A DNA stretch of 64,000 bases, from positions 62,001-126,000 of the forward strand of contig JAJUIB010000003.1 of NCBI GenBank assembly GCA_029265615.1, given 5' to 3'. This DNA is from Spirochaetota bacterium. Its GTDB lineage: Bacteria; Spirochaetota; Spirochaetia; Treponematales; Rectinemataceae. The position numbers were made by a program, and so were the translations under genes. Each line of letters opens with the position of its first letter. The first letter of the stretch is position 1. Shown here piece by piece: positions 1 to 64,000 of this stretch. The notes below the pieces were generated by a model. It was not told the origin of the DNA. It saw only the letters and a list, made by a program, of their open reading frames with translations, and did no database searches.

Positions 1-1
1 G

Positions 2-709
2 AACGGCGGCCGCGCCTCCAATGGGCGCATCTCCGTCCGGCACCAGGGCGGTGGCCACAAGCAGCGCTACCGGGATATCGATTTCAAGCGCGACAAGCTC
101 GGCGTGCCGGGCGTCGTGAAGGCGATCGAGTACGACCCGAACCGCAGCTCGAACATCGCTCTTATCCACTACCTTGATGGCGAAAAGCGCTACATCATCT
201 GCCCGAAGGACCTTGTGGTCGGCAAGCAGATTGTGGCGGGCCCCAACGCCCCCATCGAGGTCGGGAACTCCCTTCCCCTCGAGGCGATTCCGGTCGGCAT
301 CACGATTCACAACGTCGAGCTCACCCTCGGCAAAGGCGGCCAGCTCGCCCGCTCCGCGGGCGCGAGTGCGATGATCGTCGGCAAGGAGGGCGACTATGTC
401 ACCATCAAGCTCCCCTCCGGCGAGCTCCGCATGGTGTTCAAGAAGTGCTCGGCAACCATCGGCGCCGTCGGCAACGAGGAGCACATGAACGAGCGCCTCG
501 GCAAGGCCGGCCGCACGCGCTGGCTCGGCATTCGTCCGACCGTCCGCGGTACCGTCATGAACCCGGTTGATCACCCGCATGGCGGTGGCGAAGGCCGTGG
601 CAAGGGCTATAAGCAGCCCCTCACGCCCTGGGGTCAGCCGTGCAAGGGTTACAAGACGCGTGATCCGCACAAGCCGTCGAGCCGCTTCATCGTGAAGCGC
701 CGGAAGTAA
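2..709 (+). CDS. rplB: 50S ribosomal protein L2 (5' end outside window)
   Basis: Binds 23S rRNA domain IV and is needed for subunit joining and peptidyl transfer. The reading frame is open from base 2, so the first ~40 of the usual ~275 residues lie outside the window and 235 are visible. Upstream of the first ATG (104) the frame already reads typical L2 ([13 protein letters not shown]), so that ATG is internal. The conserved [14 protein letters not shown] segment with the functional histidine is intact near residue 185 of the visible part. It is the first visible gene of the S10 operon, with rpsS 14 nt downstream. Confidence 0.98.
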
Positions 710-723
710 GGGAGGAGCCCCAA

Positions 724-1005
724 GTGTCCAGGTCCGTTAAGAAAGGGCCCTTCATCGAGAAGAGCCTCTACAAGAAAGTCCAGGAAGCGAGCAAGGCGGG
801 GGACAAGAAGATGGTGAAAACCTACTCCCGCACCTCGACCATTATCCCCGAGATGGTCGGCCTGACCGTGTCGGTGTACAACGGCAAGACGTGGATGCCG
901 GTCTATGTGACCGAAAACCTCGTCGGCCACAAGCTCGGTGAGTTCGCCCCGACCCGCGTCTTCCGCGGCCATGCCGGCAGCGACAAGAAGGCCGAGAAGA
1001 AGTGA
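724..1005 (+). CDS. rpsS: 30S ribosomal protein S19
   Basis: Head protein of the small subunit that works with S13 at the A-site finger. 93 residues, normal length, starting [15 protein letters not shown] and containing the conserved TIIPEMVG segment. It starts with GTG, supported by GGAGGAG 711-717 at good spacing. The gene sits between rplB and rplV as in the standard S10 operon. Confidence 0.98.
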
Positions 1006-1016
1006 GGCGAGCGACT

Positions 1017-1385
1017 ATGGCAGCCAATAAGACCGGTTACCGCGCGACCGCCAAGTGGCTCATCGCCTCTCCCTCCAAGGTTCGGCCCGTCGCCGACCTC
1101 GTGAGGATGAGGCCGTACGCCGAGGCCGTCGCCATCCTTGAGAACACGCCCAACAAGGGCGCCAAGCTCATCAAAAAAGTGGTGGCTTCGGCCGCCGCGA
1201 ACGCGCTCGACCGCAATCGGAAGCTCGACGAGAGCATGCTCTACGTCCGGGAAATCCGGGTCGACGAGGGCCCGCGCATGAGGCGCGTCTGGTTCAGGGC
1301 TCGCGGCAGGGCGGACATGCTCGTCAAGCGCATGTGCCACATCAGCTGCGTGATCGACGAGATCGGCAACAAGACGGAGGCGTAA
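1017..1385 (+). CDS. rplV: 50S ribosomal protein L22
   Basis: Lines the peptide exit tunnel by its beta-hairpin. I take the ATG at 1017 ([14 protein letters not shown]), not an in-frame upstream start at 1002 that would overlap rpsS and add five residues; GAGGCGAG lies just before it. 122 residues, normal length. The C-terminal hairpin ([14 protein letters not shown]) is conserved. rpsC begins after a single base, so translation is probably coupled. Confidence 0.96.
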
Positions 1386-1386
1386 G

Positions 1387-2175
1387 GTGGGTCAGAAAGT
1401 CAGCCCGATCGGGCTCCGCATCGGCATCAACAAGGACTGGAAGTCCCGCTGGTACGTCGATCCGCGCGACTACGCCAAGACGCTCCACGAGGATTTGGCG
1501 ATCCGCCGCCGCATTCTCGAGCTTCCCGAGACCAAGGGTGCCGACATTTCCGAGGTTGAGATTGTCCGTCACCCCCAGAAGATCACCGTTGTGATCCATA
1601 CGGCACGCCCTGGCGTGCTCATCGGGGTGAAGGGCGCCAATATCGAGCAGATCGGCCTCCAGCTCCAGAAGCTTGCGAGCAAAAAGGTTCAGATCAAGAT
1701 CAAGGAAATCAAGAAGACCGATACGAATGCCCAGGTCGTCGCCCAGGGCATTGCCCGGCAGCTTGAAAACCGCGGTTCCTTCCGCAAGGCCATCAAGATG
1801 GCCGTTGCAAACGCCATGAAGGGCGGAGCGCAGGGCTGCAAGGTGCGTGTTTCCGGCCGCTTAGGCGGCGCGGATATGTCCCGCACCGAAGAGCACAAAG
1901 AGGGGCGTGTTCCCCTCCACACGCTCCGCGCCGACATCGACTATGGCTTCTGGGAGGCCCACACGACCTTCGGGAAGATCGGCGTCAAGGTGTGGATCTA
2001 CCAGGGCATGGTATACCGTTCTGATAAGAACGAGGACGCCGGCCAGCTCGTGCGCAAGCAGCGCCGCGAGTTCGACGATCGCCGTGGTGAAGACCGCCGC
2101 GAGCGCGCGCCCCGCGGGGAGCACCCCGTGCGCGCGGACGAGGGCCGCTCCGACGGCGCGAGGGCGAGGAGCTAG
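1387..2175 (+). CDS. rpsC: 30S ribosomal protein S3
   Basis: Part of the mRNA entry pore and helicase of the small subunit. 262 residues from a GTG start ([18 protein letters not shown]), one base after rplV. The KH domain ([14 protein letters not shown], about residues 75-90) and the C-terminal S3 domain ([31 protein letters not shown] region) are clear. From about residue 215 there is a lineage-type tail rich in Arg, Asp, Glu and Gly that is longer than in E. coli S3 (233 residues). Confidence 0.97.
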
Positions 2176-2178
2176 TCT

Positions 2179-2595
2179 ATGCTGAGTCCTAAGAGAGTTA
2201 AGTACCGCAAGGTCCAGCGCGGCCGGATTCACGGCGAGGCGACCCGCGGCAATACGATCGCGTTCGGCGAGTACGGCCTCGTCTGCATGGAGCCCGAGTG
2301 GCTTACGAACCGTCAGATCGAGGCGGCGCGTGTCGCACTCAACCGCTATATCAAGCGCGGCGGCAAGCTCTGGATTCGGGTTTTTCCGGATAAGCCGTAT
2401 ACGAAGAAGCCTGCTGAGACCCGCATGGGCAAGGGCAAAGGCGCTCCCGAGTACTGGGTCGCCGTTGTCCGGCCGGGCACCGTGCTCTTCGAGCTTTCCG
2501 GCGTTGACGCGAAGGTCGCCGAGGAGGCGATGCGCCTTGCCGGTTCCAAGCTGCCCGTGAAGACGAAGTTCACGCTGCGCGCGGATACGGAGTAA
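2179..2595 (+). CDS. rplP: 50S ribosomal protein L16
   Basis: Binds near the A-site tRNA elbow on the large subunit. 138 residues, full length, starting [16 protein letters not shown], with the conserved [15 protein letters not shown] segment that contacts 23S rRNA near the peptidyl transferase centre. GAGGAG lies within the end of rpsC, so the pair is probably coupled. Confidence 0.98.
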
Positions 2596-2598
2596 ACC

Positions 2599-2796
2599 AT
2601 GAAGAATTCGTTCAAAGAGCTCAAGCTCGAAGAGCTTGTCCAGAAGCGCGAGGAGCTCAGGAAGAAGTATTTCGAGCTGCGCTTTCAGGCAGTCGTCGGG
2701 CACGTCGAGAATCCGCTCATGAAGCGGACGCTTCGCCGCCAGATCGCGCGGGTCGAAACGCTCATCGGCCAGCGCGGCGCCGCCGAGAAGCGGTAA
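2599..2796 (+). CDS. rpmC: 50S ribosomal protein L29
   Basis: Small helical protein at the tunnel exit, docking site for SRP and trigger factor. 65 residues, with the expected helix-turn-helix pattern ([21 protein letters not shown], cut here into two conserved helices) and the [10 protein letters not shown] segment. The ATG lies 3 nt after the rplP stop, with GGAG overlapping the end of rplP. Confidence 0.96.
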
Positions 2797-2810
2797 GGCT
2801 TTAGGAGGAC

Positions 2811-3080
2811 ATGGTGGATACGAAGGTCCAGAAGCCTAATAAGCAGACCCTCCAGGGCATCGTCGTCAGCGACAAGATGGACAAGACCATCGTTGTCGAG
2901 ATCACGATGCGGAAGCTGCACCCTCTCTACAAGAAGTACGTGACCCGGTCCAAGCGGATCAAGGCTCACGATGAGCAGAACGAGGCCCACGTCGGCGACA
3001 CTGTCCGCGTGATCGAGTCCCGTCCCATGAGCCGCGAGAAGCGTTGGCGGCTCGCGGAAATCGTCGAACGGGCGAAGTAA
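2811..3080 (+). CDS. rpsQ: 30S ribosomal protein S17
   Basis: Primary 16S rRNA-binding protein with an OB fold. 89 residues containing [17 protein letters not shown] and the Tyr-Lys-rich KRIKAHDE segment. AGGAGG at 2803-2808 is only 2 nt from the ATG at 2811 but 5 nt from an in-frame GTG at 2814, so the true start could be one codon later; the product is otherwise unchanged. Confidence 0.97.
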
Positions 3081-3095
3081 GGCGGGGATAAGGAC

Positions 3096-3464
3096 ATGAT
3101 CCAGGTTGAATCCAGGCTCAACGTAGCCGACAACTCGGGCGCCAAGATCGTCCAGTGCATCAAGGTTCTCGGCGGCACGCGCCGCCGCTATGCCGGCGTC
3201 GGCGATATCATTGTCGTCGCGGTCAAAGACACGATCCCGAATTCGGCGATCAAGAAGGGCACGGTTGAGAAGGCCGTAATCGTGCGGACCCACAAGGAGT
3301 ACCGCCGCCCCGACGGAACCTACATCCGCTTCGACGACAACGCCTGCGTCATCATCGACGCGAACAAGAACCCGAAGGGCAAGCGCATCTTCGGGCCCGT
3401 CGCCCGCGAGCTTCGCGAGAAGGACTTCATGAAGATTGTCTCGCTCGCGCCCGAGGTCCTCTGA
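3096..3464 (+). CDS. rplN: 50S ribosomal protein L14
   Basis: Forms intersubunit bridges with 16S rRNA. 122 residues, exactly the usual length, starting [17 protein letters not shown], with the conserved [13 protein letters not shown] and [11 protein letters not shown] segments. AAGGAC precedes the ATG. First gene of the spc part of the cluster, transcribed with rpsQ upstream and rplX 10 nt downstream. Confidence 0.98.
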
Positions 3465-3474
3465 GGAGAAGCGA

Positions 3475-3792
3475 ATGGCAGAGATCAAGTTCAAGCTCCG
3501 GAAGGATGACCTCGTCGAGGTCATTGCCGGCAAGGACAAGGGAAAGCAGGGGAAGATCGTCAAGATCGACCGCGAGAAGGGCCGGGCGATTGTCGCCGGC
3601 GTCAACATGGTCAAGAAGGCCATGAAGAAGCGCAAGCAGACCGACCGCGGTGGCATCGTCGAGATCGAGGCGCCCCTTCACATCTCGAACGTGATGATCG
3701 TGTGCAAAAAGTGCGGTCCCACCCGGATCGGCTATAAGATCGAGGGCGAGACCAAGAAGCGGGTCTGCCGCAAATGCGGGGAGGCGCTCTAA
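3475..3792 (+). CDS. rplX: 50S ribosomal protein L24, zinc-ribbon type
   Basis: Assembly-initiating large-subunit protein with a KOW motif ([17 protein letters not shown]). I use the ATG at 3475 with GAGGAG at 3463-3468; an earlier in-frame start at 3436 would overlap rplN and is not needed. 105 residues. The C-terminus carries two CxxC pairs (CKKC about residue 77 and CRKC about residue 99), the metal-binding form of L24 found in many bacteria. Confidence 0.96.
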
Positions 3793-3793
3793 A

Positions 3794-4354
3794 ATGGCCG
3801 AAACCAAGAACTACGTTCCCCGGCTCAAGAAGATGTACCTCGAGAAGGTCGCGCCGGAGCTCAAGACCGAGTTCGGCTACACCTCCGCGATGCAGGTTCC
3901 GCGCATCGTCAAGGTCGTCGTCTCCATGGGCGTCGGCGAGGCGAAGGAAAACAAGAAGCTCCTCGAGGCCGCCGTCGGCGACCTCGCGATCATCACCGGT
4001 CAGCACGCGGTGAAAACCAAGGCGCGGAAGTCCATCGCCACCTTCAAAATTCGCCAGGGCCAGGAGATCGGCGCGCGGGTTACGCTTCGCGGTGCCTACA
4101 TGTGGGAGTTTCTCGACCGCCTCATGAACGTTGCGCTTCCCCGCGTCAAGGACTTCCGCGGCGTCAACCCGAACGCCTTCGACGGCCACGGGAACTACTC
4201 CCTTGGCTTAAGCGAGCAGATCATCTTCCCGGAGATCGACTTCGACAAGATCGAGAAGATCATGGGCCTCAACATCGCGATTGTCACGACGGCGAGGACC
4301 GACAAGGAGGCGAAGAGCCTCCTCGGCAAGATGGGCATGCCCTTCAGGAAGTAA
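3794..4354 (+). CDS. rplE: 50S ribosomal protein L5
   Basis: Binds 5S rRNA and contacts P-site tRNA. 186 residues with the conserved [29 protein letters not shown] and FPEIDFDKI segments. The ATG is one base after the rplX stop; GGGGAGG lies inside the end of rplX at suitable spacing, so translational coupling is likely. Confidence 0.98.
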
Positions 4355-4366
4355 GGAAGGTAGCGA

Positions 4367-4552
4367 ATGGCGCGGAAAGCGATGATTCTTAAAGCCCAGA
4401 AGAAGCCGAAGTACATGACGAGGCTCGTCCGCCGCTGCAAGGTCTGCGGCAGGGCCCGCGGCTACATGGGCAAATTCGACATGTGCAGGGTGTGCTTCCG
4501 GAAGTATGCTTCCGAGGGCCTCATCCCCGGCGTGACGAAGTCGAGCTGGTAG
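4367..4552 (+). CDS. rpsZ: 30S ribosomal protein S14, zinc-binding type Z
   Basis: Short (61-residue) C+ form of S14 with two CxxC pairs (CKVC and CRVC) that bind one zinc, ending VTKSSW as is standard. AAGGAAGG precedes the ATG. Its place between rplE and rpsH is canonical. No zinc-free long paralogue is visible in the window. Confidence 0.97.
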
Positions 4553-4561
4553 GAGGTAGCG

Positions 4562-4960
4562 ATGAGCGTTTCTGATCCCATCGCGGACATGCTGACCAAG
4601 ATCCGCAACGCGAGTGCGGCGCGGCACGAGAAGGTCGACATCCCGACCTCCAAGCTCAAGCTTGAGATCGTGAAGATCCTCAAGACTGAGGGCTACATCA
4701 AGAATTTCAAGAAGATTCAGGCCGACGGTGCAAACGTCATCCGAATCTTCCTCAAGTACGATGACGCGAACGACCCGATTCTTCATGGTCTTGAAAAGGT
4801 TTCCAGGCCCGGTCGCCGCGTTTACGCGGGGTACAAGAACCTCCCGCGCGTGCACAACGGATACGGCACGCTGATCGTCTCCACCTCGGTGGGCGTGACG
4901 ACCGGCAAAAAGGCCGTCGAGAAGCAGGTGGGCGGCGAGCTCATCTGCACGGTCTGGTAA
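4562..4960 (+). CDS. rpsH: 30S ribosomal protein S8
   Basis: Binds 16S rRNA central domain and, in E. coli, is the translational repressor of the spc operon. 132 residues, starting [17 protein letters not shown], with the conserved C-terminal [12 protein letters not shown] loop that recognises RNA. AGGAGG lies 5 nt before the ATG. Confidence 0.98.
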
Positions 4961-4976
4961 CCGTAGGGAAAGCGCT

Positions 4977-5519
4977 ATGTCGAGAATCGGAATACGGCCG
5001 GTCCTTGTCCCCCAGGGTGTGAAGGTGAGTGTCACCCCCACTCAGGTGACGGTCGAAGGGCCCAAGGGCAAGCTCTCCCAGAGCTATGATCCTCTAGTCG
5101 AAATCGCCGTCAGGGACGGCGCCGTCCACGTGAGCCGCAAGAGTGACTCCAAGCAGGCGAAGGCCTTCCATGGCCTCTACCGCAATCTCGTGTCCAACAT
5201 GGTGGTCGGCGTCTCCGAGGGCTTTAAAAAGGCCCTCATCATCAACGGCGTCGGCTACCGTGCCGAAGTGCAGGGCAAGCTTCTTGTCATGAGCCTCGGG
5301 TACTCCACCGATTTCGCGGTGGCCATCCCCGAGGGCATTGCGGTCTCCGTGGAGGCGAACAACCAGAAGGTCGTTGTCTCCGGCATCGATCGGTGCCTCG
5401 TTGGCAAGTTCGCGAGCGAGATTCGTGCTCTCCGACTCCCCGAGCCTTACAAGGGGAAGGGAATTCGGTACGAGGACGAAACGATCCGCAAGAAGGTCGG
5501 CAAGACCGGCGTGAAGTGA
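4977..5519 (+). CDS. rplF: 50S ribosomal protein L6
   Basis: Two-domain protein next to the GTPase-associated centre. 180 residues, starting [12 protein letters not shown], with the second-domain signature [14 protein letters not shown] and a lysine-rich end. The ATG follows rpsH by 16 nt. Normal length and context. Confidence 0.98.
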
Positions 5520-5530
5520 GGCCGTGATAT

Positions 5531-5896
5531 ATGAGCGTCAAGGAATTAAGCGACAAGCTTAGGAAGCGCGAGCAGCGCAAGGTCCACGTCCGCAAGAACA
5601 TCGAGGGCACCCCCGAGAAACCGCGGATGACCGTTTTCAAGTCGAACCGCTACCTCTATGTGCAGGTTATCGACGACGCGGCTGGCCACACGCTCGCCGC
5701 GGCGAGCACCCTCGAGGAAGCGCTCAAGGGGCTCAAGCGCAACGTCGAGGGCGCCGGCAAGCTCGGCGAGGAGATCGGAAAGCGCCTCAAAGAGAAGAAC
5801 GTGGCGACGGTCGTCTTCGATCGCAACGGCTACAAGTACCACGGCATCGTCAAGGCGATTGCCGACGGCGCGCGCAAAGCCGGCATCCAGTTCTAG
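5531..5896 (+). CDS. rplR: 50S ribosomal protein L18
   Basis: 5S rRNA-binding protein of the central protuberance. 121 residues, with the basic N-terminus (KRKEQRKVHVRKNI-like), the RMTVFKSNRYLYVQVIDD-type core and the C-terminal FDRNGYKYHG / ADGARKAGIQF signature. Located between rplF and rpsE as expected. Confidence 0.97.
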   Translation: MSVKELSDKLRKREQRKVHVRKNIEGTPEKPRMTVFKSNRYLYVQVIDDAAGHTLAAASTLEEALKGLKRNVEGAGKLGEEIGKRLKEKNVATVVFDRNGYKYHGIVKAIADGARKAGIQF

Positions 5897-5905
5897 GGGG
5901 ACCTC

Positions 5906-6421
5906 GTGGAAAACAGGAATAAGAGGGACGATTCCGGGTCCCGCGACAACTTCACGGAGAAGCTCGTCAAGCTGAACCGGACCGCGAAGGTCGTCAAGGG
6001 CGGTCGGCGCTTCTCCTTCTCCGCGCTCACCGTCGTCGGCGACCGGGCCGGCAATGTGGGCTATGGCTTCGGCAAGGCGAATGACGTCTCCGAGGCCATC
6101 CGGAAGAGCATCGACAAGGCCAAGCGCAACATGGTCCGTCTTCCCTCGAAGAATGGCACCGTGCCGCATGACGTGGTCGGCGAGTTCAAGGCCACTAAGG
6201 TCATGATCAAGCCGGCCTGCCCCGGTTCGGGTATTATCGCCGGCGGTCCCGTCCGCGCAATCATGGAGGCGGGCGGCGTGACCGACGTTCTTTCGAAGTG
6301 CGTCGGTTCCCGAGCATCCATTAACATCGTCCGCGCCGTGTTTGACGGTATCGAGAAGATGATGGACGCGAAGACGGTGGCTAAGAACCGCGGCAAGACG
6401 ATTAAGGACCTGTGGGGTTAA
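5906..6421 (+). CDS. rpsE: 30S ribosomal protein S5
   Basis: Mediates translational fidelity together with S4. 171 residues from a GTG start at 5906, with GGGGG upstream. The N-terminal S5 domain (VKGGRRFSFSALTVVGD, GYGFGKANDV) and the C-terminal domain (PGSGIIAGGPVRAIMEAGG) are intact. The stop is 3 nt before rpmD. Confidence 0.98.
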   Translation: MENRNKRDDSGSRDNFTEKLVKLNRTAKVVKGGRRFSFSALTVVGDRAGNVGYGFGKANDVSEAIRKSIDKAKRNMVRLPSKNGTVPHDVVGEFKATKVMIKPACPGSGIIAGGPVRAIMEAGGVTDVLSKCVGSRASINIVRAVFDGIEKMMDAKTVAKNRGKTIKDLWG

Positions 6422-6424
6422 GCC

Positions 6425-6610
6425 ATGGCCAAGAAAATAGAGATTACGCTCGTCAAGAGCACGATCCACCAGAAGCCCGAGATGCGCGCCACCGTGCGTT
6501 CTCTCGGTCTCAGGAAGATCAGCTCCAAGACCGTCAAAGAGGCGACGCCCGCGATCCTCGGCATGGTCCGGACCGTCCAGCACCTCGTCGAAGTGAAGGA
6601 GGTGGAGTGA
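6425..6610 (+). CDS. rpmD: 50S ribosomal protein L30
   Basis: Small large-subunit protein. 61 residues, with the typical [20 protein letters not shown]-like start and the LGLRKI and [15 protein letters not shown] segments. Immediately downstream of rpsE, with rplO starting one base after its stop, so the three are probably co-translated. Confidence 0.97.
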
Positions 6611-6611
6611 T

Positions 6612-7076
6612 ATGTCCGATTTCAATCTGCACGCGCCCGAGGGCGCGACCAAGAAGAAGCGCATCGTCGGCCGCGGCCAGGGCTCCGGCCTCGGCACGAC
6701 AGCCGGCCGCGGCAACAAGGGCCAGCAGTCCCGCTCGGGCGGCAAGACCTATCCGGGTTTCGAGGGCGGCCAGATGCCGCTCTACCGCCGCATTCCGCAC
6801 CGCGGTTTCACGAACATCTTCCGCAAGGAGTGGCAGATCGTGAACCTCCGCGACCTCGAGGCAAAATTCGAGGCCGGCGAGACTGTCGATGGCGCGTCGC
6901 TCAAGGCGCGCGGCCTTGTCAAGAAAGCCGATGGGCTCGTCAAGCTGCTCGGTGACGGGAAGATCACGAAGTCGCTCAACGTCTCGGTGGACAAGGTCTC
7001 CGCCTCCGCGAAGGAGAGCATCGAGAAGGCGGGCGGCAAGGTCGAGGCCCGCCTCGAGAACAAGGCCGGCGCCTAA
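6612..7076 (+). CDS. rplO: 50S ribosomal protein L15
   Basis: Late-assembly large-subunit protein. 154 residues; the glycine/arginine-rich N-terminal tail ([19 protein letters not shown]) that threads into 23S rRNA is conserved, as is the [17 protein letters not shown] signature. Starts one base after rpmD; SD sequence GGAGGTGGAG lies in the end of rpmD. Confidence 0.97.
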
Positions 7077-7099
7077 CGGGCGCTGCGAGGCAGGGCACC

Positions 7100-8419
7100 A
7101 TGGCAGGCAACGCGTTAACCGACATCTTCCGCATCAAGGAGCTCCGGGAACGGATCCTCTTCACGCTCTTCTGGCTCGTGATCTTCCGTCTCGGGGCGTA
7201 CCTTCCGCTCCCCGGCATCAACGCCAGCGCCCTTCGTAGCTATTTCGAGAGCCTGGCCGGCTCGGGCGGCGGGGTCACGGACTACCTCGACTTCTTTGCT
7301 GGCGGCGCCTTCAAGAACTTCTCGCTCTTCATGCTCGGCGTCATGCCCTACATCAGCACGCAGATTATCATGCAGCTGCTCCTCATCGTCTTCCCGAGCC
7401 TCAAGAAGGCGGCGGAAGAGGAGGGCGGCCGCAGGAAGCTGCAGCGCTGGACGCGCATCGGCGCGGTGGTCGTCTGCGTCATCCAGTCCTACGCCGTGAC
7501 GGTGTGGGCGGATCGCATCCCGAACGCCATCACCATGGCGCGGCTCCCCTACACCCTCGTGGCCATTCTCACGGTGACCACCGGCTCTATGTTCCTCGTC
7601 TGGGTTGGCGAGCAGATTACGAAGCGGGGGATCGGCAACGGCGTTTCGCTCATTATCTTCGCCGGCATCGTCGCCCGCCTCCCGAACGCCAGCTACGAAC
7701 TCGTCAAGAAGATCCAGCGGGACGAACTCAACCCGATCTACGCGATCGTGGTGCTCCTCATGTTCGTCGGCGTCATCGCCCTCGTCGTGTACGAGCAGCA
7801 GGGCCAGCGCAAGATCCCGGTCAATTACGCTAAGCGCGTGGTTGGAAGGAAGATGTACGGCGCCCAGAACACCTACATCCCCTTCAAGATCAACCCCTCG
7901 GGCGTTATCCCGGTCATCTTCGCCTCGAGCCTGCTCTCCTTCCCGCTCCAGATCGCCCAGAGCTTCGGGGTGAATGCGAAGTGGCTCCGCGATTTCGCGT
8001 ACTTCCTCAGGCCGAGCGGCTTTTGGTACAACTTCTTTTATGTGCTTCTCATTATCTTCTTCGCCTATTTCTACACCCAGGTCACGCTGAATCCGCAGGA
8101 GATATCCAAGAACATCCGTGAGAACGGCGGTTCGATCCCGGGCATTCGCAGCGAGAAGATGGAGGAGTACCTCACGAGGATCCTCAACCGGATTATCCTT
8201 CCCGGATCGCTCTATCTGGGCCTTATCGCCCTCATCCCGAGCCTCGTGACTCAGCTCTTCAATTTCCCGAGCCAGCTCGCCTACCTCCTCGGTGGTACGA
8301 GCTTGCTGATCCTTGTCGGCGTTGACCTTGACACGATGGCCCAGGTGGAGGCGCTCCTCAAGATGCACCACCACGACGGGCTCGTGCGCAAGGGGCACAT
8401 CCGCTCGAGGAACCTGTAG
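7100..8419 (+). CDS. secY: Protein translocase subunit SecY
   Basis: Core of the Sec translocon in the inner membrane. 439 residues with about ten hydrophobic segments. Signatures seen are the plug region after TM1 (YLPLPGIN), [22 protein letters not shown] and the cytosolic loop PVNYAKRV...[18 protein letters not shown]. The [13 protein letters not shown] end of TM10 and the C-terminal arginine tail are present. It follows rplO as in the spc operon; adk and map do not follow it. Confidence 0.98.
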
Positions 8420-8472
8420 ATCATTTCGGTGAAATGGTGTTTAATAGCGGCTTACCGCCGCGGGGGGAACCC

Positions 8473-8586
8473 ATGAAAGTCAGGACCAGCGTCAAGAAGA
8501 TATGCGACAAGTGCAAGGTGATCAAACGAGACGGGATCGTCCGGATCATCTGCGAGAACCCGAAGCACAAGCAGAAGCAGGGCTGA
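8473..8586 (+). CDS. rpmJ: 50S ribosomal protein L36
   Basis: 37-residue zinc-binding protein, starting [17 protein letters not shown] and ending NPKHKQKQG, so the CCCH ligand set of the C+ form is complete. GGGGGGAA precedes the ATG. Between secY and this gene are 53 nt with two weak inverted repeats but no gene; infA, which often precedes rpmJ, is absent. Confidence 0.96.
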
Positions 8587-8602
8587 GGGGAGGAGGAAGC
8601 TC

Positions 8603-8971
8603 ATGGCACGTATAGCGGGAGTCGACCTCCCGAACAAGCACGTGGACATCGCGCTCACCTACATCTACGGCCTCGGCCGGACGAGCGCGCGCAAGATTTG
8701 CGAAACCACGAAGATCGACCCGTCCAAGAAGATCAATGACCTTTCGAATGACGAGATCAACGAGCTTCGCAAGGTCATCGAGAACGATTACAAGGTCGAG
8801 GGCCGCCTCCGCTCGGAGATCGCCCTCAACATCAAGCGCCTCATGGACATAGGCTGCTATCGCGGCCTCCGCCACCGCCGCGGCCTGCCCGTGAACGGCC
8901 AGCGGACCCGGACGAACGCCCGCACCCGCAAGGGCAAGCGCAAGACCGTGGCGAACAAGAAGAAGGCCTAA
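8603..8971 (+). CDS. rpsM: 30S ribosomal protein S13
   Basis: Head protein contacting P-site tRNA and L5. 122 residues, starting [20 protein letters not shown], with the helix-two-turn-helix domain and the basic tail [19 protein letters not shown]. The start is backed by GGGGAGGAGG upstream. Begins the alpha-operon part of the cluster. Confidence 0.98.
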
Positions 8972-8983
8972 CGGAGGGACGCC

Positions 8984-9364
8984 ATGGCAGTCGCCAAAAA
9001 GAAGAAAGAGAAGAAGAGCGTATATGAGGGCAACGTCTATATCCAGGCGACCTTCAACAACACGATCATCACGATCACGGACCTCAACGGCAACGCTATT
9101 TCGTGGGCGAGCTCCGGCGGCCTCGGCTTCCGCGGCGCGAAGAAATCCACCCCCTTCGCGGCGCAGACCGTGACGGAGACTGCGGTTCAGAAGGCCCTCA
9201 ACGTAGGGCTCCGCGAAGTCCACGTGTACGTCAAGGGACCCGGCGTCGGCCGCGAGTCGGCTATCCGCCAGCTCGGGGCGCTCGGACTCAAAGTCCGCAG
9301 CATCAACGACGTGACGCCCATTCCCCACAACGGGTGCCGGCCGCGCAAGGTCCGGCGCATCTGA
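8984..9364 (+). CDS. rpsK: 30S ribosomal protein S11
   Basis: Platform protein near the E site. 126 residues, with the lysine-rich N-terminus and the conserved [20 protein letters not shown] and [18 protein letters not shown] segments and the [12 protein letters not shown] end. GGAGGGA precedes the ATG by a short spacer. Confidence 0.98.
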
Positions 9365-9389
9365 CGGAAAGAGGGGGGAGAAACACAAG

Positions 9390-10025
9390 ATGGCACGCTA
9401 CACCGGCCCGAGCTGCAGGCTCTGCCGCACTGAACAGAAGAAGCTTTTCCTCAAGGGCGATCGCTGCAAGAGCGATAAGTGCCCGATCAACCGCAAGGCT
9501 CTGCCGCCCGGAAAGGCGCCCAAGTCTCGCCCGGCCAAGCAGTCCGAGTACGCGGTTCAGCTCCGCGAAAAGCAGCGGCTCAAGAGGACCTACGGCCTCA
9601 TGGAGACGCAGTTCCGCAACACCTTTGAGAAGGCGCTTCGCATGCCTGGGAAAACCGGCGAAAACCTCTTCGCCCTCCTTGAGCGGCGCCTCGACAACGT
9701 GGTGTACCGCCTCCGCTTCGCGACGTCGCGCAATCAGGCGCGGCAGCTCGTCCTTCACGGTCACATCGCCGTGAACGGCAAGCGGGTCAACATCGGCTCG
9801 TTCCTCGTGAAGCCGGGTGACGTTGTCGCCGTGCTCCCGAGCGGCAAGAAGATGAACCTTGTGAAAGACGCTCTCCAGGAAGTCGGCCGCTCCGGCGTGA
9901 TGCCCTGGCTTGAGGTCGATCCCGACAACATGAGCGGCAAGTTCGCTGCCGTCCCGCACCGGCAGGACATCACGGACATGGCCGATATCCGCGAGCAGCT
10001 CGTCGTCGAGCTTTACTCGAAGTAA
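9390..10025 (+). CDS. rpsD: 30S ribosomal protein S4, zinc-binding type
   Basis: Primary 16S binder; in E. coli it also represses the alpha operon. 211 residues. The N-terminus is the C+ form, with Cys pairs CRLC (residues ~10-13) and CKSDKC (~26-31). The S4 RNA-binding domain (LERRLDNVVYRLRFATSR...RQLVLHGHI) is intact. Located between rpsK and rpoA, the arrangement of alpha operons where S4 feedback is possible. Confidence 0.98.
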   Translation: MARYTGPSCRLCRTEQKKLFLKGDRCKSDKCPINRKALPPGKAPKSRPAKQSEYAVQLREKQRLKRTYGLMETQFRNTFEKALRMPGKTGENLFALLERRLDNVVYRLRFATSRNQARQLVLHGHIAVNGKRVNIGSFLVKPGDVVAVLPSGKKMNLVKDALQEVGRSGVMPWLEVDPDNMSGKFAAVPHRQDITDMADIREQLVVELYSK

Positions 10026-10034
10026 GGAGCGGAA

Positions 10035-11090
10035 ATGGCGCGGAAGAACCTTCTCAAGGGTTTCAAGAGGCCGAAGGGCATCACCTACGAGCAGAACGAG
10101 TCCGGGCAGGACTACGGAAAGTTCATCGCTTATCCCTTCGAGCCCGGCTACGGCACGACCGTCGGCAACACGCTGCGCCGAATCCTCCTCTCTTCGATCC
10201 AGGGCTACGCCGTGACGGCCGTCCGTATCGTGCGCTACGATGCGGACGGCGCGCAGCACATCGTCACGAGCGAGTTCGAGACCATCCCGGGGGTTGTTGA
10301 GGACACCATCGAGGTGCTCAACAACCTCAAGCAGCTCCGCCTGCGGCTCCCCAATGATGAGGAGCAGGCCACCTTCCTCTACGAGTTCAAGGGTCCCCTC
10401 GAACTCGACGGAGCGGCCTTCGGGAAGGACAAGCCGGTCGAAATACTCAACCCCGGCCTCAAGATCGCGACCCTCATGGACGATGCGAAGCTTGACATCG
10501 AGATTCAGGTGGATCTTGGCCGCGGCTACGTCCCCTCCGAGGTCAACGAGAAGTACGTCGAAGTCGTGGGGACCATCCCCATGGACGCGATCTTCTCGCC
10601 GGTCAAAAAGGTGAAGTACTCGGTTGAACCAACGCGCGTCGGCCAGCGCTCGGACTACGACAAGCTCGTGCTCGAGATCTGGACAGACGGGACGGTGCGG
10701 CCCGAGGATGCCCTCGCCGAGGCGGCCAAGATCGCCAAGGACCACTTCGCGATTTTCGTCAATTTTGATGAGGGCGAGGCTGCCGGCGACGAGGAGAGCG
10801 ACGAGATCGAGGAGCGCGTGAGGCAGATACTCAATACGCCGGTCGAAGAGCTTGAGCTCTCCGTTCGGTCGTCGAATTGCCTCAAGAATGCGAACATCAA
10901 AACGATCGGCGATCTCACGAGGAAAACCGAGGACGATATCGCGAAGACGAGGAACTTCGGCAAGAAGTCGCTCCAGGAGATCAAGGACAAGCTCAAGGAG
11001 TGGAACCTCGCGCTCGGGATGACGGATTATTCCGCCCTCAGGAACTACCTCAAACTCTCCATGAAGAAGGAAGAGACCGATGAAGCATAA
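10035..11090 (+). CDS. rpoA: DNA-directed RNA polymerase subunit alpha
   Basis: Scaffold for RNA polymerase assembly and contact point for activators. 351 residues. The N-terminal dimerisation domain ([21 protein letters not shown], cut here; residues ~35-55) is joined by an acidic linker to the C-terminal domain. That domain keeps the [19 protein letters not shown] helix and [18 protein letters not shown] 10024-10029 spans the rpsD stop. Its last 11 nt overlap rplQ. Confidence 0.98.
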
Positions 11091-11511
11091 GATCGGATTC
11101 AACAAGCTGAACCGCGTCCCGGCGCACCGCAAGGCGCTCCTCCGCAATATGGCGACCGTGCTTTTTAAGCATGAGCGCATCGTCACCACGAAGGCGAAGG
11201 CGAAGGAAGTCCGCCGCGAGGCCGAGAAGATGATCACCCGCGCGAAGGAGGACTCGGTCCACAACCGCCGCGTGGTTGGCCGCAAGATTACCGACGAGGC
11301 GGTGCTCGCCAAGCTTTTCACGGACATCGGCCCTCGCTTTAAAGAGCGGAACGGCGGGTATACCCGCATCCTCAAGCTCGGCGAGCGCCAGCACGATGCG
11401 GCAGATATGGTCGTGCTCGAGCTCGTTGACCGCAAGGACGATGGCAAGAAGGCCAAGCGCGAGGAGCGCAAGGCCGAGAAGAAGGCCAAGAAGGCCGAAA
11501 AGGCCGAGTAA
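11080..11511 (+). CDS. rplQ: 50S ribosomal protein L17
   Basis: Large-subunit protein near the tunnel exit. 143 residues, starting [23 protein letters not shown]. The start codon lies inside the end of rpoA (11-nt overlap), which suggests coupled translation. After about residue 115 there is a low-complexity Lys/Ala/Glu tail absent from short L17 proteins. It is followed by a small zinc-ribbon gene and the operon terminator. Confidence 0.97.
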
Positions 11512-11533
11512 AGGCCCTCGCAAGGAGAAAAGT

Positions 11534-11704
11534 ATGTCCAAGGCTCATCGCGGAAAGGGCCTTCGCGAGCTGTTCGCCCGCGGCAGGGGAACCTGCCCGG
11601 TCTGCAAGCGCGAAAACGTGAAGGTGATTTACGAGCAGGAAGTCGATGGCCAGAAGGCCAAGATCTGCAAGACCTGCAAGGCAACCCTCGCCAACAAGAA
11701 GTAG
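11534..11704 (+). CDS. Small basic zinc-ribbon protein of unknown function
   Basis: 56 residues, about a quarter Lys/Arg, with two cysteine pairs (CPVCKREN about residue 21 and CKTCK about residue 46) spaced like a zinc ribbon. The ATG at 11534 has AAGGAGA 8 nt upstream; longer in-frame starts within rplQ have no such support. It is the last gene before the ribosomal-operon terminator, so it is made with rplQ and rpoA. The size, charge and context suggest a ribosome-associated or RNA-binding protein, but I recognise no named family. Confidence 0.8.
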   Translation: MSKAHRGKGLRELFARGRGTCPVCKRENVKVIYEQEVDGQKAKICKTCKATLANKK

Positions 11705-11731
11705 CGCAAAGGCTTGTGCGCCAAGGTCGTG

Positions 11732-11768
11732 ACGGGGCTGCCCATACGGGGCAGCCCCGTTGCTTTTT
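11732..11768 (+). terminator. Rho-independent terminator of the ribosomal operon
   Basis: Perfect 12-bp GC-rich stem (ACGGGGCTGCCC with GGGCAGCCCCGT, loop ATACG, 11732-11760) followed by TGCTTTTT. It lies 28 nt after the zinc-ribbon gene and marks the end of the S10/spc/alpha cluster. Confidence 0.93.
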
Positions 11769-11832
11769 GCCTACGAACGACCGGCATGCGAGGGGCTCGC
11801 CTTCCACGCGGGGAATGGGATAAGCTTGTCCC

Positions 11833-12759
11833 ATGCGTGAAAAAGCCAATTCAGAACCCTGCGAGGCGCGGCGGCAATCTCGTCGCGGTACGCTTGCCGC
11901 GTTTGCCGCCTATGGCATGTGGGGGCTCTTCCCCCTGTACTGGAAGCGGCTTGTCGCTATCGACCCCGTCCAAATCCTCTGTCACCGCATTGTCTGGTCC
12001 GCCATCCTCACCTTCGGCATCCTTGCCGCGACGAGGGGCGGCCTTGAACGGCTTGTCGCACTTTTTCGTGACCGCCGCCGTTTTGCGGCAGCGGCGAGCG
12101 CGGCGCTTCTTGTGACGGCGAACTGGGGTATCTACATCTGGGCGGTGAATTCAGGCCGTGTCACCGAATCGAGCCTCGGGTATTATATCAATCCGCTCTT
12201 TTCGGTCGCACTCGGGGCGTTTGTTCTGCGCGAACGCCTTGATCGGGGCACAGCGCTTGCCGTCGGCGTCGCCGCCGCGGGGATCGGCGCGGCGGCGCTC
12301 ATGCTCGGCCGCTTGCCTTGGGTGTCGCTCCTCCTTGCGGGGACGTTCGCGTTTTACGGGCTAGCAAAGAAAAAAGCGGGCCTTGAGCCGGTCCTTGGAC
12401 TCGCGGCGGAGACGGGGATCGCGGCACCCTTTGCGCTCGCTTATCTCATTGTTGCGCATGCGGCGGGGCGAGGCGCCTTCGGCGTGCCTGCGAACGGCGG
12501 CGGAGCGGTCGAGACGGCGATGCTCGTTCTTGCGGGCACAGTGACCACCCTGCCGCTCCTCGCCTTCGCAGCCGCCGCGAATCGCATATCGCTCCAGCGC
12601 ATGGGCTTTATCCAGTACCTGTCGCCGACAGGGCAGCTTGCCCTGGGGGTTCTCGTGTATGGTGAGCGCCCCGCCCCAGGCCTTGTGGTCGCCTTTGGCG
12701 CGATGGCGCTCGCCATCGCGACCTATATTGCGACACGGCCGCGCGCTGGAGCTTCTTAA
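11833..12759 (+). CDS. rarD: RarD-type EamA/DMT permease
   Basis: Inner-membrane transporter of the drug/metabolite superfamily. 308 residues with about ten hydrophobic segments. The N-terminal AAYGMWGLFPLYWK, the HRIVWS motif, the TANWGIYIWAVNSGR segment, ESSLGYYINPL and the C-terminal RMGFIQYLSPTGQLALGVLVYGE match RarD closely rather than other EamA proteins. The substrate of RarD is not firmly known (chloramphenicol resistance in Pseudomonas). No clear SD. It converges with hutI. Confidence 0.9.
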   Translation: MREKANSEPCEARRQSRRGTLAAFAAYGMWGLFPLYWKRLVAIDPVQILCHRIVWSAILTFGILAATRGGLERLVALFRDRRRFAAAASAALLVTANWGIYIWAVNSGRVTESSLGYYINPLFSVALGAFVLRERLDRGTALAVGVAAAGIGAAALMLGRLPWVSLLLAGTFAFYGLAKKKAGLEPVLGLAAETGIAAPFALAYLIVAHAAGRGAFGVPANGGGAVETAMLVLAGTVTTLPLLAFAAAANRISLQRMGFIQYLSPTGQLALGVLVYGERPAPGLVVAFGAMALAIATYIATRPRAGAS

Positions 12760-12762
12760 AAA

Positions 12763-12805
12763 GGCGGGGCCGCCGCGTGCGACGCGGAGCGGCGACTTCC
12801 CCGCC
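12763..12805. terminator. Stem-loop between convergent rarD and hutI
   Basis: Outer arms GGCGGGG (12763-12769) and CCCCGCC (12799-12805) enclose a second GC-rich stem (CCGCG..CGCGG). It fills almost the whole 49-nt gap between two converging genes, so it probably acts as a two-way terminator; U-tracts are weak. Confidence 0.55.
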
Positions 12806-12808
12806 GCT

Positions 12809-14089
12809 TCAGGCTGCGGGGCCGTGAACGAGCCTGCCGCCCTTGACCACAGAGCGGACGATGTTCATTCCCGCGTGGTAGGCGAGGAAGCGATATGAGG
12901 GCGCTTCGAGAATGAGGAGGTCGCCTGCTTTCCCCGGCTCGAGCGATCCGATCCGATCCGCAAGGCCGAGGGACGCGGCGCCGCCCAAGGTGAGCGCGGT
13001 GAGCGTTTCCTCCATGCTGAGCTTGAGATAGAGCACCGCGATCGCGCATGCGAGCGGAATCGACTGACTGTAGCAGGAACCGGGGTTGAGATCGGAGGCG
13101 ATGGCGAGGGCGCAGCCTGCGTCGATCATGCCGCGGGCATCCGCATAGGGTTCCCGGAGCGTGAAGGCGGTGAGGGGAAGGCAGCCTGCGACCACCTGCG
13201 CCTGGGCCATACGGCCAATGTCCTCGGCGCTCGCCTTAAGAAGGTGGTCGGCGCTCGTTGCGCCGAGCTCCGCGGCAAGGCCAGCGCCCCCGATCCGTTC
13301 GATTTCATCGGCGTGGAGCTTGAGCCCCAAGCCGAGGCGCCGCGCCGCCTCGAGGTAGCGCCGCGAGTCTGCAAGCTCGAAAATGCCCTTCTCGCAGAAA
13401 ATGTCGGCAAAGCGCGCAAGCCGCTGTTCTGCGACGGCGGGGAGGACTTCGGCGATTACGAAATCGATGTAGGCCGAAGGGCGCCCCGCGTATTCGGCAG
13501 GGATCGAGTGGGGGCCGAGAAAGGTCGGCACGATGGTGACGGGTTGGCGAGCAGCTAGCTCGCGCATCACCTCAAGCTGGCGGAGCTCTGTCTCAAGATC
13601 GAGGCCGTAGCCGGACTTTCCCTCGACCGTGGTGACGCCCAGGCTGAGCATGGCCGCAAGGCGGGCAGCGCCGAGGGAAATGAGGTCGTCTTTCGTCGCG
13701 GCGCGGGTCGCCGCAACGCTCCGCGCGATGCCGCCGCCACGTCTATGTATTTCCATGTAGGGCAGGCCCGCCGCCTTCCAGAGAAATTCATCATCCCGAT
13801 AGCCTGCGAAGACGAAATGCGTGTGCGAATCGACAAAGCCGGGGACGACGGCGCGGCCGCCCGCATCGATGTGCACGAGCCCAGGCCCCGCGGCCGCGCG
13901 TTCTGCGGCGATGCGGGGCTCGTCGAGTCCCGCATCGGGGCCGGCGTAGACAATCGTGCCGTCGCGGATAAGCACCGCGGCATCCTTGGTCACGGCGACG
14001 CGGTTCATCGCCGCCTTTCCGGCAGGCGGGCAGAAGCCAAGCGGAGTTGCGAGTTCGCCGATGTTTGTGATGAGGATGTCGTTAGCCAT
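12809..14089 (-). CDS. hutI: Imidazolonepropionase
   Basis: Hydrolyses imidazolone-5-propionate to N-formimino-glutamate, the third step of histidine breakdown, in the cytoplasm. 426 residues of the amidohydrolase fold. Metal and substrate signatures seen are DSHTHFVFAGYRDDEF (residues ~83-98), the LHADE motif near 255, SADHL near 278 and SDLNPGS near 328. The start ATG at 14089 has AGAGG upstream. It is the last gene of the minus-strand hut block, 30 nt after the PEPCK-like gene, so likely co-transcribed. No formimidoylglutamate hydrolase or formiminotransferase is present in the window. Confidence 0.95.
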   Translation of the reverse strand: MANDILITNIGELATPLGFCPPAGKAAMNRVAVTKDAAVLIRDGTIVYAGPDAGLDEPRIAAERAAAGPGLVHIDAGGRAVVPGFVDSHTHFVFAGYRDDEFLWKAAGLPYMEIHRRGGGIARSVAATRAATKDDLISLGAARLAAMLSLGVTTVEGKSGYGLDLETELRQLEVMRELAARQPVTIVPTFLGPHSIPAEYAGRPSAYIDFVIAEVLPAVAEQRLARFADIFCEKGIFELADSRRYLEAARRLGLGLKLHADEIERIGGAGLAAELGATSADHLLKASAEDIGRMAQAQVVAGCLPLTAFTLREPYADARGMIDAGCALAIASDLNPGSCYSQSIPLACAIAVLYLKLSMEETLTALTLGGAASLGLADRIGSLEPGKAGDLLILEAPSYRFLAYHAGMNIVRSVVKGGRLVHGPAA

Positions 14090-14119
14090 GCATGCCTCTT
14101 TCGTCCCCGTACGGCGGGG

Positions 14120-17100
14120 TTATTTCCTGAAGAGCGGATCGAGCCCGATGGAGCCCTTGATGCCCTCGAGGTAGCTTTTGGTGCGCAATAGCTCGCGTCG
14201 CTCGTCGACCCGGCCGAGTTCCGCCTTGGCTCGCCGAACGACGAGGCTGTCCGCCTCGCCTCGTTCCCCGATAAACCGGGAAAGATAGGCCGCTGACTTC
14301 GCAAGGTAGTCGAGTTCGCGGTCACGATAGCGCTCGAGCCGCTCGTGGTACCAGTCCGAGGCGAGCACATAGTCGCGCTCGAAGAGCCTCCGGATGTCGG
14401 GGTGGTTTGCGTCCTTCCCCTCGTAGGAGCCCTCTGCCATGATGTAGAGGATCGCCTTGAGCGGCGGTATGGCCGCCTCGACCGACCCATCCGCGAGGTA
14501 GTCGCGCGCGACTTTTGCCTGCGCCTCCGCGATGTTGAGGACGCCGTCGACAAAGTCCTGCATGGACTGGAGTTCGGGACGGAGGATATCCTCGGTGAAC
14601 ACCGCGGCAGGCGTGTCGAAGATGCGCCCGAGGTAGGTCGCGGCAAAGAGCGGCGTGATGCGCCAGCCGAGGCGGCTTGCGGGGATGCGGCGCCCCTCGT
14701 AGTCGAAATCCTCGACGCGTTCAAGGTAGCCACGCGCCTTCATGAACTCAGGGTCGCGTTCTTCGGGCTCGAGCCGCGACCACAGTTCGGGCACGAGGAG
14801 GGAGATGTCATGCTCGACTTTGTAGTTCCGGCCGATATAGCCTGCCGCCGTGGAAAAGCCGGCATAGCCTGAGAGGATGAAGGAGAGAAGGGCGTTGTTG
14901 AGGTCCGTCGTCGGCACCAGGGCGTTGAAAGGGCCTTTGGTGAGCGCGCCCTCGGAGCCGGCGCCTGTGGTCGAGGGGCTCTTGCCGGTGAGCGAGCAGA
15001 CAAAGTCCATGAAGAGCTCGGGAAGGTCCTGATAGTGGATGGGGCCGTAGACCGCGAGAGGGCGGATGCCCTCTTCTGCGGGGTTGTTGCGGCGCCCGGG
15101 AAGCGTTGCGCCTACAGGCTGGTGCAGGGGCCGGTCTGCGGGGACGCGGCGGTAGAGGCGGGGCCCTAAGTCCGCAAGGTAGCGGCCGAGGGGATTCACA
15201 TAGGTCGGATCGAGCTGGAGATAGCGTGGATTCTTCGTCGGTGCGCCGTCGACGATGCGGAGCTTGTCGGAAGCGACAAACCACTCGTAGCCATCGTCCG
15301 TCTCCACCTCCTCGATGAACTGGCGCATCGGCTCGGTGTACTCAGAAAAACTCACCGTTTTTTCGATCATTGCCGCGGCGGCGGAGCGGGGGAGGGGCTC
15401 GAAGTTCGAGATGAAGTTGTCGCGGCGGGAGAGGTCCTTTTCCGCCTGTTTGTCATAGCCGCGGACAACCGCGTCATCTGGACGCTGGAAAAAGCGCGCT
15501 TCGACGTTTTTGCAGAATTTGAGGCTACCGTGGCGTTCGGTCCAGGCGGGGAGGTCTCGAAGCCGCGATGTGGGCACGACGACACTCGCGGTGATGTCGT
15601 CCTCCCATTGGAGCTTTTCAGCGGGCATGAAATCCTGTCTGAGTTTGAAGGTGCGGTTCATTTTGGCCGCATCGCGGCCGACTCGCAGGTATGACCCGAG
15701 GACGGGCCGTCCTTCGAACTTGAGGATGTTGCCCGTCGTGCCGTTGACTGCGTCGACGGTGAATTTGGACATCCAGTCATCGCCCCACTCGGGCTTGTAG
15801 AAGCGCTTGACGAGGAAGACGAGGGCCTTTATGCGTTCGGGTATGGATTTGAGCCATGCGTTGTATTCGTCGGTGTAGAGTGGGGAAGGGGTGAGTAGCT
15901 TGATGACCGACCCGAGTGAACGCTTGGAGGAGAGAATGCTCCGCGATGCATCGCCGTGGTTTTCTTTGGGATCCTTGAAGCGGTCGCCGTAGTTCCGCTC
16001 GATGATCGCGCGAACCGCGGCGCGGTCCGCCTCGTAGTCGCCGATGATGATGGGCGAAAAACTGATCGCGTCGGAGATGGACTTCGCGATTTCCGATTTG
16101 CCGCCGCCTGAGACAGTACAGGGTTTGTGGCAGAGGAGCCCTTCCGCCGCCGTGCCGACGAGGCGCCAGGCCCCTGAAGTCGGGTGGCGCTCCATGCGGA
16201 CGCGGTAGCCGGTTGGGTGGACGTAGATTTCGCCGGGAAGCACGCGAAGGCTCCGTTCGGCGCCCTCCCAGGTCCAGCGCGCAACCTGGTCTTCGAGCGA
16301 AATTACCGCGTCTTCGGGCAGGTATACGATTTCCGGGAAGGTCTTGTCGACTGCATAGCCTTCGGGATGGAATTCGACGCGGTCACGCATGAGTTCGAGG
16401 ACCCCGTCCAGGCTGTGGCCGCGGCTTTTCAGGTTGGTGTCGGGAACAAAGCGGGTGCCAAGGTTGTAGGAAGGGAAGACGAGGGCGCCGCCTGCGTGTT
16501 CCTCCTCGGCGAGGCCGAGGAGGTTCGCGGAATAGGACATCATCGTTTTTACTTCTTTTTTCGAATAGCCGAAGTAGTTGTCCGCGATGATTGTCACGAT
16601 GACGCCGCGCTCGTCGCGTGCGCTCACCTTGAAGGCCTTGCCGCCGTTGTAGAGCTCGGCCTCGTCTTTCCAGCACATGCCGTCGCGGCGCTGCCGCTCG
16701 GTCGCATCCTCCCAGCGGGGGAGCCCGAGGTCCTTTTTTCGCAGTTTGACGAGGTGCGTGGCAAGGATAATGCATCCGGTTGTGCCCGACCAGCGCAAGG
16801 GATCGAGCGCGGCGTCATTTTCCGCGACATAGGGATCGCCTGAGTTGCCGAAGATGGATTCGACGAAATCGAGGTTGGCGACGAGCGAGGCGGGGGCGAA
16901 AAAGCGAAGTTCCATGGAGCGCTCTTCCGTGAAGCCAGGCACCTCGGGACGGACAGGCGGCCTGAGAAGGAGAGAGACGAAGCACCGGGCCTTCTTTTCC
17001 TCGCGCGCGGTAAAGGGCAGTTCCAGGAGCTCAGGCGGAGGGTTTACCGCGGCTTCGAGGAGGCGGGCAAAGGCGAGGCGCGGGACTTCCTTTTTGTCGA

Positions 17101-17572
17101 GGGGGACGGGGAGGCCGCCCTCTGCGATGTGGAAGACACCTTCCGTCGTGCGTCGGTCGCTCGTCGGATTGTGAAGCACCCCGTTTCGTATCCGATATGA
17201 GGTGAGCGTCGGCGAGACGTGCTTGTGGGCATCGGGCGGCAGAGAGAGTTCGCGGGCCATGCCGTAACGGTCGAGGACGAGGGTGTCCGAGGGGAGCTTG
17301 GGGAGCGATCCAAGGCCGAGGCCTCCAAGATAGGAATCGAGAAAATCCTGGATGCGGCGGTCGGCGGGAGGAAGGTAGCCCGCAAGGAGGCGGTTCTTTT
17401 CGCGGACATTCTCGAGCATGTCGCTTGCAAGTTCGACGAAAGCGGTGCCCTCGCGGCCGTAGACGGGCAGGCCCAAGGCGGCGAGTTTGATGTTGATGTA
17501 GGCGATAAGACGGCCCCGCTCCTGGGGCGAGAGGCGGTTCAAATGGAGTCCGAAATCGCGCTTTACGGGCAT
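14120..17572 (-). CDS. Diphosphate-dependent (PPi-type) phosphoenolpyruvate carboxykinase
   Basis: Very long soluble protein, 1150 residues from the ATG at 17572, which has GGAGG 6 nt upstream; an in-frame start 18 codons earlier has no such support. I recognise the family as PPi-type PEPCK (Entamoeba, Propionibacterium), about 1100-1150 residues, which interconverts PEP + CO2 + PPi with oxaloacetate + Pi. Family-like blocks seen are GIFHIAEGG-type residues near 165, ATERQRRDGMCWKDE near 300 and IADNYFGYSKKEVKT near 335. CHKPCTVSGGGKSEIAKS near 490 is the probable phosphate-binding loop, with TGKSPSTTGAGSEGALTKG near 865. No frameshift is seen. It lies between hutU and hutI; an unrelated long hypothetical protein is the main alternative. 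Confidence 0.75.
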   Translation of the reverse strand: MPVKRDFGLHLNRLSPQERGRLIAYINIKLAALGLPVYGREGTAFVELASDMLENVREKNRLLAGYLPPADRRIQDFLDSYLGGLGLGSLPKLPSDTLVLDRYGMARELSLPPDAHKHVSPTLTSYRIRNGVLHNPTSDRRTTEGVFHIAEGGLPVPLDKKEVPRLAFARLLEAAVNPPPELLELPFTAREEKKARCFVSLLLRPPVRPEVPGFTEERSMELRFFAPASLVANLDFVESIFGNSGDPYVAENDAALDPLRWSGTTGCIILATHLVKLRKKDLGLPRWEDATERQRRDGMCWKDEAELYNGGKAFKVSARDERGVIVTIIADNYFGYSKKEVKTMMSYSANLLGLAEEEHAGGALVFPSYNLGTRFVPDTNLKSRGHSLDGVLELMRDRVEFHPEGYAVDKTFPEIVYLPEDAVISLEDQVARWTWEGAERSLRVLPGEIYVHPTGYRVRMERHPTSGAWRLVGTAAEGLLCHKPCTVSGGGKSEIAKSISDAISFSPIIIGDYEADRAAVRAIIERNYGDRFKDPKENHGDASRSILSSKRSLGSVIKLLTPSPLYTDEYNAWLKSIPERIKALVFLVKRFYKPEWGDDWMSKFTVDAVNGTTGNILKFEGRPVLGSYLRVGRDAAKMNRTFKLRQDFMPAEKLQWEDDITASVVVPTSRLRDLPAWTERHGSLKFCKNVEARFFQRPDDAVVRGYDKQAEKDLSRRDNFISNFEPLPRSAAAAMIEKTVSFSEYTEPMRQFIEEVETDDGYEWFVASDKLRIVDGAPTKNPRYLQLDPTYVNPLGRYLADLGPRLYRRVPADRPLHQPVGATLPGRRNNPAEEGIRPLAVYGPIHYQDLPELFMDFVCSLTGKSPSTTGAGSEGALTKGPFNALVPTTDLNNALLSFILSGYAGFSTAAGYIGRNYKVEHDISLLVPELWSRLEPEERDPEFMKARGYLERVEDFDYEGRRIPASRLGWRITPLFAATYLGRIFDTPAAVFTEDILRPELQSMQDFVDGVLNIAEAQAKVARDYLADGSVEAAIPPLKAILYIMAEGSYEGKDANHPDIRRLFERDYVLASDWYHERLERYRDRELDYLAKSAAYLSRFIGERGEADSLVVRRAKAELGRVDERRELLRTKSYLEGIKGSIGLDPLFRK

Positions 17573-17587
17573 GGAATCCTCCGCGGC

Positions 17588-17610
17588 ATATGCTAGTAAA
17601 GATAGCATAT
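17588..17610. promoter_or_regulatory. Perfect 8-bp inverted repeat upstream of the PEPCK gene
   Basis: ATATGCTA (17588-17595) and TAGCATAT (17603-17610) are exact reverse complements separated by 7 nt, 15 nt before the start codon. The AT-rich repeat stands out from its GC-rich setting and also contains -10-like hexamers on the minus strand. It looks like an operator, but no partner regulator is known. Confidence 0.5.
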
Positions 17611-17646
17611 ACGCGCAGCGGCTCATTGTTCCAGGGGGCGGAAGGC

Positions 17647-17678
17647 GCTACCGCGCTCCCCTAAGGGGGCGCGGTAGC
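17647..17678 (-). terminator. Strong hairpin after hutU
   Basis: 14-bp stem with one bulged T (GCTACCGCGC-CCCC with GGGGGCGCGGTAGC, loop TAA), 27 nt after the hutU stop. No U-tract follows on the minus strand, so it may be an mRNA 3' stabiliser or partial terminator that reduces read-through into the PEPCK and hutI genes. Confidence 0.6.
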
Positions 17679-17704
17679 TACCGGCCTGCGTTGGTGCCGA
17701 CCGT

Positions 17705-19723
17705 CTAATGCCGCCCGAGTGTGCGTTCGACGAGGTCGTCGTCGACCGAGTAGGGAAGGGTGATATGTCCGAGCTCGGGGTGGCGTTCGTTGTACTCGGC
17801 GGCGACTTCGACGGCATGTGCGTTGCGCGCCCATGCGCGGCGGGCGACGCCGCCCATCACGTCCCAGGGCATTGCCATGTTGATGACCGCATCGACCTTT
17901 GCAGAGCCGTCGAGGACGAGACCGAAGCCGCCGTTTACCGACTTGCCTATGCCGACGCCGCCGCCGTTGTGAAGGGCGACGAGGCTCATGCCGCGTGCGG
18001 CGTTGCCCGCGAAGATCTGCGTCGCCATCTCCGCCATGACATTCGAGCCATCCTTGATGTTCGAGGTCTCGCGGAAGGGGCTGTCCGTGCCGCCCGTGTC
18101 GTGGTGGTCGCGGCCGAGCATGATGGGGCCGACCTCGCCCTTTCGCACCATGTCGTTGAACTTGAGCGCGATGTCGCGGCGGCCCAGTGCGTCCTGGTAG
18201 AGGATGCGCGCCTGGGTGCCGACGACGAGCTTGTTTTTCTCCGCGTCGCGGATCCAGATCCAGTTGTCGCGGTCCTGACCGCGGCGCTTCGGGTCGATAA
18301 TCGACATTGCGGCGGCATCGGTCTTGCGGAGGTCCTCGCTCTTGCCGGAGAGGCAGACCCAGCGGAAGGGACCGTAGCCGTAATCGAAAAGCTCGGGGCC
18401 GAGGATGTCCTCGACGTAGCTCGGGAAGACGAAGCCGTCCTTCTCGTCGACGCCGTTCTTCGAGACTTCACGGACTCCCGCGTCCCAGACCGCCTTGAGA
18501 AAGGAGTTGCCATAGTCGAAGAAGTAGGTGCCTTTGCGGGAGAGCCGCGAGATTACCTCGAAATGTCGTCTGAGCGAGGCGTCCACGCGCCTGCGGAACT
18601 CCTCGGGGTTTTCGCGCAAAAGCCGCGTGCGCTCCTCAAAGCTCGTGCCCGCCGGGCAGTAGCCGCCCTCATAGGCGGCATGGCAGGAGGTCTGGTCGGA
18701 AAGAAGGTCGATCTTGACCGCATGCGAATCGGCCCACTCGAGGAGGTCGACGACGTTGCCAAGGAAGGCGACCGCAAGCGGTTCGCCCTTGGCCCGCGCT
18801 TCTCCGGCGAGACGGAAGGCCTCCTCGGGACTCGTCGCGACGGTGTCCACCCAGCCCTGACTTTTGCGGGTTTCGACGCGCGAGGGGTCGACCTCCGCGA
18901 TGACGCTCGCGGCGCGCGCGATGTTCGCTGCCTTGCCCTGGGCGCCCGACATGCCGCCCAAACCCGAGGAGACAAAGAGCTTGCCCGAGAGGTCGCCGTC
19001 CGGGGCGACGCCGAGTTTTAGGCGGCCCGCGTTGAGGATCGTATTGTAGGTGCCATGGACGATGCCCTGGGGGCCGATGTACATCCACCCGCCCGCCGTC
19101 ATCTGGCCGTAATTCGCCACGCCGAGGGCCGCGGCTACCGCGAAATCCTTCGAGTTGTCGAACATGCCCACCATAAGGCCGTTTGTGACAATCGCGCGCG
19201 GCGCGTAGGGGTGGCTCTTGAAAAGGCCGAGCGGATGGCCCGATTCGACGACGAGGGTCGTCTGCTCATCGACGAGTTCAAGGTACTTCTTGATGAGCCG
19301 GTACTGCATCCAGTTCTGGCATACCTGTCCCGTCTCGCCGTAGGTGACAAGCTCATAGGGATAGAGCGCGACCGCAAAGTCAAGGTTGTTGTCGATCATC
19401 ACCTGCATCGCACGGCCCTCGACGCATCTCCCCCGGTACTGGTCGATGGGAAGGCCTTTGAGCGCCCCCTGCGGGCGGAAGCGGTAGCCATAGATGCGCC
19501 CCTTTTCTCGGAGTTCCGCAAGGAACTCGGGCGCAAGCCGCTCGTGCCATTTCTCGGGGATGTAGCGGAGCGCGTTGCGGAGGGCGAGTGCCTCCTGCGC
19601 GGGGTTGAGCTTCGCCTCACGCCGTGGCGCGCGGCGGATGCCCGGCTCGAAGACCGGGTCGGGCGGTAGCTCGTCGAATTCGAGCTTGATTGTCATGGCC
19701 TGTTCGATGTCGCGGTTCTTCAC
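17705..19723 (-). CDS. hutU: Urocanate hydratase, long form
   Basis: Converts urocanate to imidazolone-5-propionate using tightly bound NAD+ as electrophile. 672 residues, about 115 more than the 555-residue Pseudomonas/Bacillus enzyme and close to the long animal-type form. Signatures are SGLGGMSGAQGKA (NAD site, residues ~250), TSCHAAYEGGYCP near 350 and the YGYGPFRWVCLSGKSEDL segment with the catalytic cysteine near 452. GTG start at 19723 overlaps the hutH stop as GTGA, with AAGGAGG 6 nt upstream; an ATG nine codons later is less well supported. Confidence 0.96.
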   Translation of the reverse strand: MKNRDIEQAMTIKLEFDELPPDPVFEPGIRRAPRREAKLNPAQEALALRNALRYIPEKWHERLAPEFLAELREKGRIYGYRFRPQGALKGLPIDQYRGRCVEGRAMQVMIDNNLDFAVALYPYELVTYGETGQVCQNWMQYRLIKKYLELVDEQTTLVVESGHPLGLFKSHPYAPRAIVTNGLMVGMFDNSKDFAVAAALGVANYGQMTAGGWMYIGPQGIVHGTYNTILNAGRLKLGVAPDGDLSGKLFVSSGLGGMSGAQGKAANIARAASVIAEVDPSRVETRKSQGWVDTVATSPEEAFRLAGEARAKGEPLAVAFLGNVVDLLEWADSHAVKIDLLSDQTSCHAAYEGGYCPAGTSFEERTRLLRENPEEFRRRVDASLRRHFEVISRLSRKGTYFFDYGNSFLKAVWDAGVREVSKNGVDEKDGFVFPSYVEDILGPELFDYGYGPFRWVCLSGKSEDLRKTDAAAMSIIDPKRRGQDRDNWIWIRDAEKNKLVVGTQARILYQDALGRRDIALKFNDMVRKGEVGPIMLGRDHHDTGGTDSPFRETSNIKDGSNVMAEMATQIFAGNAARGMSLVALHNGGGVGIGKSVNGGFGLVLDGSAKVDAVINMAMPWDVMGGVARRAWARNAHAVEVAAEYNERHPELGHITLPYSVDDDLVERTLGRH

Positions 19724-21333
19724 TTGCAGCCTCCTTGCGCGAGGGCGGCTTCTGCCGCCGCGAGGATGGATCCGCCTGCGACAAGGTCACGGGCGGCGTC
19801 GAGGTCGGGGTACATCACTCGGTCTTCGGCCCAGCCGGGCACGGCGGCGCGGAGCGCGCGGTAGGCGGCCAGCGTCGCAGGTGACAAGAGTTCCTCGGGC
19901 CTGGCTTTCAGCTCTTCGGCGCGGAGGTCGACGGCCTGGCAGGCGGCGAGAAGTTCAATGCCGAGCACCGCTTCGGCATTGCCGAGAATCGAGCGGGCCT
20001 TCCGCGCGGCGATCGTGCCCATGGAGACGTGGTCCTCCTGGTTCGCGCTCGAGGGGATGGAGTCGACGCTGGCGGGGTGGGCGAGGACTTTGTTCTCCGA
20101 CACGAGGGCCGCGGCGGCGTATTGGGCGATCATGAAGCCCGAGTTGAGGCCGCCGGAGCGTGTGAGGAAGGCGGGAAGCCCATTCGAGAGCGCGGGATTC
20201 ACAAGGCGCTCGGTGCGCCGTTCGGAGATGTTCGCAAGCTCGGCGAGGGCGATGCCGAGGAAGTCCATCGCGAGGGCGACCGGTTGGCCGTGGAAGTTGC
20301 CGCCCGAGATGATATCCGCGCCAAGCCCTTCGCCAATAGCCGTGGGAAAGCCGGCGGAGAGGTCGGCCGGGAGGATGAGGGGATTGTCGGTGACGGCGTT
20401 GAGTTCGCGGCCGACGACACCGGCCACATAGCCGATCGCATCGCGGCTCGCCCCGTGGATCTGCGGCACGCATCGCAGTCCGTAGGCATCCTGCACGCGG
20501 AGCTCGCCCTGGTGCGTGATCATCTGCGAACCTGCGAGAGTTTCGCGGAGGAAGCGTGCCGAGGCGATTTGACCAGGCTGGCGGCGAAGTTCGTGGACGC
20601 GCGGATCGTAGGCATCGACGATGCCGCGGAGCGCCTGTGCGGTGAGTGCGGCGATGAGATCGGCGCTACGGACGAGGCGCTCGGCGTCATGCACCGCGAG
20701 CGCGCCGACCGCGGTCATCACCTGGGTGCCGTTGATGAGGGCGAGCCCCTCTTTTGCGGAAAGCTCGACGGGGGAGAGACCCGCGGCGGCAAGCGCCTGG
20801 GCTCCCGTCATTCTGACGCCATGATAGAAGGCCTCGCCCATACCACACAGGACAAGGGCCATGTGCGAAAGGGGGGCAAGATCGCCCGAGGCGCCAAGCG
20901 AACCCTTTTCGGGGACAAGCGGGACGACGCCTGCGTTGAGGAGCGCGATGAGCGCATTGAGCGTCGAGGGGCGGATGCCTGAGTAACCGACGGCAAGGGC
21001 GTTTGCGCGGAGGAGCACCATGGCGCGCACCACCTCGGTGGGAAGGGGGTCGCCGACGCCGCAGGCATGGCTCATGATGAGGTTCTTCTGGAGCGTGGCG
21101 TTCTCCTCCGTGGAGATGACGACATCGCAGAACTTGCCAAAGCCGGTGGTGATGCCATAGCGGACGATGCTTTCGGCGACGCAGCGGTCGACGACCGCGC
21201 GCGAGGCGGCAACGCGCGTCTCCGCCTGAGGAGAGAGTTCGACCCGCGCGCCATCCCGGGCAACGCGGGCGAGCTTGGAAAGATCGAGGGAGTGTCCATC
21301 GATGTGCACGGTGTCTTGAGTGGTATCGCGCAT
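19720..21333 (-). CDS. hutH: Histidine ammonia-lyase
   Basis: Deaminates L-histidine to urocanate, the first step of the pathway. 537 residues from the ATG at 21333 (MRDTTQDTVHIDGHSLDL) with AAAGGAA upstream; an in-frame extension to 21432 would use the divergent promoter region and is not homologous. The GSLGASGDLAPLSH motif at residues ~145-158 contains the Ala-Ser-Gly triad that cyclises to the MIO cofactor. First gene of the hut block, coupled to hutU by a 4-nt overlap and divergent from a LysR gene. Confidence 0.96.
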   Translation of the reverse strand: MRDTTQDTVHIDGHSLDLSKLARVARDGARVELSPQAETRVAASRAVVDRCVAESIVRYGITTGFGKFCDVVISTEENATLQKNLIMSHACGVGDPLPTEVVRAMVLLRANALAVGYSGIRPSTLNALIALLNAGVVPLVPEKGSLGASGDLAPLSHMALVLCGMGEAFYHGVRMTGAQALAAAGLSPVELSAKEGLALINGTQVMTAVGALAVHDAERLVRSADLIAALTAQALRGIVDAYDPRVHELRRQPGQIASARFLRETLAGSQMITHQGELRVQDAYGLRCVPQIHGASRDAIGYVAGVVGRELNAVTDNPLILPADLSAGFPTAIGEGLGADIISGGNFHGQPVALAMDFLGIALAELANISERRTERLVNPALSNGLPAFLTRSGGLNSGFMIAQYAAAALVSENKVLAHPASVDSIPSSANQEDHVSMGTIAARKARSILGNAEAVLGIELLAACQAVDLRAEELKARPEELLSPATLAAYRALRAAVPGWAEDRVMYPDLDAARDLVAGGSILAAAEAALAQGGCK

Positions 21334-21444
21334 GGCGCTCGTTCCTTTCGTGAGCCTGTGCTTAAGGGAGGCGTGCGACACATGTCCTTCGCGCCTCCGC
21401 CTTTTGTACGCCTTCACTATATGACAGAGCATGGTTTTAGTAAA

Positions 21445-21470
21445 ATTAATGATTTCAATAACTCATTATT
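21445..21470. promoter_or_regulatory. Candidate LysR operator in the hutH-LysR divergent region
   Basis: ATTAATGA (21445-21452) and TCATTATT (21463-21470) form a 7-of-8 inverted repeat with a 10-nt spacer. It lies in a markedly AT-rich 100-bp stretch between hutH and the LysR gene. Size and layout fit a LysR recognition site, but the exact T-N11-A register is not fixed. Confidence 0.45.
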
Positions 21471-21486
21471 TATGCTAATGTCAGAT

Positions 21487-22371
21487 ATGCTCGATTACCG
21501 GCTTGTTGAGGCCTTCGCGGCCGTTCTCGAGGAAGGTGGCTTTGAGCGTGCGGCAGCGCGCCTGTGTATCACGCAATCGGCGGTCTCGCAGCGCATCAAA
21601 CAGCTTGAGCATGCGATGGGCCGCGTGCTCATCGTCCGCGAATCGCCGCCGCGCGCTACGCTTGCGGGCGAGCGACTCCTCCGCCATTACCGCCAGGTGC
21701 TCGACCTCGAGGAGGAGGCGGTTTTCGAGATCGGTGCGCGGACTGAGGGCTACCAACACCTTCCTATCGCCGTGAATACCGACAGTCTTGCCGTGTGGCT
21801 CCTCGATGCGATACTCCCCACGTTTCGCGACCGCCCGGTTACCTTCGAGATACTCGTCGAGGCTCAGGACCGGACGCTCGCCTTTCTCAAATCGGGGGCC
21901 GTGGTCGCCTGCGTTAGCCCTCAGCGCGAGGGCATTCAGGGCTGCTCTTCGACGCTTATTGGCAGCATGCGCTATGTTCTCGCTGCCTCGCCCGATTTTC
22001 GCAGGCGCTGGTTCGATGCGGGCTTTTCCGCCGAAGCCGCTTCCCGCGCGCCGCTTATCCATTACTCGCGCGACGATCCGCTCCAGTATCGCGCTTTATC
22101 GCAGGTGTTCGGCGAAGGGCGCCCCGAGCCGCCTGAGCACTTCATCCCTTCAACCGAGAAATACTTTGCCGCCATCGTCGCGGGGCTCGGCTATGGACTC
22201 GTGCCCGCGGTGCTCGCCGGCCCCGAGTTTGCATCGGGCGGCCTCGTCGAGCTTGAGCCGCGCGCGCGTATCGAGGTTCCGCTCTATTGGCACCGGTGGA
22301 ATCGTCACTCGTTCCTCCTGGGGGAACTCACCGAGGCGATACTCTGTGCGGGGGCGGCCATTCTCGAATAA
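21487..22371 (+). CDS. ArgP-like LysR-family transcriptional regulator
   Basis: DNA-binding regulator, 294 residues from the ATG at 21487 (MLDYRLVEAFAAVLEEGGF), which matches the usual ArgP/IciA start; ATGs at 21472 and 21478 are also possible and none has a clear SD. Winged helix-turn-helix ERAAARLCITQSAVSQRIKQL at residues ~18-40 (cut to the helix pair), then SPPRATLAGERLL, both characteristic of the ArgP branch. The C-terminal periplasmic-binding-like domain senses a ligand. It is divergent from hutH across 153 nt, so control of histidine use (and of itself) is the simplest inference; ArgP itself responds to Lys/Arg in E. coli. Confidence 0.88.
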   Translation: MLDYRLVEAFAAVLEEGGFERAAARLCITQSAVSQRIKQLEHAMGRVLIVRESPPRATLAGERLLRHYRQVLDLEEEAVFEIGARTEGYQHLPIAVNTDSLAVWLLDAILPTFRDRPVTFEILVEAQDRTLAFLKSGAVVACVSPQREGIQGCSSTLIGSMRYVLAASPDFRRRWFDAGFSAEAASRAPLIHYSRDDPLQYRALSQVFGEGRPEPPEHFIPSTEKYFAAIVAGLGYGLVPAVLAGPEFASGGLVELEPRARIEVPLYWHRWNRHSFLLGELTEAILCAGAAILE

Positions 22372-22395
22372 GGGTGTGCAAACGGCCTTGAGCGC

Positions 22396-22980
22396 TCAGA
22401 GGCCGAGGATGGAGAGGAGCGCCTTTGCGAATTCCTCGGCGTCAAGCTTCCCCTCCAGGTAGGCCTTGATGAGGACCTTGAGCTCGGGCGGAAAGGCCTC
22501 CCAGTAGGCATCCTGCCAGCGCGGCATCTCTTCCCACAGCTCGCGCTGTTTGCTCGGCGGCATGGCTCCTTGGGCGTATTCAACGAACTGCTCCGCCATT
22601 TTGAGGAGGAGCTCGGGGGGAAGGCGCGCCGCGTCGCCGCCCGTCGCGGTGCCCGCGCGAGGATCGCCGGGCTCGGGAATGTAGGATGCAAGGAGGGCGG
22701 CAAGATCCTCTTCGGGAATGTCGGGGGCGTTTTGGCGGATGAGGTCGGCGACGAAGTCTTTGACCATCGTGCGGATGCCGTCGAGCGAATAGCCCATCTG
22801 TCCCTGGATCTCCGCGGCGACGCGGCGCGCAGACTCCGCGGGGCCGAGCCCGCCAATCTTGCCGAGGAGGCAGCGGTCGCGCTTCCGCCGCTCGCATGCC
22901 TTGAGTATGACCTCGAATTCCCCCTCGTCGGCGCGGTTAAGAATGTAGTCGAGGGCGGATTCGAGTTCTTTGCGGGACAT
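22396..22980 (-). CDS. Hypothetical helical protein
   Basis: 194 residues from the ATG at 22980, which has AAAGGAG 5 nt upstream. Predicted to be almost wholly helical and acidic, with no signal peptide, membrane segment or cysteine pair. It opens SRKELESALDYILNRADEGEFEVI and continues with an EIQGQMGYSLDGIRTMVKDF segment; a Pro/Gly-rich hinge around residue 110 splits it into two halves. I recognise no family. It converges with the LysR gene, with a short hairpin (22384-22404) at the junction. Confidence 0.75.
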   Translation of the reverse strand: MSRKELESALDYILNRADEGEFEVILKACERRKRDRCLLGKIGGLGPAESARRVAAEIQGQMGYSLDGIRTMVKDFVADLIRQNAPDIPEEDLAALLASYIPEPGDPRAGTATGGDAARLPPELLLKMAEQFVEYAQGAMPPSKQRELWEEMPRWQDAYWEAFPPELKVLIKAYLEGKLDAEEFAKALLSILGL

Positions 22981-23041
22981 GCGTACTCCTTTGAGATGCT
23001 GCGGCCAGTATCCTTCTCCGCGCAATGACTGTAAAGAGCCC

Positions 23042-23105
23042 GGCTATCCTGCCGCCGGCTATCCTGCCGCCTGGGCTATCCTGCCGCCTGGGCTATCCTG
23101 CCGCC
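23042..23105. repeat. Four direct copies of a 15-bp sequence
   Basis: GGCTATCCTGCCGCC occurs at 23042, 23057, 23074 and 23091, giving periods of 15, 17 and 17 nt (the last two with TG between copies). It lies between the hypothetical gene at 22980 and the EamA gene at 23157 and is followed by CCTGATCAGG, a perfect 10-bp palindrome. Confidence 0.9.
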
Positions 23106-23156
23106 TGATCAGGCGCGCGCTAGACCGAAGCCTACAAGCCGCGTTAGGATTGCGCC

Positions 23157-24044
23157 ATGAAGCGAGATCAGGCTATCGCGAGCGCTCTCGGCCTTGCCAC
23201 CGCTCTCATCTGGGGTCTTTCGTTTTTGAGCATCAAGGTCGCTGTCACCGCCGTGCCCCCCATGAGCCTGGGGCTGTGGCGTTTTGTCGTTGCCGTCGCG
23301 GTTCTGCCCCTCGTCGCGCTCGGCACCCGCGAACGACTCCGTGTCGCCCCGCGTGACCTTCCCCGTCTTGCCGCAAGCGGTCTTGTTGGTGTAACCCTCT
23401 ACTTTCTGTGCGAGAACAACGGCATCATGCTTCTTTCCGCTTCGGAGTCCTCGCTCATCATCGGTTCGATCCCTGTGCTCACGATGCTTGCGGAGCGGCT
23501 CTTCCTCGGTGCCCATCTGGGACCGCGCGCCTACCTCGGCGCCCTGCTTTCGCTCGGCGGCGTCGGACTCATCGCGGCGCGCTCTCCGGGCGCGGCTTCT
23601 TCGCCGATGGGCTTTGTGTACATGGGAGGGGCGGCCCTCGCCTGGGTTGGCTACTCCTTTCTCACGAGGCCCCTCGGTGCCCGCTACGGCCGCGTCGCCA
23701 TCACGTTCTGGCAGAGCCTTTTTGGTTTGCTCGGCTTTGTGCCCTTCGCCCTCGCTGAGCTACCTGCTTGGCGGGCGCCAAGTCCCCTCGTTGTCCTCAA
23801 TGTTCTCTATCTTGGGATCTTTTGTTCAGCGCTCGGCTACTGGTTCTATGTCACCACGCTCGACATCCTCGGCGCGGGCAAGGCGAGCGTCTTCATCAAT
23901 CTCATCCCAGTTGTCTCCGTCGTCGCGGCCTTTTTCCTCTTGGGCGAGCGCCTTGCGGGGCTCCAGTGGGCGGGCGGCGCGCTCGCGGTGCTCGGCGTCT
24001 GGCTTGCCACAATGCAGGGCCGGGAAGCCGCCTCTGGCGGCTGA
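23157..24044 (+). CDS. EamA-family permease
   Basis: Inner-membrane DMT-superfamily exporter of unknown substrate. 295 residues with ten hydrophobic segments in two EamA repeats. The first repeat carries LATALIWGLSFLSIKVAV and ESSLIIGSIPVLTMLAE, the second ALAWVGYSFLTRPL and FINLIPVVSVVAAFFLLGERL. It differs from the rarD product nearby, so it is not a duplicate of it. Only a weak SD (AGGAT). Short tandem repeats lie upstream, and a 7-bp hairpin lies after its stop. Confidence 0.88.
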   Translation: MKRDQAIASALGLATALIWGLSFLSIKVAVTAVPPMSLGLWRFVVAVAVLPLVALGTRERLRVAPRDLPRLAASGLVGVTLYFLCENNGIMLLSASESSLIIGSIPVLTMLAERLFLGAHLGPRAYLGALLSLGGVGLIAARSPGAASSPMGFVYMGGAALAWVGYSFLTRPLGARYGRVAITFWQSLFGLLGFVPFALAELPAWRAPSPLVVLNVLYLGIFCSALGYWFYVTTLDILGAGKASVFINLIPVVSVVAAFFLLGERLAGLQWAGGALAVLGVWLATMQGREAASGG

Positions 24045-24062
24045 AGCTCCGCGACGCCGGGC

Positions 24063-24080
24063 ACGGCCGTACGCGGCCGT
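24063..24080. terminator. Hairpin between convergent EamA and transglutaminase-like genes
   Basis: ACGGCCG-TACG-CGGCCGT, a perfect 7-bp stem with a 4-nt loop, inside the 49-nt gap between two converging genes. No U-tract on either strand, so termination is only inferred from position. Confidence 0.45.
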
Positions 24081-24093
24081 ACGCGCAAGGCGC

Positions 24094-25377
24094 CTACTCC
24101 CCGAGTTCCACGCCGATCCACTTCTTCCAGTCGGCTTGGCTCGCGGCGATCATCCCAAGGCCGACACGCGCGGTGGTTTCCGCGACGAGCCAGGCCTTTC
24201 CCGCAAAGGGGAAGCGTTGTCCGCCGCCGGGCACATCTATGCCGGCCATCGCATGGGCGTAGTCGCGCGAGAGCATGAGAATCGTGTCGATGCCGCGGCG
24301 TTCGAGGAGCATCGCCATGACAAGGGCGCGGGAATCGCAGTCGCCGCGCCCCTCGTAGGCTGCGGTGAGCGGGTCGACGAAGTCGATGCCTGAGGGGTCG
24401 CGCTCGTAGCGAAAACTCTGGACCCAGGCAAGGATGCGGCGCGCCGCCTCGGTCGGATCCTCAGGAAGGCGCCTGTCGAACTCTGCCGCGAGACGCCCGA
24501 GCCGCCTGAGGGATTCGCGGTAGATCATGCGGAAGCAGCGGGCCCAGGCCGCTTTCCAGAGCGCTTCCTGAGCCTCGCCGTAGGCTTCGAGCACCTTGAA
24601 TTCGCGCGTCGCCGTGAGCATGCACTGTTCGGCCTCGTCCGGGTTCCAAGGGAGCTCGATGCGTTCGCCTGCGAATTCGACGACACGCCATTCGGCGCCC
24701 TGCGGCGCGGGGAAGGGCAGGAGGTATTGGCTTACGGGACCGGGCGAGCGGCGCGCGGCCCGGTCGATCGAAAAGGCGTCGAGGGCGGAAAAGATGAAAT
24801 CGGCATAGGCCGAAAAGCGCGGGGCGTCGGCGTAGGCGAGGAGGGCGTAGCTCTGTTCACTCGCTCGTGCCGCCGCGCCACCAGAACCGGTCTGGGCGGC
24901 GGCGCGCGCGCCCACAAAGACCGCGTAGCCGCGTTTGGGCGCTCCGCCGAGCGCAAAGGAAAGCTCGGCGAAGACCGCTTCCCGTCCCTCATAGACAAAT
25001 GGCTCGCGCTCGCCCTTAGCGCCGAGCTTGGCGAGAAGCTCCCGCGCCTGGGCCTCCACACTCGCAAAACGACCCGGCTCATAAGCGATGAGGTCGAACT
25101 CCATGCCGCCTGCCGGATCGACAAAGGCGAAGCGGCTTTTTGCATCCCCCTCCTTGAGCGTGAAGCCTTCGGGGAGATCGATGAAAAAGCCCGATTCGGA
25201 CCAAAGCTCTTCAGTGTGTGCCTGCGCACAGAGGGCGGCCGCGATAAGAAGTGCTATGGCGAAGGGCTGCGGGTGACGGGCCCGCGCACTGGTCCCGCTT
25301 TGGGGTCTGCCGTGCCGTGGGACGGCGATGTGGGAGGCGTTCATGTCTCCATGATCGGATGCGGGGGGCGGCGCCAT
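24094..25377 (-). CDS. Exported transglutaminase-like protein
   Basis: Probably periplasmic. A hydrophobic segment PFAIALLIAAALCAQAHTEE about 45-60 residues in looks like a signal peptide with a long N-region. The second half contains GRGDCDSRALVMAMLLERRG followed by SRDYAHAMAG and a KAWLVAETT end, the Cys-His-Asp/Glu order of the transglutaminase-like cysteine fold. Family members are proteases or amidases rather than cross-linkers in many bacteria. 427 residues from the ATG at 25377 (GGAG 5 nt upstream); an ATG at 25344 is the alternative. Substrate unknown. Confidence 0.78.
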   Translation of the reverse strand: MAPPPASDHGDMNASHIAVPRHGRPQSGTSARARHPQPFAIALLIAAALCAQAHTEELWSESGFFIDLPEGFTLKEGDAKSRFAFVDPAGGMEFDLIAYEPGRFASVEAQARELLAKLGAKGEREPFVYEGREAVFAELSFALGGAPKRGYAVFVGARAAAQTGSGGAAARASEQSYALLAYADAPRFSAYADFIFSALDAFSIDRAARRSPGPVSQYLLPFPAPQGAEWRVVEFAGERIELPWNPDEAEQCMLTATREFKVLEAYGEAQEALWKAAWARCFRMIYRESLRRLGRLAAEFDRRLPEDPTEAARRILAWVQSFRYERDPSGIDFVDPLTAAYEGRGDCDSRALVMAMLLERRGIDTILMLSRDYAHAMAGIDVPGGGQRFPFAGKAWLVAETTARVGLGMIAASQADWKKWIGVELGE

Positions 25378-25685
25378 GAGCTCTCCGGCTTGCAAGGAGA
25401 ATCTAATTCGCTAGCTTGCATTTTATTGCATTATTGCGTAGAGTCATGGAGCCGGGAGCGATTTTGCGCTTCGTATGCCGGCCGCCCTGGCGCGGTCGAT
25501 CCGCTTTATGAAAGGGGTGCGCTATGCCGGATTCCGACGCTCATAGTCAGGAACCGCTGTCCCCGCACATATGCATGCCCCGAAGCGGAGAGCTTCGCCT
25601 TATCCGGATGTGGGTCGCTTAAGGCCCTGAATCCTCCGATTGAGGCGCCCCTTTCCGCTTTCGGGGCCCTCGAGAGGAGGAATTC
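25378..25685. other. 308-nt gap upstream of corA with hairpin and short open frames
   Basis: Holds an AT-rich promoter-like stretch near 25415-25445 (TTGCAT, TATTGC), a perfect 6-bp hairpin CGAAGC-GGAGA-GCTTCG at 25581-25597, and a 19-codon open frame at 25571-25630 with four prolines. No match to the M-box magnesium riboswitch consensus that I can recall. The long leader suggests regulation of corA, but nothing is proven. Confidence 0.5.
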
Positions 25686-26666
25686 ATGATCACCATCCGC
25701 AAAACCGAGGGAGGCCGCCTTCTTGAGCTCGAGCGGGCCGAGAAGCAGGTCTGGATCGATGTCCGTGATCCGAACCGCGAGGAGCTCTCCCTGCTTGAGT
25801 CCGAGTACGGCATCAAGGCCGAGCACATCCAGGACATCCTCGACGTGGACGAGCAGTCCCGCATCGAAAAAGAGAACGAGTACACCCTGCTCGTCATCCG
25901 CCTTCCCGTCTACGACGAGCGCCTTGAGGTCGCCTACTACACGGCGCCCTGCGGCATATTCCTCTTCGCCGACCGCGTGCTCACCCTCTGCCAGGGCGAC
26001 TGCGAGGCACTCGAGGAGTTCCGCTCGGGCCGAGCGCGCGGACTCGACGTCAAGAACAAGAGCGCCTTCGTCCTTCGCTTGCTCGGCCGCGCGGCTATCG
26101 TCTACCTGCGTTATCTCAAGGAGATAAACCGCCGCACCGCCGTGATCGAGCGCGAGCTTCAGCGCTCCGTGAAGAATCACGAGCTCACGCGACTTCTTGC
26201 GTTCGAAAAGTCCCTCGTCTACTTTACGACCAGCCTCAAGTCGAACGAGATAGTGCTCGAGAAGCTCCAGTCATCGAAGGTGGTGCGCTTCAAGGAAGAC
26301 GAGACCGAACTTCTCGAGGATGTTCTCACCGATAACAAGCAGGCAATCGAGATGGCGAACATCTACTCCGATATCCTCTCCGGCATGATGGATGCCTTCG
26401 CCTCGGTGATTTCGAACAATCTCAACATGCAGATGAAGCGGCTCACCATCATCTCGATCGTGCTCATGATCCCCACCTTCATCGTCTCCATGTTTGGCAT
26501 GAACGTGAAGGTGCCCTTCGAGGACAGGCCCGAGGCCTTTGCCATCATCTCGGGAATCTGCGCGCTCTCGGGTGTGTTCGGGGCCTTGCTTTTGCGCGAT
26601 CGGCCGCCACGCCGGCCCTCGGCGCTTGCCGCCCCGGCCGCGGTGGGCGTGGTGGCAAAGCGGTAG
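25686..26666 (+). CDS. corA: CorA-type magnesium/cobalt channel
   Basis: Pentameric inner-membrane channel for Mg2+ (and Co2+/Ni2+). 326 residues; the soluble funnel domain (residues ~1-250) ends in a long helix, then two C-terminal membrane segments. The signature MFGMN (about residue 283) lies at the end of TM1, followed by a short loop and TM2. The start ATG has GAGGAGG 7 nt upstream. The C-terminal tail after TM2 is Arg/Pro/Ala-rich and longer than in E. coli. Confidence 0.95.
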   Translation: MITIRKTEGGRLLELERAEKQVWIDVRDPNREELSLLESEYGIKAEHIQDILDVDEQSRIEKENEYTLLVIRLPVYDERLEVAYYTAPCGIFLFADRVLTLCQGDCEALEEFRSGRARGLDVKNKSAFVLRLLGRAAIVYLRYLKEINRRTAVIERELQRSVKNHELTRLLAFEKSLVYFTTSLKSNEIVLEKLQSSKVVRFKEDETELLEDVLTDNKQAIEMANIYSDILSGMMDAFASVISNNLNMQMKRLTIISIVLMIPTFIVSMFGMNVKVPFEDRPEAFAIISGICALSGVFGALLLRDRPPRRPSALAAPAAVGVVAKR

Positions 26667-26689
26667 GCGGCGCTCGGGCCGGAGTGGCT

Positions 26690-27619
26690 TTACGCCTCGT
26701 CCCCCTGGTCGCCCGGTTTGAGACCATAGCGTTCGCCGGCCTCAAGATTCCCCGCGGGCTCCACGTGGACGATCACGTCGTATACCTCGGGAAGGTTCCG
26801 CTTGATGGCGCGCTCGACCGAAAGGGCCACATCGTGTGCGGCCGCGACGCTCATCTCAGGATCGACTTCTATGTCGAGGTCGACCATGAGTTCGGCGCCG
26901 AGGCGGCGGATGCGGGTGCGATGCGGATTGATCGCGCCATTGACAGAGGCGACCGCCTGGAAAACCGATGCGTAGGGGCCACTGCCGGCGCTCCCATCCA
27001 TGAGCTCTTCGTTTGCTTCGCGGAAGATCCCGAGCGCGTTTTTGAGTATCCACAGCGAGACGAGGATGGCCGCGATGCGGTCGAGGAGCGGCAACCTGAG
27101 GAGGAAGGTGCAGGTGAGGCCGGCGAGCACCGAGGCCGAGGTGACAACGTCGCCCTTCATGTTCTTCGCGTTGGCAACAAGCATCGCGGAACCTGATTTT
27201 TTTCCGTAATATTCCTGGCTGTAGGCGAGGGCTATCTTTCCGGCTATGGAGAGGACGGTCACATAAATCGAGAGGCGGGAGGGAAGTTCCGGCATTTCGC
27301 CCGCGATGATGCCGGAGACCGCCCCGAAGAAGAGCTGGGCGCCCGCGAAAAAGACGATGAACGAAAGGACGGTGGTGGCGATCGTCTCGGCGCGCGCATG
27401 CCCGTAGGGGTGTTCCTTGTCGCCCGGCTTGCCGACGATGCGCGCGGTGACGAGGGTCATCACCGAGATGACGACGTCGGTGGAGGAATCGATGCCGTCG
27501 CCGAGCACGGCGAGGCTCCCGCCGACGAGGCCGGCGGCGAGCTTTGCAAGCGCAAGTACGGCATTGCCGACGAGCGCGATGACGGAGGCCTTTTTGAGGA
27601 TGGCGATGCGGTCTTCCAT
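26690..27619 (-). CDS. Cation diffusion facilitator metal exporter
   Basis: Proton-coupled efflux of a divalent metal across the inner membrane. 309 residues with six hydrophobic segments and a C-terminal ferredoxin-like cytosolic domain. The CDF signature LAVLGDGIDSSTD and the loop HPYGHARAETIATT are clear. Metal-site residues read DxxxD in TM2 and NxxxD (NMKGD) in TM5, so the usual zinc-type histidines are missing and Mn or Fe is as likely as Zn. ATG at 27619 with GGAG 6 nt upstream. It converges with corA. Confidence 0.9.
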   Translation of the reverse strand: MEDRIAILKKASVIALVGNAVLALAKLAAGLVGGSLAVLGDGIDSSTDVVISVMTLVTARIVGKPGDKEHPYGHARAETIATTVLSFIVFFAGAQLFFGAVSGIIAGEMPELPSRLSIYVTVLSIAGKIALAYSQEYYGKKSGSAMLVANAKNMKGDVVTSASVLAGLTCTFLLRLPLLDRIAAILVSLWILKNALGIFREANEELMDGSAGSGPYASVFQAVASVNGAINPHRTRIRRLGAELMVDLDIEVDPEMSVAAAHDVALSVERAIKRNLPEVYDVIVHVEPAGNLEAGERYGLKPGDQGDEA

Positions 27620-27733
27620 GTGCTACTCCAGGCGCCCAATGCTACCGGCTCCCGGGGCGTGGCGGCTATGGCCGTGTGAAAAAAGCTAGAAGGCCCTAAC
27701 AGCGCGCGTTGCGCCTCGCATGCGACATCCGCC

Positions 27734-28132
27734 TTAGCGCCCGTTCGATAGCGAAAGCGCATAGCTCCCCTGTGCCTGTTCGTTCCCCTGGACGACGAGC
27801 GTCCATTCGCCGGGACGAGCATTCGTCTCATAGGGGCCGACGGGGAAGGTGACTTCGGTCGTGTCTTTGCAGCTGTAGGTGTTCTTCCAGACTGATCCGC
27901 CTGCGGGGGAGAAGAGCTCAACGGTGGCAGTGCCCTGTGTGAGCGTGATGCTCCCGCTGACGACGAGGGCGCGGTCCGCGGAATCGAGGAGTAGCTGTGT
28001 CCGTGCCTGAGTGGGGGAAACACTGCCCTGGAAGGCGCTTTCCTTGGGGAGGGCGCAGGATGCGATGAGGAGTGCAAGGAGCGCGAGCGCGGCGTGGCGG
28101 CTCCCCTGCTTAAGCGAATGGCGAATGCACAT
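27734..28132 (-). CDS. Small putative lipoprotein
   Basis: 132 residues from the ATG at 28132. The N-terminus has basic residues, a hydrophobic core and a lipobox ending LIASC at about residue 26, so it should be lipidated and exported. The mature part is beta-rich (SGSITLTQGTATVELFSPAGG; ends WTLVVQGNEQAQGSYALSL), like pre-peptidase or CARDB-type beta-sandwich domains. No named family recognised. It is divergent from the RluA gene over 95 nt. Confidence 0.75.
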   Translation of the reverse strand: MCIRHSLKQGSRHAALALLALLIASCALPKESAFQGSVSPTQARTQLLLDSADRALVVSGSITLTQGTATVELFSPAGGSVWKNTYSCKDTTEVTFPVGPYETNARPGEWTLVVQGNEQAQGSYALSLSNGR

Positions 28133-28227
28133 GCTGTACAGTGTATCACGCGGGCCGCCAGCGTGTCGTGGTCGGCGGTGCAATTGTGCCCTTGCACCGC
28201 TCTGCGGCCTTCGCTATAGTTCGCCGC

Positions 28228-28887
28228 ATGATTCCGGCGCTCTACGAGGACGAGGACATTCTCGTGCTCGACAAACCCGCAGGGCTCGCGACCCAGCCCG
28301 GGGCGGAGGTTCGCGTCTCGCTGGTCGAGGCGGTGGAGCGCGATTACGGCTTCCATCCCTACCTCGTCCACCGGCTCGACAAGGAAACGGCGGGCTGCAT
28401 CATCGTGGCGCGGACGGCCGGCGCCGCCACGCGTTGGACAAGCCTTGTCGCCTCGCGGAGCGTGGGGAAATTCTACCGCGCCATCGTTGCAGGCGTTCCC
28501 GCTGCGCCGCAGGGCCGCTTTGCCGATCCCGTTCCCGTGCGCGGCGCCGAAAAGTCCGCGGAGACCGGTTACCGCGTTCTTGGCCGCTTCGGCCGCGCCG
28601 CAGGAGGGGCGGGATTTTCCTATCTCGAACTTGAGCTCGGCACGGGGCGTACCCACCAGATCAGACTCCACCTCGCTCGCGCGGGCCTCCCCATTCTGGG
28701 AGACGACCGGCACGGCGATTTCGCGCTTAACAAGCGGCTTAAAAAGGAGTACGGCCTCAAGCGGCTCCTCCTTGTCGCGTGGCGTCTCGAGCTTCCCGGC
28801 GGACGGGCCGCGCGCGCCGCCCTGCCCGAGCACATGGCCACGTTTCTCGCGGCCTTTCCCGACGCGCCCGCAGCGGAGCTTCCCTAA
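28228..28887 (+). CDS. RluA-family pseudouridine synthase
   Basis: Isomerises uridine to pseudouridine in rRNA or tRNA. 219 residues from the ATG at 28228 (MIPALYEDEDILVLDKPAG); earlier in-frame starts run into the divergent promoter. The catalytic motif HRLDKETAG is at residues ~47-55 with the active-site aspartate, followed by the GRTHQIRLHLA signature near residue 145. There is no S4 domain, so it resembles the RluA/TruC short forms. The target base cannot be told. The stop overlaps the next start (TAATG). Confidence 0.93.
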   Translation: MIPALYEDEDILVLDKPAGLATQPGAEVRVSLVEAVERDYGFHPYLVHRLDKETAGCIIVARTAGAATRWTSLVASRSVGKFYRAIVAGVPAAPQGRFADPVPVRGAEKSAETGYRVLGRFGRAAGGAGFSYLELELGTGRTHQIRLHLARAGLPILGDDRHGDFALNKRLKKEYGLKRLLLVAWRLELPGGRAARAALPEHMATFLAAFPDAPAAELP

Positions 28888-29267
28888 TGCCCATGGGCGA
28901 AGCTCCGAAGCTCGCGCACGGCGCCTTCTGGCTTACGCAAGAAGGCGCGCTCATCCCGGTGGCGGGCTTCCACGAGGCCTGGATCGCCTCGCATCCCGAG
29001 CTCGTGGGCGACTGTCGCAATGTCTCCGACGTGGTGCTCAAGCTCGGCTGGATATCCGTCGCCGTGTTTTCGGAGGGCTATGTGGAGCTCCTCGTGCCGG
29101 GGCGGCGCGACCCTGCGATCCTCGACCGCGTCGAGCACCTCCTCAGGGGCAACCGCGGCCTGTGGAAGACCGCGCTCGTGATGTCGATGGACGAGGAGGG
29201 CTACGCGCGCCTCAAGGACGAGGACCTCGCTTCTCCTGAAAGGCTACGGGCGATACTCGAAGGCTAA
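28887..29267 (+). CDS. Hypothetical protein coupled to the RluA gene
   Basis: 126 residues starting MPMGEAPKLAHGAFWLT; start codon overlaps the RluA-gene stop by one base. Soluble, mixed alpha/beta, no cysteine pairs or signal. Segments such as AFWLTQEGALIPVAGFHEAWIASHP resemble no family I can name. Coupling suggests co-production with the pseudouridine synthase, which says little about its role. Confidence 0.78.
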   Translation: MPMGEAPKLAHGAFWLTQEGALIPVAGFHEAWIASHPELVGDCRNVSDVVLKLGWISVAVFSEGYVELLVPGRRDPAILDRVEHLLRGNRGLWKTALVMSMDEEGYARLKDEDLASPERLRAILEG

Positions 29268-29274
29268 GGGCCGG

Positions 29275-32200
29275 TCACTTCTTCCTGATGCCGAGGAGCG
29301 TGAGGTCGTCCCACTGGTCGTCCTCGGAGAGCCCGCGATAGCGGACATAATTCGGATCCTCGATTTCTACGACTTCGACCTTGCCGTCCCTTCCCTTCCG
29401 TTCCAGTTTCTGGGTGATCGGTTCCCGCGCGCGGAAGAGGAGGCGGAACTGTTCGAAGTGCTTTTCAAGGAAGGCCTCGACGCGCTTGTCGATGATGATC
29501 GAGTCCTCGGGACTGCGCTTGGGGTCGTAGTAGAGCCGCCAGACCTTTTCGAGGGCAATCATGCCGATGATCCGCTCCTCGAGACTGCCTGACACCGAAG
29601 AGAGGTCGAAGCTGCGGAGCTCGTCCTTGTGCGCCTCGTCATGCTGGCGCTCGATCGCATAGCGGCCGCGTGCATCGAAGGCCAGGTTGAAGGCCTCGAG
29701 GCGCTCGGGGCCGAGCTCTTCGGAGTCGTCGCCGCCACGGTGGTTTTCGTGGGGTTCGCCGTTCGGCACATCCGTGCAGGCAAAGGGCTGGAAGTCCGCA
29801 TCGCGGAAGGAACGCATCGACTCCTCGATGCCGTCGGTGTAGAGAAGGAGTATGTCGCCTGGGTTGAGCCGCCGCTTTACGGTGCGGTAGGGGGTTACGT
29901 CTCTGAAGAAGGAGCTCGGGAGAGGCCCGGTCGCGGGCGCCTTGTGCAGCGTTTCGACCTCGAGCCTGCCCGTCGCGCGGCGCCAAAAGTGGAGCATGTT
30001 GTCGCCCGCATGGCAGAGGGTAAGCTCCCCGTCACGCGCGGAGATGACTCCCAGCGTGAAGGCGGCGAATTTCGCCTCGTAGCCGCGGCTTGCAAGGAAG
30101 TCGTTTACGCGGTAGGTGAGGTCCGTGAGCCCGAAGTCGGGCACCTTGGGGGATGGCTTAAAGTCCGAGAAGTAGTCTGTCACGAGCGTGACGATCTGGA
30201 CCATGATGAATGCCGCCTCGACGTCCTTTCCGGAAACGTCGCATTTTATGAAATAGAAGTACCGCCCATCGTTTCCTATCGGCCTGAAGTCCCAGTAGTC
30301 ACCTGATACCTTTTTCGCGCCTTTGTAATAGCCGAACATCTCGAGCTCGGGCATGTCCTTTTTGCCCGTCGTGTATTTCTTGCCGCCGCCTGCGTCGTCA
30401 AGCGGTATGAGGATGCGCTGGATGTCGGAGCCCTTTTCGAGTGCCTTTGACTCCTTCGCAGCAATGACGAGCTCGCGCTTAAGCTCGTTCGCGGCCGACG
30501 CGAGTGTCGCAAGCTCGTCGTGTGAGCGCACCTCGATGGAGAACGACGAAAGCGTCTCCTTGTCCTCGGCCTTTCTTATCGCGTCAATGGCGGCGATGAC
30601 GTCCTTAATCGGCCGCACGATAACTGAAGCGAGGAATATGGCGCCCGCAATGCCCGCGGCGAGCGCCGCTGCCGCAATTATGAGCGTTATGCGAATTAGT
30701 CCCGCGGTCGAGTCGCGCACTTCAGCGGCTATGCGGTCGGTCGACACCTCAAGGCGGACCATGCCGCGATAGTAGAGCGCGTCGGAGCCGCGGCGGTAGA
30801 GGATCGGCTTATAGAATAGGTAGCGGCCGCCAGCACGCACGGCGGTCGCAGGGTCGAAGTCGGGCTCCGATCCGACCGATGCGTTTGCGAGGGCGAAGAG
30901 CTTCTCCGCGATCTCGCGTTCGAGCGTGGCGCTTGCATCGGCGATTTCTGCGAGCCGCCGCTGCGAAGCCTCGTCAAGCCGCGTGGCAAGCGCGCGTCCC
31001 TCGCGGGTGTAGGCGGCGATGCTCTCGTTGAGCGCGCCGACCTCCGCCTGGGCCCGGCGGTCGAGTTCTGCGGCGATCGAGGGAATGCGCGGGCTGAGCT
31101 CGTCCGCGAGGACTGAGACGCCGGGCTTGAGTGCAGGACTATCGATCTTGTCGGCGATGCCTGGGTCGTTCGAGGCCCAGACGACGTCGAGCGCCGTCGA
31201 GCCGCCCGAGCCGTAGCCGCTTAAGGTGATGTAGGAGGCGTCCTCCATGGCTTGCGCCTGGCGCGGGAGAAGGCCGAGCTCGAGGACGTTCTGCGCGGGA
31301 AGGTAGGACCTTCCGCCCTGCGCGACGCTTTCGAGGAGGACAAGGGCGCGCTGGCGGAGTCCCGTGGCGAGGGTTTCGGACTGGTTCTTGATGACATAGG
31401 CGCCAAGGACGACCGCGAGGAGTCCGACGACGAGGAGCACAAGGATCGCCACGATGATGGTGAACTTGAACCTCAGGCCGGCGCCGCGACGTTCGAGCTC
31501 GCGGGCCTTGACGGCCTTTTTGGCGCTGGGCATGGGACCTCCTGAGACGAGGGCTAAGACTTCGCGCCGGATGGCCGCTCCGTCGGCGACGGCGGCGCGG
31601 ACCTGCGCGAGCGACAGCGATATGCCGAGGCCGGCGAAGAGGATTGCGGCGAGGACGATGGCGTCATAGAGTGAGAAGCGGTAGCGGTGCGGCTCAAGGA
31701 GGCTCCACGAGGGGCGGTACTCGCCGGCCGGCATGCCGAATTTGAGCGTGCCCGCGGCGTCGACGGCGAGGACGGGCGCGGTCCAGTACCAGCCACGTAC
31801 GGGATGGAGAAGGCCGATGCGGTACCTGCCTTCTTCAAGCCCCTCGTAGGCGATGCCGTCGAGCTCCCGATCGGAGGCGACGCGGAACCCTCCCTCTGAG
31901 CGTTCGCGGACGAGGTCGTAGGGGTCCCTGCCGTCGCGGTCGAGGACGAGGCGCGTCACCGACCCTTCGGCAGAAAAACCGCGCCCGATTACGCGCAGGC
32001 TTGTGCGGCCAAGATCGTCGCGCCGCGCCTCGGCATAGGCGACGAGGGTGTAAGGCACGAACTTGTCGGCGCGGAGCATGATCGTCGCGGTGTCGCCGAC
32101 GTTGCCGGTTCGGTCGATCGCCGCGACCGAAAAAAAGTAGTAGCCGTCGTCGACGTTGCGGTAGCTTGCGCGCGGCTCCGCGCCAAGCAGGCTGGGCGGC

Positions 32201-34008
32201 GGAAGGGTTGGCCCCGAGCGTTCAACGAGAAAGGCCTCGTAGGCGCTTAAGCCGGGAAGGGGGGCGCGGGCGGGAAGCCTTGCCGCGGTCGGTGCGGGGA
32301 AAAGGCCGCCCGCATAGCGGAGTTCCCAGGTGTAGCCCGCAAGATCGTCCGCCTCGGGCGGAACCCAGCGCACGGTGAAGGTGTTCGAGGCGAGGAAACC
32401 GCGTTCGTCAAGCTCTGGCGGCATGAGGAGCGGCGGCGGCGGCGGCGTGCGATCCCGCTCGAAGGAGACGCGTGTTGTCGCAGACCAGTTGCCCGCGTAG
32501 TCGCGCGCGGCGACGGCGAGCCACCAGGTGCCGTCCTCCGGGACGGGCAGGTGGAGCCGCGACTCCGCGGGGAGGGCCATGACCTCGCGCGGCGGTTCCG
32601 CGCCCGCGTCTCGGCTGAACACATAGGAAAAACCCTCGAAGCCCGAGGAATCGGGCGCAAGACTCACCTGCGCGGTCGCTCGCTCGCGGCGGGTCCGCGT
32701 GCCGGGCTTCCAATCGAGCGCAAGGATCGAGGGCGGGGCGGCGCTTGTATCGGGCTCGAGGGCGATAATCCGATCGCGGCTGCCCTCGCTCGATTGCCAA
32801 AATGCGTAGAGTCTCCCTTCCGCTACGGCGAGCCTGCCGAAGGAGGCGTCGCTCCGCCCGACCGAAAGCTCGGTTTCCGGCCAGTCGGCGCCTCGGCGCT
32901 GCGCAAAATAGACGCGGTTGCCGCCGCGACGGTTGTCGAACCAGGCGACGGCCGGCTGACCGCCGAGTTCATAGACGGCCGGCGCCGAACAGCTGCCGGC
33001 TCCCGAGGAGACGCGGTCCGCGGCGCCGGGACGCGGCATGCCGTCGGCGCCCAGCGGCATCGCATAAATCTGCGGCTGCCCCGTGAGTGTGGCGCGTTCC
33101 CATGCAAGCCAGAGTCCGATTTTCGTTTCGCCGAGAAAGGGGCGTTGGTTGTCGAAGTTGTCGGCGGCATTGCGCTCGCGGATGACGGGGTCGGGAAAGT
33201 CCGTAATGCGGCGCGCAGGGCTCCAGTTCCGGCCTCCGTCGGTAGACAGCTTGGAATAGAGTTGGAAGCTCCGCCGCGCACCCGGTATGAGAGACTGGAA
33301 CACAACGACATCGACGGGACGGCCTTGCGCGTCGCGGCTCCGCGCCGCGCTCGGGAGAAAGTTGAGCTCAAGCCCCTCCTCGCCTGCGACAAAGGGGCGG
33401 AAGGGCTCCCAGGAGCTTCCGTCCGCGCTCCGCGAATAGAACAGCTTGAGCGATTCGCTTTCGCCCTGGGTGACAAAGAGGAGCCAGCCTCCCTGCGCGG
33501 AGGGGAAAATACGCGGCGCGACCGCTGCGGCGCTCGGCGCCGGACGTTCGGCGACACGGAAGCTCCGTCCGCCGTCGTTCGAAAGAAGCACCTCGATCGC
33601 CCCGTCGCCTGCGGCGGCGGCGATCGCCACCTCGCCGTTCTCCGAGGCGGCTGAAAACAAAAGAGGCTCGGAGCCGCGATAGTCATAGGGGCCGGCGAAG
33701 CGGCGCCGGATCGTCCAGGCGTCGCGGGAGAGCCGCGCGAGGGAGAGCCATGCCTGGCCGCCCTCGCCCTCGCCTGCGGGCCGCGGGCTCGATTCCTGCC
33801 ACACGACGACGATGCCGCCCGAGGATGCAAGGGCGGTCGGGAAGCGGCCTGCTCCCTCGGCGAGGGGGCGGGGCGCCTCCCAGTAGTAGTCCTGCGCGGA
33901 GAGCGCGGTCCCCACAAGGAGGATGAAGGCGAAAAAGGCGCCTAAGCGCGCAGGCGGTCGTACGCGGTGCATTGCCTCAACTAATCCTCTTGGGCTCCTG
34001 CGCATCAT
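29275..34008 (-). CDS. Giant membrane sensor phosphatase: Asp-box propeller, FN3-like, HAMP, SpoIIE/PP2C
   Basis: 1577 residues. After a signal peptide (~1-38) comes a periplasmic beta-propeller with Asp-box repeats (SNDGGRSF ~145, SADGSSW ~195, STDGGRNW ~256). FN3-like sandwiches follow (~440-770). Two membrane segments (~785 and ~855), a second exposed region and a third segment (~1110) lead into a HAMP linker. The C-terminal SpoIIE-type Ser/Thr phosphatase keeps GDYWDF (~1240), KCDVSGKDVEAAF, CHAGDN, LLYTDGIEES and DQWDDLTLLGI, so metal ligands look complete. It should sense an envelope ligand and dephosphorylate a cytosolic anti-anti-sigma-type protein, as RsbU does. The start overlaps the upstream repeat-protein gene by 4 nt (ATGA). 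Confidence 0.88.
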   Translation of the reverse strand: MMRRSPRGLVEAMHRVRPPARLGAFFAFILLVGTALSAQDYYWEAPRPLAEGAGRFPTALASSGGIVVVWQESSPRPAGEGEGGQAWLSLARLSRDAWTIRRRFAGPYDYRGSEPLLFSAASENGEVAIAAAAGDGAIEVLLSNDGGRSFRVAERPAPSAAAVAPRIFPSAQGGWLLFVTQGESESLKLFYSRSADGSSWEPFRPFVAGEEGLELNFLPSAARSRDAQGRPVDVVVFQSLIPGARRSFQLYSKLSTDGGRNWSPARRITDFPDPVIRERNAADNFDNQRPFLGETKIGLWLAWERATLTGQPQIYAMPLGADGMPRPGAADRVSSGAGSCSAPAVYELGGQPAVAWFDNRRGGNRVYFAQRRGADWPETELSVGRSDASFGRLAVAEGRLYAFWQSSEGSRDRIIALEPDTSAAPPSILALDWKPGTRTRRERATAQVSLAPDSSGFEGFSYVFSRDAGAEPPREVMALPAESRLHLPVPEDGTWWLAVAARDYAGNWSATTRVSFERDRTPPPPPLLMPPELDERGFLASNTFTVRWVPPEADDLAGYTWELRYAGGLFPAPTAARLPARAPLPGLSAYEAFLVERSGPTLPPPSLLGAEPRASYRNVDDGYYFFSVAAIDRTGNVGDTATIMLRADKFVPYTLVAYAEARRDDLGRTSLRVIGRGFSAEGSVTRLVLDRDGRDPYDLVRERSEGGFRVASDRELDGIAYEGLEEGRYRIGLLHPVRGWYWTAPVLAVDAAGTLKFGMPAGEYRPSWSLLEPHRYRFSLYDAIVLAAILFAGLGISLSLAQVRAAVADGAAIRREVLALVSGGPMPSAKKAVKARELERRGAGLRFKFTIIVAILVLLVVGLLAVVLGAYVIKNQSETLATGLRQRALVLLESVAQGGRSYLPAQNVLELGLLPRQAQAMEDASYITLSGYGSGGSTALDVVWASNDPGIADKIDSPALKPGVSVLADELSPRIPSIAAELDRRAQAEVGALNESIAAYTREGRALATRLDEASQRRLAEIADASATLEREIAEKLFALANASVGSEPDFDPATAVRAGGRYLFYKPILYRRGSDALYYRGMVRLEVSTDRIAAEVRDSTAGLIRITLIIAAAALAAGIAGAIFLASVIVRPIKDVIAAIDAIRKAEDKETLSSFSIEVRSHDELATLASAANELKRELVIAAKESKALEKGSDIQRILIPLDDAGGGKKYTTGKKDMPELEMFGYYKGAKKVSGDYWDFRPIGNDGRYFYFIKCDVSGKDVEAAFIMVQIVTLVTDYFSDFKPSPKVPDFGLTDLTYRVNDFLASRGYEAKFAAFTLGVISARDGELTLCHAGDNMLHFWRRATGRLEVETLHKAPATGPLPSSFFRDVTPYRTVKRRLNPGDILLLYTDGIEESMRSFRDADFQPFACTDVPNGEPHENHRGGDDSEELGPERLEAFNLAFDARGRYAIERQHDEAHKDELRSFDLSSVSGSLEERIIGMIALEKVWRLYYDPKRSPEDSIIIDKRVEAFLEKHFEQFRLLFRAREPITQKLERKGRDGKVEVVEIEDPNYVRYRGLSEDDQWDDLTLLGIRKK

Positions 34009-37000
34009 AGCCGCGCCTGGATTTTTTTGTACAGATCAAGGAGCTTTTCCGACTTTTTGTTTTTAGGATCCTGGAGGAGGCGCTCCATAATGGCGTTAGC
34101 CTGGAGGTAGTTGCCGTTCTGAAAGGCCTCGACGGCGAGGCGGTACTGCTCTTCCGCATAGCTTGAAAGCACGATCTGCGCCGTGCCGCCCTGGAAGGTG
34201 AGAATGCGATCCTTGAGTGAGACCGCTTGGGCGTTGTTCGGGTCAAGTTGGATTGCCTCGTTGAGCTGCTCGAGGGCGAAGGCGAAGCGGCCCGAATCGC
34301 CAGAGTCGACGATGCGCCGGGCGGCGGCGACAAGCTCGGCGGCGCGGCGGGCGCGGGCCGGATCGGGTGGCGGGAGCCTGATGCCGAGGAGTATTTCCGC
34401 CCGTTCGAGCGCGGCCTGCATGCCGGGGTACTTCGGGTCGATCGTCGCAAGGTCCTGGAGTTCGGAGTAGGCCGCACGCGGATCGGTCTCAAGGCGGCTC
34501 CGCGCCGATGTGAATTTCGCCTGGAAGCCTATCTTGAAGGCCTCAGGATCGGTGAGCTGGTCGATCCTGAGCGCAAGGACGCCCGCTTCCTGATTGAGCG
34601 GGAACACGACCTTTACCTCGTTGATCTTCTGTTTCGCGAGGGCAAAATACTGGAGCGCGTCCGTCTTCTTCCGCTGGGCAAGGAGGCTTCGCCCTTCTTC
34701 GTAGTAGCGTTTGGCGAGCGAGAGGAGCTGGCTCATCTCGGGGTAGAGCGGGGCGGTTGGAGGAATATCGCGTCCCGTTTTGACGGAGAGCGCCGCCTGG
34801 ACAAGCTTGAGCCAGTACTCGACCTCGGGCTCCGTCTCGTCGCCATGGGTGGTCTTCCAGCGTGCCCGCGCGCGGAGGAGGGAATCCTCGGCTCGATCGA
34901 AGACCCCCTGGAAGTAGAAGGTCTTGCCTTCGGTGATGAGGCGGCGCGTGTCGCGGATGACGCGCTCGTTTTCGGCTTTGACGATGTCCTCGCCGAGCTT
35001 TTGGAGCGTGCGGTCCGAGCTTGCGCGGAGGGCGGCATTGTCCTCGAAGGCGAGCGAGACGAGGTATTTTTCGCGGGCCTTGCCGAGGCGGTCGCGAGCG
35101 AGGTCGAAATCCTCGCCCGCAAGGGCGCGCTGCGCCTCCTGGGTGCGGCGCTCCGCCTCGAGGCGCGCCGACTCCGCCGCGCGCTTTCGCTCGATCGCCC
35201 GGGCGAGCGCCGCCTCGCGTTCGGTCTGTAGGCTGCCCGTTTGCCGTTCGAGGTTGCGCGCTTTCTCCGTCCAAATCTGCACCGCGGGTGCGCTGGCGAT
35301 GTAGGGGGTCTCCCGCTCGAGCTTTTGAATGTAAGCGGAAAGACGTGCGCGGAGTTCCTTGAGGAGGCTTTCCTCGCCCGCCAAGATCTCCGCGCTTTTC
35401 GAGGGATAGTAGAGGAGGGCAGGCGGAGCGCCGAGCGCCATCGGAGTGGCGACTTCAGGCGGAGCGGCGCCTCCTGTAGCGGTGCCGGCAGCGGGAATGC
35501 CGTCAAGGAGGCGACGCCCCTCGGCGAGGGATGCCGCGCGCGCGGTGTAATCCGCCTCAAGCCGGGCAAACTCGTAGCCCGACGCGCGCGCGGCAAGTGC
35601 GATCTCGTAGTCACGGACGGTCAGGGCGAGGGCTGCAAGGCGGCCGTCATAGCTACCTTGGACGCGGGTTGCCCGCTCATCGCCGTAGCCGGCTGAGCTC
35701 CAGCGCGCAAGTTCCTCGGCAAGGAGCCGAGCGGGCTCGCGTTCGGCCTGAATGTCCGCCGCCTCGGCGAGAATCGCCGCACGCCGCTCGGCAAAGAGCG
35801 CAAGCGCCTCGGAGAGTGGCGCATTCGCGGGAAGCGCCTCGGCGCCCCGCGTCGCGGCGGCATGTGCGTCCGCGGCGCGGAGCGCGATGCGTGCAAGGCG
35901 TGCTTGGCCCGCTGCGGCCTTACCGAGGTGGCGGATGCGTTCATAGGCGGGGGCCTTGCCCGTCAGAATGGCCCGGCCATAGGCCGTAGGTTCCGGGAGC
36001 AGGTCCGTGGGGGCGACGAGGCTCCAGAGCCCCATCGCCTTAAGGCCGCGCTCGGCGAGGGCCGCTGTCCATTCAAGGCCGAGCGCCGCCTCTTCCCAGT
36101 TTTGCCCCTCGTAGGCCTCTTCCGCTCGGGCGTAGCTTGCCTCGAGCCTTTCCTCGAGGGGAGTCTGGAGACTTGTAAGCAAGGCGACCCACTGTGTATC
36201 CATGGCCCCTGCTATGCCTTCGGGCTGGCTTGACTCGGGCCGTCCCAGGGTCACGCGAAAGGCAAAGGGAAGAAAGGAGGAGTCCGTTTTTGCCGCATCG
36301 ATCGCCTGGAGAACCTCGAACTGCCGGGCCATAGCACGGCCCGCCTGGACGACGCTGTTGCGCCGCCGCGCCCGATCGAGGAGGGCCGCCTCCGCGGCGG
36401 GCCAGGCGGCGTCGATTGCGGCAAGACCGCCTGCGGCGAAACCTGCGCGGAGCCGCTCGACGCTCGCCGCAAGCTCGGTCTGGCTTGCCGCATAGGCGGC
36501 GACTTCCGTTTTGACGCGGTCGACCAGGGCGGCGACGGCGCTTTTGGTGAGTGCGTCGTAGGGGCCGGTATCGAACTCCTCGCGATAGATCCTGAAACCC
36601 GTTTCGTAGATCGCTGCGGCCTGGGCGTAACGCGCGGCATCGATTTCCGCGCGTCCCCTCGTCATGATGTCGTTGAAGTCACGCCTATAAACAAAGAAGA
36701 TGTTTGCAAGGCGGGTCTTTTCGACAAAATCCGCGGTGCCGGGGTTGTTGGGGTCCTGTCTCCTGAGCTCGTTCGTGAGGGCGACGATCTTGTCACTGTT
36801 CGTGGGGTCGTTGATCAAGGTGTCGACCAGCGCGTTGCCCGCCACGTTGTAGCTCTCGCGCTGGCGGATTATCTCCCGGAGCTTGATCTGTGCCTCGTCG
36901 AATCGTTCGGGGTTTTTTTTGATAAAGTCGGTGAGAAACGCGATCGCCTCGTTGTAGCGTTTTTGCGCTATCAGGGCATCCGCTTGCCTGAGCGAGTCCT

Positions 37001-37115
37001 CCTTTTTTCCCATGCCGAAGGCCATCCCCGTCCCGAGAAGGGTCCAGGCGGCAAGGGCGAGGATGAGGAGGCGCCCCGCCGGATGCATCCGGTCGCGGCG
37101 TTCGCACAGGTTCAT
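34005..37115 (-). CDS. Large exported helical repeat (TPR-like) protein
   Basis: 1036 residues. The N-terminus holds a signal peptide (RLLILALAAWTLLGTGMAFG). The rest is helical with TPR-like units, for example ADALIAQKRYNEAIAFL near residue 45, YYEEGRSLLAQRKKTDALQYF near 790 and FALEQLNEAIQLDPNNAQA near 945, plus a charged coiled stretch around 600-700. Probably periplasmic. Its gene is upstream of, and overlaps, the giant phosphatase gene, so the two products are likely made together and may interact. An ATG nine codons downstream (37088) is a possible alternative start. Confidence 0.82.
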   Translation of the reverse strand: MNLCERRDRMHPAGRLLILALAAWTLLGTGMAFGMGKKEDSLRQADALIAQKRYNEAIAFLTDFIKKNPERFDEAQIKLREIIRQRESYNVAGNALVDTLINDPTNSDKIVALTNELRRQDPNNPGTADFVEKTRLANIFFVYRRDFNDIMTRGRAEIDAARYAQAAAIYETGFRIYREEFDTGPYDALTKSAVAALVDRVKTEVAAYAASQTELAASVERLRAGFAAGGLAAIDAAWPAAEAALLDRARRRNSVVQAGRAMARQFEVLQAIDAAKTDSSFLPFAFRVTLGRPESSQPEGIAGAMDTQWVALLTSLQTPLEERLEASYARAEEAYEGQNWEEAALGLEWTAALAERGLKAMGLWSLVAPTDLLPEPTAYGRAILTGKAPAYERIRHLGKAAAGQARLARIALRAADAHAAATRGAEALPANAPLSEALALFAERRAAILAEAADIQAEREPARLLAEELARWSSAGYGDERATRVQGSYDGRLAALALTVRDYEIALAARASGYEFARLEADYTARAASLAEGRRLLDGIPAAGTATGGAAPPEVATPMALGAPPALLYYPSKSAEILAGEESLLKELRARLSAYIQKLERETPYIASAPAVQIWTEKARNLERQTGSLQTEREAALARAIERKRAAESARLEAERRTQEAQRALAGEDFDLARDRLGKAREKYLVSLAFEDNAALRASSDRTLQKLGEDIVKAENERVIRDTRRLITEGKTFYFQGVFDRAEDSLLRARARWKTTHGDETEPEVEYWLKLVQAALSVKTGRDIPPTAPLYPEMSQLLSLAKRYYEEGRSLLAQRKKTDALQYFALAKQKINEVKVVFPLNQEAGVLALRIDQLTDPEAFKIGFQAKFTSARSRLETDPRAAYSELQDLATIDPKYPGMQAALERAEILLGIRLPPPDPARARRAAELVAAARRIVDSGDSGRFAFALEQLNEAIQLDPNNAQAVSLKDRILTFQGGTAQIVLSSYAEEQYRLAVEAFQNGNYLQANAIMERLLQDPKNKKSEKLLDLYKKIQARL

Positions 37116-37233
37116 CGGACTATCGCCATCTCTTTCCCGAGCTAGAGTATACCTCGGCCCGGGGGCATGGGGCGGAGGCTTCCAATTTATTCTCGGCGCA
37201 GGCGGAAGCTGAGTGTAGGGCGAACGGCGGCGT

Positions 37234-37263
37234 GTAGAAATGTGTCCGATATGAGGGTATAAT
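37234..37263 (+). promoter_or_regulatory. Promoter of the FadL-like gene
   Basis: Perfect -10 hexamer TATAAT at 37258-37263 with a weak -35 (GTAGAA, 37234-37239) 18 nt upstream, ending 10 nt before the start codon. The short distance would give a very short leader. Confidence 0.6.
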
Positions 37264-37273
37264 TTCGCTAGAG

Positions 37274-38512
37274 ATGAAGAGAAACCGCATCGCGCCGCTC
37301 ATCCTCGCCCTCGCCCTCTTTTCCGGAGTCAAGGTGGCGGCACAGATCGGCCCCGACCTCTATCTTACACTTTCTTCCTTTTTCAGTCCCGACCCTAACG
37401 CGGGGCTCACATCCTTCCCCTCGCTGCTCATTCCGATGGGCGGTCTCGCCGAGGGCATGGGCATGGCGTATACAGCGGTTGCCAAGGATTCCTCCTACTT
37501 CGAGGCGAATCCCGCCGCGTCGAGCGGTCTTGCCGACACCGAACTAGCGATCTTTCACAACAACTGGATCGCCGACACACGCATCGAGGGCGCCGTCTAC
37601 ACCATACGGCACAAAGCTCTGGGTTTCGGCGCGGGCGGCAAGTGGCTTTACTTGCCTTTCACCGCTTACGACGACTTCGGTGCCCGCGAAGGCGCCGGCT
37701 ACTATTCCGAGGCGATCGCGGCGTTCAACGTGTCGTACAACTTCCTTTCGGGATACTACTTCAATGGCCTCGCCCTCGGCGCGACGGGCAAGATCGCGTA
37801 CCGCGCTGTCCCTGCAGCGATCGCCGAGGCCGCCGGCAATTCCGCGCTCGCCGTCATGCTCGACGCGGGCGCCCTCACAAGGTTCAATTTTCTCAAGTTC
37901 TACCATTCTCGCGAGAAGAATTTCTCCATCGGCCTTGCGCTCAAGAATCTGGGGCCCCCGGCGCTCGGGGATCCGCTCCCCACGACGGCGAGTCTCGGGC
38001 TCGCCTATTCGCCTTTCCGCCCGCTTACGTTCTCGCTCGATGTATCGAAGCCGATCAACCTGGTCGATCCTGAAAAATCGGGACAGTTCATCTTTGGCAC
38101 GGGATTTGAGATCCGTGTCGCCGACTTTTTTGGCCTGCATGGTGGATTCCTCCTCAAAGGCGGGAATCCCCGGCTCAGCATCGGTAGTTCCTTTGACATC
38201 GAACTCGTCAAGATCGTCGTCAACTACACGCTCGATCTGACGACCCAGTTTACGCCGCTCAACCGTCTCTCCATTCAGGCTGCATTTTCGCTCGGCGACC
38301 TTGGGCGCGCGGAGCTTGCGAAAAAGGTGGACAACCTGTATCTTACGGGCTTGGAGGCCTACGCGGCGGGCGACGTGGCGGCTGCGGTTGCCGCATGGAC
38401 CGAGGCCCTCAAGCTCGACCCGGGATTCGATCCCGCTCGCGAAAGCCTGCGGGCCGCGAAAGCTTCGCTCGAGCTCCTGAAGCGCATCGAGGAGCAGCAA
38501 AAGCTCCAGTAG
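37274..38512 (+). CDS. UPF0164/FadL-like outer-membrane protein with C-terminal TPR
   Basis: 412 residues. A signal peptide (APLILALALFSGVKVAAQ) precedes a beta-rich body of the UPF0164 family, a Treponema group modelled as FadL-like outer-membrane barrels for fatty acids or hydrophobic nutrients. Family-like segments are MGGLAEGMGMAYTAVAKDSSYFEANPA (split by a short loop), FHNNWIADTRIEGA and GGFLLKGGNPRLSIGSSF. The last ~65 residues (YLTGLEAYAAGDVAAAVAAW, LDPGFDPA) form one TPR-type unit, likely facing the periplasm. It is divergent from the repeat protein and phosphatase genes. Confidence 0.88.
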   Translation: MKRNRIAPLILALALFSGVKVAAQIGPDLYLTLSSFFSPDPNAGLTSFPSLLIPMGGLAEGMGMAYTAVAKDSSYFEANPAASSGLADTELAIFHNNWIADTRIEGAVYTIRHKALGFGAGGKWLYLPFTAYDDFGAREGAGYYSEAIAAFNVSYNFLSGYYFNGLALGATGKIAYRAVPAAIAEAAGNSALAVMLDAGALTRFNFLKFYHSREKNFSIGLALKNLGPPALGDPLPTTASLGLAYSPFRPLTFSLDVSKPINLVDPEKSGQFIFGTGFEIRVADFFGLHGGFLLKGGNPRLSIGSSFDIELVKIVVNYTLDLTTQFTPLNRLSIQAAFSLGDLGRAELAKKVDNLYLTGLEAYAAGDVAAAVAAWTEALKLDPGFDPARESLRAAKASLELLKRIEEQQKLQ

Positions 38513-38530
38513 GGGAAAGGATAGCGCAAC

Positions 38531-39124
38531 GTGCTTGTATCCATTGTAGCCCGGCTTCTTTCGGCGTTTGTTTCCGTGTACATGATTCTCTGCACGTTGA
38601 GGATACTCCTCTCCTGGCTTCCCAGTCTGGATCTGGGGCGGGGCGGGGAGCTCCTCCGCGCCGCGACCGATCCCTACCTTGATTTTTTCGCGCGTTTTCC
38701 GTTTCTCCGTGCCGGCCAGTTCGATTTTTCGCCGATCGCTGCGCTCTCTATCCTCGCGGTTGCTAACAACCTCTTTTCAACGCTCGCGTTCGCGGGGCGC
38801 ATTTCGGTCGGTCTTGCCCTCGGCATGGTGCTTTCCGCACTTTGGTCGGCGGTCTCCTTTGTCCTCTCCTTCCTCGCAGTCTGCGCGCTCATCAGGATCA
38901 TCGCCTATGCGGCGCATTGGAACAGCCTCCATCCTCTCTGGATGGTGATCGATGCGATGCTCAATCCCGTCCTCTACCGGGTTAATCGCCTTGTCTACCG
39001 AAGCAGGATCGTGAACTACCTTCAGGGGCTCATGACCGGCTTCGCCGCCTTGATCCTCGTCCGCGTCGCGGGCGGGGCCTTTGTCGGCCTCCTTGTTCGC
39101 CTCGTGGGCGGCCTACCGTTTTAG
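38531..39124 (+). CDS. YggT-family membrane protein
   Basis: 197 residues from a GTG start with AAAGGA about 10 nt upstream. Four hydrophobic segments arranged as two YggT repeats; LRILLSWLPSLD in the first and the NPVLYRVNRLVYRS segment in the second are typical. YggT proteins are inner-membrane, linked to division or osmotic tolerance in other bacteria, without a settled biochemical role. It follows the FadL-like gene by 18 nt and may share its transcript. Confidence 0.85.
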   Translation: MLVSIVARLLSAFVSVYMILCTLRILLSWLPSLDLGRGGELLRAATDPYLDFFARFPFLRAGQFDFSPIAALSILAVANNLFSTLAFAGRISVGLALGMVLSALWSAVSFVLSFLAVCALIRIIAYAAHWNSLHPLWMVIDAMLNPVLYRVNRLVYRSRIVNYLQGLMTGFAALILVRVAGGAFVGLLVRLVGGLPF

Positions 39125-39190
39125 CCCTGCCCGCACGACACCTGCCGCGGGATCGCCGCCCTCTAAGGCTCCCGCCCCTAAGGAAGCGCC

Positions 39191-39490
39191 ATGCTATCGT
39201 CGAGAGAGAAAAGTCGCCTTGCCGGCCTCGCCCAGACACTGGAGCCGCAGCTCCAGCTGGGCAAAGGCGGTCCGAGCGAAGCGCTCATTGCCCAGCTCGA
39301 CCGCGTTCTTTCAGACCATGAACTCGTGAAACTTCGCTTTGTCGATTACAAGGAATCTCGCCGCGAACTCGCCCTTCTTCTCGCCGAAAGGACTAAGAGC
39401 GAACTCGTTCGGGTTATCGGGAACGTCGCCGTGCTGTGGCGTCGGAACCCCGATCCGAAAAAGCGAAAAATCGACCTAGGCGCGCTGTAG
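39191..39490 (+). CDS. yhbY: YhbY/CRS1-type RNA-binding protein
   Basis: 99 residues, a single CRM domain. The LQLGKGGPSEALIAQLD segment holds the GxxG-type RNA-contact loop and HELVKLRF follows as in E. coli YhbY. It associates with pre-50S particles in E. coli. Good fit in length. AAGGAAGC precedes the ATG. Confidence 0.9.
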   Translation: MLSSREKSRLAGLAQTLEPQLQLGKGGPSEALIAQLDRVLSDHELVKLRFVDYKESRRELALLLAERTKSELVRVIGNVAVLWRRNPDPKKRKIDLGAL

Positions 39491-39532
39491 GCCAGCGCGA
39501 ACTCGCAAACCCCGCACCCCCAATCGCGCAGG

Positions 39533-41764
39533 CTACTCTGCCGTAGCGCCAGGCCCCGAGAGCGCCACATAGGATGCGAGGAAAAAGCGAAAGCCGCGAT
39601 AGCCAAGATGTGGGTCGAGTGCCGCCTCCGCGAGGACGACTTCTGCCGCCTGATCTGACCCGACCTCGAGGACAAGGCGGCCCATCGGCGCGCCGCGGGG
39701 CGGCTCTTCGAAGAGAGCGGTAAGCGCGGCGGCGAATTCCCCCTCCCAGGCTGGCCGCGAGGTCTCTCGACGGGCGGCGCGCTCGAGCGCCGCATCTTCG
39801 AGGGCGGCGATTCCGGACGCCTCCTCTTCGATAAAGGCGGCGTACATCGGGTAAAAGCGCTTTTCGAGCCCGAGTAGAGACGCGATTGCGATCACGAGTT
39901 CGTCGGAGACGTAGGCGGGGGGATCCTCGCGCCGCAGGCAGGACACGAGGGTGGGTATCGAACTCCGCTCGCCGAAGATAGACAGCGCATACGCCGTCTG
40001 GATGCGAACGCGGGGGTTGTCCGTTTCCACGAGGAGCTGCTCGATCGCCGCATGCGAGGCTCTGTCGCCGAGCCGCGCGAGGGCGATTGCCGCCGTCCCC
40101 TGGAGCATGTAGTCCTTTGTCTGGATCGCCCTGCGGAGCGGGCCCATCGCCGTCTTATCGCCGCTCTTTCCGAGGATGCGCGCCGCAAGATATGCCGTCG
40201 TAAAGGGATTTTGCTCGACGTGCGAAACGAGCGCCGCGAGGGTTGCCGGCCGAAGGTCTTTGATGTTTTCGAGGGCGAGGAGGGCCTCGAGTCGCGTCTC
40301 GAAGCGCGGCGAGGAGAGGTAGCCGAGGAGCTCCCCTTGGCTCTGTGTCGAGGCGTAGTCGCCGATCTCGCGGATGAGCCTGACTTCCTCGTCCGGGTCG
40401 TAGGTCCGGTCAAGCCGCGAAAGAAGGTCGAAGGCGCGGAGGTCGCGGAGCGAGAAGATCACGCCGAGCGATTCGCGCACCGTCGCTCCGCCGAGCCTGA
40501 CCAGTCTGCCCATGCGGACAAGAGCCCACACGAGGAGTGCAAGCAGTAGGCCGAAAAACACGCGATACGAATCCGCGCGTCCCAGGCTCCACGCTCCACC
40601 GATCCCGTCGCGTAGGACATCCAGGATAAGGCCTCCCGCCCCCGCCCCGAGCGAACCGCCTAGGCCGTAGGCGATGAAGTAGACAACGGCGAGATCGAGC
40701 GTCCGCTCGCGCGGCACAAGCGCAAAATAGTAGGTCTGCCCTGCGTTTTCCTCTCCCGAAAGGCCGAAGGACGAGAGAAAGTGGAGTGCGCCGAGGAAGA
40801 GCGCGACGCCAAGCGGCGAAGCCGGAGAGGGCGAGAGCGCCGCGGGGATGAGGCTTAGGGCGGAAACCGCGGTGAAGATCACATAGAGCGGCTTTGCGCC
40901 GAGGCGGTCCACGAGGAGGCGGGTAAGGATGCCCATCGCCACCGAACCGAGGCTTCCGAGGAGCGAATAGAGCATGATGAGGTCGTCCCCCTGCGCGTAG
41001 ACCTCCTTCGCATAGACCGGCAGAAAGCTCCGCGCCATACCCGCGACAAACGCGACAAGGACGAGCACTTCGATGAAGACGCGGAAGGCTGGCTCCCGGA
41101 AGGCTTCGCGGGCGGTGCGCCAGAGCCCCGTCGAATCGCGGGGGCGGTAGGCCTCAGGTTCGGGCGTTTTGAGGAGGAGGAGCGAGCCCGCGATACCGAC
41201 GCCGATACCAGCCGCGATGAGCGCAACATAGAGCGCCGCGCTCGCAACCCTCCCCAAGACGAGGGCGGCAAGCAGACTCGTCCCCATGCCTGCGAGGTTG
41301 TTGACGATCTGCACGTTGACAAGAAAGACGCCGCGGTCCTTGCCCTCCGCGAGGAAGGCGAGGACTGGATTGTTGCCGATGAGCCCGATGCCGCGAAATA
41401 CATTGAACAGCGCGACGCCCGCGAGGATGAGGCCGAATCCCACCCCCGGCAGTCCCGCAAGGACAAGGAGGGGCGCCCCGAGCAGGGGGATCATCGAGAG
41501 GTAGCGAAGCATCCAGCCCCAGCCAAAAACCTCCACAATGCGGCGCCGCGCGACGAGCCGTTTGCCAACAGGCAGGAAAAAGTAGTTCGCATAGGCGCAG
41601 GCGTTGAGGAGGCCGACAAAGGCGTTCGAGGCGCCAAGCCTGAGCGCAAAAAGGGTGATAAAGCTCCCGGAGAGGAGGACAAAGGAAACCGAATTGAGGA
41701 CGTTGAAGGCGAAAAAGCTGTTCCGCGCGGCTTTGAGCCGCGCGGGCGAGAGCGCCGAAACCAT
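39533..41764 (-). CDS. MFS-type permease fused to C-terminal HEAT repeats
   Basis: 743 residues. Residues ~1-430 hold about twelve hydrophobic segments with MFS-like loops (VDRLGAKPLY in the central loop). The cytosolic half (~440-740) is a helical-repeat region: EVRLIREIGDYASTQSQGEL, LEALLALENIKDLRPATLAAL, AIALARLGDRASHAAIEQLL and TAYALSIFGERSSIPTLVSC, each a HEAT-like unit. The domains are in one frame with no break. Substrate unknown; the HEAT array probably docks a partner. A TATACT hexamer lies only ~8 nt before the ATG, giving a possible very short leader. Confidence 0.85.
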   Translation of the reverse strand: MVSALSPARLKAARNSFFAFNVLNSVSFVLLSGSFITLFALRLGASNAFVGLLNACAYANYFFLPVGKRLVARRRIVEVFGWGWMLRYLSMIPLLGAPLLVLAGLPGVGFGLILAGVALFNVFRGIGLIGNNPVLAFLAEGKDRGVFLVNVQIVNNLAGMGTSLLAALVLGRVASAALYVALIAAGIGVGIAGSLLLLKTPEPEAYRPRDSTGLWRTAREAFREPAFRVFIEVLVLVAFVAGMARSFLPVYAKEVYAQGDDLIMLYSLLGSLGSVAMGILTRLLVDRLGAKPLYVIFTAVSALSLIPAALSPSPASPLGVALFLGALHFLSSFGLSGEENAGQTYYFALVPRERTLDLAVVYFIAYGLGGSLGAGAGGLILDVLRDGIGGAWSLGRADSYRVFFGLLLALLVWALVRMGRLVRLGGATVRESLGVIFSLRDLRAFDLLSRLDRTYDPDEEVRLIREIGDYASTQSQGELLGYLSSPRFETRLEALLALENIKDLRPATLAALVSHVEQNPFTTAYLAARILGKSGDKTAMGPLRRAIQTKDYMLQGTAAIALARLGDRASHAAIEQLLVETDNPRVRIQTAYALSIFGERSSIPTLVSCLRREDPPAYVSDELVIAIASLLGLEKRFYPMYAAFIEEEASGIAALEDAALERAARRETSRPAWEGEFAAALTALFEEPPRGAPMGRLVLEVGSDQAAEVVLAEAALDPHLGYRGFRFFLASYVALSGPGATAE

Positions 41765-41827
41765 GCCTCAGTATACGCAGAGCGGCGGCGGCGATTCCAG
41801 CCTAGTGTTACGAAGCTTGTAAGCCCC

Positions 41828-43183
41828 TTAATCGACGACAGGGGCGGGACGGATGACCGCTTTGTTTTTCCATTTCCCCGAAAGATAGTAGAGTAGCGCC
41901 ATGCCCGCGCCGACAAGCCAGCCTGCTGGGATTGAGAGCCACACTCCGTCCGAGCCGAGGCCCAAAGGACCTGAGAAGAGGAAGGCGACAGGCAGGCGGA
42001 CCACCCAGAGGGCAAGAATGGTGTTGAGCATCGGCACCGTCGCGGCGCCCGCCCCGCGGAGCGCCCCGTTGGTGATGAACATCGTGGTAAAGAGGAAGTA
42101 GAACATCCCCACGATGAGGAGGTAGCGTGCGCCGATTGCGGCAACCTCGGCGTCGGTGGTGAATATGCCCATGAGGTTCCGGCCCCAGAGCCCGACTACA
42201 AGGGCGGTGAGGAGGGAGAAGGCGATGCCGATGAGCAGGGCCGAGAAGTGACCGCGGCGGACCCGTTCGGGTTTGCCCGCGCCCAGATTCTGACCGACAA
42301 AGGTGGTGGCGGCGGCGCCGAGGCTCATCGCCGGCATTGCGGCGAAGGAGTCGAGCCGGCTTGCCGCGGCGTAGGCAGCCATCGTCACCGTGCCGAAGCT
42401 GTTGACGACGCGGGTGAGCATCATCATAGCCGCGGCGACGAGCGTTTGCTGTATCCCCGTCGGAAGGCCGATTTTCAGGGACAGCGCGAAGGCCTCGCGG
42501 TCGAAGCGGAGTTCTGCGAGCTTGAGCCTGAGGAACTCGTTGCGCCGATTGAGGACGATAATCGCGCCGATAAAGGAAACGGCCTGGGCGATGACCGTCG
42601 CCCAGGCAACGCCGGCAACCCCCCAGCCGAAGGCGACGACGAAGAGCAGGTCGAGGGCGATGTTGAGGATGGTGGAAACGATGAGCAGGTAGAGCGGCGT
42701 TTTCGAGTCGCCGAGACCGCGCAGTATCGCAGAGACGGCATTGTAGCCGAACGAGGGGAGCATGCCGGCGAAGATCACCTTGAGGTAGAGCGCCGCATCG
42801 GGAAGAATCGCCTCAGGAACGGCGAGAAGGCGGAGGATCGCCTCGGTGAGGAGGACGCCCCCGACGGACAGCGCAAGTCCGGCGACGCCGAGAAAAAGGT
42901 AGGCCGTGTCGACGACCGCCCGGACGCGTTCATAGGCCTTGGCGCCGAAGTACTGGGCGACCAGCACCGTCGAGCCCATCGTCACCCCCATGATGAGGGC
43001 GATAGTGAGGAAGACGATCGGAAAGCTGGTGCCGACTGCGGCAAGCGCCGCAGTGCCGACAAAGCGGCCAACGACGAAGCTGTCGACCATGTTGTAGAAC
43101 TGCTGGAAAACGTTGCCCAAAAGCATGGGAAGGGCGAAGAGGACGATAGCCTTCGCCTCGCTCCCTGTGGTGAGGTCTTTCAT
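41828..43183 (-). CDS. MATE-family efflux transporter
   Basis: 451 residues, about twelve membrane segments, sodium- or proton-driven multidrug and toxin export. Signatures are LFALPMLLGNVFQQFYNMVDS with VGRFVG in TM1 (split here), ILRGLGDSKTPL between TM5 and TM6, and GLPTGIQQTLVAAA at the start of the second half. Starts 8 nt after the TetR gene with AAGGACC upstream, so it should be in the same transcript. Confidence 0.93.
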   Translation of the reverse strand: MKDLTTGSEAKAIVLFALPMLLGNVFQQFYNMVDSFVVGRFVGTAALAAVGTSFPIVFLTIALIMGVTMGSTVLVAQYFGAKAYERVRAVVDTAYLFLGVAGLALSVGGVLLTEAILRLLAVPEAILPDAALYLKVIFAGMLPSFGYNAVSAILRGLGDSKTPLYLLIVSTILNIALDLLFVVAFGWGVAGVAWATVIAQAVSFIGAIIVLNRRNEFLRLKLAELRFDREAFALSLKIGLPTGIQQTLVAAAMMMLTRVVNSFGTVTMAAYAAASRLDSFAAMPAMSLGAAATTFVGQNLGAGKPERVRRGHFSALLIGIAFSLLTALVVGLWGRNLMGIFTTDAEVAAIGARYLLIVGMFYFLFTTMFITNGALRGAGAATVPMLNTILALWVVRLPVAFLFSGPLGLGSDGVWLSIPAGWLVGAGMALLYYLSGKWKNKAVIRPAPVVD

Positions 43184-43191
43184 GCCGGTCC

Positions 43192-43791
43192 TTAGCCGCG
43201 CGCGCGGAGCCCCTCGAGGAGCGCCTTGGCCGCGGCAAGCGTTTCTTCGAGGGAGAAATTGGAATAGAGCGAATTATGAACGGTCGACGACTCGACGAGG
43301 GAAAAAAGCGTGAACGCCATCGCCTGGGGGTTGACGGTTTTAAGCTCTCCCGCCGCGATGCCGTCGGCGATGAGGCGCTCGATCGAAGCCCGGAGCTCGC
43401 GCACCTGTTTGCCCGCGTCGATGGCCGCATGCGGGCTTTCGCGGTTAGGATGGAGGAGAATGTCGAGGATGAGGGTCATCCGATCCTTTTCTTCGACGGC
43501 TTTGCGGACGAGGAGGCCGAGAAGGGTTTCGAGCTTGTCCGCCGGGCCTAGACGCGGATCGTCGATGACCGCCTTCGTCATCCGCTCAAGGCGCCCAAAC
43601 ACCTCTTCGAGCGTGTAGACGAATATTTCTTCTTTGTTACGGAAGTACTTATAGATGGTCGTGCGTCCGAAGCCGCAGAGTTCCGCGATCTTCGAGAGGT
43701 TCGCCTCGTGAAAGCCATCCCGGACGAAGACCGTGACCGCCTTGGCGGCGATTTCGCTTCGGCGTTCGTCGTAATCGACGATTTTGGGCAT
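43192..43791 (-). CDS. TetR-family repressor
   Basis: 199 residues from the ATG at 43791, with GAGGAG 8 nt upstream; an in-frame start ten codons earlier lacks support. The HTH lies at residues ~25-50 (LSKIAELCGFGRTTIYKYFRNKEEIF, split here), followed by an all-helical ligand and dimer domain. Its gene precedes the MATE exporter and its promoter carries a palindrome, so it is very likely an auto-repressor that is released by an exported compound. Confidence 0.92.
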   Translation of the reverse strand: MPKIVDYDERRSEIAAKAVTVFVRDGFHEANLSKIAELCGFGRTTIYKYFRNKEEIFVYTLEEVFGRLERMTKAVIDDPRLGPADKLETLLGLLVRKAVEEKDRMTLILDILLHPNRESPHAAIDAGKQVRELRASIERLIADGIAAGELKTVNPQAMAFTLFSLVESSTVHNSLYSNFSLEETLAAAKALLEGLRARG

Positions 43792-43823
43792 TTGCGGAAC
43801 TCCTCGCGATGATTGTGTCACCC

Positions 43824-43852
43824 ATAGTAGGCTACTACGACATCAATGTCAA
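43824..43852 (-). promoter_or_regulatory. TetR-MATE promoter with operator palindrome
   Basis: On the minus strand, TTGACA (43852-43847), a 17-nt spacer, then TACTAT (43829-43824), a near-consensus sigma-70 promoter. The palindrome TAGTAG-G-CTACTA (43825-43837) covers the -10, and a second short repeat GACAT-CA-ATGTC (43839-43850) covers the -35, as expected for TetR binding. Confidence 0.82.
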
Positions 43853-43957
43853 TAAACGCGCCCTTGCGCAAAGTCCGCCCATAGAGTAAGGTTTGCTTGA
43901 AAATACATCGCAAAATACGGCCAGCCATCGGATGGATGGCCTACCTCGGGAGCGCCC

Positions 43958-44893
43958 ATGATTCGCGTCGCCCTTTCGTCTATTGCATGTCTGAACCGCA
44001 GCCCCGCCGAGGCGCTTCGGCTTGTCGCCGCTGCGCGCCTTGATGGCATTGAGTGGGGAGAGGCGGCGGATGACCCGCGCGGTGCCGAAGCGCTCCTCAT
44101 GGATACCCTGCGCGCGGGTGCGACGGTCGCCTCGTTTGCGCCGATCTTTAGGCTCCATGGCGAGAGCGGGGCGATCTATCCATTCGAACACCAGCTCGAA
44201 CGCGCCCTGCGCCTTCAGGCGCCCATCCTCCGCGTATATGCGGGGACAGTGTCCGCGTGCCGTCTTGGTGCGGAAGGCCGCGCGCTTCTTGCGGATGAGC
44301 TTCGCCGCCTGGCCGACCTTGCCGCCCGCCGTGGCGTCACCCTCTGCCTTTCGTTTGGCAAGAACACGAGCCTCGACTCGTACGAATCCGCACTCCTCCT
44401 CCTCGATGCCGTGAACCACCCCTTTGTCCGCCTTGCCTGGGAACCGCTTCCCGGATCAAGCGAGGCCGAGGCGAGCGCCGCGCTTGAGGCGGCGGGAGCG
44501 GGTATCCTGCTCGCAAAGCGCCGCGAACGCTCTGGCGTCTGCCGAGAACCGCTTGCGGCGGAAGCGGCGGAGTGGCGCCGACGTTTTGCTGCCTTTCTTT
44601 CAGGGGGAGATCCCAAAATGAGCCGGTTTGTGCTCCTCGGCAGTCTCGGCGCATCGAGCGAAGGGGCTCTTACGGAGGACGCGGCGTTTTTAAGCGGCCT
44701 TGCGGCCGAGTTCGAGGCGGAGCGTGTTGCCGCCGAGGCGGACGCGCGTGCGGCAAGCCGCAGGACTCTGGCACCGGAGCGTCCGCCTGAGCTGCGGCGG
44801 TGCCGTGAAAGCTCGGCCGTGACCGCTGGGTTTGCCGCCCAGATCTGGCCGGCCGCTGACAGCGCATTTGTAGCCGCCGTAAACGCACCATAA
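43958..44893 (+). CDS. Xylose-isomerase-like TIM-barrel protein
   Basis: 311 residues, soluble. The first half follows the AP-endonuclease-2/sugar-isomerase pattern: strand VALSSIACL, helix AEALRLVAAARLDGIEWGE, then LRVYAG and the LADLAARRGVTLCLSF strand-helix. The metal ligands of true isomerases (Glu/Asp/His series) are not evident to me, so substrate and activity are open. After about residue 235 it becomes Ala/Glu/Arg-rich with low complexity. GGGAG lies 6 nt before the ATG. Confidence 0.6.
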   Translation: MIRVALSSIACLNRSPAEALRLVAAARLDGIEWGEAADDPRGAEALLMDTLRAGATVASFAPIFRLHGESGAIYPFEHQLERALRLQAPILRVYAGTVSACRLGAEGRALLADELRRLADLAARRGVTLCLSFGKNTSLDSYESALLLLDAVNHPFVRLAWEPLPGSSEAEASAALEAAGAGILLAKRRERSGVCREPLAAEAAEWRRRFAAFLSGGDPKMSRFVLLGSLGASSEGALTEDAAFLSGLAAEFEAERVAAEADARAASRRTLAPERPPELRRCRESSAVTAGFAAQIWPAADSAFVAAVNAP

Positions 44894-44930
44894 ACCGCGC
44901 GGGACGCGCCTGTCCTTGAGAGCTTCCTCC

Positions 44931-45776
44931 TTAGTGCTCCGCCCGTTTTGCCTCTTCCCACAACTCGTCCATGAGCCGCATTTCGCCCGCGGAAAGCTCG
45001 CGCCCCTGTTCCGCCATGCGCCGCTCGACATGGCGGAACCGGCGCGTGAATTTCTCGTTCGTGCGGCTTAAGGCGAGCGCCGGATCGACGCCAAGCCAGC
45101 GCGCGAGATTGACGATGGAAAAGAGGAGGTCGCCTATTTCCGCTTCGAGCGCCGCGTGATCGCCCGATCGCGCGGCCGCCTCGCAGGCAGCTTCGGCCTC
45201 TGCAAGTTCCTCGCGCGCCTTTGCCCAGACCTCTTCGGAGCGCGGCCAATCGAAGCCGACCTTCGCCGCTTTTTTCTGGACCTTGTAGGCGCGTTCAAGC
45301 GGCGGCAAGGCGCGCGGCACCTCGTCGAGGATTGAGTTCTTGGGCCTTCGGCCTTCGACCTTCTCCTTGATCTCCTGCCATTGCTTAAGGACCTTGTCGG
45401 GGGTCTCGGCCTTCGCGTCGCCGAACACATGCGGGTGGCGCCGTATGAGCTTTTCGGCGATGCCGTCGAGCGCTTCGTCCACGCGGAACTCACCCGCCTC
45501 TTCGTGCATGTATGAGATCATGGTCGCAAGGAGGAAAAGATCGCCGGCTTCCTCGCGGATGTGTTCCGCGTCGCCTTCGTCGATCGCTTCGATGAGTTCG
45601 TAGGTTTCCTCGACGAGGCCGCCGCGGAGGCTCCGGGGCGTCTGTTCCCGATCCCAGGGACAGCCGTCCGGTGCGCGGAGCCGCGCGACGACCCGGTAGA
45701 GTTCGGCGAAGGCCGTGCCTGCGCGCGCCGCCGCGCCTTCCGGGGGCGCACCCTGAGTCTCACCGCGTGCGCTCAT
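44931..45776 (-). CDS. mazG: Nucleoside triphosphate pyrophosphohydrolase MazG
   Basis: Hydrolyses (d)NTPs to monophosphate and PPi, cleaning the nucleotide pool. 281 residues with two MazG domains. The first has LRAPDGCPWDREQTPRSLR and EETYELIEAID...REEAGDLFLLATMISYMHEE (split); the second has the EAEIGDLLFSIVNLARWLG segment, the EExxD-type metal motifs. ATG overlaps the stop of the upstream lipoprotein gene (ATGA), so it is translationally coupled to it. Confidence 0.93.
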   Translation of the reverse strand: MSARGETQGAPPEGAAARAGTAFAELYRVVARLRAPDGCPWDREQTPRSLRGGLVEETYELIEAIDEGDAEHIREEAGDLFLLATMISYMHEEAGEFRVDEALDGIAEKLIRRHPHVFGDAKAETPDKVLKQWQEIKEKVEGRRPKNSILDEVPRALPPLERAYKVQKKAAKVGFDWPRSEEVWAKAREELAEAEAACEAAARSGDHAALEAEIGDLLFSIVNLARWLGVDPALALSRTNEKFTRRFRHVERRMAEQGRELSAGEMRLMDELWEEAKRAEH

Positions 45777-47587
45777 TCGCTTATCCCTCCCGATCCTGAA
45801 GATTTGATCGTTGCAAAAAGCCCGAATGCGGCGGCGAAGTCCCCGGCGGGGAGCATGAAGCCCGTTTCGAGGCGAGAAGCGCCCGCTCTGCCCTCGAGTG
45901 CGAGATAGCTGTACCAGTTGCTAAAGCCCGCAGGATCGAAGGCGCTCCCCTGCCCCGCGGGCAATGCCTTCACGATCATGCCCGCAAGGCGCCGCATCGA
46001 GAGCGAGCCGATGAGCTGCACTCGGGCAGGAAGCTGTTTTGAAAATGACACAAACGTGGGGTCGGCTGCTATCGCGTGCGGCGCGGCGGCTCGGTCGGCA
46101 AGGGCTTTGAGCTCGGCGGGACTGCCGAGGCTTATCACGATGCGGCCTTTGGATGTCGCATACCGCAGCGTGAAAAGCCGCGCCACCGCTTCAAGTGCGG
46201 CCCGGGCGGCCTCGGCGCTTTCGCCCTGGGCGCCGAACTTTGCCTCGTCGATGATCCGCAGGGAGAAGCCGAGCTCGCCATAGGCGAAGGCGCCCTCCTT
46301 TTTGTCCGTGTGGGCAAGCTCCATGGACATGCCAAAGAGCTCGGAAAACTGCGAAAGGATGGCCGCAAGCTCGGGATCCTGTGCCATGTTCTGCACGAGC
46401 TTCCGGTACTGTGCCTCGTCCTTGACCTCCTGGAAGGCCTCAAGCCGAAGGGCGAAGGCCGTGGCGAGGGCCTCAGACAGGGCCTGGCCATCGCCCGTGG
46501 CGGAGTCGAGAGCCGCGATTACCGCAGGATCGATGTCGAGATCGAAAGAGGCGGCCCCGCGGGGTCCTGAGAGTGCGCTCCATTTGGCCATGAGTGCCGC
46601 GTAGCGTTCGACGAGCGTGGCGAGTTTTTGTCCCTCGTCACCCGCCTGGCCTACGAGGCCGGAAGACAGCAGTTTGAGGTAGAGCGCGGAGAGCTCGGTA
46701 GCGACCGTCGGCTCGATCGACCATGCGTAGCCGTAGAGCGCCTCGGCGGAGACCTGGCCGGCCCACTCGAGGGCCGATGGCGCAAGCGCCGCGCGGGCGA
46801 AGAGTTTTTCCATCGAAGCCCCCGCAAGCGCGTTGGCGCCTATGCGAACAAGGAGCCCCTCGGAGGAGAATACGAGCGCCGCGTCGGCGGAGCCGAGCTC
46901 GGCGAGGAGGCTGAGCGCCCCGTTTTCAAGCGCCTTGAGCGCCGTGTCGCGGCTGGCCATGCCGCCTGAGCCGACGAGGCGGCGCACCTCGGCTTTTATC
47001 GCCTCGAAATCGTTTGTCGCAAGACGCTTGAGCGCCACAGGATCCGCCCAGATTTTGAGCGCATTGGCCGGATAGCGGGCAAGTTCCTTGAGGTCGCGCG
47101 CTTCCTTCGGGGGGAAGGAGAGGGGATACGATTCGTCCCCGAAGATGACATAGCCTTCTTTTTTCGCCTGGTAGAGAAGTTGGAATCTATCCCCCGCCAA
47201 TGATCTGAGCGCATCGATGTTCTGGCCGCGGTAGGGGAGGTACACGAGTGCACGGAGTTCCTTGGAACCTGGTTCGGCGGGGACGAAGGCGACCGCCCAG
47301 GGGCGCGCGGCGTCAAGGCTCTTTTCGATGGCGGCGCGGTTCGGTATCTGGGCGACAAAGGTTTCGAGCTCGCCTCCGGCTATGGTCGCCACCCTCGCGG
47401 ATGTCCAGAACCGTTCAAGTGCGGCGTAGAGCTGTGCCGGTTTTTCAGCGACGAGGGCGATGGCGGCATCCTTGGGGATGAGCGAAACGACCGGCCCTGC
47501 GGGACTTCCTTCGACACAGGCGGAAGACAAGAGGGCTACGAGTGCGAAGAGGGGGAGGAGCGTGCGTAGGGGCGTAGTTCGGGCCAT
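45773..47587 (-). CDS. Large putative lipoprotein of unknown function
   Basis: 604 residues from the ATG at 47587 (AGGCGG 5 nt upstream; a GTG two codons earlier is possible). The signal peptide ends in a lipobox LSSAC at about residue 25, so the protein should be membrane-anchored outside the cytoplasm. The rest is mixed alpha/beta and soluble. It resembles DUF3352-like substrate-less exported proteins (VSLIPKDAAIALVAEKPAQLYAAL at the N-terminus), but I cannot assign a function. Overlaps mazG by 4 nt. Confidence 0.75.
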   Translation of the reverse strand: MARTTPLRTLLPLFALVALLSSACVEGSPAGPVVSLIPKDAAIALVAEKPAQLYAALERFWTSARVATIAGGELETFVAQIPNRAAIEKSLDAARPWAVAFVPAEPGSKELRALVYLPYRGQNIDALRSLAGDRFQLLYQAKKEGYVIFGDESYPLSFPPKEARDLKELARYPANALKIWADPVALKRLATNDFEAIKAEVRRLVGSGGMASRDTALKALENGALSLLAELGSADAALVFSSEGLLVRIGANALAGASMEKLFARAALAPSALEWAGQVSAEALYGYAWSIEPTVATELSALYLKLLSSGLVGQAGDEGQKLATLVERYAALMAKWSALSGPRGAASFDLDIDPAVIAALDSATGDGQALSEALATAFALRLEAFQEVKDEAQYRKLVQNMAQDPELAAILSQFSELFGMSMELAHTDKKEGAFAYGELGFSLRIIDEAKFGAQGESAEAARAALEAVARLFTLRYATSKGRIVISLGSPAELKALADRAAAPHAIAADPTFVSFSKQLPARVQLIGSLSMRRLAGMIVKALPAGQGSAFDPAGFSNWYSYLALEGRAGASRLETGFMLPAGDFAAAFGLFATIKSSGSGGISE

Positions 47588-47707
47588 GGACACCGCCTTG
47601 CGGGGTTGGGATGACCGTCACTATATACCACCGGCGCGGGGTTTGCGGATAGACGCGTGCGGCACCTAGAATAGAAATGACGAAAGCTGGCCTCGGGGGA
47701 GGGAAGC

Positions 47708-48289
47708 GTGAGCGAGCAGTATGACGTATACCTCATGGGTGTTGTGGGCCAAGGGGTGGGCTTTCTTGCCTCGATACTGCTCCGTGCCGCGCGGCATGCG
47801 GGGCTCTCCGCGCAGGGCTTGCTCCTTCCTCTTTTGTCCTCCGGCGTAGAGGCGCATGCTGTGCGCCTTAGCTCCACCAAAGCCCTTGGCTCTGCCAGCG
47901 CCGCCGATTTTGTCGGCGCACTCCCCACCTCGGCCGACCTCGTGCTCGCGCTCGAACGAGGCGAGGCGCTCCGTGCGGCCCGGGGGCCGCTCAAGGAGGG
48001 GGGCGTCCTTGCCTGGTACGACGCGGTCGCCCCTCGCCCGGATACGCAGCATGAGACGACCGTGCGCGCTGCCGAGGTGGAAGAGGCCTGCGGTGTGAAG
48101 GGCGCCCGCGCGATCATGGTCTATCTCGAAAAGTTGCCCGCTCCCCGCATGGAGGGTGTCGCCCTGCTTGCCACGCTCGCCGAACTCGGCCTTCCTCCCG
48201 GCATCCGCCGTGAACATCTCGCGGCCGCCTTAAAGGAACTCCTTCCGGGCGATGTCCTTGATCTCCACCTTGCCCTTCTTGAGCCCTGA
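47708..48289 (+). CDS. Orphan 2-oxoacid oxidoreductase gamma-subunit-like protein
   Basis: 193 residues from a GTG start with GGGGAGGGA upstream. The fold signature MGVVGQGVGFLASILLRAAR matches the gamma or beta subunit of pyruvate/indolepyruvate:ferredoxin oxidoreductases (usually GVGGQGV). The usual next motif (MAQRGG) is replaced by SSGVEAHAVRL. The helix-strand ADLVLALERGEALRAARG continues the family pattern. No alpha, beta or ferredoxin subunit lies nearby, so either the partners are elsewhere or the protein has another role. Confidence 0.65.
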   Translation: MSEQYDVYLMGVVGQGVGFLASILLRAARHAGLSAQGLLLPLLSSGVEAHAVRLSSTKALGSASAADFVGALPTSADLVLALERGEALRAARGPLKEGGVLAWYDAVAPRPDTQHETTVRAAEVEEACGVKGARAIMVYLEKLPAPRMEGVALLATLAELGLPPGIRREHLAAALKELLPGDVLDLHLALLEP

Positions 48290-48312
48290 TAGAACCTTTA
48301 CCGCAAAGCCTT

Positions 48313-49029
48313 CTATTCGGCGACCTCGTATCGTGTGGCAAGCGCCAAAAGCGCAGCACGGTCGGGAACGCCGAGCTTTTGATAGGCGCGGGAGAGCGTG
48401 TTGCGGACGGTGGAATCCGACACCGAGTATTCTGCGGCGATTTCCTTGGGGGTAAGGCCTTTGATGAGCGCAAGGACGTAGGTCTTTTCCGCAGCCGAGA
48501 GGCCCTTGTCCGCAAGTGAGAGCCGCTCTTTTGGTTCTTTCAGGTAGACCATGATCTTTTCCTGATACGCGAAGTAGAGCATGAGGAGAAAGGCCGTGAT
48601 AAAAAAGACGGGCATGAGGGCATTTATCAAGCCACCAGTGCTCTGCAAAGCTTTGATGATTTCCCATACGTATAAGTATGCAAGGGAAATAATCAGCTTT
48701 GAAACGCGATGGCGGTTGAAAAAACCCAGCCGGAACAGCAGGAGCATGGCTATGACGAATGCTCCAAGACCATAAAATGACTCCCCCTGAAGAATCGAAA
48801 TAGGAGCCATGATGAGGAACATAAGGGGCTGGAGCCACTGAAGGATGGCGTAAAAGGCGCTTAGGAAAAAAGCGCCAGCCATCCCTAGGAGAAGCCAATT
48901 TGCTCCACTGGTAAAAAGCCGGGTTATGGCACTGGGGCTTTCCACCATATATTTTATTCCATTGAGCAGGTATCCCATAGAGAAAATGACGCCTAGAAAT
49001 ATACCGGTTGTTCTAAGTTGTGGCTTCAT
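48313..49029 (-). CDS. Membrane-bound LuxR-type regulator
   Basis: 238 residues. The first ~165 contain about six hydrophobic segments (for example GIFLGVIFSMGYLLNGIKYM and LINALMPVFFITAFLLMLYF). The cytosolic C-terminus (residues ~178-238) is a LuxR HTH: SAAEKTYVLALIKGLTPKEI and YSVSDSTVRNTLSRAYQKLG. No phosphoacceptor domain, so it is a one-component membrane sensor. Base composition is lower than that of its neighbours. The ATG overlaps the preceding gene by 4 nt (ATGA). Confidence 0.85.
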   Translation of the reverse strand: MKPQLRTTGIFLGVIFSMGYLLNGIKYMVESPSAITRLFTSGANWLLLGMAGAFFLSAFYAILQWLQPLMFLIMAPISILQGESFYGLGAFVIAMLLLFRLGFFNRHRVSKLIISLAYLYVWEIIKALQSTGGLINALMPVFFITAFLLMLYFAYQEKIMVYLKEPKERLSLADKGLSAAEKTYVLALIKGLTPKEIAAEYSVSDSTVRNTLSRAYQKLGVPDRAALLALATRYEVAE

Positions 49030-49556
49030 GGATTATCCCAAAATCCCCGAAGTGCCTCGTCGAGTGACATATAAGGATCAAGGGGCGAGGAGGCGGAACG
49101 CAGAGGCGCGGAGAGTTCGCTGGCAATGCGGTCACGGTCCCATGCGCGGGCGAGGAGGGGGTTGTACTCGCTGCTGTGCGCATCTTTGTCGAGATCTTTT
49201 TGGTAGCCGTTTACCATGACGAGGCCAAGAAGGCGCATGCCGCGGTCGATGATCTCTGGATCGCCGCCCTGAAAATCCGCAATGGGGGCAAGGCGTGCAA
49301 GAGGATCGCGGTTGTCGAGGGGGCCGTGATCAAAGACCTGGCGGCAGGAAGGCGCGCTTGCAAGGACAAAGACGGCAAGATGGGCGAGAGCAGTGCGTTC
49401 CGGCTGCTGGCAGGCGGCGACAAAGGGGATGGCAGCGACAAGGCGGGCTGTTTTATTGGCCGCAAGACGCTTCTGTTCCTCGGCGCTGAAACGAAACGCA
49501 CTGGCGATCTGTTCCACCAGTGTGTTCCACTGGGACGCGGTCAGGGTGGCGGACAT
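49026..49556 (-). CDS. Hypothetical protein coupled to the membrane LuxR gene
   Basis: 176 residues from the ATG at 49556, with AAGGAG 5 nt upstream. Helical N-terminus (SATLTASQWNTLVEQIASAF) and a region containing VAACQQPERTALAHLAVFV; no signal peptide or domain that I can name. It is the first gene of a two-gene unit whose second gene encodes the membrane LuxR regulator, so the two may act together. A good promoter lies upstream. Confidence 0.75.
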   Translation of the reverse strand: MSATLTASQWNTLVEQIASAFRFSAEEQKRLAANKTARLVAAIPFVAACQQPERTALAHLAVFVLASAPSCRQVFDHGPLDNRDPLARLAPIADFQGGDPEIIDRGMRLLGLVMVNGYQKDLDKDAHSSEYNPLLARAWDRDRIASELSAPLRSASSPLDPYMSLDEALRGFWDNP

Positions 49557-49581
49557 GGGCGCTCCTTCTCTCAGGAGGTCT

Positions 49582-49609
49582 ATTCTAACAGTATCGACGC
49601 AATCGTCAA
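49582..49609 (-). promoter_or_regulatory. Promoter of the 176-aa/LuxR unit
   Basis: On the minus strand TTGACG (49609-49604), a 16-nt spacer and TAGAAT (49587-49582), 26 nt before the start codon. It is the only plausible promoter in the AT-rich divergent region between this unit and the PTS gene. Confidence 0.6.
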
Positions 49610-49714
49610 TATGTTAAAAATGGAGATTTGTGCGTTTGTCTACGGGACGAGTCTTGTGCACAGCCCTTGCACGGAGAACAGCCTGTCGGCATACTTTTCC
49701 CGCAAGGAGCCCCT

Positions 49715-50206
49715 ATGGCCATACAAGGCTGTCTTGCCACGCTGGTGGAGCGCGGCGGTGTCTATTTCAACGTCGGGGGCGGCACGCCCGCGGCCGCGCT
49801 CCGCGAAACGGTCGAGACGCTGGTTCTTCCCAAAAGCCTCGATCGCGAGCTTCTTCTCAAGGCCATGCTGGAGCGCGAGGCGCTCATGCCGACGGCCATC
49901 GGGCATGGCGTGGCGATTCCTCATCCCCGCAACCCTTTGATCGCCGACGCGGCGGAAGAGCGGGTCGCGGTCGTCTTTCTCAAATCACCTGTTTCGTACA
50001 ACGCGCTCGACCGCAAGCCCGTGACCGTCTTCTTCGTCATCCTTTCGGCGGGTGCCCGGAGCCATCTCGGGGCGCTCGCCGAGATTTCGCATCTCTGTCA
50101 GCGCGCTGAATTTTTGTCCCTTCTTGCGGCCCGGCCTTCGACGGCCGAACTTGTGGCGTTCATCGCCAGGATCGAAGCGGAGTGGGCGCAGTCGATCACG
50201 CCCTGA
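49715..50206 (+). CDS. Orphan PTS EIIA (nitrogen/fructose type)
   Basis: 163 residues from the ATG at 49715, which has AAGGAG 5 nt upstream; longer in-frame forms start in the AT-rich promoter region. An EIIA domain with IGHGVAIPHPRNP near residue 70, where the histidine before Pro-Arg is the phosphorylation site, and GARSHLGALAEISHLCQ near 115. No EIIB, EIIC or HPr gene is adjacent, so a regulatory PtsN-like role is more likely than sugar uptake. Its last 11 nt overlap the convergent rlmE gene. Confidence 0.85.
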   Translation: MAIQGCLATLVERGGVYFNVGGGTPAAALRETVETLVLPKSLDRELLLKAMLEREALMPTAIGHGVAIPHPRNPLIADAAEERVAVVFLKSPVSYNALDRKPVTVFFVILSAGARSHLGALAEISHLCQRAEFLSLLAARPSTAELVAFIARIEAEWAQSITP

Positions 50207-50795
50207 ATCCTGTCGCGACGAGGTAGGTTTCGAACGATTCGGCTCTGCATGCCTGGGGTTTGAAGCCGCGGGCCTGGGTAAAGCGTTGTTTGAGCATATC
50301 GATGAGCGCGCGCTCGGAACCGCCTTGGAATATCTTCACGACGAGCGCGCCGCCTACGGCAAGTGCCTCCTCGCCGTAGGCGATGACCGCCTCGACGATC
50401 GACTCGCTTGCGCCCTGGTCGACGAGGCGGTTGCCGGTGGTCGCGGGCGCGGCATCCGAAAGGACGAGGTCGTAGGGGCCGCGGGCAAGGAGATCGGCCC
50501 GAACCTCCGGGGCGTAGAGGTCTCCTTGGATGAAGTGGAAATTGCCGTAGGGCGGCTGGATGCCGAGGGGGTTGAGATCGACGGCCGCGAGGAAGCCACT
50601 GCCCGCGAGGCGTTTGAGCACCCACAGGCTCCAGGACCCGGGGGCAGCGCCGATGTCGAGAACCCGCGCGCCCTTCTTAAGGAGACGGAATTTCTCGTCG
50701 ATTTCGGCGAGCTTGTAGACCGAACGTGCGGGGTAGCCTTCCTTTTTCGCCTTTTGGGCCCAGAAATCGGGCTTCTCATAACTCGAGGCCGACAT
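50196..50795 (-). CDS. rlmE: 23S rRNA 2'-O-methyltransferase RlmE (FtsJ/RrmJ)
   Basis: Methylates U2552 of the A-loop with S-adenosylmethionine. 199 residues. SAM-binding motif VLDIGAAPGSWS near residue 45, DAAPATTG near 115, VVKIFQGG near 155 and ESFETYLV near the end. Together with the Lys of SVYKLAEI these give the K-D-K-E catalytic set. The start codon shares CATG with the divergent prenyl synthase start; its 3' end overlaps the EIIA gene. Confidence 0.94.
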   Translation of the reverse strand: MSASSYEKPDFWAQKAKKEGYPARSVYKLAEIDEKFRLLKKGARVLDIGAAPGSWSLWVLKRLAGSGFLAAVDLNPLGIQPPYGNFHFIQGDLYAPEVRADLLARGPYDLVLSDAAPATTGNRLVDQGASESIVEAVIAYGEEALAVGGALVVKIFQGGSERALIDMLKQRFTQARGFKPQACRAESFETYLVATGFRA

Positions 50796-51864
50796 GGACA
50801 GCGTCTCCCTTCTCGACTATCGTAGAGGCATGCGCACCGAGTATACGCAACTCCTCGCCCTCATAGAAGGGGAGATCGCCCGTGTCCTTCCTACGGCGCC
50901 CGACGAGGCCTGGTTCGCCCGCTTCTTCGGCCCCTTGCCGAATCCCCCTGCCGAAGAAATCGCCCGGAGTCTCAACTCGCCCGCCCTCGAGCTCATCCGC
51001 AGGGGCGGCAAGCGGTGGCGGCCGCTTCTGCTCGTGCTCGCCGCGCGCGCGTTCGGACGCGAGGACGGCGCCCTGTCGCTCGCCCCCCTCGTGGAGATCG
51101 CACACAACGGTACGCTCATTGTCGACGACATCGAGGATGCTGCGGACATGCGGCGCGGCGGTCCCGCCATACATCTCATGTACGGACTCGATCTTGCGGT
51201 GAACGCCGGGAACCTTCTCTACTTCCTTCCGCTTGCGCTCATCGACGAGTTCGATGGGTCGGCCGCGCTTAGGCTCTCCCTCCATGGGCGGTATGCGCTC
51301 CATATGCGGCGTCTGCATCTCGGCCAGGCGATGGACATCACCTGGCATCGCACGCATTCGTACATCCCCTCGGTGGATCACTACCTCGCCATGTGCGCGC
51401 TCAAGACGGGCGTTCTCGCGCGGGCTGCCGCCGAGCTTGGCGCACTCGCCGCGGGCTCTGGAGCGGGGGCCGCTGAGGCTCTCGGCTCCGCCTTCGAGTC
51501 GGTGGGGGTCGCGTTTCAGATTCTCGACGATGTCCGCAATCTCCGCGAGGGGAATCCGGGCAAAAAGCGGGGTGACGACATCGTCGAGGGGAAAAAGAGC
51601 CTTCCGGTCATTGTGGCCTGTGATCGGGAGCCCCGGCTGCGCCGCGAGCTCCCGCGGCTGTTTAACGAGGCCCGTGCAGGCGGGCCCGACTCTTCTGCGG
51701 TCGAGGAGACAATCGGGATGATTTCCCGGACGGGGGCGATAGACGAGGCGGAGCGCCGCGCACGGGCCATTCTGCAAGCGGTGCGGGGTGTCATACCCGG
51801 GCTTCTGCCGATGGAACCCGGCCCTGCCGAGCTTGACGGTCTCTTTCCGCTCCTTGAAGGCTAG
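50794..51864 (+). CDS. Polyprenyl diphosphate synthase
   Basis: trans-Isoprenyl chain elongation for quinone or carrier lipid side chains. 356 residues. First aspartate-rich motif IVDDIEDAADMRRGG near residue 110, with GGKRWRPLLL upstream. The second motif reads FQILDDVRNL, with Asn in the last position as in some GGPP synthases, followed by KRGDDIVEGKKSLPV. Chain length cannot be read from sequence. ATG at 50794 overlaps the rlmE start; a start at 50830 (residue 13, GTAGAGGC upstream) is the alternative. Confidence 0.92.
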   Translation: MDSVSLLDYRRGMRTEYTQLLALIEGEIARVLPTAPDEAWFARFFGPLPNPPAEEIARSLNSPALELIRRGGKRWRPLLLVLAARAFGREDGALSLAPLVEIAHNGTLIVDDIEDAADMRRGGPAIHLMYGLDLAVNAGNLLYFLPLALIDEFDGSAALRLSLHGRYALHMRRLHLGQAMDITWHRTHSYIPSVDHYLAMCALKTGVLARAAAELGALAAGSGAGAAEALGSAFESVGVAFQILDDVRNLREGNPGKKRGDDIVEGKKSLPVIVACDREPRLRRELPRLFNEARAGGPDSSAVEETIGMISRTGAIDEAERRARAILQAVRGVIPGLLPMEPGPAELDGLFPLLEG

Positions 51865-51978
51865 AGGCGGGGCGCCTTGCTTCAGGCCCGGTCGGGCGGC
51901 GAATCCGCGAACCATGAGGCCTTTAGCCGGTCTTTGCGCGCTCTATGGCTTCGGCCTTATACTTGATGCGGAGGGGTG

Positions 51979-52623
51979 ATGTCTTCCGAAACCTTTGTCG
52001 AAGCGGACATCTGGACGGTGGCGCAGACGGACCAAGGCAATGTGGTCCTCGTGCGGCCGCGCGGCTCGGATCTCGCGGTGCCGATTTTCATAGGGCAGCT
52101 TGAAACGCAGTCCATCCTTATCGGCATGGGCGGGGTCGAGGTGCCTCGCCCCCTCACCCACGACCTTGCCATTTCGCTCGTGCGGAGCCTTGGTGCCGAG
52201 ATACGCCGCATCGAAATCAACGATCTCCAGGAGGGCACGTTTTTCGCCCGGCTCGTGCTCATGCGCGAGGGACTGGAATTGTTCGTGGATGCCCGGCCCT
52301 CTGATGCCATCGGGATCGCGGTGCGGATCGCCTGTCCGGTGTTTATCGCGGAATCGGTGGTTGACGAAGCGGGTATTTCTGTCAACCTGGTGACCGAGGG
52401 CGCGGGCGACGCGCGCGAGGAGCCCGGTGGCACATTCGAGGGCGCGCCATCAGGCTCGCCTAATGGCGCGCCTGATGGCGATGGGGCCGGCCGGGCTGGT
52501 GGCGCACCGAATGCCGCGGAGGCCCTCAGGCTGCGCAAGGAGCTTGAAGAAGCGATTGCGGGAGAGGACTACGAGCGCGCTGCCATTATCCGGGACCGGC
52601 TTAAAGAGCTTGGCGCCGTGTGA
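51979..52623 (+). CDS. Bifunctional nuclease (DUF151) domain protein with C-terminal UVR motif
   Basis: 214 residues from the ATG at 51979 (GGAGG 4 nt upstream; GTG at 51976 is less well placed). Residues ~1-125 are a BFN/DUF151 domain (IGQLETQSILIGMGGVEVPRPLTHD split; ARPSDAIGIAVRIACPVF). A Gly/Ala/Pro-rich linker (~145-170) joins a C-terminal UVR helix pair (LRKELEEAIAGEDYERAAII, RDRLKEL). DUF151 proteins have nuclease activity in Thermotoga and plants; the UVR motif suggests contact with UvrB/UvrC or Clp-type partners. Confidence 0.88.
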   Translation: MSSETFVEADIWTVAQTDQGNVVLVRPRGSDLAVPIFIGQLETQSILIGMGGVEVPRPLTHDLAISLVRSLGAEIRRIEINDLQEGTFFARLVLMREGLELFVDARPSDAIGIAVRIACPVFIAESVVDEAGISVNLVTEGAGDAREEPGGTFEGAPSGSPNGAPDGDGAGRAGGAPNAAEALRLRKELEEAIAGEDYERAAIIRDRLKELGAV

Positions 52624-52715
52624 GTCTGCCGCGCTATGCCGCTTCCCCCCGCGCCCGGTGCGGTGTACACTAAGCGCGGTCGCATGACGGCCGATTTTCC
52701 ATGGTGGGGAGCATC

Positions 52716-54953
52716 GTGCCTGAAGTATCCCAATCTCTGCGCCGGACCGTCGCCGCGCTACTGTGTGCCGCGGTGCTGGGTCCAGCGGCGTCCAGCGCGC
52801 TCGAATCGCAATCCGGGTCCGCCGCGCTCATCGATCTTACCGCACTCGACTTTTACGTGAGAAAGGACTTTTTTGTCGAGTGGACCTATTACGAGCCGGA
52901 TCCCGGTGATCCGGGCTGGACGCGGCTTCCGGCCGCGGGAGGTTCCCGATCGCTGTCGGTGCGGGACATCCCTGCGCTCGCTGCGAACGCCCGTCCGCGC
53001 CTGATTCCCGGGCCGGCGGAGCGATTTTGCCTCCTCACTGTATTTGACGCACCGCCATCACTCCTTGAATCGGCCGGCGGCGTTGGTCTCTACCTCGAGG
53101 ACATCGGTCGAAACTGGGAAGTGTATCTCAACGGCAGCTTGATCCAGAGCGAGGTCTTTCTCGACAAGGCCGGCAGGATCGCCCGTGAACGGGCCGTGCA
53201 TGGCGCGCTTGTCGAAATAGACAAACGCGCGCTCAGGCCGGGGAAGAACGTTCTTGCATTCTCCATCCTGGGCGATCCCGCCGACTACCGGACCGGTCTG
53301 TTCTCTCCGGCACCCTATCTGCTTGGCGACTACCTCTCCCTCGCCGCGCGGAAAGCCGAGGGCCTCGATCTCATGCTCATCGGTATCTACTTTTTCTTTG
53401 CGCTCTACCACCTCATTCTGTTCGCCTTGCGGCCCAGGGGGATTGATTACCTGTTCCACGGTCTTGGGACCTTCCTGTTCGCCGTCTACATTCTGTCAAG
53501 GTCATACGTCATCTACGATCTAGTGGCCGATACCGCCATCGTGCGGGGCGTCGAGCTTTCTTCGCTGTTTTTGCTCGTCGCGTTTTTTCTTCTATTCTTC
53601 GATCTTTCGTGCCGCGGCCGTGTTTCTCTCTTTTCCTGGATATATGCGGGCGCCTCGGCCGCCGCTGCCCTGCTTGCTCCCTTTTTTCTCGGCGAGGAGG
53701 TGCTGAAGGTCTGGCAGTATTCCTTGGTGCTACCCTTTGGCTATCTGCTCGTGTTTGACGTGGCGTTGCCCGGCATTGCCCAGCTTAGGATGCTGGTCGC
53801 ACGGCGTGAGGGCGGAGCGGCTGGGGGTAGTGAGCCCGCGGCAAGACCGTTCGCTGAGGGCGACGGCAAGGCGGCCTCGCGGCATGGGGGAGGATCACTC
53901 GCCGCTGTCGCCATCGCGGCATCGGCCGTGGTTCTTGCGCTCCTTTCGGCGCTGTTCGGGCTCAACTCCGCCGCCACCCTCATCACCGTGAAGGTCGGCG
54001 CATTTGTCCTCGTCATGTCCACCGCGATGTACCTGGCGGGCCGCTTTACGGGGCTTGGCAAAAAAATCGAGCGGCTCAATGCCGGGCTTGAAGAGGTGGT
54101 TCGCAGAAGGACGGCCGAACTTGCCGATGCGATGGAAGAGCAGATGGGCCTCAACGAGCGCCTTGCCGCCGCGAATGCGCGCCTTGAGGCGGCACACGAG
54201 GCCGCCGCCCGGGATATTCGGCTCGCGGTGCAGGTGCAACAAGGCTTTTTCCCGCGCAAAGAGGCGGAATTCACAGACTGGGATCTGGCTTTCGCCTATC
54301 TGCCGGCGCGCGGCGTATCAGGCGATTTTTACGACTTCTATGAAAAGGAGGGGAGGCTCGCGGGGCTGGTCTTGGGCGATGTGTCGGGACACGGAGTCGC
54401 CTCGGGGCTCATCACGGTGCTTGCGCGCTCGGTTTTTCGGCGCGCCTTCGAGCAAGCCCATGGCCGTCCTCTGGGGTTCGCCGTCGAGGTGGCAAACGCG
54501 GAACTGTCGCGTGACCTTTCGCTCGTCGACAACTACCTCACAGCGGTCCTTTTACGGCTTGACGGCGGCTCGGTCGAATACGCGAACGCCGCGCACCCCG
54601 ACCTCGCCTTCCGGCGTGCGGGGAAGGCGCGGGCAAGTCTCCTTGCGCCGCAGGATACCGCGTATAAAGGATCTCCGCTCGGGCGCGAGGGCGTTGCCAC
54701 ACCTTGTCGCTCGCTGAAGTTCGAGGCGCGGCCGGGAGATTCGCTCCTTGTGTATACGGACTGTCTTATCGCGAGCCCCGACGTAGATGGCGAGCCCCTC
54801 GGCGTCGAGGGGCTCCTTGTCGCCTATGGGCGGGCGCCTGACGGGACGGCACAGGAAATGCTTGAGTATATCCTCGAGGAATTCCGGTTTCACACCCGCG
54901 GCGTCGAGGTGCGTGACGACTTGAGCCTTGTGCTCATCAAGCGGCGGGGCTAA
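52716..54953 (+). CDS. 7TM-sensor SpoIIE/PP2C phosphatase
   Basis: 745 residues from GTG 52716, with GGGGAG 4 nt upstream; an ATG five codons earlier has none. After a signal peptide, a periplasmic sandwich domain (GRNWEVYLNGSLI near 135) and a 7TM region (~215-450) with a low-complexity Gly/Ala loop give a 7TMR-DISM-like layout. A coiled coil (~455-510) links to the SpoIIE phosphatase: GVSGDFYDF, LGDVSGHGVASGL near 555, NAAHPDLAFR and RDDLSLVLI. The usual YTDG motif reads YTDCLIAS. Likely to dephosphorylate a sigma-factor regulator; its partner is not in the window. Confidence 0.88.
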   Translation: MPEVSQSLRRTVAALLCAAVLGPAASSALESQSGSAALIDLTALDFYVRKDFFVEWTYYEPDPGDPGWTRLPAAGGSRSLSVRDIPALAANARPRLIPGPAERFCLLTVFDAPPSLLESAGGVGLYLEDIGRNWEVYLNGSLIQSEVFLDKAGRIARERAVHGALVEIDKRALRPGKNVLAFSILGDPADYRTGLFSPAPYLLGDYLSLAARKAEGLDLMLIGIYFFFALYHLILFALRPRGIDYLFHGLGTFLFAVYILSRSYVIYDLVADTAIVRGVELSSLFLLVAFFLLFFDLSCRGRVSLFSWIYAGASAAAALLAPFFLGEEVLKVWQYSLVLPFGYLLVFDVALPGIAQLRMLVARREGGAAGGSEPAARPFAEGDGKAASRHGGGSLAAVAIAASAVVLALLSALFGLNSAATLITVKVGAFVLVMSTAMYLAGRFTGLGKKIERLNAGLEEVVRRRTAELADAMEEQMGLNERLAAANARLEAAHEAAARDIRLAVQVQQGFFPRKEAEFTDWDLAFAYLPARGVSGDFYDFYEKEGRLAGLVLGDVSGHGVASGLITVLARSVFRRAFEQAHGRPLGFAVEVANAELSRDLSLVDNYLTAVLLRLDGGSVEYANAAHPDLAFRRAGKARASLLAPQDTAYKGSPLGREGVATPCRSLKFEARPGDSLLVYTDCLIASPDVDGEPLGVEGLLVAYGRAPDGTAQEMLEYILEEFRFHTRGVEVRDDLSLVLIKRRG

Positions 54954-54965
54954 GCCTCGCTTGCG

Positions 54966-55009
54966 GCGGGGTCGGGGCCGTGATCGCAGGGATCGCGGCC
55001 CGCCCCCGC
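54966..55009. terminator. Two-way terminator between the SpoIIE gene and htpG
   Basis: Stem GGGCCGTGATC (54975-54985) with GATCGCGGCCC (54991-55001), one T-G pair, flanked by an outer GCGGGG / CCCCGC pairing. It fills the 64-nt gap between two converging genes. U-tracts are short. Confidence 0.65.
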
Positions 55010-55017
55010 TTTAAGCG

Positions 55018-56949
55018 TCATGCCTCCTTCGCGCCAAGTAGGCGGTTCATGCGGGCGGCGAAATCGATCGGATCGGCGAGTTTGATGCCCTCGACGAGAA
55101 GCGCCTGGCCGAGGAGTACCCGCGCAAGGTCTTCGGCCTCGGATTCGCTCGCCTGCGCAAGGCGTTGCACCAAGGGATGTGCGCCGTTGAGTTCGAGTAT
55201 GGGTTTCGATTCAGGGAGATCCGAGCCGCCGAGCTCTTTGAGCATCTCGCGAAGCTGGAGCGAGGGATCGTCGCCGTCGAGGACGACGCAAGCGGGGCTT
55301 TCCGCAAGCCGCTTCGAAAGGCGGACGTCCTTGACGGCGTCACCGAGGACGGCCTTAGCCCGTTCGCAGGCCTTGCCCGCTTCTGCGCCCGCCTCGGCGG
55401 TTTTCGCCGAGGCAAGCCCTTCCTCGCTACCTGCGCGGTTTACCGCTTTGAGCTCAAGGTCGCCGAATCGGCCAAGGCTTCCGACGACGATCTCGTCGAT
55501 CTCGTCGGGGCAGATGAGCACTTCGATATCTTCTTTTCTGTACGCCTCGAGGAGTGGGGATTTTCTCAGCCGTTCCTCGTCCCCGCCCGTGATGTAGTAA
55601 ATCGCCTTCTGATCCTTTTTCATGCGCTCCTTGTACTCGGCAAGGCTCGTCCATCCGGCGGCGGTCGCGACTCCGGGCTCGGTGCGGGTGGACTTCCAGC
55701 GCACAAGGCCAAGCAGGGCGTCGCGGTTCGCATAGTCGGAATAGAGGCCTTCCTTGAGGGGGCGGTTGAACTCGGCGATGAAGGCCGCGTACTTCTCGGG
55801 ATCGGATTTTGCAAGATCGGCAAGCTCGCCGAGGATTTTCTTCACGCTCGCCTGGCGTATCTGGCTCATCACGCGGTTCTGCTGAAGTATCTCGCGGCTA
55901 ACGTTGAGCGGCAGGTCCTCGCTATCGATCACGCCGCGTACGAAGCGCAGATAGACCGGAAGCAGTTCCTTCTCGTCATCGGTGATGAAGACGCGGCGCA
56001 CGTAGAGCTTAACGCCGGGGCGGTAGTCGGCGCGGTAGAGGTCGAAGGGCGCCTTCTTGGGGATAAAGAAGAGGCTCGTGTACTCGATGGTGCCCTCGGC
56101 GTGGGTGTGCATCCAGAGAAGGGGTTCCTCGTCCGCGACGCCGAAACCGAGGTGCTCGGCGGCAAATCCCTTGTAGAACTCCTTGTAGTCCTCGTCCTTG
56201 AGCTCGGACTTGGGGCGCCGCCACAGGGCGTTCGCCGCGTTCACCTGCTCGTCTTTTGGGGACTCCCCCTTTTTTTTGCCCTTGTCGTCGTATTCGGCTT
56301 CGTTTGAGACGAGGTGGATTGGGTAGGCGACGTGGTTCGAGTACTTTTTGAGAATCTCCTCGACTTTCCAGCGCGAGAGGTACTCCTCGCCTGCGTCGTT
56401 GAGGAAGAGGCGCACCTCGGTGCCCTGGGCGGTCGGGTGGGCGCCCGGCGCGTCGAAGGCGGGGACGGGATCGATCGAGTAATCGCCTTTGCCGTCGCTC
56501 GCCCAGCGATAGGCCTCCTGTTTGCCCGCGCGCCTGCTTGTCACCTCGACGCGGTCGGCGACCATGAAGGCGGAGTAAAAGCCGACACCAAATTGCCCAA
56601 TGAGGTTTGAATCTTTTTTTGCCTCAGCCGGCAGGGTTTCGAGGAAGCGCCGCGTGCCCGAACGGGCTATGGTGCCAAGATTGTCCTCGAGCTCCTGTTC
56701 GTCCATGCCGATGCCGTTGTCGAGAACCGACAGGGTTTTTGCCTCCCGATCGAGGCGGACTTCGATGCGCGGCTCGTGCGGAAGGGTTTTGTATGCCTCG
56801 TCGGAAACGCGGAGATACGCGAGCTTGTCGATCGCGTCCGAGGCGTTCGAGACGAGTTCGCGGAGGAATATCTCCTTGTTTGAATAGAGTGAGTGGATGA
56901 TGAGGTCGAGGAGGCGCGAGACCTCCGTTTTGAAGTGATGCTTTGCCAT
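55018..56949 (-). CDS. htpG: Hsp90-family chaperone HtpG
   Basis: ATP-dependent cytosolic chaperone. 643 residues from the ATG at 56949 (MAKHHFKTEVSRLLDLI) with AAAGGTG upstream; an in-frame extension of 23 codons is not homologous. GHKL ATPase motifs are ELVSNASDAIDK near residue 30, LSVLDNGIGMD near 78 and GQFGVGFYSAFMV near 120. Middle-domain FVRGVIDSEDLPLNVSRE near 350 carries the catalytic arginine region. The C-terminal dimer domain is complete. Length is close to E. coli HtpG (624). Confidence 0.97.
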   Translation of the reverse strand: MAKHHFKTEVSRLLDLIIHSLYSNKEIFLRELVSNASDAIDKLAYLRVSDEAYKTLPHEPRIEVRLDREAKTLSVLDNGIGMDEQELEDNLGTIARSGTRRFLETLPAEAKKDSNLIGQFGVGFYSAFMVADRVEVTSRRAGKQEAYRWASDGKGDYSIDPVPAFDAPGAHPTAQGTEVRLFLNDAGEEYLSRWKVEEILKKYSNHVAYPIHLVSNEAEYDDKGKKKGESPKDEQVNAANALWRRPKSELKDEDYKEFYKGFAAEHLGFGVADEEPLLWMHTHAEGTIEYTSLFFIPKKAPFDLYRADYRPGVKLYVRRVFITDDEKELLPVYLRFVRGVIDSEDLPLNVSREILQQNRVMSQIRQASVKKILGELADLAKSDPEKYAAFIAEFNRPLKEGLYSDYANRDALLGLVRWKSTRTEPGVATAAGWTSLAEYKERMKKDQKAIYYITGGDEERLRKSPLLEAYRKEDIEVLICPDEIDEIVVGSLGRFGDLELKAVNRAGSEEGLASAKTAEAGAEAGKACERAKAVLGDAVKDVRLSKRLAESPACVVLDGDDPSLQLREMLKELGGSDLPESKPILELNGAHPLVQRLAQASESEAEDLARVLLGQALLVEGIKLADPIDFAARMNRLLGAKEA

Positions 56950-57036
56950 GAACGGTGCACCTTTCGGGGAGAGGATGTGTCGGGTAGTAAAATAGCGAGG
57001 CCCCGGCCGCGGCGGCAAGGGCGGCGCGATTCTGTC

Positions 57037-57927
57037 CTAGTGTGCCATAGCGACGGGGAAGCGATAGGTCCGCCACTCCTCGGCGAGACCCGCAAAGCCG
57101 AGCTCCGCGATGCGTGCGTGGAACTCCTCGACCTTGTCGCCGTAGTGCATGAGCCGCGTTTTTGCCTTGATCGCGGGAGGCAGAGCGGCGAGTTCCTCGA
57201 GGTAGGCGTGGACGCCGCCCGGGAAGAGCTGGCAATCGTGAAAAATGGCCTCGAGGGGGTAGGCCGCGTCCATGGCGAGCACCAGCTCGGGGTCGTAGCG
57301 GCTGTCGCTTGTAAAGAGGATGCGCCGATCGATGACAAGGCCGTAGCTCGGAAAGGAGTCGCGCCAGCTTAATGCCGTGTCGGGGATGTGCTTTGTCCTA
57401 AAGAGAGCGAGCTCGATGTTGCCTACCCGGGCCACGGCGAGCTCGCGATCGGCGCCGCGGACGCGGCGGGGAAAAATCGGATCCCAGAAATCCTCGAAGG
57501 TGAGGGGTCTGCCTTCGTGAACTTCGTTGTAGGCGGCGCCGCCGCGGAGCGACCAGGACCAGAGGATGTCGCGTAGCCTGGGCGTTACGACAATCGCGGC
57601 CTTTTGGCGGGCGAAGTACCGATTGAGGAGCATGACCTCCTCGAGCCCTCCGATGTGGTCGGCGTGCGTGTGGGTGATGAGGTAGTTTTTTATATTTGTC
57701 ACCGAAAGCCCGAGGGCGGCGAGCGCTTCGGGCGTGCGGGTGCCGCAGTCGACAAGGAGGTGATCCTGCCCCTTCACAATAAGCAGATTGTTTTGGTAAT
57801 ATTTCTTCGAAAAAGCACTACCGGCTCCGATGAAGGTCAAGCTGAGCTCTCCATCGTTGACGAGGGTGGCGGGTTCGGGCGCCGCAACCGCTGTGACCGT
57901 CGGGCGGGCAGGACCGTGGATTTCCAT
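57037..57927 (-). CDS. Metallo-beta-lactamase-fold hydrolase
   Basis: 296 residues from the ATG at 57927 (a TTG 12 codons earlier is possible). The signature THTHADHIGGLEE near residue 90 gives the HxHxDH zinc site; FTSDSRYD near 215 supplies the bridging aspartate, and a later His in MHYGDKVEEF completes the set. The layout is RNase Z/phosphodiesterase-like, but I see no exosite, so the substrate is open. A TATACT hexamer lies only a few nt before the ATG, suggesting a leaderless or very short leader. Confidence 0.88.
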   Translation of the reverse strand: MEIHGPARPTVTAVAAPEPATLVNDGELSLTFIGAGSAFSKKYYQNNLLIVKGQDHLLVDCGTRTPEALAALGLSVTNIKNYLITHTHADHIGGLEEVMLLNRYFARQKAAIVVTPRLRDILWSWSLRGGAAYNEVHEGRPLTFEDFWDPIFPRRVRGADRELAVARVGNIELALFRTKHIPDTALSWRDSFPSYGLVIDRRILFTSDSRYDPELVLAMDAAYPLEAIFHDCQLFPGGVHAYLEELAALPPAIKAKTRLMHYGDKVEEFHARIAELGFAGLAEEWRTYRFPVAMAH

Positions 57928-57969
57928 CCATTCGAGTATAACGCCGCGCAGGAAGACTTTCAAAAGCGC

Positions 57970-57989
57970 CGCCTTTCAAACGAAAGGCG
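57970..57989. promoter_or_regulatory. Perfect 8-bp hairpin repeat between divergent MBL and M23 genes
   Basis: CGCCTTTC-AAAC-GAAAGGCG, stem of 8 bp and 4-nt loop, just upstream of the -35 of the M23 peptidase promoter. No transcript ends here, so it is more likely an operator or structural element than a terminator. Confidence 0.4.
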
Positions 57990-58004
57990 AGCGAAGGTTT
58001 TTGT

Positions 58005-58034
58005 TTGACATGCCGATACTTGAAATGGTAGAGT
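58005..58034 (+). promoter_or_regulatory. Promoter of the M23-bactofilin row
   Basis: Perfect -35 TTGACA (58005-58010), 18-nt spacer and -10 TAGAGT (58029-58034), 46 nt before the GTG start of the M23 gene. It would drive M23, bactofilin, YaaR and RicT together. Confidence 0.65.
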
Positions 58035-58080
58035 AAAATCGAAGCGGAATATTTTCGTGCGAGCGTCGCAAGGAGTGGGC

Positions 58081-59118
58081 GTGTCTACCCTTAAGAAATA
58101 CAAAAAAGCCGAAAACGCCCTGTTCGCGCGGGTGGCCGCACGGGTGGCGGGGTGGTTCCGGAGCCTGGGCGCTTTTTTCCACCGCGTGGGCAAAGCCGGT
58201 CGGCAAAAGCTCACCATCATGTTCATCCCGCACACCGAGAAGAGCATCTTCAACGTGCAGCTTTCGTTTTTTGCGCTTGCGGGCATTGTGCTCGCGTTCG
58301 GTCTTGTGTTTTTCTTCTCGGTGTTTTTCACCGCGCGCGTCTCCGACACCTCCCGCAAGCTCCAGAGCCGTTCCGAGGATCTTAAAACCAGCCGCGAGGA
58401 TCTCGATGCGTTCCGCGAGGAGACGAGCAGGCTCGTCACCGCGGCAAAGCGCTTCGAGGCTGCGCTGTCGGGCACGCTCGCCCGTGTCGGCATTCGCGCG
58501 ACCTCGAGCGATTCCGCATCCCAGCGCGGTGATCTTGCCTCGTTTTTTGAGACCGACGAGCTTGGAAGGGGCGGGATCCGTGAAATCGGCGAGCTCAGAA
58601 AGGTGACCGATTATCTTGAAAAGGCCGTCGATCCTCTGGGCGAGGTGGCCTCTCTTATCGCCAATAACAGCGCGGTTCTTTCCGAAATTCCAAACATCTG
58701 GCCCATCAAAGGCGGCATCGGTCACATTTCCATGTACTATGGCCAGAATGAAAATCCTTTCACCGGTCAGTGGTACATTCATAAAGGCATCGACATTTCG
58801 ACGTTCCGGACCGGCGATCCGATTGTCGCGACCGCCGACGGCAAGGTTGTAGCTGTCGGGTTCGACTCGGGTTTTGGCAACTATGTGATTATCCAACACA
58901 GCCATGGGTTCTTTACGCGGTACGCGCATATGCAGTCATTCCGGGTCTACAAGGGCCAGAAGGTGCAGCAGGGACAGGTCATCGGCTATATCGGCAACAC
59001 GGGCCTTTCCACCGGCCCGCACTGCCACTACGAGGTGCATCTCGGTACGGGCGTTATAGATCCGCTTAAGTTCCTCAACATCCGATCGAGCGCCGCCTCG
59101 GCGTCTGAAGGCAAGTAG
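58081..59118 (+). CDS. M23 (LytM-type) peptidase, membrane-anchored
   Basis: Zinc metallopeptidase of peptidoglycan cross-links. 345 residues from a GTG at 58081, with AAGGAG 5 nt upstream; a GTG at 58057 is the alternative. A cytosolic basic N-terminus, one membrane segment (~62-83), a coiled-coil stem (~90-190) and the LytM domain. The HKGIDI motif (H...D) lies near residue 233 and HCHYEV near 314, so the zinc ligands are intact and it should be active. First gene of a row with bactofilin, a usual partner of M23 proteins in cell-shape control. Confidence 0.93.
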   Translation: MSTLKKYKKAENALFARVAARVAGWFRSLGAFFHRVGKAGRQKLTIMFIPHTEKSIFNVQLSFFALAGIVLAFGLVFFFSVFFTARVSDTSRKLQSRSEDLKTSREDLDAFREETSRLVTAAKRFEAALSGTLARVGIRATSSDSASQRGDLASFFETDELGRGGIREIGELRKVTDYLEKAVDPLGEVASLIANNSAVLSEIPNIWPIKGGIGHISMYYGQNENPFTGQWYIHKGIDISTFRTGDPIVATADGKVVAVGFDSGFGNYVIIQHSHGFFTRYAHMQSFRVYKGQKVQQGQVIGYIGNTGLSTGPHCHYEVHLGTGVIDPLKFLNIRSSAASASEGK

Positions 59119-59130
59119 TCCGGAGCGTCC

Positions 59131-59628
59131 ATGCCCGAGTTTAAGGATTCCCTCGTCAACTCCCTCGTTGGGGCGGGTTCCGCCCTTGATGGTGATCTTG
59201 CGGTCGAAGGCATGCTGCGCGTCGACGGAGATCTGCGCGGGTCGATCCGCGCGACGGGCAAGGTCGTCATAGGCTCGGGCGGCCGGGTCGAAGCCTCGAT
59301 ACGGGCGCGGTCTGCCATCATAGGCGGCCTTGTAAAAGGCGATGTCTACGTGACCGAACAATTGCGCATTCTTTCTGGTGGCGTCGTGGTGGGGAATGTT
59401 TTCGCCCCCCGGCTTGAGGCCGAGGAGGATACGGTGGTGCATGGCGATCTTGCCGTCACCGGCCGCCCCGACCGCGCAGAAGAGGAGCTTGCGGCGTTTG
59501 TCGAGCGGTACGGCGATCCCGCCCGGTTTTTAGGTCGGTTCCGGGAGGCCGATTTCACGACGCAGGCCGAAGGTCCGCGCTCTGTGTCGGCGCAGGCGGA
59601 TTCAGGCGGCGCGGCGACCGAGGCCTAG
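59131..59628 (+). CDS. Bactofilin
   Basis: Cytoskeletal polymer former. 165 residues; the core (~15-115) is the beta-helix bactofilin/DUF583 domain (GDLAVEGMLRVDGDLRGSI, GGLVKGDVYVTEQLRI), with polar tails at both ends. It starts 12 nt after the M23 gene. In other bacteria such pairs localise wall hydrolases, for example in helical shape, which fits a spirochaete. The C-terminal tail is Ala/Glu/Ser-rich. Confidence 0.93.
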   Translation: MPEFKDSLVNSLVGAGSALDGDLAVEGMLRVDGDLRGSIRATGKVVIGSGGRVEASIRARSAIIGGLVKGDVYVTEQLRILSGGVVVGNVFAPRLEAEEDTVVHGDLAVTGRPDRAEEELAAFVERYGDPARFLGRFREADFTTQAEGPRSVSAQADSGGAATEA

Positions 59629-59629
59629 C

Positions 59630-60130
59630 ATGGCGCTCATCGGGTTCCCTGGCGACCTTCCGAATCCCTTCGCGCCCGCGCAACTTCCCAAGCGGCGCGA
59701 AGACGACAAAAAAGCCGGAAAGAGCCGCGGCTTATTTCGTACGGTTTTGGGGCATGCGGTCGAGGAGGCGCGTACCGAGGCTCAAGGCGCGGGAGGCGAG
59801 CCTTTTTCCGAGGCCGCGCTCGAGTCCCTGCTTGACGAGGTACACGGCGCGGGGGACCGACTCAAAGAAAACCCCACGGTGGAGCTTGTGCGGGCGTACA
59901 AAAAGGCGGTGCGCGATTTTGTGCACTATGTCGTCGAGCGTTCGTACGCCGTGGAGGAGCGGACTTCGGGCGGCAACATCCTCAAACGAAAAAAGTACTA
60001 CCTGGTCCAGGTGATCGATGAATCGCTCGAGCGGCTCGGCGCCGAGATACTCCGCAACCAGCGCGACAAGCTCGAGATTCTGAGGCGGGTCGAGGAGATC
60101 AACGGCATGCTCGTCGATCTTTTCCGCTAA
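59630..60130 (+). CDS. YaaR-family (DUF327) protein
   Basis: 166 residues, starting one base after bactofilin. The conserved core is LFRTVLGHAVEEA... then LLDEVHGAGDRLKENPTVEL and YKKAVRDFVHYVVERSYAVEE, with KKYYLVQVIDESLERLGAEIL near the end (both split here). Function unknown; in Bacillus yaaR lies close to the RicT gene yaaT, and here it directly precedes a ricT homologue, so a linked role is likely. Confidence 0.9.
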   Translation: MALIGFPGDLPNPFAPAQLPKRREDDKKAGKSRGLFRTVLGHAVEEARTEAQGAGGEPFSEAALESLLDEVHGAGDRLKENPTVELVRAYKKAVRDFVHYVVERSYAVEERTSGGNILKRKKYYLVQVIDESLERLGAEILRNQRDKLEILRRVEEINGMLVDLFR

Positions 60131-60144
60131 AAGGAGCTTGAACA

Positions 60145-61242
60145 ATGGCCGTTTTTCCCGACGAGCATGCGAGCGACGAGGAGCTCCGCCGGCTTGAAGA
60201 CGAGGTCCTCGAGGGGCGCGATGGTGAAGAGAGGAGCGGATTTGAGGAGGAGGTAGCTGCGGACGAGGGTGATTCGCCCCTAGCTGCGTCTTTCGCTGAA
60301 GCCGCGTCCCCGACCGCTCCGCGTCGGGATTCGCGCGATCGTCCTGTCACAGGCGCTCCCGCCACAGGCGGGGCCGCAAAGGGTGGGCGAGAGCTCCCTT
60401 CGCCGCTCTACCGCCTTCGCGCGACCCATTCAAACGAAACCTTTTTCGGCTATTGGGAGGGCGAGGGAGAGCTTGCCCCCCGTTCCTGGGTGGTTGCGCC
60501 GACACGCTACGGCCGCGATGTCTGTGAGCTTCAGGGCCTTGTGCGCTGTCCCGGCCATGTCGGACAGGAGGACATTTTCAAGATCGACCGGCGCGCAACT
60601 GAGGCGGATCTCGCCAAGGCGCGCGCCAACGAGGAACTCGAACGCAAGGCCTTCGAACTCTGCCGCCAGAAAATAGAGGCGCGCAAGCTCCCCATGAAAC
60701 TTGTCGCGGCGCACTACCTCCTCGAAGAGCCGAAGGTGCTGTTCTTCTTCTCCGCCGAATCGCGGGTCGATTTTCGCGAGCTCGTGAAGGATCTTGTGGC
60801 GGTATTCAAGATGCGCATCGAGCTCAGGCAGATCGGCGTGCGGGACGAGGCGCGGGTGACGGGCGGCTGCGGCGTCTGTGGACGCGTTCTCTGCTGCCAC
60901 GGTGTCTCCGACAAACTCACGCCGGTGTCGATCAAGATGGCCAAGGACCAGAATCTTTCGCTTAACAGCATGAAGATTTCCGGGCCCTGCGGTCGGCTTC
61001 TGTGCTGCCTCGCCTATGAATACGGATTTTATCGTGACGCGCGCCGCGAACTTCCCGGCGAGGGTGTGCGGTTTTTCTATGACGGCGTGCTGTTCCGGGT
61101 GATCGAGGTCAACGCGCTCTCCGGATCCGTGAAAGCCGCGGGCGAGGACGGCCGCGTCCTCGACTTCCCCGCGGCCCGCTTTGTCCACAGCGAGGGCAAG
61201 TGGAAGGTCCGCGAAGAGCTTCCCGAACAGGGGCGGACCTAG
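60145..61242 (+). CDS. PSP1/RicT-family protein
   Basis: 365 residues. After a ~95-residue low-complexity acidic N-terminus, the PSP1 domain (residues ~150-330) contains CGVCGRVLCCHG near 248 and SGPCGRLLCCLAYEYG near 285. These are the cysteine clusters that in RicT (YaaT) bind an iron-sulphur cluster with RicA and RicF. In Bacillus this complex aids RNase Y-dependent maturation. RicA/RicF genes are not in the window. Last gene of the M23-bactofilin row, ending at a strong hairpin. Confidence 0.9.
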   Translation: MAVFPDEHASDEELRRLEDEVLEGRDGEERSGFEEEVAADEGDSPLAASFAEAASPTAPRRDSRDRPVTGAPATGGAAKGGRELPSPLYRLRATHSNETFFGYWEGEGELAPRSWVVAPTRYGRDVCELQGLVRCPGHVGQEDIFKIDRRATEADLAKARANEELERKAFELCRQKIEARKLPMKLVAAHYLLEEPKVLFFFSAESRVDFRELVKDLVAVFKMRIELRQIGVRDEARVTGGCGVCGRVLCCHGVSDKLTPVSIKMAKDQNLSLNSMKISGPCGRLLCCLAYEYGFYRDARRELPGEGVRFFYDGVLFRVIEVNALSGSVKAAGEDGRVLDFPAARFVHSEGKWKVREELPEQGRT

Positions 61243-61274
61243 CTTCCGGGGTGGCGATCGCGCCGCCCCGGAAG
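61243..61274. terminator. Two-way hairpin between ricT and the CFBP gene
   Basis: 14-bp stem with one wobble pair (CTTCCGGGGTGGCG with CGCCGCCCCGGAAG, loop ATCG), starting right after the ricT stop. It sits in the gap between converging genes and a T-rich stretch follows on the plus strand at 61286. Confidence 0.75.
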
Positions 61275-61281
61275 TGCGGCA

Positions 61282-62310
61282 TCAGTTTTTGATGTCGACG
61301 AGCTCCATCTCGAAGACGAGGAATGCGTTCGCGGGGATTACGCCGCCAGCGCCGCGTTCGCCATAGGCGAGTTCGGGCGGAAGGACGACAAGGCGCTTTT
61401 CGCCTTTTTTCATGCTCTGCACTACAATATCCCAGCCGGGGATGATTTCGCCTGCGGCGACGCGGAAGCGGATGGGGCCGCCGCGGAGCGAGGAGTCGTC
61501 AAAAACACGGCCATCGAGTAGCATGCCCCGATAATTCACGGCCGCAGTCTGTCCCTTGGCGGGGTTGGGGCCTGCGCCCTGTTTGAGTGTCTTTTGGAAG
61601 ATGCCGTTGTCGCCCTTGGCAAGGTCGGGGAAGTTTTTGGCGATGAGCGCAAGGTCGGCTTCGCGCTGAGCCGCGACGCGAGCCTTTGCGGCGGCGGCGG
61701 CGGCCACCGCCCGTTCGTCGAAGGCGGTCTGGTCGGTTTTGAACGCCTGCGCGTTTTTGCCTGCGCGGATTATGTCGATTTTCTCGATCTTGTCGCCCTG
61801 GGCGATTTTTTTAACCACATCCATGCCCTCGACGACGCGGCCAAATACCGAGTGGCGACCGTCAAGCCAGGGAGCTTCCTTGAGCGTGATGAAAAACTGC
61901 GAGCCGTTTGTTCCCGGGCCGGCGTTTGCCATGCTGAGGACCCCCTCGCCATCGTGCCGGAGTTCCGGGCTGAACTCGTCGGGGAATTCGTAGCCCGGGC
62001 CTCCTGAGCCATTGCCTTCGGGGTCGCCGCCCTGCACGACAAAGTTGGGTACAACCCGGTGAAAGACGAGGCCGTCATAGAAACGTTTTCCTTTGTGCGG
62101 GCCGAGCGTGCCTTCGGCGAGGCCAACAAAGTTGCCGACGGTGAGGGGGGCGCGCTCGTACTCGAGCTTGAGGAGCACCTCTCCCTTGCTCGTCTTCATG
62201 CGGGCATAGAGGCCGTCAGGCAGCGTGGGGGCCTGTTGGCAGGAGGCAAGACCCCCGGCGAGCAGGCACAGCCCCGCCGCGAGGATGCTGCGGTAAGCCT
62301 TGGTGCGCAT
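61282..62310 (-). CDS. Dual-family immunophilin lipoprotein (cyclophilin-FKBP)
   Basis: 342 residues from the ATG at 62310, with GGAGGAAC just upstream. Lipobox LASC at about residue 24, so it is a lipoprotein. Residues ~35-190 are a cyclophilin-type prolyl isomerase (FHRVVPNFVVQGGDPEGNG, NGSQFFITLKEAPWLDGRHSVFG split here). After a helical Ala-rich linker (~195-245) the C-terminus is an FKBP-type isomerase (QTAAVNYRGMLLDGRVFDDS, EIIPGWDIVVQSMKKGE). Both domains look active-site complete. Cyclophilin-FKBP fusions (CFBP) are known in T. denticola and few other organisms. Confidence 0.92.
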   Translation of the reverse strand: MRTKAYRSILAAGLCLLAGGLASCQQAPTLPDGLYARMKTSKGEVLLKLEYERAPLTVGNFVGLAEGTLGPHKGKRFYDGLVFHRVVPNFVVQGGDPEGNGSGGPGYEFPDEFSPELRHDGEGVLSMANAGPGTNGSQFFITLKEAPWLDGRHSVFGRVVEGMDVVKKIAQGDKIEKIDIIRAGKNAQAFKTDQTAFDERAVAAAAAAKARVAAQREADLALIAKNFPDLAKGDNGIFQKTLKQGAGPNPAKGQTAAVNYRGMLLDGRVFDDSSLRGGPIRFRVAAGEIIPGWDIVVQSMKKGEKRLVVLPPELAYGERGAGGVIPANAFLVFEMELVDIKN

Positions 62311-62402
62311 TGTTCCTCCGTGTGATGCGATGGGCGAGCATAGTCCGAAAGTGCAAGGGCGGACAAGGGTCGGGTGCTGGTGAAAAAACACACAGGCCGC
62401 GT

Positions 62403-62431
62403 CTTGACCGGAGCGATCGGGCAGGGTCAAG
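62403..62431. promoter_or_regulatory. Inverted repeat upstream of the dCMP deaminase gene
   Basis: CTTGACC (62403-62409) and GGTCAAG (62425-62431) are exact reverse complements with a 15-nt spacer. The left arm contains TTGACC, which could also be a -35; the right arm would then overlap the -10. A possible operator, not proven. Confidence 0.4.
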
Positions 62432-62454
62432 ATGGCCTTTAAGGGAGGTTCTCC

Positions 62455-62946
62455 ATGGCCGAGGAGGGGTACCGCCGTCCAAGCTGGGACGAGTACTTTA
62501 TGGAGGTGGCGAATGCGATCGCCAAGCGGGCAACCTGCGATCGGGGGCGCTCGGGCTGCGTCATAGCGCGGGATCACCAGGTGCTTGCGACGGGCTATGT
62601 CGGCGCGCCCGCGGGGCTTCCGCATTGCGACGAGGTCGGGCACCAGCTCAAAAAGGTCGTCCATGAGGACGGCAGTGTCACCCAGCACTGCGTGCGCACC
62701 GTGCACGCGGAACAGAATGCGATTTGCCAGGCCGCGAAGCGCGGCGTCGCAATCGACGGTGCGACCTTGTATTGCCGCATGACGCCCTGCCGCACCTGCG
62801 CGATGATGATTATCAACTGTGGCATTGTCCGCGTGGTCGCCGAGCGCCGCTATCATGCCGGCGCTGAGAGCGAGGAGATGTTCCGCGCCGCGGGCGTGAG
62901 CCTCGAGTTCGTCCATGAAGACATAGAGCGCTACGACAATCAATGA
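62455..62946 (+). CDS. dCMP deaminase (ComEB-like)
   Basis: Deaminates dCMP to dUMP for dTTP synthesis. 163 residues. Zinc and catalytic motif HAEQNAICQAAKRG near residue 84 and TPCRTCAMMIINCGI near 108 are intact, with YVGAPAGLPHCDE upstream, typical of the dCMP branch rather than cytidine deaminases. GGGAGG precedes the ATG. It is divergent from the CFBP gene, with a 7-bp inverted repeat between them. Confidence 0.94.
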   Translation: MAEEGYRRPSWDEYFMEVANAIAKRATCDRGRSGCVIARDHQVLATGYVGAPAGLPHCDEVGHQLKKVVHEDGSVTQHCVRTVHAEQNAICQAAKRGVAIDGATLYCRMTPCRTCAMMIINCGIVRVVAERRYHAGAESEEMFRAAGVSLEFVHEDIERYDNQ

Positions 62947-63010
62947 GGATACCAGTGTAGGGGGCGCGCTTGTAACTCGGTCCCGATTCCGGTAGATTGA
63001 AATCGTGGGC

Positions 63011-63859
63011 ATGCGCATACTCTACGTCGGCGAGATTGTCGGGAAGGCGGGCGTCTTCACGCTGAAGAAGCTCCTCAAAAAGGCTAAAGCCGAAACGGGG
63101 GCGGATTTTGTCTTCGGGAACGCCGATTCGGCGACGGGGGGCGCAGGGATCGGGCGGCAGCACGCCGTTTATCTGCACAAGCTCGGTCTTGAGGCGATCA
63201 CTCTTGGCGAGTGCTGCTACTACAAACGCGACATCGTCGAACATATGGGGAAGCTCCCGTACCTCATCCGTCCTGCAAACTATCCCTATGGCAATCCTGG
63301 ACGCGGCTACCGCATTTTCCCAAGCCCTAAGGGGAAGGTGGCCGTCGTCGAGTTACTTGGCCAAGCGGGTTTTCCCCGCGTGCATCTTGCCAATCCCTTC
63401 CAATCGGCGACCGACCTGCTCAGGAAGCTCCGCGAGGAAGCTACGGTGCTCATCCTCGATTTTCATGCGGCAACCACCGCGGAAAAGGAGGCTATGGCGC
63501 TCCATGTAGACGGCCTTGCTTCCGCGATGATCGGGTCCCATGGCAAAACCCTCACCGCCGACGCTCGCGTGCTTTCAGGCGGCACGGCGGCGATCACCGA
63601 CGCGGGGAGGACGGGTAGCCTCCTCTCCGTGGGCGGCCTCGACGCTTCGACGCGGATCGGGGAATTCCTCTCGGGAATCCCCGCCTGGTCCAAGGACGGA
63701 ACCGCGGGGCTCGAGCTCCAAGGTTGCGTGATTGAAATCGCGGAAGACGGACGCGCCACGTCAATCCGGGCGCTCAGGATGCCCTGCGAGGAGGTGCTCG
63801 ATGACCGAACGGGGGATAGTGACGGAGATCCGGGACAGGGTGTTGACTGTCCAGCTTGA
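63011..63859 (+). CDS. YmdB-family phosphodiesterase homologue with altered metal ligands
   Basis: 282 residues from the ATG at 63011 (a GTG two codons earlier is possible). The whole YmdB frame is visible: MRILYVGEIVGKAG, FGNADSATGG, GECCYYKRDI, LIRPANYPYG, DFHAATTAEKEAMALHVDG, GSHGKTLTAD, TDAGRTG. Compared with Bacillus YmdB (GDxVG, NGENA, GNHTWDKK, GTHTHVQTAD), several metal-site residues are changed. Related enzymes cleave 2',3'-cAMP. Activity is therefore uncertain. The last 59 nt overlap the next gene, so translation is probably coupled. Confidence 0.82.
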   Translation: MRILYVGEIVGKAGVFTLKKLLKKAKAETGADFVFGNADSATGGAGIGRQHAVYLHKLGLEAITLGECCYYKRDIVEHMGKLPYLIRPANYPYGNPGRGYRIFPSPKGKVAVVELLGQAGFPRVHLANPFQSATDLLRKLREEATVLILDFHAATTAEKEAMALHVDGLASAMIGSHGKTLTADARVLSGGTAAITDAGRTGSLLSVGGLDASTRIGEFLSGIPAWSKDGTAGLELQGCVIEIAEDGRATSIRALRMPCEEVLDDRTGDSDGDPGQGVDCPA

Positions 63860-64000
63860 GATGACCGCGGCTTGCGGTGCCTGTGGCAACGATGGATGCA
63901 AGGCGAGCCGCAATTGTCTTAAGGCCTACAACAAGGACGATGTCCCGGTTGCCGAAGGCGACGAGGTCGAAATTGAGGTCGAGGGTAAGGCCCAGCTCGA
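63801..64000 (+). CDS. RseC/MucC-family protein, 3' end outside window
   Basis: 66 codons visible, no stop before the window ends. ATG at 63801 with GAGGAGGT 7 nt upstream, starting MTERGIVTEIRDRVLTVQL and containing a four-cysteine segment CGACGNDGC ... NC, the usual RseC/MucC (SoxR-reducing system) N-terminus. In full, such proteins have two membrane segments and adjust a sigma-E or SoxR system. The start lies 59 nt inside the preceding YmdB-like gene. Confidence 0.8.
   Translation, partial: MTERGIVTEIRDRVLTVQLEMTAACGACGNDGCKASRNCLKAYNKDDVPVAEGDEVEIEVEGKAQL

Follow-up and report, generated by a model that had tools for sequence, protein, structure and literature searches.

A periplasmic solenoid protein and a propeller-bearing SpoIIE-type phosphatase: a candidate envelope-sensing module of spirochaetes

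Here we describe a gene pair of spirochaetes which codes for an exported helical solenoid protein and a SpoIIE-type phosphatase with a large periplasmic ectodomain. The anatomy of the genes, their linkage and their being kept or lost together were observed directly, as were a distant operon with STAS and kinase genes, orthology of the STAS protein and a linkage to PspA. We lean towards the view that the pair, an outer-membrane barrel and a STAS/zinc-ribbon protein form a conserved two-protein-plus envelope-sensing module, in which the phosphatase would act on the STAS/zinc-ribbon protein.

The DNA analysed, here called the window, is a stretch of 64,000 nucleotides from a Spirochaetota bacterium (Spirochaetota; Spirochaetia; Treponematales; Rectinemataceae; assembly GCA_029265615.1, contig JAJUIB010000003.1, positions 62,001 to 126,000, forward strand). 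Class and order in the counts below are those of this source genome. Both reading frames and their overlap are located exactly where the initial annotation had seen an exported TPR-like protein and a propeller-FN3-HAMP-SpoIIE protein (Table 1), and its statement that no kinase or anti-sigma gene is nearby was correct within the window. The final four bases of the solenoid gene, ATGA, are the first four of the phosphatase gene, an overlap which suggests that the two are translationally coupled. Among 51 measured adjacent pairs, 32 overlapped by 4 nt and four by 1 nt; another 14 overlapped or were less than 31 nt apart. With 102 class genomes that contain it, the pair is no chance arrangement.

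Table 1. Position of the gene pair, its divergent neighbour and the phosphatase domains in the window.
Feature	Position	Strand	Remarks
Phosphatase gene	29275-34008	-	1577 aa, ATG start; propeller/FN3/TM/HAMP/SpoIIE; TP0854 orthologue
SpoIIE/PP2C domain	29278-30336	-	Invariant D1237, D1257, D1392, D1567/D1568
Conserved insert	29329-29778	-	~150 aa, flanked by TDG and DDLT motifs; ordinary SpoIIE domains lack it
HAMP	30493-30636	-	Residues 1125-1172; weak, E 0.005 (below cut-off); strong in relative
Three membrane helices and second periplasmic sensor loop	30571-31671	-	Residues ~780-1146; sCache_3_2 in distant relative
FN3/Ig-like beta domains	31759-32691	-	Residues ~440-750; Big_13/Y_Y_Y matched in relative
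Periplasmic beta-propeller	32719-33876	-	Residues ~45-430; ~7 blades by strand count; three Asp-boxes
Overlap of solenoid and phosphatase genes	34005-34008	-	4 nt; ATGA on -, TCAT on +
Solenoid gene	34005-37115	-	1036 aa, ATG start; exported alpha-solenoid (TPR-like); TP0855 orthologue
Divergent intergenic region, solenoid gene/UPF0164 gene	37116-37273		158 bp
UPF0164 (FadL/PorV-like) outer-membrane barrel	37274-38512	+	C-terminal TPR; divergent from solenoid gene; PF03687

Further genes of the window and of related loci were recorded. A second SpoIIE-domain protein (52701-54953, + strand, 750 aa, PF07228 E 6e-27) is encoded at a distance of ~15 kb, and a gene similar to it lies near the pair in G322 (C83:4724-5311). 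At 39533-41764 (- strand) a major-facilitator transporter (residues 21-374) is fused to HEAT repeats; a larger homologue of this fusion (995-1092 aa) adjoins the module in G320 and G342 (loci L062 and L066). A single protein of 578 aa combines cyclophilin and FKBP peptidyl-prolyl isomerase domains (61282-63018, - strand). Downstream of the phosphatase (loci L071-L111) small conserved genes are found which code for coiled-coil proteins of ~105 aa in Treponematales and for zinc-ribbon membrane proteins of ~110 aa in other orders; as such they were discarded as STAS candidates.

The phosphatase was modelled from 55 sequences over residues 1-1190 (mean pLDDT 86). The model opens with a signal helix, followed by a single beta-propeller and by FN3-like domains. 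Behind these come three membrane helices, accompanied by another loop in the periplasm, and at its end the HAMP region begins. The propeller has a pLDDT of ~90, carries Asp-boxes at residues 143, 194 and 255 and matched sialidase-type propellers in the PDB with E 7e-13; in Pfam the BNR/Asp-box matches of the window phosphatase (E 0.016-0.03) were below cut-off. Distant relatives match BNR_2, Big_13/Y_Y_Y, sCache, HAMP and SpoIIE directly. We take the predicted propeller to be real despite the low Pfam score because of the confident model, the PDB match, the three Asp-boxes and the direct BNR_2 match of the relatives. Its fold matches were sialidase-type and glycan-active propellers and, lower down, the HTCS sensor BT4663. 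A PDB search with the phosphatase sequence returned a match limited to the PP2C part of Rv1364c. At the cytoplasmic end the SpoIIE match was above cut-off (residues 1249-1398, E 1.3e-20; PF07228 74.6 bits against a cut-off of 25), and in 12 diverse homologues all five aspartates listed in Table 1 are invariant, i.e. those of the metal site are intact. The insert, which precedes the last motif, was delimited by the SpoIIE profile match, which stops at position 137 of 192, and by conserved columns among homologues.

The solenoid protein was modelled from 49 sequences as all-helical (pLDDT 87.8). It starts with a signal sequence, and a lipobox is absent in 53 homologues. Fold matches in the PDB were TPR and other helical solenoids, none of them spanning the full length; in the corresponding sequence search only short stretches of designed TPR proteins and designed helical proteins were matched. 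Pfam reported weak TPR matches exclusively (TPR_11 with E 1.9e-5, under the Pfam cut-off). In G006 (L094, G006:C1:1039210-1042130) two frames make up the gene, which its near relative G049 carries as a single frame; a sequencing error or decay may be the reason. In another genome (G337:C43:51643-57246) the open frame that holds the solenoid gene runs to 1871 aa, with a much enlarged middle.

Is the pair kept together in other spirochaetes? The initial annotation had named separation in relatives as a finding that would speak against a joint device. Across 393 genomes of the phylum the opposite was observed: the solenoid gene accompanies the full-length phosphatase in all 102 class genomes that encode the latter, and the class contains no genome with a solenoid and without the phosphatase. 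Eleven genomes of the order possess a phosphatase lacking the ectodomain (730-900 residues), and none of the 11 has the solenoid. Profile searches for a hidden solenoid in these genomes returned short, weak repeat matches only, and those for a hidden phosphatase in phosphatase-less genomes ordinary SpoIIE domains only. A second genome set, which partly overlaps the first, had the solenoid gene directly upstream in 51 of the 54 loci with enough upstream DNA (L313, on a contig as long as that of G300, is among the three exceptions). Fisher's test gave 2e-14, a value obtained from adjacent genes in genomes that are not independent; the honest measure is therefore the count of separate losses. When the C-terminal part common to both forms was used for a tree, seven changes were needed to account for the phosphatases without ectodomain; at least six of these are forced by well-supported branches. 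These gene distributions support the notion that the solenoid goes specifically with the phosphatase ectodomain rather than with the phosphatase domain, and solenoid and ectodomain very probably act as a unit.

The pair appears to have a third partner, which the initial annotation had overlooked, i.e. the divergent UPF0164 barrel with a TPR of its own (PF03687 at 178.7 bits against a cut-off of 21.4). UPF0164 was identified in 95 of the 102 pair-bearing class genomes, and all 32 solenoid-less genomes of the order lack it. In 45 of 51 inspected loci it is divergent from and close to the solenoid gene. The seven pair-bearing genomes without a recognisable UPF0164 all belong to one genus and count against our explanation. 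We give an even chance to the barrel being part of the input. Because the genes are adjacent, each joint loss could be a single deletion, and one deletion could take UPF0164, solenoid and ectodomain together. However, G300 has retained solenoid, phosphatase and UPF0164 on three separate contigs (L078, L079). This argues against single deletions as the whole story, and such unlinked retention was seen in G300-like genomes only.

Outside the class the phosphatases have 1330-1460 residues, and the upstream gene codes for 740-850 residues, often with a 4-nt overlap. Comparison of these upstream proteins with the solenoid family by hhalign gave 98.1-99.8%, collinear over 341-385 columns, whereas an unrelated TPR protein as a control reached 39% over 53 columns. 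They are homologous to the C-terminal half of the solenoid and share with its family the motif P-x-Y ... P-x-N/Y-x-x-A ... D-P/I. One of these groups, f24, has an operon in the order TPR protein (homologous to the solenoid family, 98.1%), propeller phosphatase (BNR_2, Big_13/Y_Y_Y, sCache_3_2, HAMP and SpoIIE domains), STAS protein, in most cases with a zinc ribbon, and RsbW-like HATPase kinase. The operon is complete in G068, G003 and G061; in G039 the kinase gene was not called, and in G016 and G054 the operon is partial at contig ends. Five f24 genomes link phosphatase and STAS protein directly.

An orthologue of the f24 STAS/zinc-ribbon protein is encoded in the source genome on a contig other than that of the window (G000:C32:34815-35363+, 183 residues, 48.6% identity over 177 residues). 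It matches PF01740 with 77 bits and carries a Y-V/I-S-S-T-G motif, the S-S-T-G of which we take to be the usual phosphorylation site of STAS antagonists. Every one of the 113 class genomes with the phosphatase (90 of the order and 23 others) encodes the orthologue. Among the 21 phosphatase-less genomes of the order it is absent in eight, has 47-57% identity in nine, gives a weak match only in G138 and is well conserved, with 67-70%, in G221, G364 and G382; these identities are raw, without phylogenetic correction. The last three genomes count against the STAS/zinc-ribbon protein as the substrate. In one genus second, more divergent STAS/zinc-ribbon copies were noted (46-59%; G232, G247, G273, G287, G297, G301, G308 and G315). 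The initial annotation had placed the partner-switch targets elsewhere. The orthologous STAS protein on another contig and the f24 operon with its STAS protein and RsbW-like kinase lend genomic support to the idea of a partner switch; an orthologue of the f24 kinase was found neither in the source genome nor in eight other class genomes examined. The STAS/zinc-ribbon protein is likely to be the substrate of the phosphatase, as judged from linkage and co-occurrence.

The module may be real and signal through other STAS proteins and RsbW-like kinases, the STAS/zinc-ribbon protein belonging to a separate pathway. The source genome does offer such alternatives: STAS was matched seven times and SpoIIE 11 times, and STAS-kinase clusters occur at several places; the STAS/zinc-ribbon genes of the class have no cognate kinase nearby, and the three phosphatase-less genomes with a well-conserved copy fit as well. 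The direct phosphatase-STAS linkage in f24 and the occurrence pattern across the class speak against this alternative, and we consider it rather improbable.

PspA is an envelope-stress protein. Behind the STAS/zinc-ribbon gene a CesT_Tir_1/YbjN-like gene plus PspA/IM30, or PspA alone, is located in 17 of 24 class loci examined, the source genome included; in the four Treponemataceae examined PspA was absent from this position, which counts against our explanation. The initial annotation had missed this apparent link between STAS gene and PspA. A role in envelope integrity is the simplest guess because of the known function of PspA, and PspA may be part of the output, a suggestion we make with some reserve.

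A small genome of 1.14 Mb (G056) has five UPF0164 genes laid out like TP0548, TP0856, TP0858, TP0859 and TP0865 of Treponema pallidum. By its size and this layout G056 appears to be T. pallidum itself or to be very closely related to it, and the locus names TP0854 and TP0855 follow from the layout. Its STAS/zinc-ribbon protein is the one which we take to be TP0233. T. pallidum keeps the full set, i.e. five UPF0164 genes, solenoid, full-length phosphatase and STAS/zinc-ribbon protein (TP0854/TP0855/TP0856 and TP0233). In total, three STAS and three SpoIIE matches were obtained in G056 (L214, L215). A PF13581 search for an RsbW-type kinase gave a single weak match, which is a piece of a histidine kinase. 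Without an RsbW-type kinase STAS phosphorylation in this genome is unexplained, which counts against our explanation. Published annotation agrees with the layout: TP0854 is a SpoIIE phosphatase and TP0855 a hypothetical, putative outer-membrane, abundant protein. TP0855 is described as abundant and predicted to be in the outer membrane (PMC11668736, PMC5015957), with no function assigned (PMC11668736).

The abundance and predicted localization of TP0855 would also suit a structural or housekeeping protein of the outer envelope, e.g. an outer-membrane tether, with which the phosphatase shares a promoter only; given the gene overlap, co-transcription could explain everything. Such a protein would not be expected to follow the ectodomain rather than the phosphatase domain, as exemplified by the eleven truncated phosphatases, nor to persist after separation from the phosphatase as in G300. 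We regard this possibility as improbable, too. Least probable is an ectodomain acting as a sialidase or other glycan-active enzyme with phosphatase signalling as a secondary matter: the best PDB matches of the ectodomain are sialidases, glycoside hydrolases and lyases, and TP0854 was entered in proteomics work as similar to bacterial sialidases (PMC10600179), yet these matches are at 9-16% identity with the sensor BT4663 among them, the family does not preserve the arginine triad of sialidases (R289 and R305 are the only propeller arginines conserved to >80% across the family) and the phosphatase motifs are invariant.

In the envelope-sensing module as we propose it, the periplasmic solenoid would work together with the propeller/FN3 ectodomain, possibly as a complex, and in most species the FadL-like barrel with its own TPR would join them. 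The input may be the state of the outer envelope, namely whether the barrel is occupied or intact or whether the propeller meets a ligand. Membrane helices and HAMP would relay it to the cytoplasmic SpoIIE/PP2C domain, which would dephosphorylate one STAS/zinc-ribbon protein. This, in turn, would free or engage a partner, the output of which would include the products of the CesT/YbjN-like and PspA genes that follow the STAS gene. Regarding the trans-envelope device of the initial annotation, which relays to a cytosolic PP2C phosphatase, the joint retention of solenoid and ectodomain lends support by comparative genomics; contact, activity and direction of the signal remain predicted. That the chain spans both membranes in full, with FadL-like barrel, solenoid and propeller phosphatase signalling the condition of the outer membrane to a STAS/zinc-ribbon protein in control of a PspA-type envelope defence, and in Treponema without an RsbW-type kinase, is a speculation that we rate as rather doubtful.

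The RsbU-RsbV-RsbW and SpoIIE-SpoIIAA-SpoIIAB systems are partner-switching systems with PP2C phosphatases of the RsbU/SpoIIE type. For this type of phosphatase entries to the literature are available (PMC3517971, PMC8256260). The module resembles them in the SpoIIE/PP2C domain with intact metal-site aspartates, in the S-S-T-G at the usual acceptor site of the STAS protein and, in f24, in the RsbW-like kinase. It differs by the huge periplasmic propeller/FN3 ectodomain, the separate periplasmic solenoid, the outer-membrane barrel, the 150-aa insert in the phosphatase domain, the fusion of STAS to a zinc ribbon and by the kinase, which was not found in the class. Similarly, in Bacteroides HTCS such as BT4663 a periplasmic propeller plus a Y_Y_Y/FN3-like domain drives a cytoplasmic output through the membrane. 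There, two propellers are present instead of one and the output is a histidine kinase instead of a PP2C domain; additionally, the module has a second periplasmic sensor loop, HAMP and further partner proteins. The barrel is of the same UPF0164 family as the FadL-like proteins of T. pallidum, one of which, TP0856, adjoins TP0855 in divergent orientation. In contrast to the sensing role considered here, TP0548, TP0856, TP0858, TP0859 and TP0865 are described as importers of hydrophobic nutrients and as vaccine candidates; in three of these five, TPR helices at the C-terminus lie in the periplasm, and TP0854 and TP0855 are not mentioned (PMC8407342). No literature linking these genes was found, in a coverage from which subscription journals were mostly lacking. 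The data suggest that signals pass from the outer envelope into the cytoplasm along a route not described so far.

With only ~1.1 Mb T. pallidum retains the set, which raises the concrete question what phosphorylates its STAS protein in a cell without an RsbW-type kinase. A single sensing module would give the FadL-like proteins, TP0855 and TP0854 each a testable role.
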